This document shows positions 1 through 64,000 of a stretch of DNA of 64,000 nt, in pieces; position 1 is the first letter of the stretch; each line of letters begins with the position of its first letter. The translations under genes and the position numbers were made by a program. The stretch lies in NCBI RefSeq assembly GCF_019443985.1, contig NZ_CP049303.1:1488001-1552000 (forward strand), in the 5' to 3' direction. The notes under the pieces were generated by a model, which made no database searches, had not been told where the DNA came from, and saw nothing but the letters and a program-made list of their open reading frames with translations. Source of the stretch: Liquorilactobacillus hordei DSM 19519 (GTDB taxonomy: Bacteria; Bacillota; Bacilli; Lactobacillales; Lactobacillaceae).

Positions 1-258
1 TTGTGGATACATGGAATCAAGTATCGTAATAGCTTTACTATGATACAAATTACGATCAACTGCAAGTTCTAATTCAATTGAATTAAATTTTTTCCAGAAA
101 GAAATGCATTCAAATGTTTTAAGTCCAGCCAACTCTTCTAATTTTTTAACATCCGGAATAGCTTGATGTTTCCCAATCCAATCACAAATTGTTCTAACTT
201 TAGATACACTAATAAGATTACTCAAATGTAATTTTATTATAAATTCTCTTATCTTCAT
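1..258 (-). CDS. dprA: DNA processing protein DprA (Smf), N-terminal part; cut by window start
   Basis: The frame runs from an ATG at 258 (preceded by AAAGGGTGA) off the left edge, giving the first 86 residues. They resemble the N-terminal helical region of DprA, ending in the ITILDSMYP stretch that normally leads into the Rossmann-like domain ('YP..L' region). DprA loads RecA onto incoming single-stranded DNA during natural transformation. Position downstream of rnhB and rbgA is the usual Lactobacillus/Bacillus order (rbgA-rnhB-dprA-topA), which is a large part of the argument. The conserved DNA-binding domain lies outside the window, so the call is probable rather than certain. Confidence 0.8.
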   Translation of the reverse strand, partial: MKIREFIIKLHLSNLISVSKVRTICDWIGKHQAIPDVKKLEELAGLKTFECISFWKKFNSIELELAVDRNLYHSKAITILDSMYPQ

Positions 259-301
259 AGAATCACCCTTTAAAGTATTTTCTATAAAAATACGCAATTA
301 G

Positions 302-1066
302 CTAAAAGTTAGACTTAATTGGTTCAAAGCTTCTACGATGAAGTGGTGTTACCCCATATATATTCAAAGCATCAAGATGTTTCCTTGTTCCATACCCATC
401 ATTTGATTTAAAATCATATTGTGGATACAAGCGATCATAAAAATTCATCAAGTGGTCTCGCCAAACTTTGGCAACAATACTTGCTGCAGCGACACTCACA
501 CTTTTTGAATCAGCCTTTATCAACTTTAATTGTTCAATCGGTGAATCAATTTCCATTGCATCAATGATTAATTGCTGCGGTTTTAACGAGAGACCCATAA
601 CTGCTCTTAACATTGCAATTCGTGCAGCTTGATAAATATTGACAGTATCTATCTCATAATTATCAGAAATGCCAATAGAAAAGCTAAGTGACTGGTTAAT
701 AATCTGACTATAAAGTCTCTCTCTAGTCTTACCTGTCAATTGCTTTGAATCATTAACTTCGATAAGACCAAAGTCATGTGGTAAAATAACTGCTGCAGCC
801 ACCACAGGGCCAGCTAACGGTCCGCGGCCCACCTCGTCAACTCCACAAACCAACTGCTTTCCTTCTTGCCAAAAAGCTTGTTCATAATTAAAACGTTGCT
901 TGAATTTCTTGAGTTCAACTTGTTTTTTATCTTCGCGTTTTTGATATTGAATTAATAAATTTTGGACACCCTTGCGAGTATCATTGACTAATTCTTGCAA
1001 CAATTCTTGACTAGGAGAGTTAGCTATTAATGTTTTTATTTCACTAATTGACTTGCGCTTATCCAT
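302..1066 (-). CDS. rnhB: ribonuclease HII
   Basis: RNase HII cleaves the RNA strand of RNA-DNA hybrids and starts removal of single ribonucleotides from DNA. The protein (254 aa from this start) carries the signature GVDEVGRGPLAGPVV, with the first two acidic metal ligands, a later IIDAMEID stretch with a third Asp, and the C-terminal GYGTRKHL region. I chose the ATG at 1066 (MDKRKS...), which matches the usual N-terminus of the family; the frame is open to a GTG at 1081, but neither start has a strong ribosome binding site. The start overlaps the end of rbgA by 8 bases, suggesting translational coupling within an rbgA-rnhB-dprA operon. Confidence 0.96.
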   Translation of the reverse strand: MDKRKSISEIKTLIANSPSQELLQELVNDTRKGVQNLLIQYQKREDKKQVELKKFKQRFNYEQAFWQEGKQLVCGVDEVGRGPLAGPVVAAAVILPHDFGLIEVNDSKQLTGKTRERLYSQIINQSLSFSIGISDNYEIDTVNIYQAARIAMLRAVMGLSLKPQQLIIDAMEIDSPIEQLKLIKADSKSVSVAAASIVAKVWRDHLMNFYDRLYPQYDFKSNDGYGTRKHLDALNIYGVTPLHRRSFEPIKSNF

Positions 1067-1919
1067 TATGACTTTGAACACTTTCTGGTACTATGTCAAG
1101 CGTATATCTCCCCAACTTACCTTTACGGCATTCGAGTATCATTCTTTCACTTGCCTTATCATAATCATCTCTAAATCCACTTTTTTGGGTAATTAAAAGT
1201 AATAGATCTACCTGCGAGAGAGATAATTCATTATCTGTCAACTTATAACGTTCTTTCAGGCTCTTGGCAGCATATTGACAAAAATGTTCGAGTAAATACA
1301 ACGCAATATCGTCCTTAGCGTACAATGTTTCTTTAATTGCACCAGTCAACGCTAACTTTTTCCCAATCATTGGGTCTTCAAATTTTGGCCATAAAATTCC
1401 GGGTGTGTCTAATAAAAGCATATCTTTCCCGGCTTTAAGCCACTGCTGTGATTTCGTAACACCTGGTCGATTACCAACTTGTGCCACATTTTTTTTAACT
1501 AAATGATTAAGTAAAGTGGACTTTCCAACATTTGGAATACCGATACACATTACCTTAATGCGTTTATGCATGATTCCTTTCTGTGCCTGTAATGCTAGCT
1601 TGTTAGCAAGAACTTGTTTAATTTTTTCTTCAATAATTTTTAAACTCCCCGCTGTACTATTAACTGCAATCGCTGGTTGTTCCAATGCTTCGTAATAATT
1701 AACCCACTTTGCTGTAGCTTGGGGATCTGCTAAATCCTTTTTTGTTAACACTAAAATACTTGGCTTGTTTTGAAGAATCTCAGCCAATTGTGGATTACGC
1801 GACGACTCTGGTAATCGTGCATCAACAAGTTCAAGTACAATATCAACTTGTTTTATATTTTCTTTGACTTGACGCAAGGCTTTGGCCATGTGTCCTGGAA
1901 ACCATTGAATAACTGCCAT
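1059..1919 (-). CDS. rbgA: ribosome biogenesis GTPase YlqF/RbgA
   Basis: 286 aa, a circularly permuted GTPase: the G4-like TKKD (59-62) comes before the P-loop GIPNVGKS (127-134) and the G3 DTPG (171-174). The N-terminal WFPGHMAKA motif is characteristic of the RbgA/YlqF family, which acts in late maturation of the 50S subunit in the cytoplasm. It lies between lepB and rnhB as in Bacillus and overlaps rnhB by 8 bases. Length and motifs are complete. Confidence 0.96.
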   Translation of the reverse strand: MAVIQWFPGHMAKALRQVKENIKQVDIVLELVDARLPESSRNPQLAEILQNKPSILVLTKKDLADPQATAKWVNYYEALEQPAIAVNSTAGSLKIIEEKIKQVLANKLALQAQKGIMHKRIKVMCIGIPNVGKSTLLNHLVKKNVAQVGNRPGVTKSQQWLKAGKDMLLLDTPGILWPKFEDPMIGKKLALTGAIKETLYAKDDIALYLLEHFCQYAAKSLKERYKLTDNELSLSQVDLLLLITQKSGFRDDYDKASERMILECRKGKLGRYTLDIVPESVQSHNG

Positions 1920-1951
1920 AATTTTAATCCTTTCAAGATAAACTATTAAAT

Positions 1952-2500
1952 CTAGTTATATCCAATCCATTTAATCTTATTTAACGGCCAATAAACAATG
2001 ATTGCTCGTCCTTTAATCCAACTATCCTTAACTGAACCAAAGGTACGAGAGTCCTTACTTATTCGTCGATTATCTCCAAGTACAAAATATTCATTTTGTG
2101 GTATTTTAGATTTTCCAGTTAATTCCTCTAATGTAAAATCTGATGTGTATGGCTGATGTCTAGTCGCAAGAATTTTCTTTAGAAAGTTTTCTTTGACTTG
2201 CTTACCATTTATGCGAAGAATATCATTTTTGTATGATAAATGTTCTCCTGGCATTCCGATAACCCTTTTGATATATGTCTCTCCATTGGGCATTTTGATA
2301 ATAACTACGTCAAATCGACGTATTTTTCCAAAATTCATTACAAGTGCTTCTTCTTTTGACTTAATCGTTGGCTCCATTGAATTGCCGTCAATCTGAAGCG
2401 GAGTAATCAAGAAAGATCTGATAAAAAGTGCAATAAGAACTGCAATTGATACAAGTAAAATCCAATAGCTCCAATGAAATCTTTTTATAAAGCGTTGCAA
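1952..2500 (-). CDS. lepB: signal peptidase I
   Basis: 182-aa type I signal peptidase that removes signal peptides from exported proteins on the outer face of the membrane. One N-terminal membrane segment (about residues 13-32) is followed by box B with the catalytic Ser41 (in NSMEPT), box D with the general base Lys78 (in YIKRV), and box E GDNR (142-145). The start codon is TTG at 2500, supported by GGAGG eight bases upstream; no ATG lies close by. It is 32 bases upstream of rbgA and is probably the first gene of the rbgA-rnhB-dprA transcript. Short, single-membrane-span form typical of Gram-positive SipS-like enzymes. Confidence 0.95.
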   Translation of the reverse strand: MQRFIKRFHWSYWILLVSIAVLIALFIRSFLITPLQIDGNSMEPTIKSKEEALVMNFGKIRRFDVVIIKMPNGETYIKRVIGMPGEHLSYKNDILRINGKQVKENFLKKILATRHQPYTSDFTLEELTGKSKIPQNEYFVLGDNRRISKDSRTFGSVKDSWIKGRAIIVYWPLNKIKWIGYN

Positions 2501-2707
2501 AATTTTCCCTCCAACAACTCAACTATTTTTTACTTGAACTCTATTAAAATTATTCCTATCAGGACTCTTCTCTTCTTAACTTTAACAAAAAAATTGAAAT
2601 TGTGCGAGTATTCTTTAAAGGCAAATAAGAAAATATAATCAAAATTAAAAGTTCCTGAGCAATAAATAAAAAATACTATTAAACATCATTATTAATTTAT
2701 TCATACT

Positions 2708-2740
2708 AAAAAATGACCTACTCTAAAAGAAGAGAGGTCA
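2708..2740 (-). terminator. intrinsic terminator downstream of the CtpA-type protease gene
   Basis: TGACCT (2714-2719) pairs with AGGTCA (2735-2740), extended by CTCT/AGAG with one bulged A; on the minus strand the stem is followed by six Ts (complement of 2708-2713). It lies in the 312-base gap 2501-2812 between lepB and the protease gene. I see no gene in the rest of that gap. Confidence 0.75.
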
Positions 2741-2812
2741 CTTTTCTTGTATCTAAAAGACACAAAATGTTCATTCAACATATACTAATGTTATTCTTGA
2801 AATCAATTACAA

Positions 2813-4270
2813 TTAGTTACCACTAAGTTCGGAAGTTGCTGCCTTAAGTGCATTATCACTGTCAGCTACTTTTTTTGCAGCTAATTCTTCAAGTTTATTA
2901 ACTGTTTCTTTATTCAATTTACCATCGACAGTCAGCTTATTATCAGTCTGGAATTTCTTCACAGCAGTCACTGTTGAATCACCATAATAACCATTTGCCG
3001 AGCCTACGCTATAATTCAAAGCATTCAAGATGACTTGAGCTTTCTTGATCTGACCAGAAACTTCACCTTGAGTGTATGTTTTCTTTGTATTAATTGCTGT
3101 TTGGTAAGCATAACTTGGATAATCGGCCTTAATAGTAGGTTGTATTCCCTTATGATTAATCCAAGAGCCATTTGGCGTCAACCACTTAGCAATTGTCATC
3201 TTAAGTTCAGTTTTGTCAGTAAACGGCAACGTTGTTTGTACTGTCCCTTTACCATATGACTTAGTACCGATTAATTTAATATTAGCCGATTGGTTTAATG
3301 CTGCAGAGAAGATTTCTGCGGCACTAGCACTCCCACTATTGATTAATACAACCGCTTTTTCAGTAACTTTGAACCCTTTATCATATTTTTTACCAGCCTT
3401 ATAGACTTGGGCTGCCTGACCACGTTGTTGAACCTGTAAGATTGTCTTACCATTTTTCACAAACATTGAAGACATAGCGAGAGCTTGGTCCATCAATCCA
3501 CCAGGATTATCCCGCATATCAATCATAAAGGACTTAGCTCCTTGCTTGCGCAAACTCTTAATCTCTGCCTTAAATTCAGACGCAGTCTTTTCAGAGAAAG
3601 TTGAAACCTGCATGTATCCAATCGCCTTATTGTTCTTAAGCAAGTGGCCTGTTACTGTTTCGACCGGAATCGTTGCCCTTGTTAATTTCTTTGTAAAGGT
3701 TGAATCTCCACGCTTAATTGTTAATGTAACGCTTGTTCCTTTTTTACCTCTAATTAATGAAATTGCTTTACTTAATGAATATCCCTTAATTGACTTGCCA
3801 TCAATCTTCAAAATAATATCATCTGCTTGCAAACCAGCTTTTTTAGCAGGTGTTCCTTTAATTGGAGCAATTATTTGAACATAGTCACCCTTCTTTTGAA
3901 CCTCGGCACCAATCCCAGTAAAACTACTTGAAATAGTATTGTTCAGTGATTCAGTTTCATCTTTTGACATATAATCTGTAAATGGATCACCGAGGGCATT
4001 TACCATTCCAGATAGTGCTCCATTCTCTAGTTTTTGCTTGCTAACAGTTTTATAGTAGCCACTATAAAGTGACGAAAAAACTGTTTCAATCTTACTCATT
4101 GCCTGACTAGTTTCAGTTGCCGCCACTAGCTTTTGATTCATGTAATAAAAAACAGTTCCACCACCAATTAACAGGGTGACTAAACTAGTTATAATCAAGG
4201 TTAGCAGACTATATTTACGCCTATTCTTCTTTTGTTTTTGCTGCTTTGTTGAATTCTCTTTCTTTTCCAC
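2813..4270 (-). CDS. carboxyl-terminal processing protease (S41, CtpA/CtpB type) with PDZ and peptidoglycan-binding domains
   Basis: 485 aa. A lysine-rich cytoplasmic tail and one membrane segment (about 21-43) place the rest outside the cell. A PDZ domain covers roughly 115-190, followed by the S41 tail-specific protease core: Ser314 in NSGSASA and Lys341 in SYGKGTVQ form the Ser/Lys dyad. Residues about 400-462 make a PG_binding_1 domain (YYGDSTVTAVKKFQ). Start is GTG at 4270, with GAGG eight bases upstream. Such proteases cleave extracellular or membrane-bound substrates; the substrate here is unknown. Co-oriented with yozE, ypmS and ypmR-like genes, so probably the last gene of an envelope operon, followed by a terminator at 2708-2740. 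Confidence 0.93.
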   Translation of the reverse strand: MEKKENSTKQQKQKKNRRKYSLLTLIITSLVTLLIGGGTVFYYMNQKLVAATETSQAMSKIETVFSSLYSGYYKTVSKQKLENGALSGMVNALGDPFTDYMSKDETESLNNTISSSFTGIGAEVQKKGDYVQIIAPIKGTPAKKAGLQADDIILKIDGKSIKGYSLSKAISLIRGKKGTSVTLTIKRGDSTFTKKLTRATIPVETVTGHLLKNNKAIGYMQVSTFSEKTASEFKAEIKSLRKQGAKSFMIDMRDNPGGLMDQALAMSSMFVKNGKTILQVQQRGQAAQVYKAGKKYDKGFKVTEKAVVLINSGSASAAEIFSAALNQSANIKLIGTKSYGKGTVQTTLPFTDKTELKMTIAKWLTPNGSWINHKGIQPTIKADYPSYAYQTAINTKKTYTQGEVSGQIKKAQVILNALNYSVGSANGYYGDSTVTAVKKFQTDNKLTVDGKLNKETVNKLEELAAKKVADSDNALKAATSELSGN

Positions 4271-4296
4271 TTCTATTACCTCAACTTTACATATAT

Positions 4297-4521
4297 TTAA
4301 TTCATCTTATCAAGATACGATTCCCATGCCTCATCAAAAATAGTCATTGACGGTAGATAACTGCCATTTAATTCAAGATACTGTGATAATTCATCATAAA
4401 TCTGTGACTGCTTCGGAAAAGATTGATCATAAAAGGCATTATTAGCAAATTGTGCAACTTCTTTATGACTATCTGGATCTCTTTCAGTCATCAAATATTG
4501 ATAAAAGCTCAAACGATGCAT
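4297..4521 (-). CDS. YozE family (UPF0346) small protein
   Basis: 74 aa, acidic and helical, with the family's [11 protein letters not shown] opening and FANNAFYD / YDELSQYLE stretches. The YozE fold is SAM-like; its role is not known. The start has a strong AAGGAGG site six bases upstream. It sits 26 bases before the protease gene and 11 after ypmS, so the four genes 2813-6124 look like one transcription unit. Recognised by sequence pattern and recalled Lactobacillus context. Confidence 0.88.
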
Positions 4522-4532
4522 AAAAGGCCTCC

Positions 4533-5156
4533 TTATTTTAAAGGTATTGAGAGGGTGAAACGAAAACTATTGTTCTTTAAATCTAGTTTCTTAGCTTTGA
4601 TACTAATTCCTTTGGCCGTTGCAAACTTATTAAGATTAAGACCAATTCTATCATTTTTAGTATCAATTGTAATTCCTTTATTAAGCTTATAATTTTTTTT
4701 CACATAGTTAAGTATAAATGAAGGTGGAGCATTTAAAGAGCCTATCCCAACACCCTTCGCAAGCAATACAATATTGCCATCTTCAGTAACTTTAGGAGTT
4801 GTATATAGTGAAAATGAAACACTTTGGCCCAATATTTGAGTTGTTCCCATCATAATGGCAGCCGATTTGCTAACAAAAAAACGGTATTTAATATTATTTT
4901 GTTGTTGTTTTTTCAAATAATAATTAATTGTTCCATTTAGTTGTTTTCTATTCATCTGTACATTAATTGTTGTATATTTTCCTGTCTTCGCTGTTTTTTT
5001 AACAACCTCTTTTTGCTGTACAGATTGTGTAGTTACCTGCTTGTAAACAAACAGTGATGTCCCCAAAATAATAGCAGCCAAAACAACGAATGCCCATTTC
5101 CAGTAATTTATCTTAACTTTATTTTTTATTTTTTTGGGCCTTTCCAACCTACTCAC
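4533..5156 (-). CDS. ypmS: YpmS family (DUF2140) membrane-anchored protein
   Basis: 207 aa. Basic N-terminus, one membrane segment (about 19-39) and a beta-rich extracellular domain with [19 protein letters not shown] and SIPL end, as in Bacillus YpmS/DUF2140. The molecular function is unknown. The start is GTG at 5156: the stop codon of the upstream GDSL gene (TAG) shares its last base with this GTG, and the site GAGGTGA lies inside the end of that gene, so the two are translationally coupled. Pairing with a YpmR-type GDSL protein is conserved in Bacilli, which supports the name. Confidence 0.87.
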
Positions 5157-6124
5157 TAATTACTCACCTCATTCAGCCATACTCTCTTGTGTTTCATCAT
5201 TGAAGCATATAGTTGTTCTGTCATATAATTATACCCTTTTAAATTCGGATGAAAATGGTCATCAGCTGATAAATAATTATTTTTTTCTTTTTTATTAGAT
5301 ACAACCTGCGTAAGTTCATTCTCGTTTAGTGTATCCAAATTTGTTACAGTCGTAGTTTTCAACTGTGTCGTTTTACCTAAATATTGCCCCTCTGACAGCT
5401 GTTTGTTAATTTGAACCATATACATCATATTTTTCTTTGCAATTACCTGTAAAATTTTTGTGTTCCACTCATCAGTATATTTTTGCAACTGTGTCAGTCT
5501 TGGGAAATATACGTAAAAAGGATTATAGACACTGTAAATAAATACTGGTGCTTTCGAATTATAATTTCTAACTGATTTCAATAACATATTCAATTTATTA
5601 GTATAAACTTTTTCGGCACTTGCCATAACCTTAATGAATTCCTTAGAAGATAATGACGTAAAGTTTTTCTGTAATGTTTGCATTAAATCATTCCCACCAA
5701 CAGTTAATACAATCACATCAGCTCTCTTCAATTGTTGTTGCATGTTTTTGCTCTCTTTTAAACGCGCCAATATCTGATCACTACGGTCACCGGCTTTACC
5801 GAAATTCTCAGTTGAAACACTTACATTCTTATTCTTTTTTAGTTTTTCTTTTATTAGATGAACATAGCCACCTTTACTAGTAGGGTCACCTACTCCTTGT
5901 GTTAACGAGTCTCCTAATGCAACTAATTTTATATTTTTCTTCTGCTTAACTCGCTGACTTATAGCTTGCTTCGCATCAGAATCCCCTGATTTATTAACTT
6001 TTGTATCATTTGCGCCAAAAGCAATGGAGAGTAATAAATAAAAAATAAGCCCTAGGATACAACACACAATAACAGGAATAAGACTTTTTATTAATTTATT
6101 CAAAAAACCATCCTTTCTAATCAA
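5156..6124 (-). CDS. membrane-anchored SGNH/GDSL hydrolase, YpmR-like
   Basis: 322 aa. One N-terminal membrane anchor (about 12-36), then an SGNH hydrolase domain with all blocks: LVALGDSLTQG (nucleophile Ser73), FGKAG (108-112) with the block II Gly, GGND (143-146), and DDHFH with Asp289/His292. The enzyme probably hydrolyses an ester outside the cell; lipid and cell-wall acyl groups are possible substrates, but nothing here decides. It heads the ypmR-ypmS-yozE-protease cluster and overlaps ypmS by one base. Confidence 0.92.
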   Translation of the reverse strand: MIRKDGFLNKLIKSLIPVIVCCILGLIFYLLLSIAFGANDTKVNKSGDSDAKQAISQRVKQKKNIKLVALGDSLTQGVGDPTSKGGYVHLIKEKLKKNKNVSVSTENFGKAGDRSDQILARLKESKNMQQQLKRADVIVLTVGGNDLMQTLQKNFTSLSSKEFIKVMASAEKVYTNKLNMLLKSVRNYNSKAPVFIYSVYNPFYVYFPRLTQLQKYTDEWNTKILQVIAKKNMMYMVQINKQLSEGQYLGKTTQLKTTTVTNLDTLNENELTQVVSNKKEKNNYLSADDHFHPNLKGYNYMTEQLYASMMKHKRVWLNEVSN

Positions 6125-6146
6125 TTAGCGAAACTCAAACGAATTA

Positions 6147-6155
6147 ATTGTACCA
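6147..6155 (-). promoter_or_regulatory. candidate extended -10 promoter for the GDSL-ypmS-yozE-protease genes
   Basis: On the minus strand TTGG is followed by TACAAT (complement of 6147-6152), an extended -10 (TGG) about 22 bases before the GDSL start codon. No good -35 is seen. The 280-base gap 6125-6404 otherwise holds the terminator at 6272-6311 and AT-rich sequence. Confidence 0.4.
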
Positions 6156-6271
6156 AAACTCTTTCAAATTTTCATAAGATTATTTATTACTTAATATACT
6201 TTTACTATTTTTTTGTTAGAATTTGCCACTTTTAGTTTAACAAAAAAGAGCTTTCAATAATTAAATGTATA

Positions 6272-6311
6272 AAGGGATCAAGTCAAAAGTTAACTTTTGC
6301 CCTAATCCCTT
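6272..6311 (-). terminator. two-part hairpin downstream of dfrA
   Basis: Outer arms AAGGGAT (6272-6278) and ATCCCTT (6305-6311) enclose an inner palindrome CAAAAGTTAACTTTTG (6284-6299). On the minus strand the structure is followed by TTTATACATTT. It probably ends the dfrA transcript and is one of several gene-end hairpins in this window with similar layout. Confidence 0.65.
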
Positions 6312-6404
6312 CGCTGATCACATATAAATGCGTCTTATAAGTAAAGAATGTATAAATTTACATTAGTTTCAAAGCTTTAAATCCTCACTGTGAAATTCTT
6401 TTTC

Positions 6405-6908
6405 CTATGATTTCTTTTGATAAACTTCAAAAACATGTGGAAACTTATTTTTCTCATCAACAATTCCATCTACTTTTTTAATTAGTTTGAATGTGTCCAT
6501 GGGAAGCTCAGGCATAATTGTATCACCAGAAAATTCGCCCTTAATGCGGGTCACATACAAAAGATCTACCTTGTTTGCAAATTCTGCAAATAAGGATGCT
6601 CCTCCAATTATGAAAATATCTTCATCCTCTTGTGCAATAATTTTCACTAAAGCTTCAACATTATTTACAACCGTTATTCGACTGTCATCTTTATATTCAT
6701 CACTGAAATCGGTTGATCTAGTTAAAACATAATGGTGTCTTTTTGGTAAAAAACCTGGGAAACTATCGAATGTTTTACGTCCCATAATAATTGGATGGTT
6801 TTTTGTTACAGACTTAAAATATGCTAAATCAGCAGGTAGTGTCCACGGTAAGTGACCATCTATTCCAATGTGATGTTGCTCATCTTCTGCCCAAATATAT
6901 GCTAACAT
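6405..6908 (-). CDS. dfrA: dihydrofolate reductase
   Basis: 167 aa. Reduces dihydrofolate to tetrahydrofolate with NADPH, renewing the cofactor oxidised by the thymidylate synthase encoded just upstream. The N-terminus (YIWAEDEQHHIG, LPWTLPADLAYFK) closely follows the pattern of the L. casei enzyme; Asp27 in the PADL stretch is the active-site acid, MGRKTFDS binds NADPH, and IIGGASLF is the second glycine motif. GAGGAG precedes the ATG. It is 20 bases downstream of thyA, the usual thyA-dfrA pair. Confidence 0.97.
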   Translation of the reverse strand: MLAYIWAEDEQHHIGIDGHLPWTLPADLAYFKSVTKNHPIIMGRKTFDSFPGFLPKRHHYVLTRSTDFSDEYKDDSRITVVNNVEALVKIIAQEDEDIFIIGGASLFAEFANKVDLLYVTRIKGEFSGDTIMPELPMDTFKLIKKVDGIVDEKNKFPHVFEVYQKKS

Positions 6909-6928
6909 TTTATTCTCCTCATCAATAG

Positions 6929-7885
6929 CTACACTGCAACTGGTGCTTTAATTGCAGGTGCGGGATCGTAATCTTTTACTTTGATATCCGACATTTCAAA
7001 ATCAAAGACACTATTTTTGTCAGGATTCAGCCAGAGTGTTGGTGAGTCCTTAGGCGTTCGTGCTAACTGCTCTTTTATTTGCTCAATATGATTATTGTAA
7101 ATATGTGCATCCCCCAAAGTATGCACAAATTCTCCAACTTCAAGCCCAGTCTCGCGTGCAATCAAATGTGTTAACAATGCATAACTTGCGATATTAAAAG
7201 GAACTCCTAAAAAAACATCTGCGCTACGTTGATAGAGCTGACAACTTAGTTTTCCATCAACAACATAAAATTGAAACAAAGTATGACATGGTGGAAGCGC
7301 GCTCGTTGGTACATCTTCTGGGTTCCATGCAGACACAATCAATCTGCGTGAATCCGGTGTATTTCTAATACCATCAATCACATCTTGAATCTGATCAATA
7401 ATTTTTCCATCTCTGGTTTTCCAATGACGCCACTGAGCTCCATAAACATCTCCCAAATTACCATATTTTATAGAAAATTCGTCATCAACTAAAATTCGAT
7501 CACAAAAAAGTTTTTTTTGTTCCTCATACTTGGATGCGAACTCTGTATCAATAAGAGATTTTCTCCCAAAATCAGTCATGTCTGGTCCAGTATATTCATC
7601 ACTTTCAATCCACTTCTTAAATGCCCATTCATCCCAAATATGGTTCTTATGCTGTAATAAGAATCGAATATTAGTATCTCCACGAAGAAACCATAATAAT
7701 TCACTCTTTATAAGGCCAAATGCAATTTTCTTGGTTGTCAGGAGAGGGAAACCCTGACTTAAATCAAAACGCATTTGATACCCAAAAAGACTTTTTGTTC
7801 CTGTACCGGTCCGATCCATTTTTTGATGTCCTTTTTCTAGGATATCATTTATAAGTTGTAAATATGGAGCTTCAAGAATTGCCAT
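6929..7885 (-). CDS. thyA: thymidylate synthase
   Basis: 318 aa, the long form found in lactobacilli (L. casei about 316 aa), with the extra insertion around 90-140. Converts dUMP and methylene-tetrahydrofolate to dTMP and dihydrofolate. The catalytic Cys200 is in [12 protein letters not shown], the phosphate-binding Arg pair in [11 protein letters not shown], and the [17 protein letters not shown] and HIYNNH motifs are intact. It lies between the ABC-F gene (14 bases upstream) and dfrA. Confidence 0.98.
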
Positions 7886-7899
7886 AAATAATCCCTCCG

Positions 7900-9795
7900 T
7901 TATTCAAATTGACTTAGGTATTCCCAACGCGTCATTTTTTCATCAATCAACTGATCATGCTCATCAATTTTTCTCTGTAAGTCAGCCAACTCACCATAAT
8001 TAGTTCCATCTGTATTGTTCATTGTTTCTAATAATTCTTCTTTTTCAGTTTCTAAATTATCAATTAGACTTTCAATTTTTCCAAATTCAATTTTTTCAGC
8101 ATATGTTAATTTTTGTTTCTCTTTTTTTGTGGTATTTTCTTCTATCTCATCAGCTTGAGCTTTTGCCTTACGATTGGTATTTTGCTGTTTTTCAAAATCA
8201 CTATGTTGACTTAAATAATCTGTAAATTCACCCGTAAAACGTTCAATTACACCATTACCCTTGAAAATTAATAGATTTTCAGCAACTTTATCAAGAAAAT
8301 AACGATCATGCGAGACAGTGATCACTGTCCCATTAAAGTTACTTATATAGTCTTCCAAAACTGTCAAAGTAGCAATGTCTAAATCATTAGTCGGTTCATC
8401 TAATATCAAAACATTTGGCTCGCTCATCAAAAGTTTCAATAAGTACAGTCTACGTTTTTCACCACCTGAAAGTTTTCTAATCAATGTTCCATGCATAAAT
8501 CTAGGAAATAAGAACTGTTCTAACAATTGGGTCGTACTCAACTGTAATCCATGTTTATCGGTTACACTCTGAGCAACCTCATTTAAATAACTAATCAAGC
8601 GTTTATCTTCTGGAATTGTCTCAGTCTGTTGCCGATAATATGCAATCTTAACTGTCTCTCCAACTTCTAGAACACCTTCATCAAGCGGTAAATCTCCTGC
8701 CAAAGTATTTAAAAAACTCGACTTCCCTGCACCATTGGCTCCTGTAATTCCAATTCGATCTCCTGCCTGTACCAACAAACTAAAGTCATTGATAATCATG
8801 TGATCAGCAAGCGATAATGTTGCATTCTTCAACTCAATAACCTTCTTACCAAGTCGTTGCTGACCTAAAGAGATATCAACAGCACCCTCGTCTTGAGTTA
8901 CTTTCAGATTTTCTTCAAGTTCATTAAAACTATTAATTCGGGCTTGCTGTTTAGTTGTTCGAGCTTTTGCACCCGTTCTCATCCATGCTAGTTCTTTTTT
9001 ATACAATTGCTGTTGTTTATGTTCGAAATCTGCTTCCTTTTGAACACGCTGGGCCTTTTGTGCAACATAGTCTTGGTAATTACCCTGATATGGATAAAGA
9101 CTCCCAAAAGATAATTCTAAAATCTGTGTAGCAATTTGATCTAAAAAATACCGATCATGAGTAACTACAAGTAATGCCCCTTTATATCCCACCAGGTAAT
9201 CTTGTAACCAATTAATTGAATCAAAATCAAGATGGTTAGTTGGTTCATCTAGTATAAGCAAGTCAGGAGCTTGTATTAGAACTTGGGCCAATCCAACACG
9301 TTTTTTTTGTCCACCGGAAAGAGTCTTAATTGCAACATCCAATTGATTCAAATGAAGTTGGTTGAGAATTGTCTTTACATCACTCTCTGCACTCCATGCA
9401 TCTTCACGATTCATCGCTGCTTCAGCATTATCATACCGTCGTTGCGTTTGAGAATCATTCGGATTTTGACCATAAGAAGTAACTGCATTTTCATATTCGC
9501 GAATGGTTTTAAAAATTGGGGCGGCTCCTTCAAAGATAGCATCCATAACTGTTGCGTTTTCATCAAGTTCTGGTACTTGTTTCAAATAACTAATTCGATA
9601 ATTATTAGGTGCAATCAATTCTCCACTGTCTGCCCCATCTTCTCCGGTCAAAACATTCAAAAGAGATGTTTTGCCAGAACCATTAGTCCCAATCAAACCA
9701 ATTCTGTCATGTTCATTGATTAGAAAATTAAGGTTTTCAAATAGTGTTTTCTCGCCATAAGTTTTACTCAAGTTTTCAATACGTAATGTCTGCAT
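7900..9795 (-). CDS. ABC-F family ATPase, YfmR/Uup-like translation factor
   Basis: 631 aa with two ABC cassettes and no membrane segments, as expected for ABC-F proteins that act on the ribosome. Cassette 1: [31 protein letters not shown]; cassette 2: [31 protein letters not shown]. The inter-cassette arm (about 240-300) holds the basic [18 protein letters not shown] stretch and there is a C-terminal coiled coil (about 540-631) as in Uup/YfmR. By analogy it may relieve stalled ribosomes, but an antibiotic-resistance ABC-F cannot be fully excluded; housekeeping position between cca and thyA argues against it. Confidence 0.9.
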
Positions 9796-9813
9796 TTTTT
9801 CACTCTTTCACTA

Positions 9814-11022
9814 TCAATCATTCTGAATTTTTCTCGCCGCTATTTCTAATAAGCTCAATTCATTCCTTAGCTCACCAGACACAACTTTTTTTTCAATTGT
9901 ATTTAAAGTTTTTCCTAATAGCGGACCTGGGGTAAACTGAAGATCTTTAATTAAATTACCACCATTAATAGCCAACTCTTTTTTATTTTTAATTGGTAAC
10001 GCTTTGTAACTGTCCTGAATAGTTGTCATATCTCTAGGAAAACCTAACATATCTGCAACATAATTGGCCATTTCAAAGGATGGTAAACCAATTGTATATA
10101 AATTCCATGCATCAATTTGACCAATCTTAAGCAATGCAAGTGCTGAAAAACAATTTTGAACGTTTGCTATCAACTCATTGGAACACTTCCATGCTTTCAA
10201 TAATTTACTTACCTGCTTATGGTTATCCAGTGATAAATAACAGACAAGTGTCCAAGCAGTAACCTCGTTATTGAAATGCAATTGTTCAAGAGAAGGTATC
10301 TTTTTAAAAACTTGGTCCATCGTCTTAAACATTGGACAATATGCAAAAAGTTGAGTCTCAATAAATCCGGTAATACCCTTTTTAGGGTTCTTTCCCAAAA
10401 GTAGTTTTGTCCACTCAACATTAATTCTCTCGACGGCAATTTTTTCAAGTAGATATGCATTTTCAGCAACTGCCTTCAAAGTAGTTGCTTCAATTTCGAA
10501 ATCCAGTTGACTTGCGAAACGAACAGTTCGCATCATTCGCAAAGCATCTTCATGGTATCTCTCATTAGGATTTCCAACAGCTTTTATCAATCCTTTTTTC
10601 AGATCCTCAAGTCCACCAAATAAATCAATAACCTCACCATCAAGGCTCAGAGCCAAGGCATTGATAGTTAAGTCTCTACGTTTGAGATCATCTTCAAGTG
10701 AACGAACAAATTCAACACTATCAGGTCTTCTGTAATCCTGATAAGTTGATTCTGTTCTGAAAGTAGTTACTTCATACCCGTCACCATGATCAAGGACCGT
10801 AACAGTTCCATGTTCTATTCCGGTATCAACTGTTTTTTTAAATATTTGCTTAACTTCTGCTGGATAAGCACTTGTGGCAATATCAACATCATGCAAGGGT
10901 AACCCTAGCAAAGTGTCACGAACACTGCCCCCAACAAAATAAGCTTCAAAGCCTGCATTGCGAATCTTTTCAAGAATAATTCTGGCTTTTTGGAATTCAA
11001 GAGGTAACTTAATTAATTTCAT
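9814..11022 (-). CDS. cca: CCA tRNA nucleotidyltransferase
   Basis: 402 aa class II enzyme that builds or repairs the 3' CCA of tRNAs. The head has GGSVRD (31-36) and the DVD metal site (Asp45, Asp47), followed by the neck motif [12 protein letters not shown] and the [12 protein letters not shown] flexible/nucleotide-selection region; the C-terminal body is helical, about the length of Bacillus-type CCA enzymes. Its ATG overlaps the stop of dapB by four bases (ATGA), so the two are coupled. Confidence 0.97.
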
Positions 11023-11807
11023 AGGAGATTCTCAAGTCCTATCAATAACTCATCGTAATCTCTAATCTTCTTGACAGCCACTTCAACGCCAGACATAAAT
11101 GAAATTCGATCAAATGAATCTTGTCTGATTGTTAAAGCTTCACCTTGTCCACCAAATAAAACTTGTTCATGAGCAACGTAACCTGGTAAACGAACACTAT
11201 GAATCCGCATTCCTTCATAATCGGCACCTCGTGCGCCGATCAAACTTTCTTTTTCTTCTGGATTTCCTTGAATTTTTTGTTTACGAACTTCAGAAATTAA
11301 TTTTGCAGTATTTAGTGCTGTTCCACTTGGTGCATCCAATTTTTTATCATGATGCATCTCAATAATTTCTACATCTGGTAAATATTTAGCAGCTTGTTGC
11401 GCAAATTGCATCAAGAGTACTGCGGAAATCCCAAAATTAGGTGCAATTAACCCTCCAACCTTGTTTTTCTTCGCAATTTTTTTTAATTCATCAACCTGAT
11501 CATTTGTTAATCCGGTTGTTCCAATGACTGGTGAGATACTATGTGAAAGGGCAAACTTAACATTTTCATACACTGAAACAGGTGAGGTGAAATCAATCCA
11601 AACATCAATTGTGCTTCCATCAATGTCTACTGCTTTAGTATATACTGGTACATCTTCGTTCTCAAAATCAGGTAATTCACTGAGATTACTTTCAGATGCA
11701 CTTGGATCGTATACTCCAGCTAATTCAAAATCCGTATTCTCTAAGACCATCTTTGTCGTTGTATTTCCCATACGACCTTTAAACCCAGCTACCAAAACCT
11801 TAATCAT
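11019..11807 (-). CDS. dapB: 4-hydroxy-tetrahydrodipicolinate reductase
   Basis: 262 aa from this start. Reduces 4-hydroxy-tetrahydrodipicolinate in lysine and diaminopimelate synthesis, giving precursor for peptidoglycan. The Rossmann motif VAGFKGRMG is at the very N-terminus, IGTTG and the catalytic [15 protein letters not shown] loop follow. The frame is open upstream to a GTG at 11825, but AGAGG lies nine bases before the ATG at 11807 and the family begins at MIKVLVAG. No other dap genes are in the window. Cotranscribed with cca. Confidence 0.96.
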
Positions 11808-11843
11808 AACCATCATCCTCTTCACTTTTGTTTATTACTATAT

Positions 11844-11852
11844 ATTCTAACA
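11844..11852 (-). promoter_or_regulatory. candidate extended -10 promoter for dapB-cca
   Basis: On the minus strand CTGT TAGAAT (complement of 11844-11849) gives TGT plus a -10 hexamer, 37 bases before the dapB ATG. The -35 region is poor. Confidence 0.35.
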
Positions 11853-11978
11853 GATTGTTGCTTTGCCTGCATCTGCAAGAATGATGAAATTCTGCTTAGC
11901 AAGCACTCAAAGAAGAGCTATTTTAATAAAACTTGTGGTATGCTCTTAAAAGACACTAAGTTCTTGGAGGTAAGAAAG

Positions 11979-12866
11979 ATGTATTCAACTGATTCAAAGG
12001 TTCGTCTAATTGACTTTATTATGATTGCTTTTGGCTGTGGGATGTATACTTTTGGTTTTGTAATGATTAATATCAGTAATAATCTAGCTGAGGGTGGCGT
12101 GACAGGTATCTCACTCATTACGCGCTACTGGCTGCATATTGATCCAGCTTTTACAACACTTGCAATTAATATTCCTTTAATAGTCATTGGTTATAAATAT
12201 CTAGGGAAAAAAGCTCTTATTTATACTGTCTATGGCACAGTCTCACTTTCAATCTTTATTTGGTTATGGCAAAGATTGCCATTTGCAATCGATATTCATC
12301 ACGATTTATTTATTGCCGGAATATTGGCAGGTGTGCTCGGCGGGATTGGCTCTGGAATCGTTTACCGGTTCGGCGGTACAACAGGTGGTGCTGATATTGT
12401 TGCCCGAATTTTAGAAAAAAAACAAGGCATTGCCATGGGGCGAACCTTGTTAGTCCTCGACTGTATCGTTTTAACTGCTTCATTGAGTTACGTTGATATT
12501 AGGCGAATGATGTATACCCTGCTAGCATCTTATGTATTCTCAAAAATTGTCAACTTCACTCTCGAAGGTGCATATACTGCACGTGGTGTCATTATAATGA
12601 GTAATGAATATGAGAAAATTACAAAAGATATTATGGACATTTTGGAACGTGGTGTGAGTCACTTACAGGCAACAGGTGCATATTCAAATGAACCAAGGCA
12701 AGCAATTTATTGCGTTGTCAGCCCAAGTGAATTGATGGCTTTGAAACATATTGTTGCTAAATATGATGAAAAAGCCTTTGTTTCTGTTTTAACAGTAAAC
12801 GAAGTCTTCGGTGAAGGTTTTAGTTATTCAATCCCTAGAAAAGGAATTTTCAAATTAAAAAAATAA
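11979..12866 (+). CDS. YitT family membrane protein (first paralogue)
   Basis: 295 aa from the ATG at 11979, which has GGAGG eight bases upstream; the frame is open to 11940 but without a ribosome site. Five or so hydrophobic segments (about 10-170, DUF161/YitT_membrane) with the family motifs GGTTGGADIVARIL and a C-terminal cytoplasmic DUF2179 domain (VISRGVxH-like ERGVSHLQATGAYS, AIYCVVSPSEL). Transport substrate is unknown for the family. One of only three plus-strand genes here; divergent from dapB. A second copy is at 57532-58407. Confidence 0.93.
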   Translation: MYSTDSKVRLIDFIMIAFGCGMYTFGFVMINISNNLAEGGVTGISLITRYWLHIDPAFTTLAINIPLIVIGYKYLGKKALIYTVYGTVSLSIFIWLWQRLPFAIDIHHDLFIAGILAGVLGGIGSGIVYRFGGTTGGADIVARILEKKQGIAMGRTLLVLDCIVLTASLSYVDIRRMMYTLLASYVFSKIVNFTLEGAYTARGVIIMSNEYEKITKDIMDILERGVSHLQATGAYSNEPRQAIYCVVSPSELMALKHIVAKYDEKAFVSVLTVNEVFGEGFSYSIPRKGIFKLKK

Positions 12867-12913
12867 TCATCTTAGTACTATTATCATTTGGTTTTCAATC
12901 AAAAAATGACTTT

Positions 12914-12960
12914 AAAGAAGCTAGGTCAAAAGGTATTTTTTTTTGACCTAGCTTCTTTTT
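12914..12960 (+). terminator. strong intrinsic terminator after yitT
   Basis: An 18-base perfect stem (12914-12931 with 12941-12958), arms beginning AAAGAAGCTAGGTCAAAA, loop of nine bases, ending in a T run to 12960. The arms start with As, so it could also work on the minus strand for the TPR gene side, though that gene ends 155 bases away. Confidence 0.85.
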
Positions 12961-13114
12961 ACTTCGTATGAACGTATGTCATAAAGTCAAAATTTTGCGC
13001 TTAACTTTAAATTACGCGTAACAATAATAGCCAATCTGCCATTACAACAAAAAAGAAATAACTTAATGAGATAATCATAGCTTTACCTTCAATAATCAGT
13101 TAATCCTTCTAATC

Positions 13115-14380
13115 CTAAAAATCTTCAAGTAATTCGTCTTCGAAATCCTGCATTTCCAAATCATCAGGTATAAGTTCAAGATAAAGAGCAACATTTTCAC
13201 GAGCCTCTTCAAGATTACCAACACGTCTATTCAAAATAGCAAATTCTCTAATAAATATTGGATTGTCATCATATACACGGCTAGCTGCTTGATAGTACTT
13301 AAGAGCTTGTTCATCATTATCAAGAGCACTGTATGACTTACCCAAGTTCCAATAGATTTGTGGATCAATCTCATCATTTTGAACAAAGGAACTCAAGAAA
13401 TCAATTGTTTCCTGATATTTTTGCCGACTAACTAATAAATTACTGAGTTCAATTACTAATGTCAAACTATCTGGTTCTAACTCAAGAGCTTTTTCTAAGT
13501 ACATTTGTGCTTCTTGTGGCTGTTGCAACTTTAAAGAAACTGAACTAGCTTTTTCGTATAATTTGATATTATATTGATCTACTCTCAGTCCTTCCTGCAG
13601 CGCCTGAAGGGCATCTTGCAAAAGTCCCATTTGTTCGTAGGCAGTTGCTAGAAATGGATAAAGTGTTGTGTAGTCTTTGTTATCTTTTTTTAGTTTCTTA
13701 AAATTGTCAATCGCATCTTCATAGTTCTTAACTTGAAGTTGTGTAAAAGCAATCTGAAAACGTGTATCGGGACTCATTTGCTCATCATCAAGCTGCTCGA
13801 AATAGCCTAGTGCTTGCTCAAATTTCCCTACTTCTGCATATGATTGCCCAAGGCGTTGTACCATTGAAACACCCGCTAATTGAGTAAAACCCATCTTTAC
13901 TAACGTCAAATATAATTCAATTGCTTTTCCATACTTCTTAGTATTAAAGTAAAATTCAGCCAAACCAAAAATAACCGCTTCTTCATCTGGTGCAATTTTC
14001 AGTGCCTCAAGTAGCTTATGCTCACTTACTTCTAAAAGCCCTTGCGTCTGATATAAGTCAGCAGCAACTAAAAGTGAATTCACATACGCATCAGAATCAG
14101 GCCTAATTGTAGATAGATACTCAAGTGCCTCATCGTCATGTCCATCACTAACGGCCAAATCCGCTAATTGCGCACGTAAAATATCCTCATCAGGAAATTT
14201 TGCTAGTAATGACTTATATGCCTTTGCCGCAAAATCGGAAAAACCAAGCATATATAAATTTTCTGCTAAACTATAAATATCATCTGGATCTGAATTCTTC
14301 AAAACTAGTTCAAAAACCTGTGAAGCCTTTTCGATGTTTCCCTTTTCAATCAAATCAATTACATCTTTAGAACGATTCAT
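13115..14380 (-). CDS. tetratricopeptide repeat protein, YpiA-like
   Basis: 421 aa, almost wholly alpha-helical, with about ten TPR units (for example ALGYFEQLDDEQMSPDTRFQ, ALQALQEGLRVDQYNIKLY, ALKYYQAASRVYDDNPIFI), acidic, with no signal peptide. TPR arrays bind other proteins; the partner is unknown. AAAGGGTGA lies four bases before the ATG. Position next to hup-der-rpsA is conserved in lactobacilli and recalls ypiA of Bacillus, but I cannot prove orthology. Confidence 0.88.
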   Translation of the reverse strand: MNRSKDVIDLIEKGNIEKASQVFELVLKNSDPDDIYSLAENLYMLGFSDFAAKAYKSLLAKFPDEDILRAQLADLAVSDGHDDEALEYLSTIRPDSDAYVNSLLVAADLYQTQGLLEVSEHKLLEALKIAPDEEAVIFGLAEFYFNTKKYGKAIELYLTLVKMGFTQLAGVSMVQRLGQSYAEVGKFEQALGYFEQLDDEQMSPDTRFQIAFTQLQVKNYEDAIDNFKKLKKDNKDYTTLYPFLATAYEQMGLLQDALQALQEGLRVDQYNIKLYEKASSVSLKLQQPQEAQMYLEKALELEPDSLTLVIELSNLLVSRQKYQETIDFLSSFVQNDEIDPQIYWNLGKSYSALDNDEQALKYYQAASRVYDDNPIFIREFAILNRRVGNLEEARENVALYLELIPDDLEMQDFEDELLEDF

Positions 14381-14508
14381 AAATTCACCCTTTCTAATCT
14401 ATGTGCTTTATGAGAATAATATTCAAAACTATAAAATAAACCTGTGAAACCATGACAATCAATAGGCATTATAATAACACAGCACAACATCGATTACTGC
14501 ATTTCAAC

Positions 14509-14550
14509 AAAAAAAGAACTGCAACAAAACGTTAAGTTTTGATACAGCTC
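14509..14550 (-). terminator. terminator of hup
   Basis: Arms 14516-14523 and 14543-14550 pair (two G-U pairs in RNA), with an inner TCAAAAC/GTTTTG stem; on the minus strand a run of seven Ts (complement of 14509-14515) follows. Same two-part design as other gene-end hairpins here. Confidence 0.8.
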
Positions 14551-14578
14551 CTGACAAATAAGTATTAATACTCAATGC

Positions 14579-14854
14579 TTATTTAACAGCATCTTTTAAA
14601 GCTTTACCTGGCTTAAATGCAGGTACTTTGCTTGCAGGAATTTGAATTTCTTTACCAGTTTGTGGATTGCGACCTTTACGAGCTGCACGTTCACGCACTT
14701 CGAAGTTACCAAATCCGATTAATTGAACCTTTTCGCCTTCTGCTAAAGTAGCTTGAATTGTTTCAAAAACTGCATCAACAGCAGTAGTTGCATCTTTTTT
14801 TGTTAAACCTGTTTTTGTTGCAACTGTTTCGATTAATTGTGCTTTGTTTGCCAT
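14579..14854 (-). CDS. hup: DNA-binding protein HU
   Basis: 91 aa histone-like protein that bends and compacts DNA. Complete [11 protein letters not shown] start, [21 protein letters not shown] beta-arm region, [17 protein letters not shown] end. The perfect AGGAGGTG seven bases upstream fixes the ATG at 14854 rather than the upstream frame to 14887. Single-gene unit with its own promoter (14969-14997) and terminator (14509-14550). The leader 14855-14960 can form two short hairpins (GGCG/CGCC and ACAGATA/TATCTGT). Confidence 0.98.
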
Positions 14855-14968
14855 GTGTTTCACCTCCTCATACGAAGAAATAGGCACAGATAATAAATAT
14901 CTGTTGGCGTAATTTCGCCCTTATCATAATGACGAAACAATGACTAACAAATCATTATCTCTTTAAAT

Positions 14969-14997
14969 AAGATAGCATATAAAGCCTAACATAACAA
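14969..14997 (-). promoter_or_regulatory. hup promoter
   Basis: On the minus strand -35 TTGTTA (complement of 14992-14997), 17-base spacer, -10 TATCTT (complement of 14969-14974), giving a leader of about 105 bases. Confidence 0.5.
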
Positions 14998-15091
14998 GGT
15001 TTTTCACCTTTTTTTTAGAAGTTTCACCTTTTCGATAACCAGAAAAAGCAAATGAAAAATTAAGTCTAACATATTGAGCAGTTAATTAAAA

Positions 15092-16402
15092 CTATTTACG
15101 CTTGCGTTCAATTAAATGAACAGGTGTTCCGGTAAAATCAAATGAATCACGAATTTGATTCTCTAGGAATCTCTGATATGAAAAATGCATTAATTCAGGA
15201 TCATTCACAAAAACAACAAAAGTAGGCGGCTTAATTGCAACTTGAGTCGTATAGTAGACTCTCAGACGTTTTCCATGGTCGGTTGGGGTAGGATTTCGTG
15301 CAATTGCATCCATTATTACATCATTTAACACTGCAGATGGAATTCTGCGTTGATGATTATCATTAATCTGCTTAATCAAATCAGGTAGCTTATCCAATCT
15401 TTGCTTTGTCACAGCTGAAACAAAAATAATCGGTGCATAACTAAGATATTGAAATTCCTGACGAATTTTCTCTTCAAATTCGGTCATGGTTCGATTATTC
15501 TTTTTTAGTGTGTCCCACTTATTAACAAGAATTATAATTCCTCGTCCAGCTTCGTGAGCATAACCTGCAACTTTTTTATCTTGTTCTCGAATTCCTTCTT
15601 CGGCATTTAATACAACTAATACTACGTCTGAACGATCAATTGCTCTCATCGCACGCAAAACTGAGTATTTTTCCGTATTCTCATAAACTTTCCCGCGTTT
15701 TCTGATACCTGCCGTATCAATAACCGTGAATTCATCACCTTGATTTGAAATAAAAGGTGTATCAATCGCATCTCTAGTTGTCCCTTCGATATTTGAAACA
15801 ATCACTCGATTTTCACCTAAAATAGCATTTACAAGTGATGACTTTCCGACATTAGGACGGCCAATTAAACTAAATTTAATTGTCTTGTCTTCTTCTTCAG
15901 ACTGTTTTTCTGGAAAAGAATTACAAATTTTATCAAGTAAATCTCCTATACCTATTCCATGGGTACTAGAAATCGCTAATGGTTCACCAAAACCAAGTGA
16001 ATAAAAGTCAAAGATATCTCCGCGTAACTCTGGATTATCAACTTTATTAACTGCTAAAATAACTGGTTTCTCCGATTTATAAAGGATTCGGGCAACTTTT
16101 TCATCTGCATCAGTTATTCCTTCACGAACACTCACAACAAAAACAATTACATCAGCTTCATCAATTGCAATTTCAGCTTGCTCTGTAATTTGGGTCAAAA
16201 AAGGTTCATCACCAATATCAATTCCCCCAGTATCAATTAAATTGAATTTTTGACCAAGCCACTCACTATGTGCATAAATTCGATCTCTTGTTACGCCAGG
16301 AACATCTTCGACAATAGAAATTCTTTCTCCTGCAATTCTATTAAAAACAGTAGATTTGCCAACATTAGGCCGGCCAACAATTGCTACAACTGGATTTGCC
16401 AT
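15092..16402 (-). CDS. der: ribosome-associated GTPase Der (EngA)
   Basis: 436 aa with two tandem GTPase domains, the hallmark of Der: GRPNVGKS at 10-17 with DTGGI and NKVD, and a second [12 protein letters not shown] near 183 with [10 protein letters not shown] and NKWD. The C-terminal KH-like domain ends in basic residues. It assists 50S subunit assembly. AGAGGG lies eight bases before the ATG. It follows rpsA (142 bases apart with a terminator between). Confidence 0.98.
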
Positions 16403-16452
16403 TTTTGCATCCCTCTTTTCTTTATTTAAAATTAAAATATACTTATATCAGC

Positions 16453-16488
16453 AAAAAAACGATAGATTTAATCAACAATCTACCGTTT
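16453..16488 (-). terminator. terminator of rpsA
   Basis: Arms AACGATAGATT and AATCTACCGTT (one G-U pair in RNA) followed on the minus strand by seven Ts (complement of 16453-16459). Confidence 0.8.
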
Positions 16489-16544
16489 TCATGCTAAAGA
16501 ATAACTACTAGATTTAACATACCAAAAGATATGCAACCAAGTGC

Positions 16545-17750
16545 TTAATCTTGGTCTTTGTCTTTCAAGTCTCCGACAAGATCTCCAAGCGTAAATCCTG
16601 TACTCTCGTCTGGAAGTTCAACCTTTTCCTCTGAAGCTGCTTGTTTCTTCTCTTCACCAGCAACACTTGGCTTTTCCTCAAGTGCTTTAATTGAAAGTGC
16701 TAATCTGTGCTCATCAGCATGAACATTTAAAACTTTCACTTTAATTGTCTCACCTGAAGTTAAAACTTCATTTGGTGTAGCAATATGTTTGTGTGAAATT
16801 TGAGAAATGTGTACAAGACCTTCAACACCTGGAAATACTTCTACAAAGGCACCAAAACTTGTAAGACGTTTAACTGTACCTTCAAGTACATCACCTTCAG
16901 CAACCTTTTCTGTAATATTATCCCATGGCTGTGGTAATGTTTGCTTGATTGAAAGCGAAATACGATCTTTCTCAGTATCTACTGAAAGAACTTTAACCTT
17001 CACCGTCTCTCCAACTTTGAGTACGTCAGAAGGTTTATTAACACGTTCAAATGAGATTTCTGAAACGTGAACTAATCCATCTACACCACCTAAATCAACA
17101 AAGGCACCGAAACTTGTTAAACGGGCAACTTTGCCTTCAATAACGTCACCTACAACTAATTTTGCTAATGTTTCAGCTTTCTTAGCTTCACGAGCTACCT
17201 TAACAATTTCCTTATGTGAAAGAATTAAGCGGTTTTCACTTGGTTCGATTTCAATAATCTTAAGTTCCAGTTCTTGATTCTTATACTGGTTTAAGTCCTC
17301 AACAAAACGGTCATCCACCATTGATGCTGGAATAAAGCCACGAACACCTGCATCAACTACCAATCCACCTTTAACAACTTGTGTTACAGGTGCAGTAATC
17401 GTCTCACCAGCTTCAAACTTCTTTTCAATATCATCCCAAACCTTACGTGCTTCAAGGCGACGTTGTGATAATAAGTAGCTACCGCCCTCTTTGTCAGAAC
17501 CAATACGTGAAATAACTACCAAATCAATTACATCACCAATAGCCACATCATCTGATACTTCTTGATCAGGTTTCAAGCTTAGTTCTTTAAATGGAACTAC
17601 GCCTTCAACGCCTGCTCCTTCAATTCCAACAATAACCTGCTTAGCATCATCAACAGCTAAAACTTCACCTTTAACGACGTCACCAATTTTTACTTCATTT
17701 ACGCTATCTAAAGCTTCTAATAAATCCTTGTTTGCATCTGTTTCACTCAT
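16545..17750 (-). CDS. rpsA: 30S ribosomal protein S1 homologue (four S1 domains)
   Basis: 401 aa with four S1 RNA-binding repeats at about 21-96, 115-180, 200-268 and 286-355; the last two carry the near-identical RLTSFGAFV core. The four-repeat form is typical of low-GC Gram-positives, shorter than the six-repeat protein of E. coli. AAGGAGG precedes the ATG by nine bases. It probably helps mRNA binding by the 30S subunit. Downstream of cmk, as in Bacillus (cmk-ypfD). Confidence 0.95.
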   Translation of the reverse strand: MSETDANKDLLEALDSVNEVKIGDVVKGEVLAVDDAKQVIVGIEGAGVEGVVPFKELSLKPDQEVSDDVAIGDVIDLVVISRIGSDKEGGSYLLSQRRLEARKVWDDIEKKFEAGETITAPVTQVVKGGLVVDAGVRGFIPASMVDDRFVEDLNQYKNQELELKIIEIEPSENRLILSHKEIVKVAREAKKAETLAKLVVGDVIEGKVARLTSFGAFVDLGGVDGLVHVSEISFERVNKPSDVLKVGETVKVKVLSVDTEKDRISLSIKQTLPQPWDNITEKVAEGDVLEGTVKRLTSFGAFVEVFPGVEGLVHISQISHKHIATPNEVLTSGETIKVKVLNVHADEHRLALSIKALEEKPSVAGEEKKQAASEEKVELPDESTGFTLGDLVGDLKDKDQD

Positions 17751-17841
17751 GCACTATGTCCTCCTTAACGACTCGACTCTAATCTCTATTTTAGCCGAAC
17801 TCAATCAAAAATTCCAGTTAAAATACGCTTTTAGTGAGATT

Positions 17842-18513
17842 TCAAGCTTTTTTTTCAATTATTTTCATTATTTTGTCTACAACTTGCTCAATTGTTAGAC
17901 TAGTTGTATCTAATTGAACAGCATCAACGGCCTTTACGAGGGGTGAAATTGTTCTAGTAGAATCTTTACGGTCCCGCTCTTCTATTTCTCGTTCAAGAAT
18001 TTCAAGCGGTGTCTGGATTCCTTTTTCAATATTTTCTTTATACCTTCTTAGCGCTCTTTCTTTCACACTTGCTACCATAAAAATTTTAACATCAGCACTC
18101 GGTAAGACAGTCGTACCAATATCTCTTCCATCCATTACAATTCCACCAGTGCGTGCAATTTTTTGCTGCAAATCTGTAAGATACTTCCTAACTGAAACTT
18201 GTGCGGCAACCGTTGATACATTATTACTGATTTCAGGCATTCTAATCTCTGTTGTTACTTCTGTCTCATTTACAAAAACCCTCTGTCCCTCTGTCGATGG
18301 CACGAACTTAATGTTAATATTGCTTAAAATCATTTCTATTGATTCATCATCATCAAGTTGGATTCCATCATGAATTGCTGCCCAAGTAACTGCACGATAC
18401 ATTGCACCTGTATCACAATATATGTAATTTAATTTGTGTGCAACAAGTTTTGCAACTGTACTTTTTCCAGCTGAAGCCGGGCCGTCAATTGCAACTTGTA
18501 ATAACTTTCCCAT
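17842..18513 (-). CDS. cmk: cytidylate kinase
   Basis: 223 aa. Phosphorylates CMP and dCMP with ATP. P-loop GPASAGKS (11-18), then YCDTGAMYRAVTW for base recognition, the GRDIGTTVLP motif and the ERDRKDSTRTISPL lid. Sits between the LysM protein and rpsA in the usual order. Confidence 0.97.
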   Translation of the reverse strand: MGKLLQVAIDGPASAGKSTVAKLVAHKLNYIYCDTGAMYRAVTWAAIHDGIQLDDDESIEMILSNINIKFVPSTEGQRVFVNETEVTTEIRMPEISNNVSTVAAQVSVRKYLTDLQQKIARTGGIVMDGRDIGTTVLPSADVKIFMVASVKERALRRYKENIEKGIQTPLEILEREIEERDRKDSTRTISPLVKAVDAVQLDTTSLTIEQVVDKIMKIIEKKA

Positions 18514-18572
18514 CTTACCTAAACCTTCCCATCAAAATACTATTTTTTCTATTATAAGTGTTATAAAAACCA

Positions 18573-19187
18573 CTATTTGACGCGAACTGACTCACCTGGA
18601 GTAAGTGTTGAACTTGAACTCAATGTTGGATTTAGTTCAAGTAATTCTTGAACCGTCAAGCCATTATTAACTGCAACACGATAGATTCCTTGACCAGCAA
18701 CAACTGTTACATACTGTGAACTGCTTGACGAAGAACTCGATGTTGAACTATATGTACTCGAAGATGCAGCGGTTTCGCTCGAACTCGAAGCAGTCACCGT
18801 TGATGCCTTACTTGAACTGCTTGAAGACTCGGCCTCCGTAGATTCATTAGTAGAGCTAGCCGAAGAAGATACAGCGACTGAGCTTGATGAACTTTTCTTG
18901 GTTGACGATGCTTTTTTTGAGCTGCTCTTTTTACTAGAAGTTGATTCAACAACCCCTACATTACCACTACCTCCAGAAGAAGATTGCGAAGTCTTCTGCG
19001 AAATAAAATAAAGTGCAACAGTTCCCAAAATAATTGCAATGAATACAACTAACAAAGATGTAGTTAGTACACTATTAGCTCGATTACTCTTTCGACTTGC
19101 CGTTCTTGAATAATTACCACTATTATCTCGAGCATTATCAAAAGATTTATCCCAAGGTTGTTGTTCTTTTTGGTCTTTGCGACTCAT
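18573..19187 (-). CDS. membrane-anchored LysM protein with Ser-rich linker, YpbE-like
   Basis: 204 aa. Cytoplasmic basic N-terminus, membrane segment (about 41-63), a linker at about 66-156 made largely of Ser, then one LysM domain (about 157-203, YVTVVAGQGIYRVAVNNGLT...LTPGESVRV) for peptidoglycan binding. This architecture and the place after ypbB-recQ match Bacillus YpbE. The function is unknown; a wall-anchored scaffold is likely. Ser codons in the linker are mixed, so the region is protein-level low complexity rather than a DNA repeat. GAGGGGG precedes the ATG. Confidence 0.9.
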   Translation of the reverse strand: MSRKDQKEQQPWDKSFDNARDNSGNYSRTASRKSNRANSVLTTSLLVVFIAIILGTVALYFISQKTSQSSSGGSGNVGVVESTSSKKSSSKKASSTKKSSSSSVAVSSSASSTNESTEAESSSSSSKASTVTASSSSETAASSSTYSSTSSSSSSSSQYVTVVAGQGIYRVAVNNGLTVQELLELNPTLSSSSTLTPGESVRVK

Positions 19188-19273
19188 AAAAATTCCCCCT
19201 CAAATAATCATCTATTATTTTACCATACGTTACCACATCAAGTCATAATTCTTTACTTAAGAATTACGTTTAA

Positions 19274-20710
19274 TCATGAAGTTTTAAAGAAAGATTCAAG
19301 AATTGTTTTATAATTAAGTAGTGAATCATTTTGAGATACTTTTTTTTCAAATTTAAATTCGTTAAAATTCAAAGGATCTGTTTTTAACTGACAACAGCTG
19401 TTATTATGCTCAGGTATGCTTTTTTCCCCAAAATATTTTAGAAGGTATTCTCTTTTGCAGCCGTCATTTATAATATACCCCAAAAGTATCTTTAATTTCT
19501 CAAATTTTACTTTACGTCTTTTGAGAAACAGTTCCTTAATTCTACTAATTTCCATATTCTGGTTAAAATAATATTGCAATATTCTTTCTTTGTTAGACAA
19601 ATTGTCCTGTTCACCTGTATCCTTAAAATGTTCTATATCAAATTCATCAGGTAAACTATCCACGCTGAGCTGTTGTTGCAATCCTATATCTGATTTTGAA
19701 TACAATAAAACTGCGAGGCTCTTCTTCCCATCCCTACCTGCTCGTCCAATCTCTTGAACATAACTTTCTATGTCACTTGGAAGATGATAATGGATAACAT
19801 ACCGCACATCTTGTTTATTTATCCCCATTCCAAAAGCACTGGTGGCACAGACAATATCTAGTTGATTTTCCATAAACTGATGCTGGATTGTATAACGGTT
19901 CATTACACTTAAATCGGCATGATATGGAGCTGCCCGTAAATTCGTTTTTAATCCTATCATTTCACTAATTTTATTTGCTTGTTTTTTGCTTGAAAAATAA
20001 ATTATTCCTGGTCCAGCGAGCTGCGCAATTAACTCTGTCAAATACATATTTTTTTCCGCGGTGGAAGGTGATTCGTGGACAGCCAAAAAAATATTTGGTC
20101 GATCAACTGAATAACGGATTACCCGTATGTCTTCATTATTGTCGAACAAATTATCTTGGATATCATGGGAAACTTCACTTGTTGCTGTTGCAGTTAAAGC
20201 AAGCGTTAGTGGATTATGTAATAACTTTCTAAAATTCTTTATTCGTAAATAATCTGGACGAAAGTCTGGACCCCATTGAGAAATACAATGTGCTTCATCC
20301 ACAACTACAAGGCCAATTTCAATTTTTAGTAACTCCTCCATGACCTTATCATTTCTTAACATTTCTGGAGATACATAAATAAATGCGTACCACGCAATAT
20401 TGGCTAAAATAAAATTTTTTTCACTATATGATAACTCAGATGTCAATGCAACAACCCTTTTTTCACCAGCATATTTTAACTGCTCTACCTGATCATTCAT
20501 CAAAGATAGTAACGGTGATATTATTAGTACGGTCTTCTTAATAATCTTACCGGTTAGCTGGTAGCATAAAGACTTGCCTGTACCCGTTGGTAGAATACCC
20601 AAGGTTGAATTATTTGAAAGTAAGTTTTTGATAATTTCGGCTTGACCAGTCTTAAATTCAGTATATCCAAAGTATTGCTTCAGCAATTGTTTTAACTCTA
20701 GATCATCCAA
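19274..20710 (-). CDS. recQ: RecQ family ATP-dependent DNA helicase
   Basis: 478 aa from a TTG start at 20710, preceded by AAAGGAG at eight bases and overlapping the end of ypbB by 8 bases. Helicase motifs: PTGTGKS (41-47), DEAH (138-141), the aromatic-rich HCISQWGPDFRPDY loop, ATAT, and QEIGRAGRDG. Short RecS-like form with no HRDC domain. The zinc-binding part is degenerate: one Cys in GCKREYLL and an adjacent CC pair (NNSCCQL) instead of the usual four spaced cysteines. Probably acts in replication-fork repair. Cotranscribed with ypbB. Confidence 0.94.
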   Translation of the reverse strand: MDDLELKQLLKQYFGYTEFKTGQAEIIKNLLSNNSTLGILPTGTGKSLCYQLTGKIIKKTVLIISPLLSLMNDQVEQLKYAGEKRVVALTSELSYSEKNFILANIAWYAFIYVSPEMLRNDKVMEELLKIEIGLVVVDEAHCISQWGPDFRPDYLRIKNFRKLLHNPLTLALTATATSEVSHDIQDNLFDNNEDIRVIRYSVDRPNIFLAVHESPSTAEKNMYLTELIAQLAGPGIIYFSSKKQANKISEMIGLKTNLRAAPYHADLSVMNRYTIQHQFMENQLDIVCATSAFGMGINKQDVRYVIHYHLPSDIESYVQEIGRAGRDGKKSLAVLLYSKSDIGLQQQLSVDSLPDEFDIEHFKDTGEQDNLSNKERILQYYFNQNMEISRIKELFLKRRKVKFEKLKILLGYIINDGCKREYLLKYFGEKSIPEHNNSCCQLKTDPLNFNEFKFEKKVSQNDSLLNYKTILESFFKTS

Positions 20711-21728
20711 TTTTCTTACTCCTTTCAATCTGAAATAACCTATATTTAAAGAACTCAATTCGATTGCTCAATTGATTATAGTCCCAATTAGTTACATCAC
20801 CAGTAAAAGTCTTCGTCATAATTTCGTATTCTTCAACTGTTATAAGGCTGTCGTAGGGGAATTTATCGCACAAAATTGCACTCTCTAGTAGATGTTCTTT
20901 AATTGTACTTATTCTTAATCTACGCCTTTTGGCTATTCGTTCAATATTTTGCCTTTCATTAAATAATTGATAAGTAATTGAAGCACTTTTAGATAATCGC
21001 TCCTCTGTATTTATGGGAACGACCAACTTTTTAAAAACAGAATCTCCTCTTAAAAGAAATAATGCAAATTGCATACCTAAATCTCGCCACAATGTGGTAA
21101 CATCTTCGTACGAAAAATCTGGAAGTACCATCGCAACCTGTTGAAACGTTTTTCCAATCGTTTTATGCCCGCTAAAGAGGGACATAAAAATATCTGCCTG
21201 TTCCTTAGGAAAACGCTCCAAAAAGGCTTCAAGCAAGTGCTTTAGACTCGTAACGAGTTTCTCTTTATTATTTACTGTTTGATACCATGCCCTAAAAAAT
21301 AACTGTGTTCTAATTGAAGAACCAATCACATAGTAATGACGATTATGATATGACAACTCTGACACTACCTGTATCAATAGTGGCAGAAGGTCAAGCCACT
21401 GTTTCTCATTTATATGTTGAAAAAGTTTTGGTTCAGTTATTATATAATTGCTTTTTTGATAATTATTTTTCTGAATAATTCCATTAGGAGACAAGACTAA
21501 ACCGGTTGGGGTTACTTCAAGATAATTTTCGTTGCGCAGTTTAGTTATTTGTAGATCAAATTCCTGCTCGTTCAAATTAGGTTCAACATTTAACCAATCT
21601 AAAATATGATACTGCATTCCCCAGAACAAACTTGACACAGTCCGCTTATTACATAAGACTTGCCTAATTACTGTATGCCTTCTTGGCTGAACGTCAGAGA
21701 AAAAAAGTAGCCATTTTTTTTCATTCAA
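20703..21728 (-). CDS. ypbB: YpbB-like helix-turn-helix protein
   Basis: About 341 aa. The C-terminal third has an HTH_40-type domain (ERIAKRRRLRISTIKEHLLES), the N-terminal part has a helical repeat region with VLCNKRTVSSLFW. In Bacilli ypbB is always next to recQ, and here it overlaps recQ by 8 bases. The start is uncertain: a TTG at 21728 has AGGGG at eight bases; the frame also has a GTG at 21737 with the site too close. Function is unknown; a partner or regulator of the helicase is a reasonable inference from context only. Confidence 0.82.
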   Translation of the reverse strand: MNEKKWLLFFSDVQPRRHTVIRQVLCNKRTVSSLFWGMQYHILDWLNVEPNLNEQEFDLQITKLRNENYLEVTPTGLVLSPNGIIQKNNYQKSNYIITEPKLFQHINEKQWLDLLPLLIQVVSELSYHNRHYYVIGSSIRTQLFFRAWYQTVNNKEKLVTSLKHLLEAFLERFPKEQADIFMSLFSGHKTIGKTFQQVAMVLPDFSYEDVTTLWRDLGMQFALFLLRGDSVFKKLVVPINTEERLSKSASITYQLFNERQNIERIAKRRRLRISTIKEHLLESAILCDKFPYDSLITVEEYEIMTKTFTGDVTNWDYNQLSNRIEFFKYRLFQIERSKKIG

Positions 21729-21930
21729 ATATATCACCCCTATTTGTCTCTATAATTATTCTACATTATTAATACGTATTTAGTCAGAAATATTAATATT
21801 ACCTACAAAAAAATTACAAAAAAGGCAGTCAAAAATCAGAAAAAATTGCGTACTATCTTATAGTATTAACCTTATCACAAATAATTCGAAGTTTGACTTA
21901 ACTTTGAATCTAGTATTATATTTGGTCATA

Positions 21931-21978
21931 GAAAATGCCCTATGATAATTAGCATTTCTACTAACTATCATAGGACAC
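21931..21978 (-). terminator. terminator-like hairpin after ribU
   Basis: CCTATGATA and TATCATAGG arms with inner TTAG/CTAA form a long stem; on the minus strand CATTTTC follows. The T run is short, so strength is uncertain. The rest of the gap 21738-22017 holds nothing I can name. Confidence 0.6.
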
Positions 21979-22017
21979 TTCATCTTAACCCAGTCTTTTA
22001 AAAAATTATTTTACAAA

Positions 22018-22596
22018 TTACTTCAGTACTACTGATTGTTTAACAATCCAATCCTTCATTTTGACAAACAGAATCCAAAATGCTGTTCCTACTAAAAGCC
22101 CCTTAATGAGATTAAATGGAACAACGCCAATTAAGATAAATTTAGCGAGTGGCATAGACAGATTCATTCCTAACACCTTCATGTAAAGTGGCATGATTAC
22201 TAAATAATTAGCTAATGATAAGATAACTGTCAAACTAATTGTTCCAAATAAAATAGAACGAAGAATATTCCAAATATTTACATCATATTTCTTACGCAAA
22301 GTGTAAAATATCGGTAAAGTCAGTGTCATTGATGCAAAAAAATTAGTTGTCACACCAATTAAACTATCAATCGATGGACCAGAAATTATAAAGTATAAGA
22401 TTGAACGAATCAAAGCAATCTCGATTCCTCCCAGTGGCCCAAGAATAAACATTCCAAAAAGAATTGGTAAGTCCGAAAAATCAACTTTCATGTAAGGAAC
22501 TAAGGGGACTACCACAAAGGATAAAAACATTAACAAGTACGACACCCCTGCCAGACTAGCAGAAATAACGTAGCGACGTGTAGCTGTATAGACCAT
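22018..22596 (-). CDS. ribU: riboflavin ECF transporter substrate-binding protein RibU
   Basis: 192 aa, about six membrane segments, with the RibU pattern VPYMKVDFSDLPILFGMFILGPLGG and IALIRSILYFI. It is the S component that binds riboflavin and docks to the shared ECF energizing module, which is not in this window. The FMN riboswitch directly upstream proves the substrate class. ATG at 22596 has GGAGG eight bases upstream; a TTG one codon earlier is possible. Confidence 0.95.
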   Translation of the reverse strand: MVYTATRRYVISASLAGVSYLLMFLSFVVVPLVPYMKVDFSDLPILFGMFILGPLGGIEIALIRSILYFIISGPSIDSLIGVTTNFFASMTLTLPIFYTLRKKYDVNIWNILRSILFGTISLTVILSLANYLVIMPLYMKVLGMNLSMPLAKFILIGVVPFNLIKGLLVGTAFWILFVKMKDWIVKQSVVLK

Positions 22597-22642
22597 CAAA
22601 AAAACCTCCTGATGTTCATCTTCATGGATCTTATTTGGAATA

Positions 22643-22820
22643 CAAAAAATCCCTGCTGATCAGAGACCAACAGGGTTCGATTGACTTTCATAATCAAATA
22701 AGCCCTATCTTCTTTATCCAGACTTTACTGTCGGTATTGGATTTACACCAAATCAACTGCACGCATGCAGGTCGCGGACTATCACCGCCGGTCGGGAGTT
22801 TCACCCTGCCCCTGAAGATA
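22643..22820 (-). ncRNA. FMN riboswitch (RFN element) controlling ribU
   Basis: On the minus strand the aptamer (about 22820-22706) begins TATCTTCAGGGGCAGGGTG, includes CCGACCGGCGGTGATAGTCC and closes with GGATAAAGAAGATA, the conserved FMN element. The expression platform is an intrinsic terminator: CCCTG (22671-22675 side) pairs with CAGGG (22651-22655 side) and six Ts follow (complement of 22644-22649). FMN binding is expected to favour the terminator and switch riboflavin uptake off. Confidence 0.97.
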
Positions 22821-22884
22821 AACTATATTATTTTTTAGTACTCTTTGAGTCTATCATTATTCTAGTAATAATGCAACTAGTTAT

Positions 22885-23604
22885 TTACTTACTTTTTAGA
22901 CGCATAATTTCATCATGTGTTAGTTCTCTAAAATTTCCTGAAGTCAAACCATCTAGTGTCAAAAAACCATATGTTTCACGTTTTAATTTTTCTACTGGAT
23001 GACCTATTGCATCAAACATTTTTTTTACTTGGTGATAACGACCTTCATGGATTGTCAATGAAACAAGTGACTTATTCTTTTTCTGATCCATTGATAATAA
23101 TTTTGCTTTTGCGGGTGCAGTCTTTTTCCCTTCTATCGTCACCCCTAGACGTAACTTTTTAAAATCTTCATTTTCAGGAACACCTGCGACTTTAGCAACA
23201 TAAGTTTTATCAACTTTATTGCTGGGATGCATCATTTTATTGGCTAATTCACCATCATTAGTCATTAAAAGCAAACCAGAAGTATCATAATCAAGTCTTC
23301 CTACAGGATAAATTCGCTGCTCAATATTCTTAAAATAATCAGTTACAACTTTGCGCCCTTTATCATCACTTGCCGCAGTGATAACACCACGTGGTTTATA
23401 GAAGATGAAGTACACTTTTTTTTCTGTATCCAGCGTTTTACCAGCAACAACAACTACATCATTACTTGATACTTTTGTACCAAGCTCTCTAACAACCTTG
23501 CCGTTTACAGATACTTTTCCCTCCAAAATCATTTTTTCAGATGCTCTTCTGGAAGCTACGCCCGCATTTGCCATAACTTTTTGTAAACGTTCATTTGATT
23601 CCAT
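22885..23604 (-). CDS. rluB: 23S rRNA pseudouridine synthase RluB family
   Basis: 239 aa. N-terminal S4 RNA-binding domain (RLQKVMANAGVASRRASE...VSVNGKVV) followed by the pseudouridine synthase core with the catalytic Asp105 in GRLDYDTSG and GRYHQVKKMF. Probably modifies 23S rRNA near position 2605. The ATG at 23604 has AGGAG eight bases upstream; the frame continues to 23649 without a better start. It follows scpB at 19 bases, the order of most Firmicutes. Confidence 0.95.
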   Translation of the reverse strand: MESNERLQKVMANAGVASRRASEKMILEGKVSVNGKVVRELGTKVSSNDVVVVAGKTLDTEKKVYFIFYKPRGVITAASDDKGRKVVTDYFKNIEQRIYPVGRLDYDTSGLLLMTNDGELANKMMHPSNKVDKTYVAKVAGVPENEDFKKLRLGVTIEGKKTAPAKAKLLSMDQKKNKSLVSLTIHEGRYHQVKKMFDAIGHPVEKLKRETYGFLTLDGLTSGNFRELTHDEIMRLKSK

Positions 23605-23623
23605 ATTTACTTCTCCTATTTTT

Positions 23624-24214
23624 TCATTCACCGTCTTCAAGTGTTTCATTGAATAAGTCTAGTAGATTCTGTTCTCCATCATTCAGAACACCTTCCTCAG
23701 ATATTTCTGGTAAAGATGGTAATTCATCCAATGAATGCAATCCAAAGTAATTTAAAAAGTTCTCCGTTGTTTTATATAAAATGGGCCGCCCTGGTGCTTC
23801 AAGCCTCCCGGCTTCTTCAATTAATTCAAATGCTAATAATTTTTGGATTGATCCGTGGGATTTAACTCCCCGAATCTCATCAATTCGAACACGCGTAACA
23901 GGTTGCTGATATGCAATAATTGCAAGTGTCTCTAATGCTGCACGAGAAAGAGCAGACATATTAGGAGCCTCAAAATAATTTTTTAAGAGTTCTGCAAATT
24001 TGCTCTTGGTCGCCAACCGATAAAATTCATTAGTTACAATTATTTCCAGACAACAATCTTCATCAGCTACATATTTTTTATTTAATACCCCGATTTGCTC
24101 TATTACAGCTGGTTTCATTAATCCAGTTAATTGTGAAAGTTGTGCTAAAGAAATTCCCTCATTTCCCGCAACAAAAAGAAGAGCTTCAATCTCTGCTTGA
24201 ATTGTCGATTGCAT
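23624..24214 (-). CDS. scpB: segregation and condensation protein B
   Basis: 196 aa, two winged-helix domains (IEALLFVAGNEGISLAQL; IAYQQPVTRVRIDEIRGVKS). ScpB dimers bind the ScpA kleisin of the SMC condensin complex. The start overlaps the end of scpA by 29 bases, with GGAG eight bases before the ATG, so the two are coupled. Confidence 0.97.
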   Translation of the reverse strand: MQSTIQAEIEALLFVAGNEGISLAQLSQLTGLMKPAVIEQIGVLNKKYVADEDCCLEIIVTNEFYRLATKSKFAELLKNYFEAPNMSALSRAALETLAIIAYQQPVTRVRIDEIRGVKSHGSIQKLLAFELIEEAGRLEAPGRPILYKTTENFLNYFGLHSLDELPSLPEISEEGVLNDGEQNLLDLFNETLEDGE

Positions 24215-24956
24215 TAACTACACTCCTCAAAATAATGGTATCTAAACTCTGTTTTTGAATTATCTCGATTGTTCCTCTTTTTACCAGCTCTAACATAGCT
24301 AAAAAAGAAGTTACAATCTTTTCAACTTGGATCTCCTGACCTAAAAGCAAAGAGTCGAAAGAAACAGAAACCTTCTTCGACAAGCAATACAAAATATTTG
24401 TCATCTCACCTGCTATCGTAAAGTGTTCTTTTCTAATACTTCCCTTCTTTGCTATAACAGTTCTTTTACTAGTCAAAAGGCGCACAAAAGCCTGTTGTAA
24501 AAGCATTGCAGACTGTCCTTCACTCAACAAAATTTTGCGTGTATTGTCTGGTTCATCTGCCTGCTCCCTAGTATAATGCAACGCTCTTGATTCGAAAAGT
24601 TCATCCAGATTTTCAGCAGCCATTTGGTAACATTGATGCTCCAAAAGCTGTTGTACGAGTTCGAGTCTTGGATCCTCAACGATCTCATTATCTTCAAATT
24701 CATCATGATTGGGTAGGAGCATTTTGCTTTTTATATTTAGTAATGTAGAAGCCATAACCAAATACTCCCCAGCTATATCAAGTTCCATCGTCTGCATTTG
24801 ATGCAACTGTTCGATATACTGCGCAGTAATCTCTGCCATTGGGATATCATAAATATCCATTTGATTTTGTTTTATAAGATGCAATAACAAATCCAAAGGT
24901 CCCTCAAAGCTCTTTAGTTTGAAAGTCAATTTTTGGTTCTCAAAACTAGTTACCAT
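24186..24956 (-). CDS. scpA: segregation and condensation protein A
   Basis: 256 aa kleisin that bridges the SMC heads. N-terminal SMC-neck binding region with FEGPLDLLLHLIKQNQMDIYDIP, acidic middle, and C-terminal winged helix. Overlaps ribT by 11 bases and scpB by 29; ribT-scpA-scpB-rluB form one unit. Confidence 0.97.
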   Translation of the reverse strand: MVTSFENQKLTFKLKSFEGPLDLLLHLIKQNQMDIYDIPMAEITAQYIEQLHQMQTMELDIAGEYLVMASTLLNIKSKMLLPNHDEFEDNEIVEDPRLELVQQLLEHQCYQMAAENLDELFESRALHYTREQADEPDNTRKILLSEGQSAMLLQQAFVRLLTSKRTVIAKKGSIRKEHFTIAGEMTNILYCLSKKVSVSFDSLLLGQEIQVEKIVTSFLAMLELVKRGTIEIIQKQSLDTIILRSVVNAIDNSSRD

Positions 24957-25308
24957 CGTTACGGTGCTCCCATTTCGTAATTAACCTTGCTGTTTCAAGA
25001 CTCCCCATCATTTTTCTGCCTGGATATAGTTCACATAATCCACTAAGCATGCTAAAACTAACACCTTCATTTCTCTCGGCAGGTGTTATTGCAATATGTC
25101 GTACCATTAAAATTTCATCTGAAATTTCAACGCCAATCACACCAATAAAATCACCATTATCATTTTTCCAAAGATAAAGACATCTTTCATCTGCACCACT
25201 ATACCAATTTAACTCTGTTTTCAGATGTGAGTACTCCTTTAAATCTGGAATAAATGAAAGCAATCCCATTGTAATTTTTTCATAATCATTTTTATACTTA
25301 TAAAGCAT
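24946..25308 (-). CDS. ribT: RibT-like GNAT acetyltransferase
   Basis: 120 aa. N-terminus LYKYKNDYEKITMGLLSFIPD closely follows Bacillus RibT, with a GNAT fold region VRHIAITPAERNEGVSFSML (acetyl-CoA loop is weak: RNEGVS rather than RGxGIG). Substrate unknown. AGGAGG five bases before the ATG at 25308 selects that start over 25368. In Bacillus ribT closes the riboflavin operon before scpA; here the riboflavin biosynthesis genes are absent but ribT-scpA linkage remains. Confidence 0.88.
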   Translation of the reverse strand: MLYKYKNDYEKITMGLLSFIPDLKEYSHLKTELNWYSGADERCLYLWKNDNGDFIGVIGVEISDEILMVRHIAITPAERNEGVSFSMLSGLCELYPGRKMMGSLETARLITKWEHRNDGN

Positions 25309-25393
25309 GATGACCTCCTGTGGTCGCAAAAAAAGTATTAATAAGTAAAGTTGCATCAACTTTATCATAATTTTATTCTATAAACAATTCATT

Positions 25394-26281
25394 CTAAGCT
25401 CGCGGATGATATTTCCCATAGATTTCTGCTAATCTTCTCTTAGATAAATGAGTATAAATCTGAGTTGTTGAAATATCTGCATGTCCTAAAAGTTCCTGAA
25501 CAATTCTTAAATCTGCTCCATTTTCTAAGATATGTGTTGCAAATGAATGTCTAAGCGTATGTGGGGTAACATTTTTTTCAATTCCGGCATGCAAAACATC
25601 CACTTTCAAGTTTTTCCAAATTCCCTGCCTTGTTAGCTTTTTGCCATGATGATTTAGAAACAAAAAATTACTTTGTTGTTTTCCCAATAGCTTAGGACGA
25701 ACATCATTCAAATATTGCTCAACCCATGAAATAGCTTTATCTCCAATTGGAACAATCCTCTCCTTTTGCCCTTTACCAATTGTTTGAATTAATCCTAAAC
25801 TCAAATGTAAGTCTGCAAGCCGTATATTTATTACCTCACTAACACGTAATCCTGTAGCATACATCAATTCCAAGATTGCTCGATTTCTAACGCCAAGAGG
25901 TTTCGCGGTATCAGGTGAATTCAAAAGTTTCTCAACTTCTGTTGTCGAAAGTACTTCTGGAAGATGTTCACTTTTTTTGGGAGCATCAATCAACTCCATC
26001 GGATCGTTTTGAATACGACCTTCTTCGACCAAATATTGAAAAAATTTTCTTAAACTGGTCACAGAGCGTACAATCGAACTCGTTGCTTTTTTCTGATTAG
26101 CTTCTAACTCTAAAAAATCAACAATGACCTGTCTTGTAATAATCGCGAAATCATCAATTTTCTTTGTTTCAAGAAATGCAATGAACTGTACTAGATCATT
26201 TTGATAGCTATTAACCGTGTTTTCAGAAAGTCCGCGTTCTACTTTTAAATAATGTATATAATCTAAAATAGTATTTTTGAT
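25394..26281 (-). CDS. xerD: site-specific tyrosine recombinase XerD, probable AUC start
   Basis: 295 aa from 26281. Tyrosine recombinase that resolves chromosome dimers with its partner at dif. N-terminal SAM-like domain (DYIHYLKVERGLSENT), catalytic residues in ATGLRVSEV, GKGQKERIVP, HTLRHSFATH and ISTTQIYTH with the nucleophile Tyr. Homology begins exactly at an ATC codon (IKNTILDYI, where relatives have MK..), and GAGG lies eight bases before it; the length also fits (Bacillus XerD 296 aa). The only conventional in-frame start is GTG at 26344, inside fur, which would add 21 unrelated residues. Order fur-xerD-ribT-scpA is conserved. Confidence 0.93.
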   Translation of the reverse strand: MKNTILDYIHYLKVERGLSENTVNSYQNDLVQFIAFLETKKIDDFAIITRQVIVDFLELEANQKKATSSIVRSVTSLRKFFQYLVEEGRIQNDPMELIDAPKKSEHLPEVLSTTEVEKLLNSPDTAKPLGVRNRAILELMYATGLRVSEVINIRLADLHLSLGLIQTIGKGQKERIVPIGDKAISWVEQYLNDVRPKLLGKQQSNFLFLNHHGKKLTRQGIWKNLKVDVLHAGIEKNVTPHTLRHSFATHILENGADLRIVQELLGHADISTTQIYTHLSKRRLAEIYGKYHPRA

Positions 26282-26315
26282 ATGCTCACCCTCATTAATA
26301 CAACTTAGCCAATTT

Positions 26316-26771
26316 CTACTCTTTTTTTGCCAAACAATCCGCACAGATACCTTGAAAAATCAGTCGATGATCTGTTACTTCGAAACCAAACTGATTTTTG
26401 ATTTTCTCTTCAACACCTAGAAGCAAATCTTCATGGACCTCTTGGACTTTACCACAATTCTTGCAAAGTAAATGATGATGAAAATGACCTTGATCCGATA
26501 ATCTTAGATCATAGCGTGACATACCATCCTCAAAATTAATTTTATTCACTATTCCTAATTCAAATAAAATTTCAAGAGTTCTATAAACAGTTGCCAAACC
26601 AATATCTGTTTCTTCTTCTCTGACTAGCGTGAATAACTCCTCAGCAGAAAGGTGTTTTTCATAGTTATGTAAAAGTGTACTGACCGTAGCACGTCTTTGT
26701 GGTGTTAACTTTAAACCAGCTTGATGTAGTTGGGATTCAATGTCAGTTATTTGTGTTTCCAAAAATTCCAT
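26316..26771 (-). CDS. fur: Fur family metal-responsive transcriptional regulator
   Basis: 151 aa. N-terminal winged helix (LTPQRRATVSTLL, GLATVYRTLEIL), then the HHH histidine cluster (98-100) and two CxxC pairs (Cys103/106, Cys143/146) for structural zinc. Sits before xerD as fur does in Bacillus, so Fur is more likely than Zur or PerR, but the metal cannot be read from sequence. PerR-type oxidation-sensitive pattern cannot be judged. GGAG eight bases before the ATG. Confidence 0.9.
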   Translation of the reverse strand: MEFLETQITDIESQLHQAGLKLTPQRRATVSTLLHNYEKHLSAEELFTLVREEETDIGLATVYRTLEILFELGIVNKINFEDGMSRYDLRLSDQGHFHHHLLCKNCGKVQEVHEDLLLGVEEKIKNQFGFEVTDHRLIFQGICADCLAKKE

Positions 26772-26803
26772 TACATTAACTCCTTCTTTCTTACATCAAA
26801 TGA

Positions 26804-27670
26804 TTATTTTTCGTTAAGATACATCTTTCCATCAGTTTGCTTTACTAAACCAGCCTTCATCAGATGGCCAACAGCCCTTTTAAACTGTCCCTTACTAATT
26901 CCAAAATAATCTTTGATGTCCTCGGGGGTAGACTTATCAGTATAATTCAGAACACCCTCAGAATGTTGCAATGCCGCTAAAATCATTTGTGCATCATCAC
27001 TGATTGCTTCATATGCTCTTCTACGCAACGAGAGATTGAGTGTGCCATCTGGCCTAACTCCAATTACACGTGCATTGAGATGCTCTCCTAAGCGAGGTTC
27101 ACGATCTCTCTCACTTGGATGAATAAATCCTAATTCAAAATCTGAAGTTATTACATGTGTCCCTGCCATTTTTAAGCGGTATGCAATTGCTTCAACGTTT
27201 TTATTCTTCATACTAGTATCTGCTTTACCAGAAATCCCCTTAAAGATTTCTTCACTCGCAATGGTTCCCCAAAGACGTCCTTTAGCATCAACTCTCAAAG
27301 CAATCATTAAACTATCACCTTTTTTCGGCCAAAGATTTGTCAACTCAGGAAGTTCATCAAGTGAAACTGCAACATCTTTGTTTGGCAAACCAATGTCCAC
27401 GAAAACACCCAAATCACGTCTACTAGCAACAACCTCTCCAAACGCATAACGGCCAATTTGAGTAGTTGGTATTTTCTTAGTTATCTGCATCTCATGATCT
27501 TCATTTTCATATGCAAATCCAGAAACCAAAGCCCCTTTAACTAATTCTGCTTCGACTTCTTTTTTGTCTAACCTAAAAGTCGTCCCTTCATATTGCAAAA
27601 AATACAAATCATCATTTTGATCAGTTACACGTGCTTCTATAATGTGGCCAATCACTTTATCTTTTTCCAT
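26804..27670 (-). CDS. cvfB: CvfB-like S1 RNA-binding protein
   Basis: 288 aa with three S1-type beta-barrels (about 5-60, 70-140 with GVFVDIGLPNKDVAVSLDELPEL, 150-215) and a C-terminal winged helix (DIKDYFGISKGQFKRAVGHLMKAGLV), the layout of CvfB/YitL, an RNA-binding regulator of virulence factors and translation in Staphylococcus. GGAGG six bases before the ATG. Follows the DUF441 gene by 12 bases and precedes fur by 32. Confidence 0.9.
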   Translation of the reverse strand: MEKDKVIGHIIEARVTDQNDDLYFLQYEGTTFRLDKKEVEAELVKGALVSGFAYENEDHEMQITKKIPTTQIGRYAFGEVVASRRDLGVFVDIGLPNKDVAVSLDELPELTNLWPKKGDSLMIALRVDAKGRLWGTIASEEIFKGISGKADTSMKNKNVEAIAYRLKMAGTHVITSDFELGFIHPSERDREPRLGEHLNARVIGVRPDGTLNLSLRRRAYEAISDDAQMILAALQHSEGVLNYTDKSTPEDIKDYFGISKGQFKRAVGHLMKAGLVKQTDGKMYLNEK

Positions 27671-27682
27671 TATTTTCCTCCA

Positions 27683-28141
27683 TTAGTTAAGACTCACATG
27701 TAATAAACTCATTATACAATAGGCAATTCCGGAAGCAATTACAGGGCCAGCAGCAACTCCTCGCAAAAAAACAACACCAATTATTGTTCCAATCACCAAG
27801 GCAACTGTTACTTGTGGGGAACTTGCCAATAAAGAAACTCCTTGACGAGATAAAACTGCAACTAAAATCCCACAAGCAATCGAAATAATTCCTACAGGTG
27901 TTTTAAAAATCTGAATTAAGTCACTAAAAGTTATTTGTCCAGTAGCAATTGGGATAAGTATAGCAACCGAAATCACTGTTACACCCCAATTGATACCCTT
28001 TGTCTGTATTGTCGGCATCCATTCATTCGTAAACGGAACTGCTTTTAATAACAAAACAACCACTGCAGCAATTGTAAGTGACGTGTTCTTCGCAAAAAGA
28101 GCAACTAAAAAAATAATTCCCAAAAAAAGCCAACTTTCCAT
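27683..28141 (-). CDS. DUF441 / UPF0756 membrane protein
   Basis: 152 aa, four to five membrane segments, Gly/Ile/Val-rich, with [20 protein letters not shown] and [21 protein letters not shown] typical of DUF441 (Bacillus YtwI). Function unknown. First gene of a likely DUF441-cvfB-fur unit. In Bacillus ytwI also lies near pyk, as here. Confidence 0.9.
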
Positions 28142-28458
28142 TTTTCCACCCCAATGTATATATTCGTTACCTATTTTAACCGAAACCGGTATAAATTGCT
28201 AATTAATATCTAAATTATCCAATAAAGCCTTCAGTAAACATTAATTATTCTCATAAAGAAGCCCTACATTTAACTCTGACAAAAAATGAGTGTGTTAAAA
28301 ATCAATAAACTCAAAATTAAATCGAAAAATTTTGCTTATGAAACCTTGTTATTATCGGATACTGACAGCAAATAAAATTTAGCCTTCGCTTCATTACTTT
28401 CCTATTCAGGATAAAAAACTCCTTGTGTCAACATCTTCATATGCCTACAAAATAAAAA
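28142..28458. other. AT-rich intergenic region without recognisable gene
   Basis: About 320 bases between the DUF441 start and the pyk terminator. It must hold the DUF441 promoter, but no convincing pair of hexamers stands out, and no reading frame has both a start with a ribosome site and coding character. Confidence 0.5.
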
Positions 28459-28494
28459 AGCTATACCAACAAAATATCTTGGTACAACTTTCCT
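28459..28494 (-). terminator. terminator of pfkA-pyk
   Basis: On the minus strand AAGTTGTACCAA pairs with TTGGTATAGCTT (G-U pairs allowed) and TTTTATTTT follows. Lies about 80 bases after the pyk stop. Confidence 0.8.
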
Positions 28495-28575
28495 ATTAAA
28501 TATTTAAGGCACAACAGAACTAGAAAATATCTATTTACTATAGAAACCTTAATTCAAATGATTTTTAATTTCTTA

Positions 28576-30336
28576 TTAAAGTGCGCTTGAAGCACCACGA
28601 TAAACAATTCCACGGCGTGAATCAACAGTTACAACTTCGCCATCTGAAATCAATGATGTTGCACCCTCAGCACCAACAATTACAGGAATTCCCATAGAAA
28701 TACCCACAACAGCAGCATGTGATGTTAAACCACCATTTTCAACAATTAAAGCACTAGATTTTTCAATAGCAGGAAGGTATTCTTTGTCAGTTGTCTTTGT
28801 AACTAAGATTCCACCTTCAACAGCATTCTTGTTTGCTTCTGCAGCTGAGCTAGCAACAACAGCCTTACCAATAACTGTTTCATCACCAACACCTTGGCCT
28901 GCAACAAGTTTTGATCCGATTAATTGGATCTTCATAACATTTGTTGTTCCCTTTTCACCAACTGGAACACCAGCAGTAATCAAAATCAAATCGCCTTCTT
29001 TAGCAAATCCAGCTTCTTTAGCCTTTTCTGTTGCTAAAGCAAACATATCATCAGTTGAAGCAGGTGTTTCTGCAAGAACAGGATGAACACCCCAGTTGAT
29101 TGATAAGCCACGACGTGTACGTTCGTCAAATGTCACGGCTAAAATATCAGCATCAGGACGGTATTTTGAAATCATACGTGCCGTATGACCAGATTTTGTA
29201 GCAGCAACAATTGTCTTGATTCCAAGATTATTAGCAGCTTCAGCAACAGCGCGACCAACAGCTTCTGTTACATCTGTCTTATCAAAATCATTGATTGAGA
29301 ATGTATGATGTTCACGTAATGTATCTTCAGCCTTAACATCGATACGTGCCATTGTTGCAACAGCTTCAACAGGATAATCACCATTAGCACTTTCACCTGA
29401 AAGCATTGTTGCATCTGTGCCATCAAAAACAGCATTAGCAACATCTGAAGCTTCGGCACGTGTAGGACGAGGATTCTCTTGCATCGAATCAAGCATTTGA
29501 GTTGCAGTAATAACTGGCTTGCCAATAGCGTTACATTTCTTAATTAATGTTTTTTGTACCAATGGAACATTTTCTACAGGAATCTCAACACCCATATCAC
29601 CACGAGCAACCATCAAGCCGTCTGAAACTTTAAGAATTTCATCAAAGTTATCAATACCTTCTTGTGATTCGATCTTAGGGAAGATTTGTACATGTTCCAT
29701 ATGTTTTTCTTCAAGTAATTCGCGAATATCCAAAACATCTGCTGGTTTACGAACAAAACTAGCTGCAATAAAGTTAATTTCATTGTCTAAACCAAAGCGA
29801 ATATCGTCTGAATCTTTTTCAGTGATACCTGGTAAATTGATAGAAACACCAGGAGCATTAACACCCTTACGTGAACCCAACACACCAGCATTCAAAACTT
29901 TACATACTAATTCTTTTTTGTCTTGATCGATTTCTTCAATTTGCATATCAATCAAACCATCATCAAATAATACATGGCCACCTACATGGACATCATCAAT
30001 CAGTCCAGGATAAGTAACTGCGATCTTCTCACGAGTTCCTTCGATAGAGCTATCCATTGAAATACGAACTTCATCACCGATTTCGTATTGGATCTTGCCT
30101 TCTTTTTGAACAGTTGTCCGAATCTCAGCACCCTTGGTATCAAGCATGATACCAACCATTTTTCCTGTAATTTTCTCTGCTTCATGAACAAGCTTCATAC
30201 GTCCTAAATGTTCTTCATGATCACCGTGAGAAAAGTTAAAGCGGAATACGTTGGCACCTGCTTCGATTAACTTAACAATTGTTTCCAAGCTATTACTAGC
30301 TGGACCAAGTGTACTTACGATCTTGGTTTTCTTCAT
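28576..30336 (-). CDS. pyk: pyruvate kinase with C-terminal PEP-utilizer swivel domain
   Basis: 586 aa. Converts PEP and ADP to pyruvate and ATP, the last step of glycolysis. Core motifs: KIVSTLGPAS, FRFNFSHGDHEE, IFPKIESQEGIDNFDEI (catalytic Lys) and MVARGDMGVE. About 110 extra C-terminal residues form the phosphohistidine-type swivel domain found in Bacillus and Lactobacillus pyruvate kinases, with TSHAAVVGISMGIP (His near 540). GGGGAG precedes the ATG. Second gene of the pfkA-pyk operon, 73 bases after pfkA. Confidence 0.98.
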   Translation of the reverse strand: MKKTKIVSTLGPASNSLETIVKLIEAGANVFRFNFSHGDHEEHLGRMKLVHEAEKITGKMVGIMLDTKGAEIRTTVQKEGKIQYEIGDEVRISMDSSIEGTREKIAVTYPGLIDDVHVGGHVLFDDGLIDMQIEEIDQDKKELVCKVLNAGVLGSRKGVNAPGVSINLPGITEKDSDDIRFGLDNEINFIAASFVRKPADVLDIRELLEEKHMEHVQIFPKIESQEGIDNFDEILKVSDGLMVARGDMGVEIPVENVPLVQKTLIKKCNAIGKPVITATQMLDSMQENPRPTRAEASDVANAVFDGTDATMLSGESANGDYPVEAVATMARIDVKAEDTLREHHTFSINDFDKTDVTEAVGRAVAEAANNLGIKTIVAATKSGHTARMISKYRPDADILAVTFDERTRRGLSINWGVHPVLAETPASTDDMFALATEKAKEAGFAKEGDLILITAGVPVGEKGTTNVMKIQLIGSKLVAGQGVGDETVIGKAVVASSAAEANKNAVEGGILVTKTTDKEYLPAIEKSSALIVENGGLTSHAAVVGISMGIPVIVGAEGATSLISDGEVVTVDSRRGIVYRGASSAL

Positions 30337-30409
30337 GAGTAAAATCTCCCCTTTGAATAATTTTTAAAGACGACTTTTATGTCGATTCTTTACAAGGTTA
30401 TTAGTGCAA

Positions 30410-31456
<1,047 letters not shown>

Positions 31457-31490
31457 TTACAAATTAAATTCAATTTATCACATGATATTT

Positions 31491-34400
31491 TCATTTGCTT
31501 TCATTTTGAAAGACGACATTATTTCTACCAAGCAATTTTATCAACTGCTCCTCTAGTTCTGAAGAGCTATTTATCCAATATTTTTCATCTAGAACCCATT
31601 TCAAAGCTTTCTTTTCTTCATACAAAACAACAGGTACTCTGCCAGTATGTACTTTTAATATTTTTAAGAGTTGCTTTTTTATGTTACTTGAATCATCCTC
31701 TGTTAACCTTAAAAATAATCTCCTTTTCATTTCAGTTTTCAAGCTTTCGGCTGAAACAATCTCTGAAACAATTATTTGGATTTTTTGATTACGTTTTTCA
31801 CTTTTTCCAGTAATAAGATAAACTTGATTTATTTTCAAATTATTACCAATTTTTTCAAAAACTTTCGGAAAAAGTGTTAATTCAATTTCACCGGTTTGAT
31901 CTTCAACTGTTAAAAAAGACATTTGTTGTCCATTCTTTGTTCGAATTATTTTTATCTTTTTAATCAGGCATAAAATTTGTTGGTTCATATTTTCTTGAAC
32001 GTTGGTTATCACTTGTGTCTTAAGCATTTGTGCAATTTCAGCAAACTGTTCTACTGGATGAGCGGAGAGAAAGATCCCAAGATATTTCTGTTCTCCAGCC
32101 AAAATTTGTTCTAACGAAAGTTCATCATATTTCTCTTGTTTTGGTGCTAATAATGACAATAATTCACTACTACCACCACTAAGTTCAACATTGCTCAACT
32201 TTTTACTAAGATTACCTAGCAATGTTGCCCGGTTTTCAGAAAAAGAGTCAAAAGCACCAGAATATATTAAAGCCTTGAGAGGTTCTTCTTTTGAATATTT
32301 ATGATTAATCCTTCCTATAAAATCATCAAATGACTTATAGCGGCCTGCATTCTTACGTTCTTCAATTATTTCCTTAATAAAATCTCTCCGCAAAGTTTTG
32401 ATATTGCCCAAACCGATAATTAAATTTTTCTTACCAGATAAAGTATAGTAACTACTTCTATTTATATCTGGAGTTTCAATCTGCAATTGATGCTGCTTAG
32501 CTTCAATAATAAAATCTCTTGTTTTTACCCTATCTCCAATAACAGAATTTAAGATAGCTGCAAAAAAGGGAGCTGCATAATGAACTTTTAAAAAAGCAAG
32601 TTGAAATGCTATTTTTGAATATGCAATAGCATGGGAACGGTTAAAACCGTAATTAGCAAAACGTTCAATATAATCATAGACTCTTTCTGCATTTTCTTGT
32701 GAATAACCTAGCTTTGTGGCACCATTAACAAACTTAGATTTCAGCTTTTCAATTACATCTGCCTTCTTTTTACTCATTGCCCTTCGCAATATATCGGCTT
32801 GGCCTAATGTAAAACCACCCATTATAGAAGCAACTTGCATAACTTGTTCTTGGTAAACTAAAATACCATATGTGTTTTTCAAGATTGGTATTAAAGAATT
32901 ATCTGGATAGACGATCTTTTCTTTACCATGTTTACGTGCTATAAAATGTACGATGTTCTCCATGGGACCAGGTCTAAACAAAGCATTTACAGCCGCAATA
33001 TCTTCAAAAGAAGTTGGATAAAGATTACGCAAAACATTGCGAATTCCAGGTGATTCGAATTGAAATACACCACTAGTATCAGCTTTTTGAAAAAGTTTGA
33101 GCGTTGCTTCATCATTCAATGAGATTTTATTAATATCAATAGACCGATTAAAATTTCTCTTTATGGCAGTCAAAGTATTGTTTAAAATTGTTAGATTCCT
33201 TAGACCTAAAAAATCGATTTTAAGTAACCCCATACGCTCAACATCGTCTTTAGTGTATTGCGTTAATAAGACGTCATCATTACCCATTTGTAGTGGTACA
33301 ACTTCTTTTAAATCTATATCACTTAAAATCACCCCCGCGGCATGAATCGAATAGTGTCTGGGTAGACCCTCCAAACGTATTGCAGTCTCAAACAAAAGGT
33401 GATTCCGTTCGCTCTTACTAATTAAGTCTCGTAGTTGAACAGACTTCTTTTTTGCATCTGCCAAAGTAATTCCGAGTTGACTTGGAATTACACGACTCCA
33501 GTTATTACTCTCTACTTGTGAAACTCCCATCACTCTAGCAACATCGCGCAGGGCTTGTTTTGCTCCAAAGGTTCCGAATGTGATGATTTGTGCTACATGA
33601 TTCTCACCATATTTTCTATTAACATACTCAATTATTTCCTGCCGTCGATTATCAGGAATATCCAAATCAATATCTGGCATTTGTGCACGTTCTTCATTCA
33701 AAAAACGTTCAAAAAGCAAATTATATTTGATTGGATCAACATCTGTAATTCCTAAAAGATATGAAACAAGTGAACCAGCAGCAGAGCCTCGACCTGGACC
33801 AACTAAAATACCATGCCTATGAGCATAATTCGTAACATCCCAAACTATCAAAAAATAGTCTGCAAACCCCATTTTTTTAATAACACTTAGTTCATTATTC
33901 ATTCTTTCCAAATATTTATTTTTCTTTTCATCTTTTTGAAGATGCACTTTTTCTTGCATTCCTCGTTCACATAAATTTTCCAAATAACTATCGGTACTTA
34001 TTTCCTGTGGTTTATTATATCTGGGAAGGGTCACTCTTCTAGGTTTAAAATCAAAATTAATCAATTCAATCAAATCCAGCATATTTTCAAAAGGCTTCAA
34101 CCGATTCTTTTCAACCGATTTTTGCTTAATCTCATTCAAAGGCTTTAACCATGATGTTCCTATTTTTTCATTTGCATAACGCAATTCACTGTTATCTAAA
34201 GACTTACCATATTTAATTGCATTCATAACCTCGCAAACAAATAAATCCTTTTTTTCTAAATATCTAACAGTTTCAGCATTAATAAGGTCGACATTTAATT
34301 GATTTGCATATTGCAATAGCTTATCGTATAAAGCATCTTTTGTTAGTACACTTACTCCAATGTACAAACTGCTTTGTAATACCTCTGCAACTTTTTTCAG

Positions 34401-34838
34401 ATAGTTGCCTGCAATCTCACTTTGTCCATTTAATAATTTATTAATGAAAAAGCTGTTCTCAGATGGAATTATCGTTATTATGTCTTCAAAAAGATCCAGA
34501 TTTTCCTTAATTTTAAACTCTGAATTTCCTTGTGCAAGTAATAACTGTTTTTGCGTAGAGATTTGAATTAAATTGCGATATCCATTTTCATTCTTAGCAA
34601 TTAAAATCAATGTCTCATTTTCTGTTGTGGATGTCTCTAACGTCATTCCTATAAGTGGTTTTATTCCTTCAGTTCGACATGTATCATAGAATGAAAGCGC
34701 TCCATACATAACGTTAATGTCAGTTAAGGCTAGTGCTGTATATCCTTTTGACTTTGCATTTATAACGACATCTTTTATTCGAATTGAACTTTGCAATAAA
34801 CTATAACTGCTAATCACTTGAAGTGCTGCACCACTCAT
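31491..34838 (-). CDS. dnaE: DNA polymerase III subunit alpha, DnaE type
   Basis: 1115 aa, the short DnaE of Gram-positives that extends primers at the fork before PolC. Order: PHP domain, polymerase core with MPDIDLDIPDNRR (catalytic acids), YGFNRSHAIAYSKIA, helix-hairpin-helix (IGLGNIKTLRRDFIKEI), OB domain (SFLTVEDQTGEIELTLFP). The PHP metal site is degenerate: QVISSYSLL where active PHP domains have HxH, and TDINVMYG instead of DH(G). ATG at 34838 has AAGGGG eight bases upstream. Confidence 0.97.
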   Translation of the reverse strand: MSGAALQVISSYSLLQSSIRIKDVVINAKSKGYTALALTDINVMYGALSFYDTCRTEGIKPLIGMTLETSTTENETLILIAKNENGYRNLIQISTQKQLLLAQGNSEFKIKENLDLFEDIITIIPSENSFFINKLLNGQSEIAGNYLKKVAEVLQSSLYIGVSVLTKDALYDKLLQYANQLNVDLINAETVRYLEKKDLFVCEVMNAIKYGKSLDNSELRYANEKIGTSWLKPLNEIKQKSVEKNRLKPFENMLDLIELINFDFKPRRVTLPRYNKPQEISTDSYLENLCERGMQEKVHLQKDEKKNKYLERMNNELSVIKKMGFADYFLIVWDVTNYAHRHGILVGPGRGSAAGSLVSYLLGITDVDPIKYNLLFERFLNEERAQMPDIDLDIPDNRRQEIIEYVNRKYGENHVAQIITFGTFGAKQALRDVARVMGVSQVESNNWSRVIPSQLGITLADAKKKSVQLRDLISKSERNHLLFETAIRLEGLPRHYSIHAAGVILSDIDLKEVVPLQMGNDDVLLTQYTKDDVERMGLLKIDFLGLRNLTILNNTLTAIKRNFNRSIDINKISLNDEATLKLFQKADTSGVFQFESPGIRNVLRNLYPTSFEDIAAVNALFRPGPMENIVHFIARKHGKEKIVYPDNSLIPILKNTYGILVYQEQVMQVASIMGGFTLGQADILRRAMSKKKADVIEKLKSKFVNGATKLGYSQENAERVYDYIERFANYGFNRSHAIAYSKIAFQLAFLKVHYAAPFFAAILNSVIGDRVKTRDFIIEAKQHQLQIETPDINRSSYYTLSGKKNLIIGLGNIKTLRRDFIKEIIEERKNAGRYKSFDDFIGRINHKYSKEEPLKALIYSGAFDSFSENRATLLGNLSKKLSNVELSGGSSELLSLLAPKQEKYDELSLEQILAGEQKYLGIFLSAHPVEQFAEIAQMLKTQVITNVQENMNQQILCLIKKIKIIRTKNGQQMSFLTVEDQTGEIELTLFPKVFEKIGNNLKINQVYLITGKSEKRNQKIQIIVSEIVSAESLKTEMKRRLFLRLTEDDSSNIKKQLLKILKVHTGRVPVVLYEEKKALKWVLDEKYWINSSSELEEQLIKLLGRNNVVFQNESK

Positions 34839-34868
34839 ATTATCCACCCCTTATCACCTCGTCTAATA

Positions 34869-34877
34869 TTATAGCAA
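34869..34877 (-). promoter_or_regulatory. dnaE promoter (extended -10)
   Basis: Minus strand TTGC TATAAT: consensus -10 (complement of 34869-34874) with TGC extension, about 30 bases before the dnaE start. -35 is weak. Confidence 0.5.
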
Positions 34878-34914
34878 TACTTGTTCAAAAAAACAGCTTG
34901 GACTTTTTTTAGAG

Positions 34915-34943
34915 TGTCAAATTACAAAAATTGTGCTAAACTA
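34915..34943 (+). promoter_or_regulatory. promoter of the DUF2929 gene
   Basis: GTGTCA (34915-34920), 17 bases, TAAACT (34938-34943) with TGC extended -10, 26 bases before the ATG. Back to back with the dnaE promoter. Confidence 0.5.
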
Positions 34944-34969
34944 CAGTTATATTGTGAGGTGTTGATTAG

Positions 34970-35152
34970 ATGGCTAAACAGTTAACAATTTTATTTTGGG
35001 GCTTCATTTATGGTGAGGTTATTGGATATATTAGTTCTGCCCTTTCAGGTACTAAATTTTCTTCACCACTATTTTGTGGGCTTTTTGCGATGATTGTCGG
35101 AATAGTTTTAGTAAACAGCTTAAACTATTTTGTAAAATCTCCAACGAAGTAG
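34970..35152 (+). CDS. DUF2929 (YjzD-like) small membrane protein
   Basis: 60 aa with two membrane segments (about 6-26 and 33-53): ILFWGFIYGEVIGYISSALSG and LFCGLFAMIVGIVLV, matching the DUF2929 pattern. GAGGTG eight bases before the ATG. Function unknown. Divergent from dnaE and facing clpB, with a shared terminator after it; in Bacilli YjzD genes also tend to lie near clpB (recalled, not checked). Confidence 0.82.
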   Translation: MAKQLTILFWGFIYGEVIGYISSALSGTKFSSPLFCGLFAMIVGIVLVNSLNYFVKSPTK

Positions 35153-35162
35153 TAACTAAAAT

Positions 35163-35217
35163 AAATAAAAGGACTATTCCAAGAAGTAATATACATTTTG
35201 GAATAGTCCTTTTATTT
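35163..35217 (+). terminator. bidirectional terminator between the DUF2929 gene and clpB
   Basis: A 20-base perfect inverted repeat, 35163-35182 with 35198-35217 (core GGACTATTCCAA), flanked by A/T runs on both sides, so it can stop transcription from both strands. Confidence 0.9.
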
Positions 35218-35224
35218 TTGTAAA

Positions 35225-37822
35225 CTATGCTGTTATTTCTGTGGCCTCAAAAATCAAATTTTGTTCCGCTCCCAACGTGATTGTAACTGCCGAGTGTGGC
35301 ATAATTTTTCCTGCAATTATTTCCTTAGCAAGTGGTGTCTCTACATTGTTTGTAATAAATCTTTGGAGTGGTCTTGCTCCATACGCAGGATCATATCCTT
35401 CTTTTGCAATCCATTGCTTTGCCTCTTCACTAATCTTAAGCTCAATTTCTTGTTCACTAAGACGATTTGATAATAAAGCGATGAACTTAGCCACAATCTC
35501 TTCAATTGCCGCAAAACTCAATGGAGTGAACATAATAATATCGTCAATTCTATTCAGAAATTCTGGTTTAAAATGCTGTTGTGCCAATTTCATTACCAAC
35601 TGTTTAGTTTCATCAGTAATTTTGCCGTCACTTGCATTATCTAGTAAAACATCTGATCCCAGATTCGAAGTCATAATGATAATAGTATTCTTGAAATCAA
35701 CAGTTCTTCCCTGTCCATCTGTTAAACGCCCATCATCAAATACCTGTAATAAGATGTTAAACACATCAGGGTGTGCCTTCTCAACTTCATCTAGTAAAAC
35801 AATTGTATATGGGTTTCTTCTAACAGCTTCTGTGAGCTGCCCGCCTTCTTCGTATCCAATATATCCTGGAGCCGCTCCGACCAAACGTGAAACTGATTGT
35901 TTCTCCATATACTCACTCATATCAATTCTAACCATGTGTTTCTCAGAGTCAAATAAATTTTCAGCCAATGCTTTTGCTAACTCCGTTTTACCAACACCCG
36001 TTGGCCCTAAAAACATAAAGGTTCCAAGTGGTTGATTAGGGTCTTGCAATCCAGCACGCGCGCGAATAACTGCATTGGCTACTGCATCGACAGCCTCATC
36101 TTGACCAATTACCCGTTTATGCAAAACAGTTGGTAAATTTAAGAGTTTTTCTCTTTCTCCTTGCACTAGTTTTGCAACTGGAATACCCGTTGTTCTGCTA
36201 ACAACTTGTGCAATTTCATTTTCAGTCACCGATTCTTCAACTAACCAATTATCAGGACGTTCAACTTGTTCCAAATCCTTTAACTCTTTTTCAATTTGTG
36301 GGATTGTTGCATGCTGCAATTTAGCCGCTAATTCCAAATCATAATTATTTTCAGCTTCTTCCAGATCATGTTTTGCCTTGTCTAATTCAGCTTTTTTATT
36401 GCTGACTTTTTGAATATCTTCTTTTTCATTTTCCCAACGCATCTTTAAAGTATTAGCTTTTTCACGTGTCTCCGCCAACTCACTTTGTAATTCTGTCAGT
36501 CTTTTTTGAGATGCCGCATCTGATTCTTTCTTTAGTGCAGCTTCCTCAACTTCTTGTCTCATTAATTGACGAGTTACTTGATCGAGTTCGGTTGGCATTG
36601 AATTCATTTCAACCCTGATTGTTGCACAAGCTTCATCGACCAAATCAATTGCCTTATCAGGCAAGTAACGATCTGTCACATATCGATTCGATAATGTAGC
36701 AGCTGCTACAAGTGCATTATCATGAATCCTAACACCATGATGAATCTCAAAACGTTCACGCAACCCACGTAGAATTGAAATCGTGTCTTCGACTGATGGT
36801 TCTTGAACTAAAACCTTCTGGAATCGTCGCTCAAGAGCTTTGTCTTTCTCCATGTATTCTCGATACTCATCCAATGTGGTTGCTCCAATTAAATGCAATT
36901 CACCACGTGCAAGCATTGGTTTCAACAAATTGCCGGCATCCATACTTCCTTCAGTTTTACCTGCTCCAACAATATTGTGAATTTCATCAATAAAGAGAAT
37001 AATCTGTCCTTCACTCTTTGTAACCTCTTTTAAAACTGCTTTAAGACGTTCTTCAAATTCGCCACGGTATTTTGCACCAGCAATCAATGCTCCCATATCC
37101 AACGAGAAAATCTTTTTATTCTTTAAGTTATCTGGAATATCCTTACGTACAATTCGTTGTGCTAAACCTTCGATAATTGCTGTCTTACCAACACCAGGTT
37201 CACCAATTAACACAGGATTATTCTTCGTTTTACGTGACAAGATTCTAACGACATCTCTAATCTCTTCATCACGTCCAATAACTGGATCTTGTTTGCCACT
37301 TCTAACTTGTTTTACAAGATCAACACCGTACTTTTCAAGTGCTTTATAATTTTCTTCTTGATTCTTTGATGTCACTTTTTCTCCTCCCCGCAAATCATCG
37401 ACAATTTCTTTTAACTTTTTTTCTGTTAATCCTTGCTTTTCAAGATAGACTTTCAATGGGTGATTTTTTAGTTTCATAAGAGCCAGAATTACTGTATCTA
37501 AGGCAATATACTCGTCACCTTGCTTTTGTCTTAATTGTTCTGCTTCCTGTAGTAATCTTGCTAAGTTTTGGCTAAAGCTTTGTCCATACGAAACTTGTCC
37601 CTCAACAACTGAGACTCTATCCAGTTGCACATCAATTTCTTTTTCTAATAACTGCACATCAATCCCTGCTCGTTGAAAAAGATCAGCTCCAAATTCACTC
37701 GGTTGTATAATTACTTTGAAGAGTTCTGGAATATCGATTTCTTGATGATGCCTAGTCATCGCTACTTGTTGTGCCTCTGCAATTGCTGACTGTACAGCAC
37801 TTGTTAGTCGTTCTTCTGGCAT
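35225..37822 (-). CDS. clpB: ATP-dependent disaggregase ClpB
   Basis: 865 aa Hsp100 chaperone that, with DnaK, rescues aggregated proteins after heat stress. N-domain, first AAA+ (GEPGVGKT 207-214), long middle coiled coil (about 400-525), second AAA+ ([25 protein letters not shown]) and the [11 protein letters not shown] small domain; no ClpP-binding loop expected. The ATG at 37822 has GGAG eight bases upstream and matches the family N-terminus; the frame's GTG at 37831 overlaps that site. Controlled by its own promoter (37933-37961) and an unusual leader with a short open frame. No CIRCE or CtsR box found. Confidence 0.97.
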
Positions 37823-37842
37823 AAACCTCACTCCATTTCTTT

Positions 37843-37908
37843 TTATTCACATAATAAAACCGATTGAATAAGCACTTCAATCGGCGTTTGTTTTTTGGGT
37901 GTCATCAT
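37843..37908 (-). CDS. candidate leader peptide of clpB (21 codons)
   Basis: Two adjacent ATGs (37908, 37905) with AAAGG eight bases before the first open a 21-codon frame that ends with TAA at 37843-37845, 20 bases before the clpB start and just upstream of its ribosome site. The predicted peptide has a basic/polar start and a hydrophobic end. The terminator-like hairpin 37860-37884 lies inside codons 9-17, so a translating ribosome would melt it. Translation is not proven; coding character cannot be judged on so few codons. Confidence 0.5.
37856..37884 (-). promoter_or_regulatory. terminator-like hairpin in the clpB leader
   Basis: CCGATTGAA (37860-37868) pairs perfectly with TTCAATCGG (37876-37884), loop seven bases; on the minus strand TTTTATTAT follows. 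It could end pepT transcripts, but it also lies downstream of the clpB promoter, so clpB mRNA must pass it. Confidence 0.7.
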
Positions 37909-37932
37909 ACAACACGCCTTTGTTCTACTATT

Positions 37933-37961
37933 ATTATAATATGAACATAATTTTGTGTTAA
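37933..37961 (-). promoter_or_regulatory. clpB promoter
   Basis: Minus strand TTAACA (complement of 37956-37961, overlapping the pepT stop), 17-base spacer, perfect TATAAT (complement of 37933-37938). Predicts a leader of about 104 bases. Confidence 0.65.
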
Positions 37962-39205
37962 CTATTTTGCTTATTAGTTAATTTAATAATTTCAAGAATT
38001 ACATCAGTTGCTTTTTCCATAACTTGCACCGAAACATACTCAAAACGGGAATGCATATTTTCTCCACCTGCAAACAAATTTGGCGTTGGCAATCCCATAA
38101 ATGAAATTTTAGACCCATCCGTTCCACCACGAACAGGATAAATTACAGGAGTTATCTCTAAATCATTCATTGCTAACTTTGCAAGTTCGACTACAGTCAT
38201 ATCTTTTTCAATTACTTCACGCATATTATAATACTGATCATTTAAATCTAAGATAAGTCTTGGTTCAGTAAATTGTGCATTCATTTTGTCAATTATTTCT
38301 TTAAATAATTCTTTTCTAGCTTCGAATTTTGCACGATCATGATCTCTTATAATATATGCCATTTGAGCCTCATCAACTGTCCCATCTAATTGTAATAGAT
38401 GGAAAAAGCCTTGACGTCCTTCCGTTTTTTCAGGAACCTCATCTTGGGGTAACTGGTTTTGAAAATCAATTGCCAGTTGTAATGCGTTAATCATTATACC
38501 CTTGGCTGTTGCTGGATGAACATTTTTCCCAATAACTCTTATTTTTGCCGCAGCCGCATTGAATGTTTCATACTCAAGTTCTCCCAATGGACCACCATCA
38601 ACTGTATAGGCAATATCCGCACCAAAACCGGCAACATCAAAATGATCAGCACCCGTTCCAATTTCCTCATCTGGTCCTATACCTACTTCAATCTCACCAT
38701 GTTTTATTTCTGGATGATTTACTAGATATTCAACAGCTGTAATAATCTCTGCAACCCCTGCCTTGTCATCAGCACCTAATAATGTTCTACCATCAGTCGT
38801 AATTAAGTCATGACCCTTATATTTTGTTAAACTTGGAAAGTCTTGCGGATTAAGTGTCAGTGTTCCCGCTTCATCTAACTTGATTACAGATTTGCCATCA
38901 TAATTTTTTTGAAGTTGTGGTGAAACATTCTCTGCATTGAAGTCAGCAGTATCCATATGTGCAATAAAACCCAATTTTTTAACATTCTTATTACTCGTAT
39001 TAGCAGGTAATGTTGCAAAAACATACCCGTCCTTAGCAGAAATTCTAATATTCACTAAACCTATTTCTTTTAACTCTTTTGCAATATTCTTAGCGAATTC
39101 TACTTGCGTGTGCGTAGACGGAATAGTCGTCGAATTTTCATCAGAACGAGTCTCTTTTTTTACATAGTCTACAAATCTTGGAACCAATTTTTCGTACTTT
39201 GTCAT
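37958..39205 (-). CDS. pepT: peptidase T (tripeptidase)
   Basis: 415 aa M20 metallopeptidase that releases the N-terminal residue of tripeptides in the cytoplasm. Di-zinc ligands are visible: [43 protein letters not shown] and the C-terminal [16 protein letters not shown] precedes the ATG. Fits a peptide-dependent lactic acid bacterium. Lies 15 bases after the nif3-like gene. Confidence 0.97.
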
Positions 39206-39220
39206 TATTAATTTCTCCTT

Positions 39221-40336
39221 TTATATAAAAATGAATGGATCTGTATTTATTTCAGATTGAATAACTTCAATTTGCCATTTATTTTCATTATTCCATTGTT
39301 CAAACAAGTTTTGCAAGTGTGGTTTGCAGATTTGCTCAATATGATGACCTGGATCAATTGCTGTTAAACCACTTGCAATTATATCATGACCCGTATGATA
39401 AGAAATATCACCTGTTACATATACATCCGCTTTCTTTTTCAAAACATCTTTGTAAAATTGACTTCCACTTCCACCAAGAATCGCTATTCGCGAAACCTTT
39501 CTTGTTATATCACCCGTCACTACTCGTAAATGTGGAATTTCAAACTTTGTCTTGCAATATTCAGCAAATGAACTGATTGTCACAGACTTTTTCAGATTAC
39601 CAACTCTACCCATTCCATATCTGGACCCATTTCCTTGTACCTCAAACAAATCAAAAGCTGGTTCTTCATAAGGATGAACTGTTCTCATAACCTTTAATAT
39701 CCTAGAACAAATTTTCTTTGGAAAAACGACTTCAATTTTATCTTCAGCAACTTCTGTTGGTTCTAATAAATTACCAATAGTTGGGTTGGCTGCAGGTTGC
39801 GGTGTAAATCTGCCCACCCCACTAATTGTATATGAGCAATCTTGATATTCTCCTATTCTTCCAGCTCCAGCAGCTGTTAGTGCATTTCTAACAGTTTCGG
39901 CTGCAGCTTGCGGTACAAAAACTGCCAGTCTAAATAGCTTATCTTCATGTTGCGGCAAAAGGGGTTCAATATCTTGCAAATCAAGTAAGCTAGCAAGCCA
40001 ATCATTCATTCCCTGATTCGCATTATCAAGATTAGTATGCGCGGCATAAACTGTAATATCATGTTTAATTAATTCTGCGTACATTTTATTTTGTGGATTT
40101 TCTAGGTCAAATTTTCTTATTGGTCGAAAAAGTGCTGGATGATGGGCAAAAATAAAATCAACATTATTTTTGACTGCCTCGGCAACAACTTCTGGTCGTA
40201 CATCCAATGTTATCATCATTTTATGGACAGTTTGTTGCATACTACCAATTTGAAGACCGACAGGGTCACCTTCTTCTGCCCAACTTTGTGGTGCAAATTG
40301 TTCAAACCGTGCAACTATTTCACCAACATTAGTCAT
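39221..40336 (-). CDS. Nif3-like dinuclear metal centre protein (DUF34, YqfO)
   Basis: 371 aa. Two DUF34 halves with the metal-site motifs DFIFAHHPALFRP and GHHIEQ, separated by a CutA/PII-like insert (about 130-230, LFRLAVFVPQAAAETVRNAL...MRTVHPYEEPAFDLF), as in Bacillus YqfO. Biochemical role unclear in the family (GTP cyclohydrolase-like fold). AAGGGG precedes the ATG, which overlaps the end of trmK by 8 bases; trmK-yqfO pairing is universal in Firmicutes. Confidence 0.93.
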   Translation of the reverse strand: MTNVGEIVARFEQFAPQSWAEEGDPVGLQIGSMQQTVHKMMITLDVRPEVVAEAVKNNVDFIFAHHPALFRPIRKFDLENPQNKMYAELIKHDITVYAAHTNLDNANQGMNDWLASLLDLQDIEPLLPQHEDKLFRLAVFVPQAAAETVRNALTAAGAGRIGEYQDCSYTISGVGRFTPQPAANPTIGNLLEPTEVAEDKIEVVFPKKICSRILKVMRTVHPYEEPAFDLFEVQGNGSRYGMGRVGNLKKSVTISSFAEYCKTKFEIPHLRVVTGDITRKVSRIAILGGSGSQFYKDVLKKKADVYVTGDISYHTGHDIIASGLTAIDPGHHIEQICKPHLQNLFEQWNNENKWQIEVIQSEINTDPFIFI

Positions 40337-41027
40337 CTAATACCCCTTCTATCCGTTTAATTTTTGTTAACATTTTATGTTCTTGCTCAATTGGAAATTC
40401 CTTTGCCTTTTTCATTTCTTCGAGGACATATTTGATTTTTTGAAGTTCAGCCTGCCATTTTGCAACAAAAACCTTATTTTTTTGTTTTCTTAAAAATGGA
40501 CCAAATTCTAAATCTGTCGCTGTTAATTCAAACAAGCTTTCATTATATCTAGCCACAATTATTTCGTAGATATGATTATCTTCTGTTAATATCTCTTCAG
40601 CAATAATTCTATAATTATTGGCTACAATCCAATTACGAACCTGTTTTTCACCAACATTTGGCTGCAAAATCAATAATGGATGATTAACCAATTTTAAATT
40701 ACCTTTTTCCAAAATTTCTCTAATCAATGGACCACCCATGCCACAAATCGTGATTACATCAATATCGTCATCATCGTTAATAGCTGCTAACCCATCAGCT
40801 TGTCGAACTTTGACCAGCTCGTTTAATCCCTCTTTTTTTATTTCACTAACAGCATTTTGGTATGGTCCTTCAACAACTTCACCAGCAATTCCAAAAGCAA
40901 GCTTATTATTTAATCCCAGATACGCTGGTAAATAAGCATGATCAGAACCAATATCTGCCAGCCTTGCATTATTTGGAACATATGAAGCAACTCGTAAAAG
41001 TCGCTGTGATAAATGTCTTGCATCCAT
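40329..41027 (-). CDS. trmK: tRNA (adenine(22)-N1)-methyltransferase
   Basis: 232 aa. SAM-dependent methyltransferase: motif I LADIGSDHAYLP (23-34), ITICGMGGPLIREI, LILQPNVGEKQVR, and a C-terminal helical pair that grips tRNA. Methylates A22 of tRNAs. GGAG nine bases before the ATG at 41027 selects it over the upstream frame to 41099. In Bacillus and most lactobacilli it follows rpoD directly; here a cysteine operon is inserted between them. Confidence 0.94.
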   Translation of the reverse strand: MDARHLSQRLLRVASYVPNNARLADIGSDHAYLPAYLGLNNKLAFGIAGEVVEGPYQNAVSEIKKEGLNELVKVRQADGLAAINDDDDIDVITICGMGGPLIREILEKGNLKLVNHPLLILQPNVGEKQVRNWIVANNYRIIAEEILTEDNHIYEIIVARYNESLFELTATDLEFGPFLRKQKNKVFVAKWQAELQKIKYVLEEMKKAKEFPIEQEHKMLTKIKRIEGVLDD

Positions 41028-41097
41028 TAAAAAACACTCCTTCTTATTACTAAAGTATAGCGAAGATTTAACAATAAAAAAAGACATGTTTTCACAC

Positions 41098-41139
41098 AAA
41101 AAAAGACCGTTCCAAGCCTAAAACTTGTCACAGCCTTTT
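41098..41139 (-). terminator. terminator of the cysteine operon
   Basis: Minus strand AAGGCTGT pairs with ACGGTCTT (two G-U pairs), inner CAAG/CTTG, then seven Ts. It lies 68 bases after the nucleoside phosphorylase stop. Confidence 0.75.
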
Positions 41140-41206
41140 ATATAGGAGTTTACAGCATGAATTTAGTTAATTCACTTTTTTAACTGCATTTATAACCATC
41201 TTATAG

Positions 41207-41977
41207 CTAACCTAACTTACTTCCAATTGTGAGAGCTAACTCAAAAAAATCATAGACTGATCTTCCCTGCATCCGCTCCTCTCTTCTCTTGTTCCACTCA
41301 CCTGTCTCAGTATTCAAATGATCTGCGGTATAAAAGAACTGATAAACATTTTTTTGCCTATAGTGTGCCCAAGCAGCAACAGCTGAAGCTTCCATATCAA
41401 CAACTGAACATCCCATTGCAATTCTTTCTCTTGTTTTTTCTAGTGTTTCACGAAAAAAAGCATCTGTTGTCCAGGTTTTAGCAGTCGTATAGCCAATCTT
41501 CAATTCATCGAGAATTGCTGCCAATGCTTTAACAGACTTTGGATTCATCTGAATTTCATCACTTGCTGGGACATAATGAAAGCTAGTTCCTTCGTCTCGA
41601 ACAGCACTAGTAGGAATAATTATTTGATGTGCAGCAAGATTTTTATCCAAAACACCACAGGTTCCAAATAAAATTACATTTTCAATTCCTCCAGACATCA
41701 ACTCCTCTAATCTACCAATCAAAGCAGGAGCACCCAAGTCGGCTGCTGCAACAGTAAATTTCTGTGCACCATATGAGTAACTTCCAATTACTGCATCTTG
41801 TACAATGCTATGTTGAATTCCTATCTTTTGATAGTTGGAATCTTGAAGTATCCGTTGATTTATATCCTTATCAAATGGCATTATTAATGTTTTGGGCAAA
41901 AACTCAACTGTTTTTTCTAAATCACTTTCCCAAGGAGTAATTATTCCTTCATTAGCATCAAAATGTTCCAATAACAT
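41207..41977 (-). CDS. nucleoside phosphorylase superfamily protein in cysteine operon
   Basis: 256 aa. PNP_UDP_1 fold: VAAADLGAPALIGRLEELMSGG, ILFGTCGVLD, the substrate region VVDMEASAVAAWAHYR (ME motif with adjacent acid) and a C-terminal helix. It resembles uridine-phosphorylase-type proteins more than MtnN/Pfs. ATG at 41977 is preceded by GGAGGGG. Third gene of the operon, 79 bases after mccB. In the Bacillus mccA-mccB operon the matching place is held by MtnN, which splits S-adenosylhomocysteine; this gene might do a related job or salvage adenosine, but substrate is not readable. Confidence 0.85.
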   Translation of the reverse strand: MLLEHFDANEGIITPWESDLEKTVEFLPKTLIMPFDKDINQRILQDSNYQKIGIQHSIVQDAVIGSYSYGAQKFTVAAADLGAPALIGRLEELMSGGIENVILFGTCGVLDKNLAAHQIIIPTSAVRDEGTSFHYVPASDEIQMNPKSVKALAAILDELKIGYTTAKTWTTDAFFRETLEKTRERIAMGCSVVDMEASAVAAWAHYRQKNVYQFFYTADHLNTETGEWNKRREERMQGRSVYDFFELALTIGSKLG

Positions 41978-42056
41978 GGGTAACCCCTCCACAACCAGAC
42001 TAATTATTTAGTCGATACTAACATAGATCATTACTTCTAACAATATCAAAAATTGT

Positions 42057-44133
<2,077 letters not shown>

Positions 44134-44153
44134 TGTAAATCCTCCTTATCTTT

Positions 44154-44196
44154 GAAAAAGAAAAAGGGCACGAATCTTTTATAAAGATTCGCGCCC
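44154..44196 (-). terminator. intrinsic terminator in the cysteine operon leader
   Basis: Minus strand 14-bp stem: 44183-44196 (GGGCGCGAATCTTT) with 44166-44179 (AAAGATTCGTGCCC), three-base loop, then TTTTTCTTTTTC. It ends about 10 bases before the AAGGAGG site of cysK. Position after the operon's own promoter makes it an attenuator, though it could also catch read-through from rpoD. Confidence 0.92.
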
Positions 44197-44234
44197 TAGC
44201 CTGGAAAGTTCTTCAAATGGAATTCTTGCTTAAC

Positions 44235-44342
44235 TTACTTACAAAAAAGATTCCAACCCAAAGTAACCGTTTCATCCACACTAACACGCGGAATGAGACA
44301 GCAACATGCGTTATTTACTTTTTTAAAGTTAAGTACAACCAT
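44235..44342 (-). CDS. candidate Cys-rich leader peptide of the cysteine operon (35 codons)
   Basis: Opens with ATG at 44342 behind AGAGG at eight bases and stops with TAA at 44235-44237. Codons 13-15 are TGT TGC TGT, three cysteines in a row (44298-44306), and a fourth Cys is codon 34. Cys is otherwise rare in the proteins of this window, and the gene lies upstream of genes for cysteine synthesis. The stop codon is placed so that a terminating ribosome covers the antiterminator arm. Too short for homology; translation is inferred from the ribosome site and layout. Confidence 0.8.
   Translation of the reverse strand: MVVLNFKKVNNACCCLIPRVSVDETVTLGWNLFCK
44245..44259 (-). promoter_or_regulatory. 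antiterminator arm (decoy copy of terminator 5' arm)
   Basis: Minus strand GGGTTGGAATCTTTT imitates the terminator 5' arm GGGCGCGAATCTTTA and can pair with the terminator 3' arm AAAAGATTCGTGCCC (44166-44180): 13 of 15 positions, including nine uninterrupted pairs at the loop side. It overlaps codons 28-33 of the leader peptide. GGAAT in it can instead pair with ATTCC at 44290-44294. Confidence 0.8.
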
Positions 44343-44371
44343 TTGTTAAACCTCTTTTCTTAATAATTTGA

Positions 44372-44400
44372 ATAGTAAACTATTTTTTTATAAAAAGCAA
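44372..44400 (-). promoter_or_regulatory. promoter of the cysteine operon
   Basis: Minus strand TTGCTT (complement of 44395-44400), 17-base spacer, TACTAT (complement of 44372-44377). The transcript would start about 25 bases before the leader peptide ATG and about 230 bases before cysK. Confidence 0.55.
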
Positions 44401-44407
44401 GCTAAAT

Positions 44408-45532
44408 TTATTCTAAAAAGTCCTTTAGTTGTTTTGAACGGGATGGGTGCCGTAATTTACGCAATGCTTTTGCTTCAATTTGGCGAATACGCTCACGAGT
44501 CACACCAAAGACTTTCCCCACTTCTTCAAGAGTACGAGTGCGACCATCATCAAGGCCAAATCGAAGACGTAAAACATTTTCTTCACGGTCCGTCAAAGTA
44601 TCAAGGACACTTTCCAATTGTTCCTTCAATAATTCGTAAGCAGCATGATCAGCTGGACTTGTAGCATCACGATCCTCAATAAAGTCACCTAAATGTGAAT
44701 CATCCTCTTCACCAATTGGCGTCTCCAAAGATACAGGTTCTTGAGCGATTTTTAAAATCTCACGAACTTTATCTGTTGGCATATCCATTTCCGCACCAAT
44801 TTCTTCTGGGACAGGTTCACGCCCAAGATCTTGTAACATCTGTCTTTGAATTCTGATTAATTTATTAATTGTTTCAACCATGTGAACAGGAATACGAATT
44901 GTACGAGCTTGATCAGCAATTGCACGTGTAATTGCTTGTCTAATCCACCATGTAGCATATGTTGAAAATTTAAACCCTTTACGATAATCGAACTTCTCAA
45001 CAGCCTTCATTAATCCCATATTACCTTCTTGAATAAGATCAAGGAAAGACATTCCACGACCCACATAACGTTTAGCAATTGAAACAACTAAACGCAGATT
45101 AGCCTCAGCTAAACGCTGTTTTGATTCTTCATTACCTTCTTCAATCTTCAACGCCAAAGCAACTTCTTCATCCGCAGTTAACAAGTTTACTCGTCCAATT
45201 TCCTTGAGATACATCCGAACTGGATCATTAATTTTAACTCCTGCAGGAGCTGATACATTCTTATCTTTTGATGCTTTTTCAGCAACATCTGAAGCTGCTT
45301 TTAGGCTATGTTCACTTGGTTCACCTTTTTCATCAACAACTGAAATTCCAGAATCTTCAAGTTTTTGAATAAGTTCATCCATCTGACCTGAATCTAGACT
45401 AAAAGGTGTAACTATTTTTTCACTCAAGTCATCATAGTTAATTTCTTTTTGCGCTTTATATTCTTTAATTAACTCATTCAAGGCTTTGCTGTATGCTGCA
45501 CTTTCAGTTCCGTTATTCATATTTTCTGCCAT
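44408..45532 (-). CDS. rpoD: RNA polymerase primary sigma factor RpoD (SigA)
   Basis: 374 aa, the short Gram-positive form. Region 1.1 remnant (1-70), region 1.2 ([15 protein letters not shown]), region 2 ([48 protein letters not shown]), region 3, and region 4 ([20 protein letters not shown]). AAGGAGG precedes the ATG. Directly downstream of dnaG (11 bases), the macromolecular synthesis operon. Confidence 0.98.
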
Positions 45533-45543
45533 GTTGGGCCTCC

Positions 45544-47391
45544 TTATAATGATGCCGATTTATTCGTTTGCTGTTGCTGGAGTAATGTTACCAACTTTAT
45601 TGTTAAACTAGTAACAAGTTCATTATTGTTGACCTTTTTTGCATCTACTAACTTCTGCTTTAATTCAGTAATTTCCTGTTCAAGTGGTGATTGGTTGCTG
45701 ATAACATCAATACAATCAACAAACTCCTCATCACTTGACTCCAAAGCATAATTATCCAATTCAAGACTTACAACCAGCTGTCTAGCTCGCTCATTATCTA
45801 AAAAATCTAAAAATCTAGCAGTCTCATACTCAGGATATACATTAAAATATCCTTCTGAAATAATATAAATCAATTGATAATCATCGTGAACAAACGAAAA
45901 ATTAGTATACCTTTTCATCCTTATTCTTGTATTTTGTTCATGCAAGATTCGATATATCAGCAATCTCTCAGCCCGTTCAATTTTTGAATATTTCTGTGAA
46001 TTTGTAGTATGCCTACCACTCAAATACTTCAAACTGTTATCCTTAGCGGATTTAAGCTGCTTTTGCGGTTTGAACTTCTTCACAAATTCACGTAACTGAA
46101 GTTTCAAACTATCTTTTTCAAGTGCAAATCGGTTTGCCAACTGATTAAGATATAAATCCTGCTCAACCGGCGATTCAACCACTGCCAGTTTTTCCATTAC
46201 ATCTGCAATATAAGCAAGTTGATCATTCTCATTTGCCAAGTTTCGATTTTGTTGATAATAACGCATATAAAATGCAATTTTTGTCTCATGAGCATCGGCG
46301 ATTAGTTGTACAAAAGCCTTCTCTCCGTACTTTTGTACATATTCATCAGGATCCATTTTTTCAGGAATTCTGATTACTCCCAGTTTTAATTTCGTAACGG
46401 GTTCAAGTAATTCTAATGCACGTGCTATTGCATTTTGCCCAGCACTATCACCATCATAACACAGAAATAATTCATTAGTGGTTCTTTCAAGCAGATAAAT
46501 TTGCTCATTCGTCAGACTTGTTCCCATAGAAGCAATTCCATTTTTTATCCCTGAACGATAAGCAGCTAAAACATCCATGAATCCTTCAAATAAAATAGCG
46601 AATTTTTTTTGTCTAATTTCACTTTTGGCTTTATCAAAATTAAAAAGAATTTTTCGCTTATTAAAAAGCTCCGTCTCTGGACTATTTAGATACTTCGGTT
46701 GTTTATCATCTTTATGCAATAGACGACCCGAAAATGCAATTGTCGACCCTTGTGCATCTCTGATTGGAAATAACACGCGATCCCGGAAACGATCATTCAA
46801 AGTACCGTCATCGTACTCAACAAATAATCCTGATTTTTTTAATACCTCACTAGCAACTTTTCGTTCTGTAAAGAAAGCCCCAAGTATTGCTTTTTCAGGA
46901 GCATATCCTAAATTAAACTCGTTAATAATATCATCGTTTAAACCACGTTCATGCAAGTAATCCAGTGCTTCTTCACCTATCTGAGTATTAACTAAGATAT
47001 GATGGTAAAGCTGAGTTGCATCTGCATGAACCTTCTTCAATTTTCTCGAATTAGATGACTCTGTATCTGAGGAATCAAAATCATGCATGATTTTTTCATC
47101 AATCTCAACATTACCTAATTCAGCAACTTTAAGAACTGCCTCAGGAAAACTAATATTTTCAATTTCCATAATAAACTTAAAAACATTTCCACCTCTATGG
47201 CAGGAAAAACAATGAAAAATTTGTTTTTCCTCTGTAACTGAAAATGATGGTGTTTTCTCTTCATGAAAAGGACAAAGGCCAAACAAATTTCTGCCCGATT
47301 TACTCAACTGAACATATTGTCCCACAATATCAACAATATTAACATTGTTTCTGACATTCTCAATTACTTGTTCAGGTATTCGTTGGCTCAC
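45544..47391 (-). CDS. dnaG: DNA primase
   Basis: 615 aa from GTG at 47391; GAGGTGA five bases upstream selects it over the ATG at 47409, and it gives the usual (M)SQRIPE start. CHC2 zinc domain (Cys40, His43, Cys61, Cys64), TOPRIM core ([22 protein letters not shown]), and a C-terminal DnaB-binding domain. Makes RNA primers for replication. Confidence 0.98.
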
Positions 47392-47455
47392 AAAATCACC
47401 TCGTTTCATTCACTCTCACAGTCCGTCGAAACATTAATTGTCTAAAATAGATTTA

Positions 47456-47500
47456 AAGAAATAACACCGATTGATTTCATTAATCAACCGGCTATTTTTC
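47456..47500 (-). terminator. terminator of glyS
   Basis: Minus strand AAATAGCCGGTTGATT pairs with AATCAATCGGTGTTATTT (mismatch and G-U), short loop, then TTTCTTT. Lies in the 254-base gap between the glyS end and the dnaG start. The part next to dnaG must hold its promoter, which I cannot place well. Confidence 0.7.
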
Positions 47501-47645
47501 ATATAAAAAGTTCTAAAAACAATCATTTACAATTATACAATAATAAGAATAAAAATCAAAGAATAAAGACAACATGATTAAACAAAATTACTTTTCATTG
47601 ATAGTCTTTAGGCTTATCCAATCTGGAACTAATCTCCCAAAATAG

Positions 47646-49721
47646 TTATTTAACATTTAATTTAGTCAAATCTCCTAATTTATAGGCAAATTCAGCATAC
47701 AAGCTTAACTGCTGCAAACGATTATTACGAATATTCTCGTCTTTTGCCATCACCATTGTTTCATCAAAATAAGCGCTGATAACACTACGCATCGTGCGCA
47801 ACTGCTGGAATATTTCTTCAGCATTATAAAAACTCTTTCTTTCAATCTCGGCCACTTTACTTGAAAAGACCTTTTCAGCATTATTCTCAAATAATTCGGA
47901 ATTTAATTTAAAATCTGCAGGTAAATCAGCTTTTTTAGCAAGACGTAACACACGTGTAGTAGCTTCAACAGTTTCTTTGAAGTCCTCATCTCCACTATGA
48001 TTTTTAAGAATCTCAGCTGCATCAATCATTTCTTTAAAACCATTTTTTCTTTCAGCTGTCACAGTTTCAATCACATCGAAATTATAATTTTGTGCTTCAA
48101 GGATTTTCTTGATACGTTCAACAATAAAACTTGTAACTTCAGTTTCTGTTTCATTAGGCATAATTTTTTGATATAATTCTGGATTTTTTGTTGCATTTTT
48201 CTCCACAATTTCAAATAACTGTACTGCAGATAATGACCATCCCTGCGCCATTACTATTCGAGCTATACCAGCAGCTTGCCTTCTAAGTGCATATGGGTCA
48301 TTTGAACCCGTTGGGATCATCTCAGCTGCAAAAAAGGCTGAGATGCTATCAAGTTTATCTGCAACTGCCAATAGAGCTCCTACGGCTGTTTTTGGGAGTT
48401 CACCTTCTGCAGAAATTGGCATATAGTGCTCTTTGATTGCTGTTGCTACTTCTGCTTTTTCACCCATTAGCAATGCATACTTTTCACCCATTACACCTTG
48501 TAATTCCGAAAATTCACCAACCATTCCGGTTACCAGATCAAACTTATAGATTTGTGCTGCACGCTTCAAATCAGACTTATGTTCTTCGTCAAATTCTAAA
48601 TAATTTGCAAGAAGTTCACTGAGCAATTGTACCCGCTGCATTTTTTCAAAAGTTGTCCCAATCTTATCATGGAACATAACTTTTTTTAGATGTTCTACAT
48701 AATCTGCAATCGAATTTTTTTGATCTTCATGGAAGAAGAAAGCAGCATCTTCTAGACGTGCAGTCAAAACTTTCTCATTTCCAGCAATTACGGTATCAAT
48801 GTTGTCTGCTACACCATTTCTAACAGAGACAAAATTGGGCAATAACTTACCGGCTTTATCTTGCACGTAAAAGAAGCGCTGATGATCTTTCATAGAAGTA
48901 ATTAAAACCTCGTCAGGAATTTCTAAATACTTATAATCGAAGTTACCGGCAAAAACGGTTGGATACTCAACCAAGTTGTTAACTTCTTCAAGCAAGTCGT
49001 CATCAACGATAATTTGCCAGTCGTTTTTAGTTGCCATATCTTTAATTTGTTGAACAATTAGGTTCTTTCTTACTTGGCTATCAGCAATCACATACTCAGG
49101 TAACAAGGCTTCAGGGTAATCAGCCGCATTCTTAAGGGTAACACTCTTACCTAGAAAACGATGTCCCTGTGAAATATTGGCTGTCTTCACATCCAAAATA
49201 TTGAATGGTATAACTTCATCATCCAATAAAGCAACAATCCATTTGAGTGGACGAACAAATTTAAAATCATTACTTCCCCAACGCATCATTGTTGGAAAGA
49301 CCATCGAGGTAATTGCTGTTTTGATATCACTAAGAACTTCAAATGCTTTTTTACCAGCGATAAACTTATTCACATAGGCGTATTCAACACCCTTTAACTC
49401 CTTAAAGAAAATATCATCGGGTGTCATTCCTTGACCACGGGAAAAACCAATTGCTGCCTTAGACCAATTTCCTTCGGCATCTTGTGCAATTTTTTTTGCA
49501 GGCCCCTTTGCTTCTTCTTCGATGTTTGCTTGTTGATCTGCCAAATTCAAAACTTTAACTGCAAGACGGCGAGGTGTTGAAAATGTTTCAATATTCTCAA
49601 AAGACAAACGTTTTTCTCTCAGAAATGAACTGACACGTTCTGTTAGTTGTTGTGCACTTGGAGTCACAACATGTGCAGGAATTTCTTCCAGACCAATCTC
49701 TACTAGAAATGTATGGGTCAT
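47646..49721 (-). CDS. glyS: glycine--tRNA ligase beta subunit
   Basis: 691 aa beta chain of the alpha2beta2 glycyl-tRNA synthetase, with LVEIGLEEIPAHVV start, the HD-like region (MKDHQRFFYV), DKLDSISAFFAAEMIPTGSNDPYALRRQAAGIAR and a C-terminal anticodon-binding-like DALR domain. ATG one base after the glyQ stop, site AAGGAGG inside glyQ's end. Confidence 0.98.
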   Translation of the reverse strand: MTHTFLVEIGLEEIPAHVVTPSAQQLTERVSSFLREKRLSFENIETFSTPRRLAVKVLNLADQQANIEEEAKGPAKKIAQDAEGNWSKAAIGFSRGQGMTPDDIFFKELKGVEYAYVNKFIAGKKAFEVLSDIKTAITSMVFPTMMRWGSNDFKFVRPLKWIVALLDDEVIPFNILDVKTANISQGHRFLGKSVTLKNAADYPEALLPEYVIADSQVRKNLIVQQIKDMATKNDWQIIVDDDLLEEVNNLVEYPTVFAGNFDYKYLEIPDEVLITSMKDHQRFFYVQDKAGKLLPNFVSVRNGVADNIDTVIAGNEKVLTARLEDAAFFFHEDQKNSIADYVEHLKKVMFHDKIGTTFEKMQRVQLLSELLANYLEFDEEHKSDLKRAAQIYKFDLVTGMVGEFSELQGVMGEKYALLMGEKAEVATAIKEHYMPISAEGELPKTAVGALLAVADKLDSISAFFAAEMIPTGSNDPYALRRQAAGIARIVMAQGWSLSAVQLFEIVEKNATKNPELYQKIMPNETETEVTSFIVERIKKILEAQNYNFDVIETVTAERKNGFKEMIDAAEILKNHSGDEDFKETVEATTRVLRLAKKADLPADFKLNSELFENNAEKVFSSKVAEIERKSFYNAEEIFQQLRTMRSVISAYFDETMVMAKDENIRNNRLQQLSLYAEFAYKLGDLTKLNVK

Positions 49722-49722
49722 C

Positions 49723-50640
49723 TTATTTGTCCTCCTTCAATAAACTTTGGCGCAATTTTTCATCTTTAATCAACGGAAATCCCAATTTTTTTCGCTCCGC
49801 CACAAATGCTTTAGCAACATCTTTTGCCATATTTCGAATTCGAGCTAAATAACCCGCACGTTCTGTAACTGAAACAGCCCCTCTAGCATCTAACAAGTTA
49901 AAAGTATGACTACACTTCAAAACATAATCATACGCAGGGTGAACTAATCCGTTCTTTATTTGTTTCTTGGCCTCTTTTTCATATGTATCGAAAAAGTTAA
50001 AGAGCATCTCTTGATTACTTTCCTCAAATGAATATTTTGAATGCTCATATTCGGGCTCACCAAAGATATCACCATACTTAACACCATCTGACCACTCTAA
50101 TTCAAAAACAGAATTTACGTCCTGAATATATGAAGATAACCGTTCTAGCCCATAAGTAACCTCAGAAGCAACCGGACGAACTTCAAGCCCACCAACTTGC
50201 TGAAAATAAGTAAACTGTGTAATTTCCATTCCATCTAGCCAAACTTCCCAACCAACACCGGCACAACCCATAGAAGGATTTTCCCAATTATCTTCCACAA
50301 AACGAATATCATGCTCTTTAGGATCAATCCCCAGTGCACGCAAACTATCAAGATATAGCTCTTGTATATTATCAGGTGAGGGCTTCATGATCACCTGAAA
50401 TTGATGATGTTGATATAATCTGTTAGGATTTTCACCATAGCGACCATCTGCTGGTCTTCTAGAAGGCTCAACATAAGCTGCATTCCAAGGTTCAGGTCCA
50501 ATTGCACGCAAAAATGTGTAGGGACTCATCGTACCTGCTCCTTTCTCAGTATCGTAAGCTTGCATCAACATACACCCTTGTTTTGACCAGAATTGCTGTA
50601 AAGTCAAGATAATATCTTGTAAGGCTAACTTCTTTGACAT
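49723..50640 (-). CDS. glyQ: glycine--tRNA ligase alpha subunit
   Basis: 305 aa class II catalytic chain: [60 protein letters not shown]. Pairs with GlyS. First gene of glyQS, controlled by the upstream T-box. AGGAGG precedes the ATG. Confidence 0.98.
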
Positions 50641-50689
50641 ATTCTTCCTCCTAATTTCTCTGTTTATCTATTAAAAATGGTTTGAACAC

Positions 50690-50906
50690 AAAAAAACCTA
50701 CGCAACCACAATCAGCGGTTACATAGGGACGATTTCTATTAATCGCGGTTCCACCCTACTTCTAGCATAGCTAGCAGCTTCATTCATGTTATGAAGATTC
50801 CAAAAACGCCAATATCAAAATTTGTTTGTCCGCTCACACTGTCCGAACTCGCTGCTAAAACAAAAGATAGATACCCTTTTTCATCATTACCTTCACATTT
50901 ATCTAC
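50690..50906 (-). ncRNA. T-box riboswitch (tRNA-Gly) controlling glyQS
   Basis: The T-box sequence AGGGTGGAACCGCG is at 50744-50757 (minus). The terminator CCTATGTAACC/GGTTGCGTAGG (50697-50727) is followed by seven Ts (50690-50696). Stem I lies upstream; a GGC codon at 50808-50810 is the likely Gly specifier, less certain. Uncharged tRNA-Gly should favour antitermination. Confidence 0.93.
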
Positions 50907-50912
50907 CAAGTA

Positions 50913-50941
50913 AGAATAGTCGCTTATAAGCATTTTGTCAA
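50913..50941 (-). promoter_or_regulatory. promoter of the glyQS T-box transcript
   Basis: Minus strand perfect TTGACA (complement of 50936-50941), 17-base spacer, TATTCT (complement of 50913-50918). The -35 overlaps the last codon and stop of recO. Confidence 0.75.
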
Positions 50942-51723
50942 TCCTTAGTTTGCGTATCTTGCGAATTACGAAGTATTTCTTTTGGCCACGTCTTCATCTC
51001 ATCAATAAAGTGTTTAGCTTTGATATTGACACCAACCTCATTATTATATATCTGATCAAGTGCTGCACGTAAATCCTTCTTAGTATCATCCTTAATCTTA
51101 ATATTACCAATTTTTAAAATATCAACTGCACTGAACTTTCTTAAAAAGAAAATCGTTCTTCTGTTCAGATGCATTCTAAGTGGATCCACATGCCAATGCT
51201 TCTGGCAGAGCAATCCGCCCAAGCTCTGTGAGAAGTCAAAGGTACCCTGACTCTCAGCACATACTACACAATTGACTAAATTTGGTTTAACACCAAAAAA
51301 ACCAAGCATTTGTATCTCAACTATATTAGTAAGAATAGCTGCGTCAATCCCATTATCAATTGCTTTTAATACATGTACTAGCTTCGCATACCACGAATTC
51401 AATGGTACTGCATCCCCAAAAGCAGCCTCTCCAAGCCCAAGAACATATGAAGCATAGGCATTTAACACAATATCATTGCAGATGGCTTGAAATTGATTAA
51501 CTTCCTTTACTGCAGAAATAAAAGAAAGTCCACTATCATTGATAGTTCCAATAAATGTTGCCGAAGTAAACGGTAGAATCGCAGCAGCTAACTTAAAGCC
51601 ACGTTTTCTTGCACCTCTTACAAAAAACATTTTAAATCCATAGTGATCTGTCAGAATCTTAACCAGCATATCCCGCTCGCGATAATCCCTACGATAAACA
51701 ACAACTCCGGAAAATTCAGCCAT
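50938..51723 (-). CDS. recO: DNA repair protein RecO
   Basis: 261 aa. N-terminal OB fold (FSGVVVYRRDYRERDMLVKILT), helical middle, and a zinc site (NCVVCAESQ ... GLLCQKHW) with CxxC and C. Loads RecA on SSB-coated DNA. ATG at 51723 chosen over GTG at 51738 by family start (AEFSG). Downstream of era by 51 bases, the usual order. Confidence 0.95.
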   Translation of the reverse strand: MAEFSGVVVYRRDYRERDMLVKILTDHYGFKMFFVRGARKRGFKLAAAILPFTSATFIGTINDSGLSFISAVKEVNQFQAICNDIVLNAYASYVLGLGEAAFGDAVPLNSWYAKLVHVLKAIDNGIDAAILTNIVEIQMLGFFGVKPNLVNCVVCAESQGTFDFSQSLGGLLCQKHWHVDPLRMHLNRRTIFFLRKFSAVDILKIGNIKIKDDTKKDLRAALDQIYNNEVGVNIKAKHFIDEMKTWPKEILRNSQDTQTKD

Positions 51724-51774
51724 TTTAGTCGTTCCCACAGATTTTATTCACCTCAGTATCCCTAAAACTATTTT

Positions 51775-52677
51775 TTAGTAATCATCCTGTTTGTAGCCAA
51801 GTGCTTGCAAATCTGCTTTCTTATCCTTCCAATTTGGCTGGACCTTCACCCAAAGTTCAAGATAGACTTTATCACCAAGCATTTTTTCAATTCCCTTGCG
51901 TGCTCTTGTCCCAATTGTCTTAAGCATTTTACCGCCTTTACCAATCAAAATACCTTTTTGTGATGAACGTTCGACAATGATAGTAGCTTGAACCAAAACT
52001 TTCTCTTCATTTTCACGTCTGATTCGCTCCACAATTACTGCCACAGAATGCGGAACTTCTTCATGTGTCAGATCTAAGACTTGTTCTCGAATTAATTCGC
52101 CTGCAATGAAACGTTCTGGGTGATCAGTTACTTGGTCATCTGGGTAAAATTGCGGACCTTCTGGAAGTAAATTACTAATCGCTCCAACTAATTCTGGACA
52201 ATTAATACCTTGTAAGGCAGAAATAGGATATACTTCAGCAAAATCCAATTCGTTACGATAGCTCTCAACAATTCCCAAGAGTGCATCTGGATGAATTTTG
52301 TCAATTTTGTTAATTACCAAAAAGATTGGTTGCTTAACTTGCTTCAAACGCTTAATGATAAATTCATCACCGCGTCCTTTTTTTTCGGTCGCATTAACCA
52401 TAAAAATTACAGCATCTACTTCATTTAAAGTCGATAAAGCAGATTCTACCATGAAATCTCCTAAACGACTATGTGGTTTGTGAATCCCTGGAGTATCAAT
52501 AAATACAATCTGAGTATCAGTAGTTGTATAAATTCCCTGGATTTTGTTTCGTGTTGTTTGTGCTTTATCGCTCATAATAGCGACTTTTTCTCCAATTACC
52601 TGATTTAAAAAAGTCGACTTGCCAACATTTGGCCTCCCAATTATCGCAATAAATCCTGAATGTTTTTTTGTTTGCAT
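51775..52677 (-). CDS. era: GTPase Era
   Basis: 300 aa. GTPase domain with [18 protein letters not shown] and NKIDK; C-terminal KH domain with [11 protein letters not shown] that binds the 3' end of 16S rRNA during 30S maturation. AAGGG before ATG. Confidence 0.98.
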
Positions 52678-52689
52678 TTAATATCCCTT

Positions 52690-53091
52690 CTAAGAAAAAA
52701 ATACATGCCATAAATAAGGCAAGAAAATTGTAAGTCCAACAACTAAAGAAAATAACGAAGCAATCAATACAGCTCCTGAAGCAATATCCTTTGCTTTTTT
52801 TGCCAATTTGTTACTTTGTGTTCCAACAACTAGATCAACAACATTTTCAATTGCAGTATTAATTAATTCACACACTAAGACCAGTGCGATACTCAATCCA
52901 AGCCATAACCATTCAATTACTGTAACTTTAAAAATTAAGGCAGCAAGAATAACTAAGGCTGTCATAGCAGAATGAAAGCGCAAATTGCGTTCTTCTTTCC
53001 ATGCAGTCTTCAAGCCTTGGCACGCATGACAAAAAGATACCCAAAAATGATGATGTTTCCATTTGGCAGCACGTTTATTTTTTAAGTCCAT
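52690..53091 (-). CDS. dgkA: diacylglycerol/undecaprenol kinase family protein
   Basis: 133 aa, three membrane segments, with the family motif ELINTAIENVVDLV carrying the catalytic Glu and AKKAKDIASGAVLIAS. In Gram-positives this enzyme phosphorylates undecaprenol, feeding the lipid carrier pool. The start overlaps ybeY by 17 bases; an in-frame ATG two codons earlier and a much longer frame to 53163 exist, but the short start fits family length. Confidence 0.92.
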   Translation of the reverse strand: MDLKNKRAAKWKHHHFWVSFCHACQGLKTAWKEERNLRFHSAMTALVILAALIFKVTVIEWLWLGLSIALVLVCELINTAIENVVDLVVGTQSNKLAKKAKDIASGAVLIASLFSLVVGLTIFLPYLWHVFFS

Positions 53092-53554
53092 AGGCATCCA
53101 ATATCTCACGTTGTAATCCAAACATAACTTCTTCATCTTCCTTGCGCATATGATCATAACCATTCAAATGTAAAAAACCATGGACAACTAAAAATCCGAG
53201 TTCACGTTCTTCAGAATGTTCCAGGTATTCTGCTTGTTCCTTGACCTTATCCATTGAAACCATGATATCACCAATATTTTTAGGAACATCAAATTCTTCA
53301 TCATCGGGAAGAATAATCGGTAAGTCATCATCGCTAGTTTCTTCAATTGCAAAACTAATCACATCAGTTGGCTTATCAACACCACGATATTGCTTATTTA
53401 TTTCATGTATCCGTTTATTATCCATTAGCGTAACTGACATTTCTGTATCATCAGGCAACTTAATGTATCTTCCTGCGTAATCCAATACTTTTCTCACCAG
53501 TTCAATTTTTTCTTCAGAAACCTGATTAGTTTCGTCAAAAATTTCTAAATCCAT
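53075..53554 (-). CDS. ybeY: endoribonuclease YbeY (rRNA maturation factor)
   Basis: 159 aa. The metal-binding motif HGFLHLNGYDH is complete, with the IHEINKQYRGVDKPTDVISFA stretch before it. Acts in 16S rRNA 3' maturation and ribosome quality control. GAGGG eight bases before the ATG at 53554. Between phoH and dgkA; the pgpH gene that some Firmicutes have between phoH and ybeY is absent. Confidence 0.96.
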   Translation of the reverse strand: MDLEIFDETNQVSEEKIELVRKVLDYAGRYIKLPDDTEMSVTLMDNKRIHEINKQYRGVDKPTDVISFAIEETSDDDLPIILPDDEEFDVPKNIGDIMVSMDKVKEQAEYLEHSEERELGFLVVHGFLHLNGYDHMRKEDEEVMFGLQREILDAYGLKK

Positions 53555-53558
53555 TAAT

Positions 53559-54536
53559 TTAACCCTCTTCTTCATCTTGTTTTGAGTATGCATCAATTAT
53601 TTCTGCGACTACAGGATGACGTACAATATCAGCAGCATCAAAATTGACAAAACTAATGTGTGATCTTCCTACCAATATTTTCTCTGCATCCACAAGCCCA
53701 CTTTGATTATGTCCCTTTGGCAAATCAATTTGTGTCTTATCACCGTTAACAACCATCTTAGAACCGAAACCAAGTCTTGTAAGAAACATTTTCATCTGTG
53801 CACGAGTCGTATTTTGAGCCTCATCCAAAATTACAAAGGCATTCTCAAGAGTACGACCACGCATATAAGCAAGAGGCGCAATTTCAATAATTCCGCGATC
53901 TAACAAGCGCTCAGTGTGCTCTTTGCCTAAAATACTATATAAAGCATCATAAACTGGGCGCAAATAAGGATCAACTTTTTCCTTTAAGTCCCCAGGAAGA
54001 AAACCAAGAGATTCACCAGCTTCAACTGCTGGCCTTGTTAAGATAATCCGTTCAACTTGATTCTTTTTTAATGCAGCCACAGCCATGACAACAGCTAAGA
54101 ATGTTTTACCCGTTCCGGCAGGCCCAATTCCAAATACTAAGTCATTGTTAGTAATAGCCTGTACGTACTGGCGCTGACCGTAGTTCTTAACCCTAATTGG
54201 TTTTTTCTTTTGATCTCGCAAAAGAATATCAGTATATAAATCCTGAAAGTATGTCAATGTGCCGCGATTTGCCATCTTAATAGCTGACAAAACATCTGCA
54301 CTACTAATCGCAACTCCTTGACCAAGCAACTCACTCAATTGTTTCAAAATAGCAATGACTTTATCAACTGCCTGTGATGATCCACTAATCTTGATAACTT
54401 CACTAAGGGGTTTAACAACAACCTCTTCGCTTTCTTCAAGTAACTTGAGGTACTTATCATGAGTACCCAATAAAGTAACACTTTGTTGGGGATCTTCTAA
54501 TCTGAATTCTTTTTCAACTAACTGTTCTTCCGTCAA
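53559..54536 (-). CDS. phoH: PhoH family ATPase (PhoH-like, YqfB/YbeZ type)
   Basis: 325 aa. N-terminal KH-like region (about 15-70), then an ATPase core with GPAGTGKT (138-145), TRPAVEAGESLGFLPGDL and ILDEAQNTT. Thought to act with YbeY on RNA. Start is TTG at 54536 with AAGGAG ten bases upstream; an ATG nine bases downstream of that site is in another frame and closes after nine codons. Confidence 0.95.
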   Translation of the reverse strand: MTEEQLVEKEFRLEDPQQSVTLLGTHDKYLKLLEESEEVVVKPLSEVIKISGSSQAVDKVIAILKQLSELLGQGVAISSADVLSAIKMANRGTLTYFQDLYTDILLRDQKKKPIRVKNYGQRQYVQAITNNDLVFGIGPAGTGKTFLAVVMAVAALKKNQVERIILTRPAVEAGESLGFLPGDLKEKVDPYLRPVYDALYSILGKEHTERLLDRGIIEIAPLAYMRGRTLENAFVILDEAQNTTRAQMKMFLTRLGFGSKMVVNGDKTQIDLPKGHNQSGLVDAEKILVGRSHISFVNFDAADIVRHPVVAEIIDAYSKQDEEEG

Positions 54537-54704
54537 TCCGCATGGGCTCCTTCAAATAACCATATTATGCTTAAATCATAGCATAAATCTATTATCTAAT
54601 AAAGTCTACTATCAATGTATCTATGCAAGAGATTGACTAGCCAAAAGAATAATTACCCCTTGAAAAAATGCTCATAATTGTACTACAAATATAAAATAGA
54701 GAAA

Positions 54705-54735
54705 TTGAGTCAAAAATCAAATTTTTACCCAACTC
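54705..54735 (-). terminator. second hairpin after yqeY
   Basis: Minus strand TTGGGTAAAAAT pairs with ATTTTTGACTCAA (one bulge), followed by TTTCTC. Tandem with the hairpin at 54751-54798 in the 270-base gap before phoH. Confidence 0.55.
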
Positions 54736-54750
54736 TCAAAAAATAATATT

Positions 54751-54798
54751 ACAAAAAGGATTGCACTGAAACCACAGTTTCAATACAATCCTTTTTGT
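54751..54798 (-). terminator. terminator of rpsU-yqeY
   Basis: Perfect 13-bp stem ACAAAAAGGATTG (54751-54763) with CAATCCTTTTTGT (54786-54798) and an inner CTGAAAC/GTTTCA part; minus-strand T run TTTTTGTAATATT. Confidence 0.88.
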
Positions 54799-54806
54799 TA
54801 TCTATC

Positions 54807-55250
54807 TTAACTTAATAATGATTTTACAACTGAATTAACAATCTTCCCATCAGCTTGGCCCTTGAGTTTAGGCATTACTGCCCCCATTACCTTACCGAAA
54901 TCAGCCTTAGATGTCGCTCCAACTTGTCGAATCGTTTCTTCAACAATAGACTTTACATCATCCTCACTAAGCTGCTCCGGCAAATAACGTTCGACAATCT
55001 CGATTTCCTTCTCAAGTGCAGGAACTAAATCGGTTCGGTCAGCAGATGTGAATTCATCAACTGAATCCTTACGTTGCTTTAGTTCACGAGACAAGACACT
55101 AACTTCTTCATCAGAGGTCAAAGTATGACCAACCTTAATCTGTTCATTAGTAACTGCAGCTTTTAACATGCGCACAGTGCTTAAGGTTTCCTTATCGTGA
55201 GCCTTCATCGCAGTTTTCAAATCATTATTCAATGAATCAAGTAAGCTCAT
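54807..55250 (-). CDS. yqeY: GatB/YqeY domain protein
   Basis: 147 aa. YqeY fold: helical N-terminus (LNNDLKTAMKAHDKETLSTVRMLKAAVTNEQI) and a C-terminal region like the tail of GatB (DFGKVMGAVMPKLKGQADGKIV). Possibly acts on aminoacyl-tRNA; role not established. AAGGAGGGG before ATG. 22 bases after rpsU as in Bacillus. Confidence 0.95.
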   Translation of the reverse strand: MSLLDSLNNDLKTAMKAHDKETLSTVRMLKAAVTNEQIKVGHTLTSDEEVSVLSRELKQRKDSVDEFTSADRTDLVPALEKEIEIVERYLPEQLSEDDVKSIVEETIRQVGATSKADFGKVMGAVMPKLKGQADGKIVNSVVKSLLS

Positions 55251-55272
55251 CAGTTCTACCCCTCCTTAGGAA

Positions 55273-55458
55273 TTAGAAACGACGCTTGTTCTTACGCTTT
55301 CTTGCTGCTTCTGACTTTTTCTTACGTTTCACACTTGGCTTCTCGTAGAATTCACGCTTACGGTATTCTTGTAAAGTACCTGTTTTTGAAACGGTGCGTT
55401 TGAAGCGACGAAGAGCATCATCAAGAGATTCGTTTTTACGAACGACTGTCTTTGACAT
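55273..55458 (-). CDS. rpsU: 30S ribosomal protein S21
   Basis: 61 aa, very basic: [20 protein letters not shown] start and [17 protein letters not shown] end. GGAGGG six bases before the ATG at 55458 selects this start over the frame to 55515. First gene of rpsU-yqeY. Confidence 0.98.
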
Positions 55459-55536
55459 ATTGTTTCCCTCCCTCCGAGCTTTAAAGTAACCGTCTAATCT
55501 TGCATAAATACACAAATTTAATAACAGTTCCTAACT

Positions 55537-55565
55537 ATTATACATAAACGTTAACAAACCGTCAA
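55537..55565 (-). promoter_or_regulatory. rpsU promoter
   Basis: Minus strand TTGACG (complement of 55560-55565), 17-base spacer, perfect TATAAT (complement of 55537-55542). Confidence 0.8.
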
Positions 55566-55608
55566 TACACCAAGTAGAACATCTTAAAAAAATAATGAAA
55601 TCGTTTCC

Positions 55609-55638
55609 TTTACGCATGTCATATCAGTAATGTATAAT
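55609..55638 (+). promoter_or_regulatory. ppsR promoter
   Basis: TTTACG (55609-55614), 18-base spacer, perfect TATAAT (55633-55638), 38 bases before the ATG. Divergent from the rpsU promoter. Confidence 0.65.
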
Positions 55639-55676
55639 TGATCATAGATAACATCTATTAATTTTAAGGGGAATTT

Positions 55677-56489
55677 ATGATGACACAAGAGAAAAAAATG
55701 GCTATTTTTGTAATTTCAGACTCGCTTGGTGAAACGGGAAATAACTTAGCTGAGGCTGCTACTGTACAGTTCCCAAACGTAGAATTTGAGTATCATCGGT
55801 TTCCATTGATAAAGACCACTTCACTTTTAGCAGGAATCCTTGAACAAGCAAAAAGAGCAGATGCTTTCGTGGTGCACACGCTTGTTGGAGAAGGGTTAGC
55901 GGACTATGTTAATAATTATTGCTCCAAAAATGGACTATGTGTGTTGGATGGTATGTCCAAAATTATTAATACGATTGAAGAAAAAACGGGTGAGATTCCT
56001 TTATATCAATCTGGAAGAAACCACAAATTAAACAAAAATTACTTTAACCGCATTGAGGCTTTAGAATTTGCTGTTACTTATGATGATGGTAAAGACCCAG
56101 CTGGTTTTGAAAAAGCTGATATTGTCCTTTTAGGTGTTTCCAGAACTTCAAAAACGCCACTTTCACTTTATTTAGCAAATAAAAATTATCGCGTTGCTAA
56201 TCTTCCGCTTGTCCCTAAAGCAGGTATCCCTGATGAGATTTGGAAGGTTGATCCTAAGAAAATATTTGGCTTAACAAATGATCCAGATGTTCTTAACAAC
56301 ATTCGTCGTGAGCGGATGATTACGTATGGTCTAAATCCCGATACAAATTATTCTAATATGAAAAATATTGAAGCTGAGCTATCATATGCAAATGAACTCT
56401 ATAAAAAAATTGGTTGTCTTATTATCAATGTTTCAAACAAATCAATTGAAGAAACTGCTACTTTGATTATAGAAAGTCTTCCTCAATAA
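55677..56489 (+). CDS. ppsR: pyruvate, phosphate dikinase regulatory protein (DUF299)
   Basis: 270 aa. Bifunctional kinase/phosphorylase that switches pyruvate phosphate dikinase (or PEP synthase) off by ADP-dependent threonine phosphorylation. The start FVISDSLGETG and the P-loop GVSRTSKT (153-160) with LSLYLAN are family signatures; HTLVGEGLADYV is conserved too. AAGGGG before tandem ATGs. The target dikinase is not in the window. Confidence 0.95.
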   Translation: MMTQEKKMAIFVISDSLGETGNNLAEAATVQFPNVEFEYHRFPLIKTTSLLAGILEQAKRADAFVVHTLVGEGLADYVNNYCSKNGLCVLDGMSKIINTIEEKTGEIPLYQSGRNHKLNKNYFNRIEALEFAVTYDDGKDPAGFEKADIVLLGVSRTSKTPLSLYLANKNYRVANLPLVPKAGIPDEIWKVDPKKIFGLTNDPDVLNNIRRERMITYGLNPDTNYSNMKNIEAELSYANELYKKIGCLIINVSNKSIEETATLIIESLPQ

Positions 56490-56524
56490 CTTATATGTTT
56501 CTATATAATAAGCTAAATCTAATT

Positions 56525-56570
56525 AAAAGGGTTGTGCCAAATTATTTCTCACCATTGGCGCAGCCCTTTT
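56525..56570 (+). terminator. bidirectional terminator between ppsR and nfo
   Basis: AAAAGGGTTGTGCCAA pairs with TTGGCGCAGCCCTTTT (G-U pair), followed by AATTT on the plus strand; the arms' A/T ends let it serve nfo on the minus strand as well. Confidence 0.85.
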
Positions 56571-56609
56571 AATTTGCTAAACTATAAAATACATACCATT
56601 ATATACGTT

Positions 56610-57512
56610 TTACCATTTTCCTTTTTGTGCAAAGACTTTTTCTTGCATCTGCGGGTCAAAAGTTTGTTCTTCAAACATTTTAATCTCAAAACCATAAGGT
56701 GCATATTGATTCTTCTTATCAGGTCCAACATATGGGGTTTCCATAATCTTTGGAACATCAACCAATGCTTCATGATGAACGATGTAATTCAGTGCATCAA
56801 AGCCAATTGTACCAAAACCAATATTTTCATGGCGATCCTTATGCGCGCCCATTTCATTCTTTGAGTCATTCACATGAACAACTTTTAGCCGATCAAGGCC
56901 TATTATTTTATCAAATTGATTCAAGACACCATCGAAATCTTCCCTGACATTGTATCCTGCATCATTCGTATGACAAGTATCAAATGTAACCGACAACTTT
57001 TCATTATATGTTACGCCAGAAATCATCTGCGCAATCTCTTCAAAAGTTTTACCTACTTCAGTTCCTTTTCCTGACATTGTCTCAATTGCTATTTGAAGTT
57101 TTTGGTCAGGTGTAATGACCTCATTAAGTCCTTTTATGATATTTGCAATAGCAGCCTCTGCACCCGCACCAACATGCGCGCCTGGATGAAATGTCATTTG
57201 TCTTGCACCTAATGCCTCTGCACGTTCAACCTCAGCTCTAAGAAAATCAACTGCAAAGACAAAGTTTTCGGGTTTCTTAGTATTACCTAAATTAATAATA
57301 TAAGGAGCATGGACCACGATATTACTTAAATTATGATTCCTCATAAACTCATGTCCAGCTTCAATATTCATTTCTGAAATAGATTTTCTTCTGGTATTTT
57401 GTGGTGCACCCGTATAAATCATAAAAGTCGATGCCCCATATGATGCAGCCTCTTCGGCTGAACCAAGAAGCATGTCCTTCCCCTTCATTCCAACATGTGA
57501 TCCAATTAACAT
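56610..57512 (-). CDS. nfo: endonuclease IV
   Basis: 300 aa AP endonuclease (TIM barrel, three zinc ions). Ligands seen in [47 protein letters not shown]. Cuts DNA at abasic sites in base excision repair. GAGGAGG six bases before the ATG at 57512; the frame to 57548 overlaps the yitT end and is not used. Confidence 0.97.
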
Positions 57513-57531
57513 CTTAATCCTCCTCTTAACT

Positions 57532-58407
57532 CTAAGGTTCGGGTTCATAAAAATGACCCATTATTTGTACATTTTCAGAGATACTTACAAATGCATATGG
57601 ATCTGACTCCTCCATTGCAGCTTTTAACTCTGCTTGCTCATACCTTGAAATAACGGTAAACAGAATTGACTTTTCATCATGTCGATATGCTCCTTCAGCA
57701 CCATGTACAATGGTAATTCCTCGTCTCATATGACTCTGGATGCAATCAACAACACTCTTTGGTTTGTTAGTGACAATCATAACTTGCATCTTCTGTTGAC
57801 GAGTATAGACCATATCCATGACACGTGCATTGATTACGATTCCCAATGCTGAATAAAATGCATACGGCCATCCATAGACTGCCCCAGCTGCTAAAACTAT
57901 AAATGCATTGAATGTCATGTTAATTGTCCCGATACTTTTGCCGGTCTTCTTGCGTAAGGTCAGACCAATAATATCCAGCCCACCTGTTGAGATCCCGTTC
58001 TTAAGCGCCAATCCTGTACCAAAACCATTAATCGCAGCTCCAAAAATTGCACAGATTATCGGATCTGTTGTTAATGTGATTGGCTTCAAAGATTTAATCA
58101 TGATACTTGAACAAATAACTGCTAGAAAAGTAAAAAAAGTAAAACGATGACCAATGTTTTTCCAAGCAATTAAGAACAATGGTAAGTTCAATAACAACAA
58201 TAGTGCAGCTGTTGATAAATGAATTGGTCCATATTGCCGTGTAAGAGTTTCAATTAACTGCGCTAAGCCTGTGACACCAGACGAATAAATTTTGCCAGGT
58301 GTCCAAAAAAAGTTCATAGCGATTGAAACCAAGATTCCATAAATAAATGCAGTAGAAGCTCGCGCAACATACTGATGTCTTTTCCATATTCGCTGAAATT
58401 CATCCAT
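57532..58407 (-). CDS. YitT family membrane protein (second paralogue)
   Basis: 291 aa with five membrane segments and a C-terminal DUF2179 domain ([32 protein letters not shown]). [16 protein letters not shown] matches the family's GGTTGGADI motif. Paralogue of the plus-strand gene at 11979 but clearly diverged. Lies between msrA and nfo, 19 bases before nfo; function unknown. Confidence 0.93.
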
Positions 58408-58440
58408 TTATTCTTCTCTATTCCCCTCTTAATTAAGTTC

Positions 58441-58959
58441 TTATGAAAAATGACTCTTGTATTCCATCCTACCAATTTCTTCCATTGCAAAACGTTCAGG
58501 ATTTTTCTTATAGAAATCTTGGTGATACTCTTCAGCCTTGTAGAATGGTTTGGCATCTTCAATTGAAGTAACTATTGGTTTATCATATTTTCCACTTTTG
58601 GCAAGTTTTTCCCGCGAAGCAAGTGCAATTTTCTTTTGTTCATCATTTTTGGTAAAAATTACTGGTCGATAACTGTCTCCACGATCCTGAAATTGACCCA
58701 TTGCATCTGTCGGATCTGTCTGTTGCCAATAAATCTCTACTAACTTTTCATACGAAACGATAGTTGGATCAAAGCTTATTTCAACTGCTTCTGTATGGCC
58801 CGTTGTGTGTGAGCAAACCTGCTCATAGGTGGGATTTGGAACGTGTCCCCCCGTATATCCTGAGATTACCTTAATAATTCCTGGATATTCATCAAATGGT
58901 TTTACCATACACCAGAAACAGCCACCCGCGAAAATTGCTGTATCAATTTTTTCACCCAT
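58441..58959 (-). CDS. msrA: peptide-methionine (S)-S-oxide reductase
   Basis: 172 aa. Repairs oxidised methionine. Catalytic Cys14 in AGGCFWC (Cys17 also present), then the [25 protein letters not shown] signature and [19 protein letters not shown] before the ATG at 58959 selects the start. Confidence 0.97.
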
Positions 58960-58990
58960 CGAAATCCCTCCTAGTAAATACGTCAAATAT

Positions 58991-59019
58991 AAAATAACCT
59001 ATCTTTTTTTATACTTCAA
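58991..59019 (-). promoter_or_regulatory. msrA promoter
   Basis: Minus strand TTGAAG (complement of 59014-59019), 17 bases, TATTTT (complement of 58991-58996). Confidence 0.5.
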
Positions 59020-59076
59020 GTCTTAGTATCCTTAATTATGCTTTTAAAAAGATAATTTGTAAAATAATTTACTGAC

Positions 59077-59120
59077 AAAAAAGGGGCCGCCTCAAAAATT
59101 AATTTTGACATAGCCTCTTC
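59077..59120 (-). terminator. terminator of hisS-aspS
   Basis: Minus strand GAAGAGGCT...GGCCCCTT outer stem with one mismatch, inner TCAAAATTAATTTTTGA, then six Ts. Same two-part design as 6272-6311 and 14509-14550. Confidence 0.75.
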
Positions 59121-59137
59121 TTTGATTCTAATAATAT

Positions 59138-60898
59138 CTAATCTTCCGTTGTTTCCAAATGTAATTCATCTAATTGCTTTGATGCAACCGTACTTGGTGC
59201 GTTCGTAAGCGGCTCAGAGGCCTTCGAATTCTTTGGAAATGCAATAACTTCACGAATGTTATCTCGTTTAGCTAATAACATGGCAAAACGGTCTAATCCA
59301 ATTGCTAATCCGCCATGAGGTGGGAATCCATAATCAAGTGCATCAATGAAGAAACCAAATTGTTCTTCTGCACGCTCCTTCGTAAATCCAAGTGCCTTAA
59401 ACATTTTTTCTTGGACATCTCTCTGATGAATACGAATAGAACCCCCACCTAATTCATAACCATTCAGCACAATATCATAACTTTGTGCATGTGCCTTATG
59501 TGGATCAGTATCTAATAAAGCAACATCTTCTTCATTAGGCATTGTGAATGGATGATGAGCAGCAATATATCTATGGAAGTCCTCACTGTATTCAAAGAGC
59601 GGCCAGTCAACAACCCATAAGAATGCAAATTTACTCTCATCAATCATGTTTAATTCCTTAGCGATACTTGTACGCAAATATCCCAATGAAGCAGCCACAA
59701 CATCTTTAGTATCTGCAACAAATAGAATTAAATCACCAATTTTTGCTTCTGCCGCTTCACAAAGAACCGCCACATTTTCATTAAAGAACTTAGCGATTGG
59801 TCCAGAAAAACCATCTTCTGTGACTTTTAACCAAGCCATCCCCTTAGCGCCAAACCGTTTGATGTAATCTTGCTTTGCGTCAATTTCTTTACGAGAATAT
59901 TTATCTGCTCCACCTGGTACAGTAATCGCTTTAACTTGACCACCATTTTCGAGTGTATTTTGGAATACTTTGAAATCAACATCCTTAACTGCATCAGCCA
60001 TGTTCCTTAATTCCATTCCAAAACGGACATCTGGTTTATCCGATCCAAAACGGTCCATCGACTCGTTCCAAGTAATTCGTTTAAGTGGAAGCTCAATGTC
60101 AATACCCAGAGTATCTTTCATAACACGTTTCAATAAACCTTCCGTTAAATCCTGAATTTCTTCTGCAGTCATAAAGGAGGTTTCTAGATCAATTTGTGTA
60201 AATTCTGGCTGACGATCCCCGCGTAAATCTTCATCACGGAAACAACGTGCAATTTGATAATAACGATCAAATCCAGCACCCATCAATAGTTGTTTAAACA
60301 ACTGGGGAGATTGTGGTAACGCATAAAAATGACCTGGGTAAACACGAGAAGGTACAAGATAGTCACGTGCTCCTTCAGGTGTTGACTTTGTCAAATAAGG
60401 GGTCTCAATATCAATAAACTTATTTTCATCCAAATAGCGATGAATTGATTGTGTAATTTTGCTACGAAGTATTAAGCCTTGCTGCATCTCAGGACGACGT
60501 AAATCAAGATAACGATACTTTAGTCGTAAATCGTCTGCAACATTGATTCCATTCTCAATATAAAATGGCGGTGTTTTTGCCTTGTTTAACAAATTAATTT
60601 CATGAACTTCAACTTCAAATTCGCCAGTCGCCATTTTAGGGTTAATTGCATCTTCTCCACGATTGACTACTTTGCCAGAAACCTCGATTACATATTCACT
60701 ACGCAGTTCATCAGCTACTTTAAGAGCTGCTTCATCAAAGGCTTGACTAAACACTAATTGAACAATTCCTTCGCGATCTCTCAAATCAATAAAAATTAAA
60801 TTACCAAGATCACGCCGTTTTTGAACCCATCCTTTTAAAACAACTTCTTTTCCTAAAAATGATTCATCTACTAGCCCACAATAAACTGTTCTTTCCAT
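59138..60898 (-). CDS. aspS: aspartate--tRNA ligase
   Basis: 586 aa class IIb synthetase with the bacterial insertion domain. N-terminal OB fold ([26 protein letters not shown]), motif 2 ([23 protein letters not shown]) and motif 3 ([14 protein letters not shown]). Nine bases after hisS; the nearest ribosome site (GGAG, in the end of hisS) is a long 14 bases from the ATG. Shares the hisS T-box. Confidence 0.98.
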
Positions 60899-60907
60899 AA
60901 TTATTCA

Positions 60908-62209
60908 CTATTCTCCTTTTGTAGAATTGAAGTTTTGTATAACTTTAGCAAAATTTGTTTGAATTTCTGAAAGACTCACTGCCACTTCTTGACCACTGGA
61001 CATTTCTTTCAAATTTGCTTTACCTGCTGCAAGTTCTTCTTCACCAACCGTAAGTGTATACTTAGCGTTTAAACGACTAGCATTCTTAAATTGTCCTTTA
61101 GGTTTTCGTTCCAAGTAATCGCGTTCAGCACTTAAACCTGCTTTGCGAATTGCATGAACGAGTTTCATTGTTCCAGAAAGAGTCTTATCTCCGATACCAA
61201 CTACATATACATCCAAACCATTGTCATTATTCAGCTTGATTCCTTCAGCATCTAGAACCAAAAGTAATCGTTCAACTCCAAGACCAAAACCAATTCCTGG
61301 TGTCTCTGGTCCACCTAGTTGCTCGACTAAACCATTATAACGTCCGCCAGCACAAACCGTTGTCCACTTGCCACCAAAAGCTTTAGAATCACTCATAATT
61401 TCAAAAATTGTATGATTATAATAATCTAGTCCTCGAACCATATTCGAATCAATCTCATATGGTATTTCAAGCGTGTCTAGAAGCATCTTAACCTTATCAA
61501 AATGCTCTTGTGCGTCAGGAGTTAAATAATCAAGAATATCCGGTGCATCGGCAACAATTTTTTGGTCATTCAAATCTTTACTGTCAAGAACACGCAATGG
61601 ATTTTTATGAAGTCGTTCTTTTGAATCAGCACTTAGTTGACTCTCGAAGGGCTCAAGATAAGCAACCAGAGCATTACGATAATTAGTACGTGATTCAACG
61701 TCACCTAGTGTATTAATTGCAAGTTTGAGATTTTTCAAACCAAAGCTACGTAAAAGTTCAACTGCCATTGACATCACTTCAACATCCAATGCTGGATTAT
61801 CAACACCAAAAGCCTCAACACCAATTTGATGAAACTCTCTTAATCTCCCAGCTTGTGGTCTCTCATAGCGAAACATTGGCCCCATATAAAATGTCTTAAA
61901 AGGCTTTTGAATCTCTGGACCGTAAAGCTTATTTTCAACATATGCACGTACAACTCCGGCAGTCCCTTCAGGACGTAGAGTAATATGGCGCTCTCCTTTG
62001 TCAAAAAAATCATACATTTCTTTTGTAACAATATCTGAAGTTTCACCCGATGTGCGTGAAAAAACTTCAAAACTTTCAAATATTGGTGTACGAATCTCAT
62101 TATATCGATACTTATTAAATAACTTACGTGCTCTTTCTTCAACACTTTGCCATTTTTCTGATTCTCCAGGGATAATATCTGTTGTACCCTTTGGACGTTG
62201 ATATTTCAT
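60908..62209 (-). CDS. hisS: histidine--tRNA ligase
   Basis: 433 aa class IIa synthetase. [15 protein letters not shown] start, motif 2 ([20 protein letters not shown]), the His-specific [14 protein letters not shown] and [15 protein letters not shown], motif 3 ([13 protein letters not shown]), and a C-terminal anticodon-binding domain. GAGGAG before the ATG. First gene of hisS-aspS. Confidence 0.98.
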
Positions 62210-62244
62210 TATTTACTCCTCCTCAATCTTTTTACATTTTAACG

Positions 62245-62459
62245 AAAAAAAACCTTGCCGAAGAAATTCGACAAGGGTGCAAACAGCACGGTACCACCTT
62301 AATAAGCTACTCATTGGATAACGTTCCACAACGGTATGCATTATGCATACACCTAAGAAGTGTCTTTCGTTTGGACCATCCCAGTGAGACTTTCACCAAT
62401 CACTCACTCTCTATTTGGGAACTTCCAACTACTCCTCTTCTATCCGGCTCTAATATACA
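62245..62459 (-). ncRNA. T-box riboswitch controlling hisS-aspS
   Basis: T-box motif AAGGTGGTACCGTG at 62287-62300 (minus). The terminator CCTTGTCG/CGGCAAGG (62253-62276) is followed by eight Ts. Upstream stem I contains GGAGTAG and TTGGTGAAAG elements. The candidate specifier region reads GACAC (62360-62364), containing GAC (Asp) and CAC (His). Confidence 0.92.
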
Positions 62460-62465
62460 ACTATA

Positions 62466-62494
62466 AACATACTTTACTTTTACCACAAAGTCAA
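62466..62494 (-). promoter_or_regulatory. promoter of hisS-aspS T-box transcript
   Basis: Minus strand TTGACT (complement of 62489-62494), 17-base spacer, TATGTT (complement of 62466-62471). Confidence 0.65.
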
Positions 62495-62512
62495 GATTTG
62501 CAAAGAAGATAA

Positions 62513-63370
62513 CTAGTTCTCAAAATATTTTGTTAAACCTGTTACAACATCTGAAGAAATCGTATTTTGATAAGAATTAGATTTAATTTGTAGAAAATCC
62601 CGATCGCTATTAATATATCCCATTTCTAATAATATCGCCGGAAATTTATTATCTCTGATAACTAAGAAATCACCCAAGTCAACACCGCGATTATCTAAAT
62701 TCAAAGTATTAAACTCTGAATTTATAGTTTTAGCTAAACGATAAGATCTTTTTTTATGATAATAATATGTGGTAACTCCAGACGCATCATTAGCAACTGG
62801 TGAAGAATCAAAATGAAAACTAATAAAAACATCAGCATGAACACGATTAGAAAGAGCAGACCTATCTGATAATCCTACATATTTATTTGAATTTCTTGTC
62901 ATATAAACCTTTGTGCCCTTAGCACGCAACTTTGCAACCACTTTGCGTGCAACCTTCAGAGTATAGGTTTTTTCCATCTTACCAGTTGTAGACAGTGCAC
63001 CTGAATCAGCACCGCCATGTCCTGGATCAATTACAATTGTAGCATTGGCAACATTGTTTATCTTATTACGATAATTTTTCGCTAAGCTCCAATCAGCAAT
63101 CCAGCCAAAATTGTTAGTTGCATCCTTAACATAAATCCAGTGATATTTCCTTCGAATTATTGTAACTCGCTGATCTTTTTTTAGCGTACTCTTCCTTGAA
63201 TATTCAGTACCAGGTCCATTTCGAAGACTAGTTCTCGGTGTCATAATCAGTACTTGCTGCAAATATCCAAATGTTTTAGCAGCTAAAATTATAACAAGAA
63301 TAATTACAATTGCTATTAGAAATAAATTTCTCCTATTTTTGTATATAAAATACTTGTTTTGGTTTTTCAT
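62513..63370 (-). CDS. N-acetylmuramoyl-L-alanine amidase with SH3b domain
   Basis: 285 aa. N-terminal membrane anchor (about 15-35), a bacterial SH3 domain (about 44-98, LRNGPGTEYSRKSTLKKDQRVT), then an Amidase_3 domain with zinc ligands His118 (DPGHGG), Glu133, His186 (SFHFDS) and catalytic Glu249 (LLEMGY). Cleaves the bond between muramic acid and the stem peptide; likely in wall turnover or cell separation. GGAG before ATG. Confidence 0.95.
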   Translation of the reverse strand: MKNQNKYFIYKNRRNLFLIAIVIILVIILAAKTFGYLQQVLIMTPRTSLRNGPGTEYSRKSTLKKDQRVTIIRRKYHWIYVKDATNNFGWIADWSLAKNYRNKINNVANATIVIDPGHGGADSGALSTTGKMEKTYTLKVARKVVAKLRAKGTKVYMTRNSNKYVGLSDRSALSNRVHADVFISFHFDSSPVANDASGVTTYYYHKKRSYRLAKTINSEFNTLNLDNRGVDLGDFLVIRDNKFPAILLEMGYINSDRDFLQIKSNSYQNTISSDVVTGLTKYFEN

Positions 63371-63403
63371 TAGTCGTCTCCATCAATCATGATTCATCAT
63401 CTA

Positions 63404-63433
63404 ATCATAAGCTGTACGCAACAAAAACGTTAA
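63404..63433 (-). promoter_or_regulatory. candidate promoter of the amidase gene
   Basis: Minus strand TTAACG (complement of 63428-63433), 18 bases, TATGAT (complement of 63404-63409). Confidence 0.45.
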
Positions 63434-63484
63434 CTTATTGAATCCATGATAGTACCTAAAAAAATATAAAATTGTATTTTCGAT

Positions 63485-64000
63485 TCATAAAATCTCACTA
63501 ATCTTCGTTACTTGCTTGTCACAAATGACGGAATTATCAATCAAGTTATCTGGATCAAATAAATACCCAGACATCCCCGCATTATGACCTGCTTTTACAT
63601 CAAGTACTCGATCGCCTATCATGACCGCTTTTTTTGGATTAATTGAATAACGATTACACAAATACTGTAGTGACTCTGGATTAGGTTTCCTAGGAAAATT
63701 GTCCTCAGAAGTCACAAAGCCACTAAAAAACGTCAATAAATCATCTTTTTTTAATAATTCTATTGCTTTTTTATCCCTATGTGTCAGCAAAAAGTTTCGT
63801 CCACCTGAAAAAGTTATTTTTTGACACACTTCTTTAACATCAACAAAAGGTCTTGCATTTTTAGAGGCCCTTTTTTCAAGTATCTGATATTTCTCCCTAA
63901 TCTTTACTTGAAGATCATTTGAAATGTCCAACAAAAAGTCGTCAAAGGTTCTTCCTACTGAATATTGGCGCATTTTTCGGTAAACAGCTTTTCGATTAAC
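63485..64000 (-). CDS. HAD family hydrolase, 5' end cut by window
   Basis: 172 codons to the window edge; the frame stays open beyond the ATG at 63973 (nine more codons), so the true start lies outside. HAD motifs II (FLLTHRDK, Thr), III (FPRKPNPESL, Lys) and IV (VMIGDRVLDVKAGHNAG, with the acids) are present; motif I with the nucleophile Asp would be in the missing part. Resembles phosphoglycolate phosphatase/beta-phosphoglucomutase-like HAD_2 proteins; substrate unknown. Confidence 0.85.
   Translation of the reverse strand, partial: VNRKAVYRKMRQYSVGRTFDDFLLDISNDLQVKIREKYQILEKRASKNARPFVDVKEVCQKITFSGGRNFLLTHRDKKAIELLKKDDLLTFFSGFVTSEDNFPRKPNPESLQYLCNRYSINPKKAVMIGDRVLDVKAGHNAGMSGYLFDPDNLIDNSVICDKQVTKISEIL

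Follow-up and report, generated by a model that had tools for sequence, protein, structure and literature searches.

Amino-acid sensing by leader RNAs in Lactobacillales is mostly credited to T-boxes. One cysteine-responsive operon of the order is cysK2-ctl1-cysE2 of L. paracasei FAM18149, which was upregulated without cysteine and showed high read coverage of its 5'-UTR (PMC6004538). The passages of that paper on this operon report a terminator motif in the 5'-UTR, AAGGGCGCGAAA-N16-TTTCGCGCCCTT, and no T-box, and the authors inferred premature termination by a mechanism "yet to be discovered" (PMC6004538). In Actinobacteria, cysteine leader peptides have been described that resemble the case reported here, because cys operons or cbs are preceded by a short ORF containing Cys codons; they differ in that their Cys codons lie near the stop, no conserved terminator hairpin accompanies them and Rho is suggested by the authors (PMC1262725).

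We analyzed a cysteine locus of Liquorilactobacillus hordei DSM 19519 within a 64,000-nucleotide stretch of NZ_CP049303.1 (positions 1,488,001 to 1,552,000), the whole of which is hereafter the window. A leader ORF with a codon run for the amino acid of the pathway was found there, and a terminator lies between this leader and the first gene. The locus departs from the Actinobacterial type, as 54-72 nt separate the end of the Cys run from the stop codon in the 18 leaders compared, and a terminator is present. Judged from sequence and folding models, we hold it highly probable that the best explanation is a ribosome-mediated transcription attenuator reading the Cys-tRNA supply upstream of cysK-mccB. 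Leader and terminator would probably turn cysteine synthesis on only under cysteine shortage.

Leader and terminator upstream of cysK in Liquorilactobacillus

All features of the locus are on the minus strand. The first regulated gene is cysK/mccA-like (cysteine synthase / cystathionine beta-synthase family; 43216..44133, start at 44133), and its end is overlapped by an mccB-like gene (cystathionine gamma-synthase/lyase family; 42057..43223), presumed to form one operon with it; both calls follow best NCBIfam matches that score under the curated cut-offs. On the other side of the leader from cysK-mccB lies rpoD (44408-45532). The leader peptide ORF (44235..44342) has 35 codons, MVVLNFKKVNNACCCLIPRVSVDETVTLGWNLFCK*, with a Shine-Dalgarno-like AGAGG (44351..44355) 8 nt 5' of its ATG, and codons 13-15 (TGT TGC TGT, 44298..44306) encode the Cys-Cys-Cys run that is the predicted stall site. 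The intrinsic terminator and its T-tract span 44156..44197, with a 15-pair stem (44197-44183 with 44179-44165). Direct reading confirmed these parts of the original prediction, namely the frame, its ribosome site, the Cys codons and a strong terminator before cysK.

The terminator hairpin is by itself unremarkable, because one terminator-like site was found in 801 bases and shuffled sequence yields a mean of 0.6. The fold of the 236-nt leader is well below its shuffles (z = -5.9). The promoter that had been proposed at 44372..44400 (TTGCTT-17-TACTAT) held up in part: TTGCTT recurs in relatives, but the -35 and -10 hexamers match the consensus at 3 and 4 positions of 12 (7/12 in all), and the element has no entry in a consensus promoter scan. 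This weak candidate is the weakest part of the observed leader. The reported absence of a T-box motif agrees with an Rfam scan of the window, in which no family reached its gathering score over the leader; the best sub-threshold match within 44000-44460 (25.7 bits, where the gathering score is 47) covers the terminator hairpin. The sole Rfam hit within the window is an FMN riboswitch at 22703-22823 (100 bits).

cysK was present in all 14 Liquorilactobacillus genomes drawn, and in each of them a Cys-run short ORF and then a terminator lie upstream of it; the run is CCC in 12 genomes and CCSC in two. With four paralogous leaders before a MetA-like gene, described below, they make up the set of 18 leaders compared here (CCC in 16, CCSC in 2). 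Six terminator pairs were changed on both sides among relatives. Short ORFs with at least three Cys in six codons and a Shine-Dalgarno-like site were rare elsewhere: 3/210 tiles of 600 nt from the window (both strands, leader region excluded), 1/228 other tiles from loci L099-L127, and 0/29 on the antisense strand of 29 cysK upstream regions. We take the leader observation to be real because it is conserved in 14/14 genomes of the genus, and with frame, Cys run and terminator all kept in relatives, the core of the original prediction, a cysteine-codon leader-peptide attenuator before a cysteine operon, stands as the likely reading.

Two loci of the genus are unusual. In G011 (L035 / L005) the gap from leader to cysK is about 280 nt, against about 100 in the window, and the insert, perhaps a small repeat between terminator and gene, resembles stretches in L049 and L057. 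In G012 (L047 / L009) the leader is intact and the cysK match spans residues 68-304 only, possibly a frameshift or an assembly error. A further pairing was seen in the ribosome-free fold of the window, where 44354-44318 (the ribosome site and the ORF start) pairs with 44249-44205 around and after the ORF stop; a similar pairing with changed letters was seen by eye in G008 and G009. In the folding model, this pairing of the ORF start with the stop region could provide a further state, one in which translation of the leader is poor.

Candidate antiterminator and ribosome states

Each of the 18 leaders was scanned for the site that pairs best with the terminator 5' arm. In 15 of them this site starts between -1 and +8 nt relative to the end of the Cys run, and in the other three the next-best separate partner starts at +2. 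This stretch (hereafter, segment 1; AUUUCGCG-like, with Ile-Ser/Pro-Arg codons) pairs with CGCGAAU of the terminator. In the window it is AUUCCGCGUG (44285..44294) and either pairs with the terminator 5' arm or lies in a hairpin that sequesters it (P2, 44272..44296; 44296-44291 with 44277-44272 and 44290-44288 with 44281-44279). Counted from the first Cys nucleotide, the distance to segment 1 is 12 nt in 16 leaders and 15 nt in the pair with CCSC. A distance of 12-15 nt is about the reach of a ribosome beyond its A site.

In an alignment of the 18 leaders (A3), 86.4% of the cells of segment 1 and the 5' arm are paired, against at most 62.8% when slid. The four paralogues have the terminator arm GCACGAA and segment 1 UUCGUGC; in all of them a C-G pair became U-A, with Arg-19 of the peptide changed to Cys, and in G008 a U-A pair became C-G. 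These double changes represent about two events, and pair 88:222 is broken in 7/18 leaders and pair 94:216 in 11/18. In shuffle control (a), the pairing had a moderate excess on three measures (13-21 of 500 shuffles reach the observed value) and no excess on the other two. P2, right after the Cys codons, has 78.2% of cells paired against at most 54.9% slid, and its covariation is no higher than that of its shuffles; five leaders of the window's subclade fall outside the aligned P2 register, and in the window itself P2 is shifted.

With a ribosome on the Cys run, segment 1 and the 5' arm are predicted to form the base of a long antiterminator hairpin (P3; 44190..44290 in the window, base 44290-44286 with 44194-44190). 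When the leaders were folded from 12 nt past the first Cys nucleotide (15 in CCSC leaders) to the end of the 5' arm, such a hairpin with this base was obtained in 18/18, branched near its top in G003, at energies 2.3 to 5.4 standard deviations under shuffles (z -2.3 to -5.4). Once the 3' arm was added, the P3 base was converted to the terminator and much of the upper stem remained in most leaders. RNAalifold on the stalled segments retained five basal pairs only, because the upper part of P3 is unalignable.

Ribosome states were then modeled on the transcript up to the 5' arm. With the ribosome three codons before the Arg/Leu codon, that is, on the first Cys codon (the second in CCSC leaders), the antiterminator probability was 0.70-0.99 in all 18 leaders and that of P2 was 0.09 or lower. 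Without a ribosome the antiterminator was at or below 0.26 in 12/18 and at least 0.5 in 6/18, and P2 formed in 12/18. A ribosome on the third Cys codon left the antiterminator at 0.42 or lower, and one parked on the stop codon left it at 0.68 or higher in 9/18, the window among them. In a codon-by-codon walk the first Cys codon ranked first (within 0.02) in 14/18 leaders; positions 5' of the Cys run often scored equally high, and the probability collapsed two to four codons past the first Cys codon in most leaders. The Cys run is thus approximately the last site in the first half of the leader that permits the antiterminator.

With the complete terminator at equilibrium, the terminator won in 17/18 leaders even with a stalled ribosome, so the switch would have to be kinetic and set during RNA synthesis. 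The same computation on the E. coli trp control gave 0.26-0.49 for the antiterminator with a stalled ribosome and 0.96 for the terminator at equilibrium. As this control behaves alike, the equilibrium result marks a limit of the computation and does not refute the model.

The most durable alternative keeps the attenuator and changes its antiterminator. In the original prediction, a decoy of the terminator 5' arm (44245..44259) pairs with the 3' arm and becomes masked when a ribosome is at the stop. The complementarity of 44245-44259 to 44166-44180 was reproduced at 13/15 positions in the window, the decoy is the best partner of the 3' arm in four leaders (G000, G005, G006 and G002; five if a homologous stretch at +36 in G008 is included), and only 15/500 shuffles reach its covariation score. 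However, 59.7% of decoy / 3' arm cells are paired against 57.4% when slid by one column, and upstream of cysK the relatives keep Cys run, frame and terminator in 14/14 but not the decoy pairing, whose match to the 3' arm persists in close relatives only. Masking at the stop is not general either: the distance from stop to terminator varies from 30 to 72 nt, and half of the leaders keep the antiterminator with the ribosome there, as described above. When the window is folded up to the 5' arm with a stalled ribosome, an antiterminator is predicted, but the upper stem of P3 takes up most of the decoy. The decoy antiterminator is therefore probably wrong on the sequence comparison, and we consider it unlikely as the general antiterminator, though it might be a local addition in the window's subclade. 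Sequence and models make it likelier that the antiterminator is formed by the codons right after the Cys run and the terminator 5' arm. The folds and the alignment point to a mutually exclusive antiterminator of this kind, using a terminator arm, in Liquorilactobacillus, and more weakly elsewhere.

In the attenuator with segment 1, a ribosome supplied with ample Cys-tRNA would pass the Cys codons and depart, after which P2 would re-form, the terminator 5' arm would be free and transcription would stop. When Cys-tRNA is scarce, the ribosome would halt when the first Cys codon occupies its A site, and its leading edge, about 12 nt downstream, would open the foot of P2 and leave segment 1 just free. 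Segment 1 and the remaining leader could then zip with the region before the terminator into P3, based on segment 1 and the 5' arm, and RNA polymerase would read on into cysK-mccB before the terminator displaced P3, a step that, in the computation, would be under kinetic and not thermodynamic control. The paralogous leaders of MetA-like genes and the leaders of other Lactobacillales may work by this logic too, using different sequences.

Distribution in Lactobacillales and paralogous leaders

A CysK search of 158 genomes of the order gave 35 strong matches, the window's own included, and 34 Lactobacillales cysK upstream regions outside the genus (29 loci and five more) were assembled. By the same leader definition as in the tile scan (short ORF, at least three Cys in six codons, Shine-Dalgarno-like site), 31 of the 34 carry a Cys-run leader (26/29 and 5/5). 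These span six family labels (f1, f2, f3, f7, f8 and f9), and a terminator hairpin lies behind the leader in 31/31 (the weakest, in L160, at -12.5 kcal/mol). The three leaderless loci (L100, L104 and L107) all have the genus label g54. The range is far wider than lactobacilli of this type. Among other Bacilli, a leader was found at 1/63 cysK loci (1/29 and 0/34), and this one (L129) also has a terminator. A strong terminator (-15 kcal/mol or lower in the last 200 nt) is present at 24/25 leader loci from the set of 29 and at 3/62 leaderless controls. Plasmid cysK loci with leaders occur in L. paracasei, L. casei, L. rhamnosus, L. fermentum and E. faecalis, and one Priestia plasmid cysK locus had no leader.

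Structure was profiled in 29 leaders outside the genus (25 from the set of 29 loci and four from plasmids). The best partner of the 5' arm lies -4 to +32 nt from the Cys run in 21/29 and beats shuffled leaders at 5% in only 7/29. In the ribosome model, the stalled state exceeded the free state by at least 0.2 in 11/29, and the difference was in the wrong direction (-0.1 or lower) in 3/29. Outside Liquorilactobacillus, leader and terminator are well supported, and the antiterminator evidence is weaker. In Enterococcus faecalis the leader (L096, 974-1111) is annotated as the hypothetical protein WP_002355203.1. On plasmid pLBCZ-1 of L. casei ATCC 393 (L093), segment 1 is CGCTTTTTT in place of CGCGTTTTT, a natural variant.

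We somewhat favor a broader reading, in which cysK is controlled by default throughout Lactobacillales by a single cysteine-leader attenuation system, probably ancestral in the order. Drift would have made peptide and RNA sequences almost unrecognizable but left the plan intact (Cys run early in the leader, antiterminator strand immediately beyond the stalled ribosome, terminator), and the system would have spread to a MetA-like gene, possibly a serine acetyltransferase, and be plasmid-borne with cysK2-ctl1-cysE2.

A profile of nine genus leaders matched, among 251 genomes of the family, ten congeners and seven weak others (E 0.001-0.008); the five of these seven that were read (L023-L026 and L029) are unlike leaders; the other two are L027 and L028. 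The profile is insensitive, because the congener G004, which has a leader, was missed. DNA patterns matched 0/395 genomes of the order, a draw in which the sole congener was the window's own genome, and a terminator-motif pattern matched 0/121 genomes and misses congeners too. These null counts are no evidence of absence. A search of genome contigs for related loci confirmed 8 of 31 matched stretches, all from Liquorilactobacillus or Lactobacillus sp. UCMA15818. In the literature searched, which included few subscription papers, no cysteine leader peptide of Lactobacillales was found.

Within the genus, a paralogous leader precedes a MetA-family gene in 4/14 genomes (G001, G003, G012 and G013), with the peptide MAFNAKTVQNCCCRISCTSIWNTSILEYGCFCVGG in G013. 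The metA-named gene of L. paracasei encodes a serine acetyltransferase (PMC6004538), and by analogy the MetA-like target may be an enzyme that makes a CysK substrate. Three other genomes (G004, G007 and G010) have a different leader before the MetA-like gene, ending in CCC-stop, and in the remaining seven no Cys leader was seen at this position. A DNA pattern for the CCC-stop form matched 3/397 genomes, all congeners. In G010, G007 and G004 (L063, L064 and L065, respectively), GAUUUCUAUACU is immediately 3' of the CCC-stop and forms 11-13 bp with the Shine-Dalgarno region preceding another small ORF, which contains GGVRACC or GGVRDWCCC and is followed by the MetA-like gene. From its sequence, this arrangement looks like translational attenuation in cascade. 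The upstream regions of a second MetA-family gene (L066-L079) are T-box-like by eye, with GGGTGGTACCACG and variants. The two MetA-family genes are seemingly under different RNA controls, because the upstream region of the second reads like a T-box.

Remaining alternatives and comparison with known systems

The inverted repeat of the terminator might instead be a palindromic operator in DNA for a transcription factor. Liu et al. 2012, as quoted in PMC6004538, put forward AAAGGGCGCGAA-N(11-18)-TTCGCGCCTTTT as a possible regulatory motif of lactobacilli, and the repeat is kept in the genus and similar in Lacticaseibacillus. We consider this reading very unlikely: a T-tract follows the repeat, the sequence varies between families and yet stays a terminator hairpin, and the Cys-codon leader at 14/14 and 31/34 loci would be left unexplained, as would premature termination. 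That the small ORF encodes a functional cysteine-rich peptide, with the terminator merely separating it from cysK, appears extremely improbable. The peptide is partly conserved inside the genus, but between genera the peptides look unrelated apart from the Cys run, alignment past the run needs a one-nucleotide gap in G004 and G007, and the change of Arg-19 to Cys in the paralogues accompanies that of the terminator arm. T-boxes are the usual switch of his genes in Lactobacillales (PMC9413887), and L. paracasei has a transporter operon behind a Cys T-box (PMC6004538). Control by a tRNA-sensing T-box (RF00230) or by a metabolite riboswitch is nevertheless scarcely credible here, since Rfam scans gave no hit at gathering score over the window leader or over the leaders of 20 related loci (the two hits in that scan, in L052 and L124, are both away from leaders) and a conserved Cys-run ORF belongs to neither class.

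The mechanism of the ribosome-mediated attenuator is itself classical; what the sequences suggest is that cysteine attenuators in Lactobacillales are a large new family. If so, a large and overlooked group of ribosome-mediated leaders would be added (14/14 genomes of the genus and 31/34 other loci), and the motif once proposed as a regulatory palindrome would become a terminator. Certain very small ORFs that are unannotated or labeled "hypothetical" (WP_002355203.1 of Enterococcus faecalis, for example) would be leaders, and the drift of sequence with a kept plan would make this a good system for studying attenuator evolution.

The attenuator would also be a possible answer to the question left open for cysK2-ctl1-cysE2 of L. 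paracasei (PMC6004538). Plasmid copies of this operon resemble the window in having a leader peptide (MSQSMFNAINCCCRTTRFWRCSAC*), P2, segment 1 and a terminator (GGGCGCGAA). In the copies of L. paracasei, L. casei and L. rhamnosus, a terminator of this kind is preceded by MSQSMFNAINCCCRTTRFWRCSAC* or a variant close to it, and in that of L. paracasei CGCGUUUUU, which follows the Cys run, is able to pair with AAGGGCGCG. In this comparison, expression comes from strain FAM18149 and leader anatomy from the plasmid copies; the leader sequence is unlike that of the window, and the passages of PMC6004538 on the operon describe a terminator and no leader peptide.

Two further predicted systems are related in part. 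uORFC-8-2 before cysS in Rhodobacterales is likewise a predicted attenuator with tandem Cys codons and an intrinsic terminator; it differs in controlling cysteinyl-tRNA synthetase, in belonging to alphaproteobacteria, in having two Cys codons and in its structure (PMC8632094). Classical attenuation is also predicted for histidine leaders of some Firmicutes, which differ in sensing histidine, and the authors concerned report T-boxes on the his genes of Lactobacillales (PMC2965389, PMC9413887). E. coli trpL shares tandem codons for the pathway amino acid in a leader peptide, alternative hairpins and an intrinsic terminator, and it behaved similarly in the same ribosome-state computation. The Liquorilactobacillus leader would differ from trpL in sensing Cys and not Trp, in having its antiterminator strand 12 nt (15 in two leaders) past the first Cys nucleotide, about where a stalled ribosome ends, and in an antiterminator that sits at the foot of a hairpin about 110-140 nt long.
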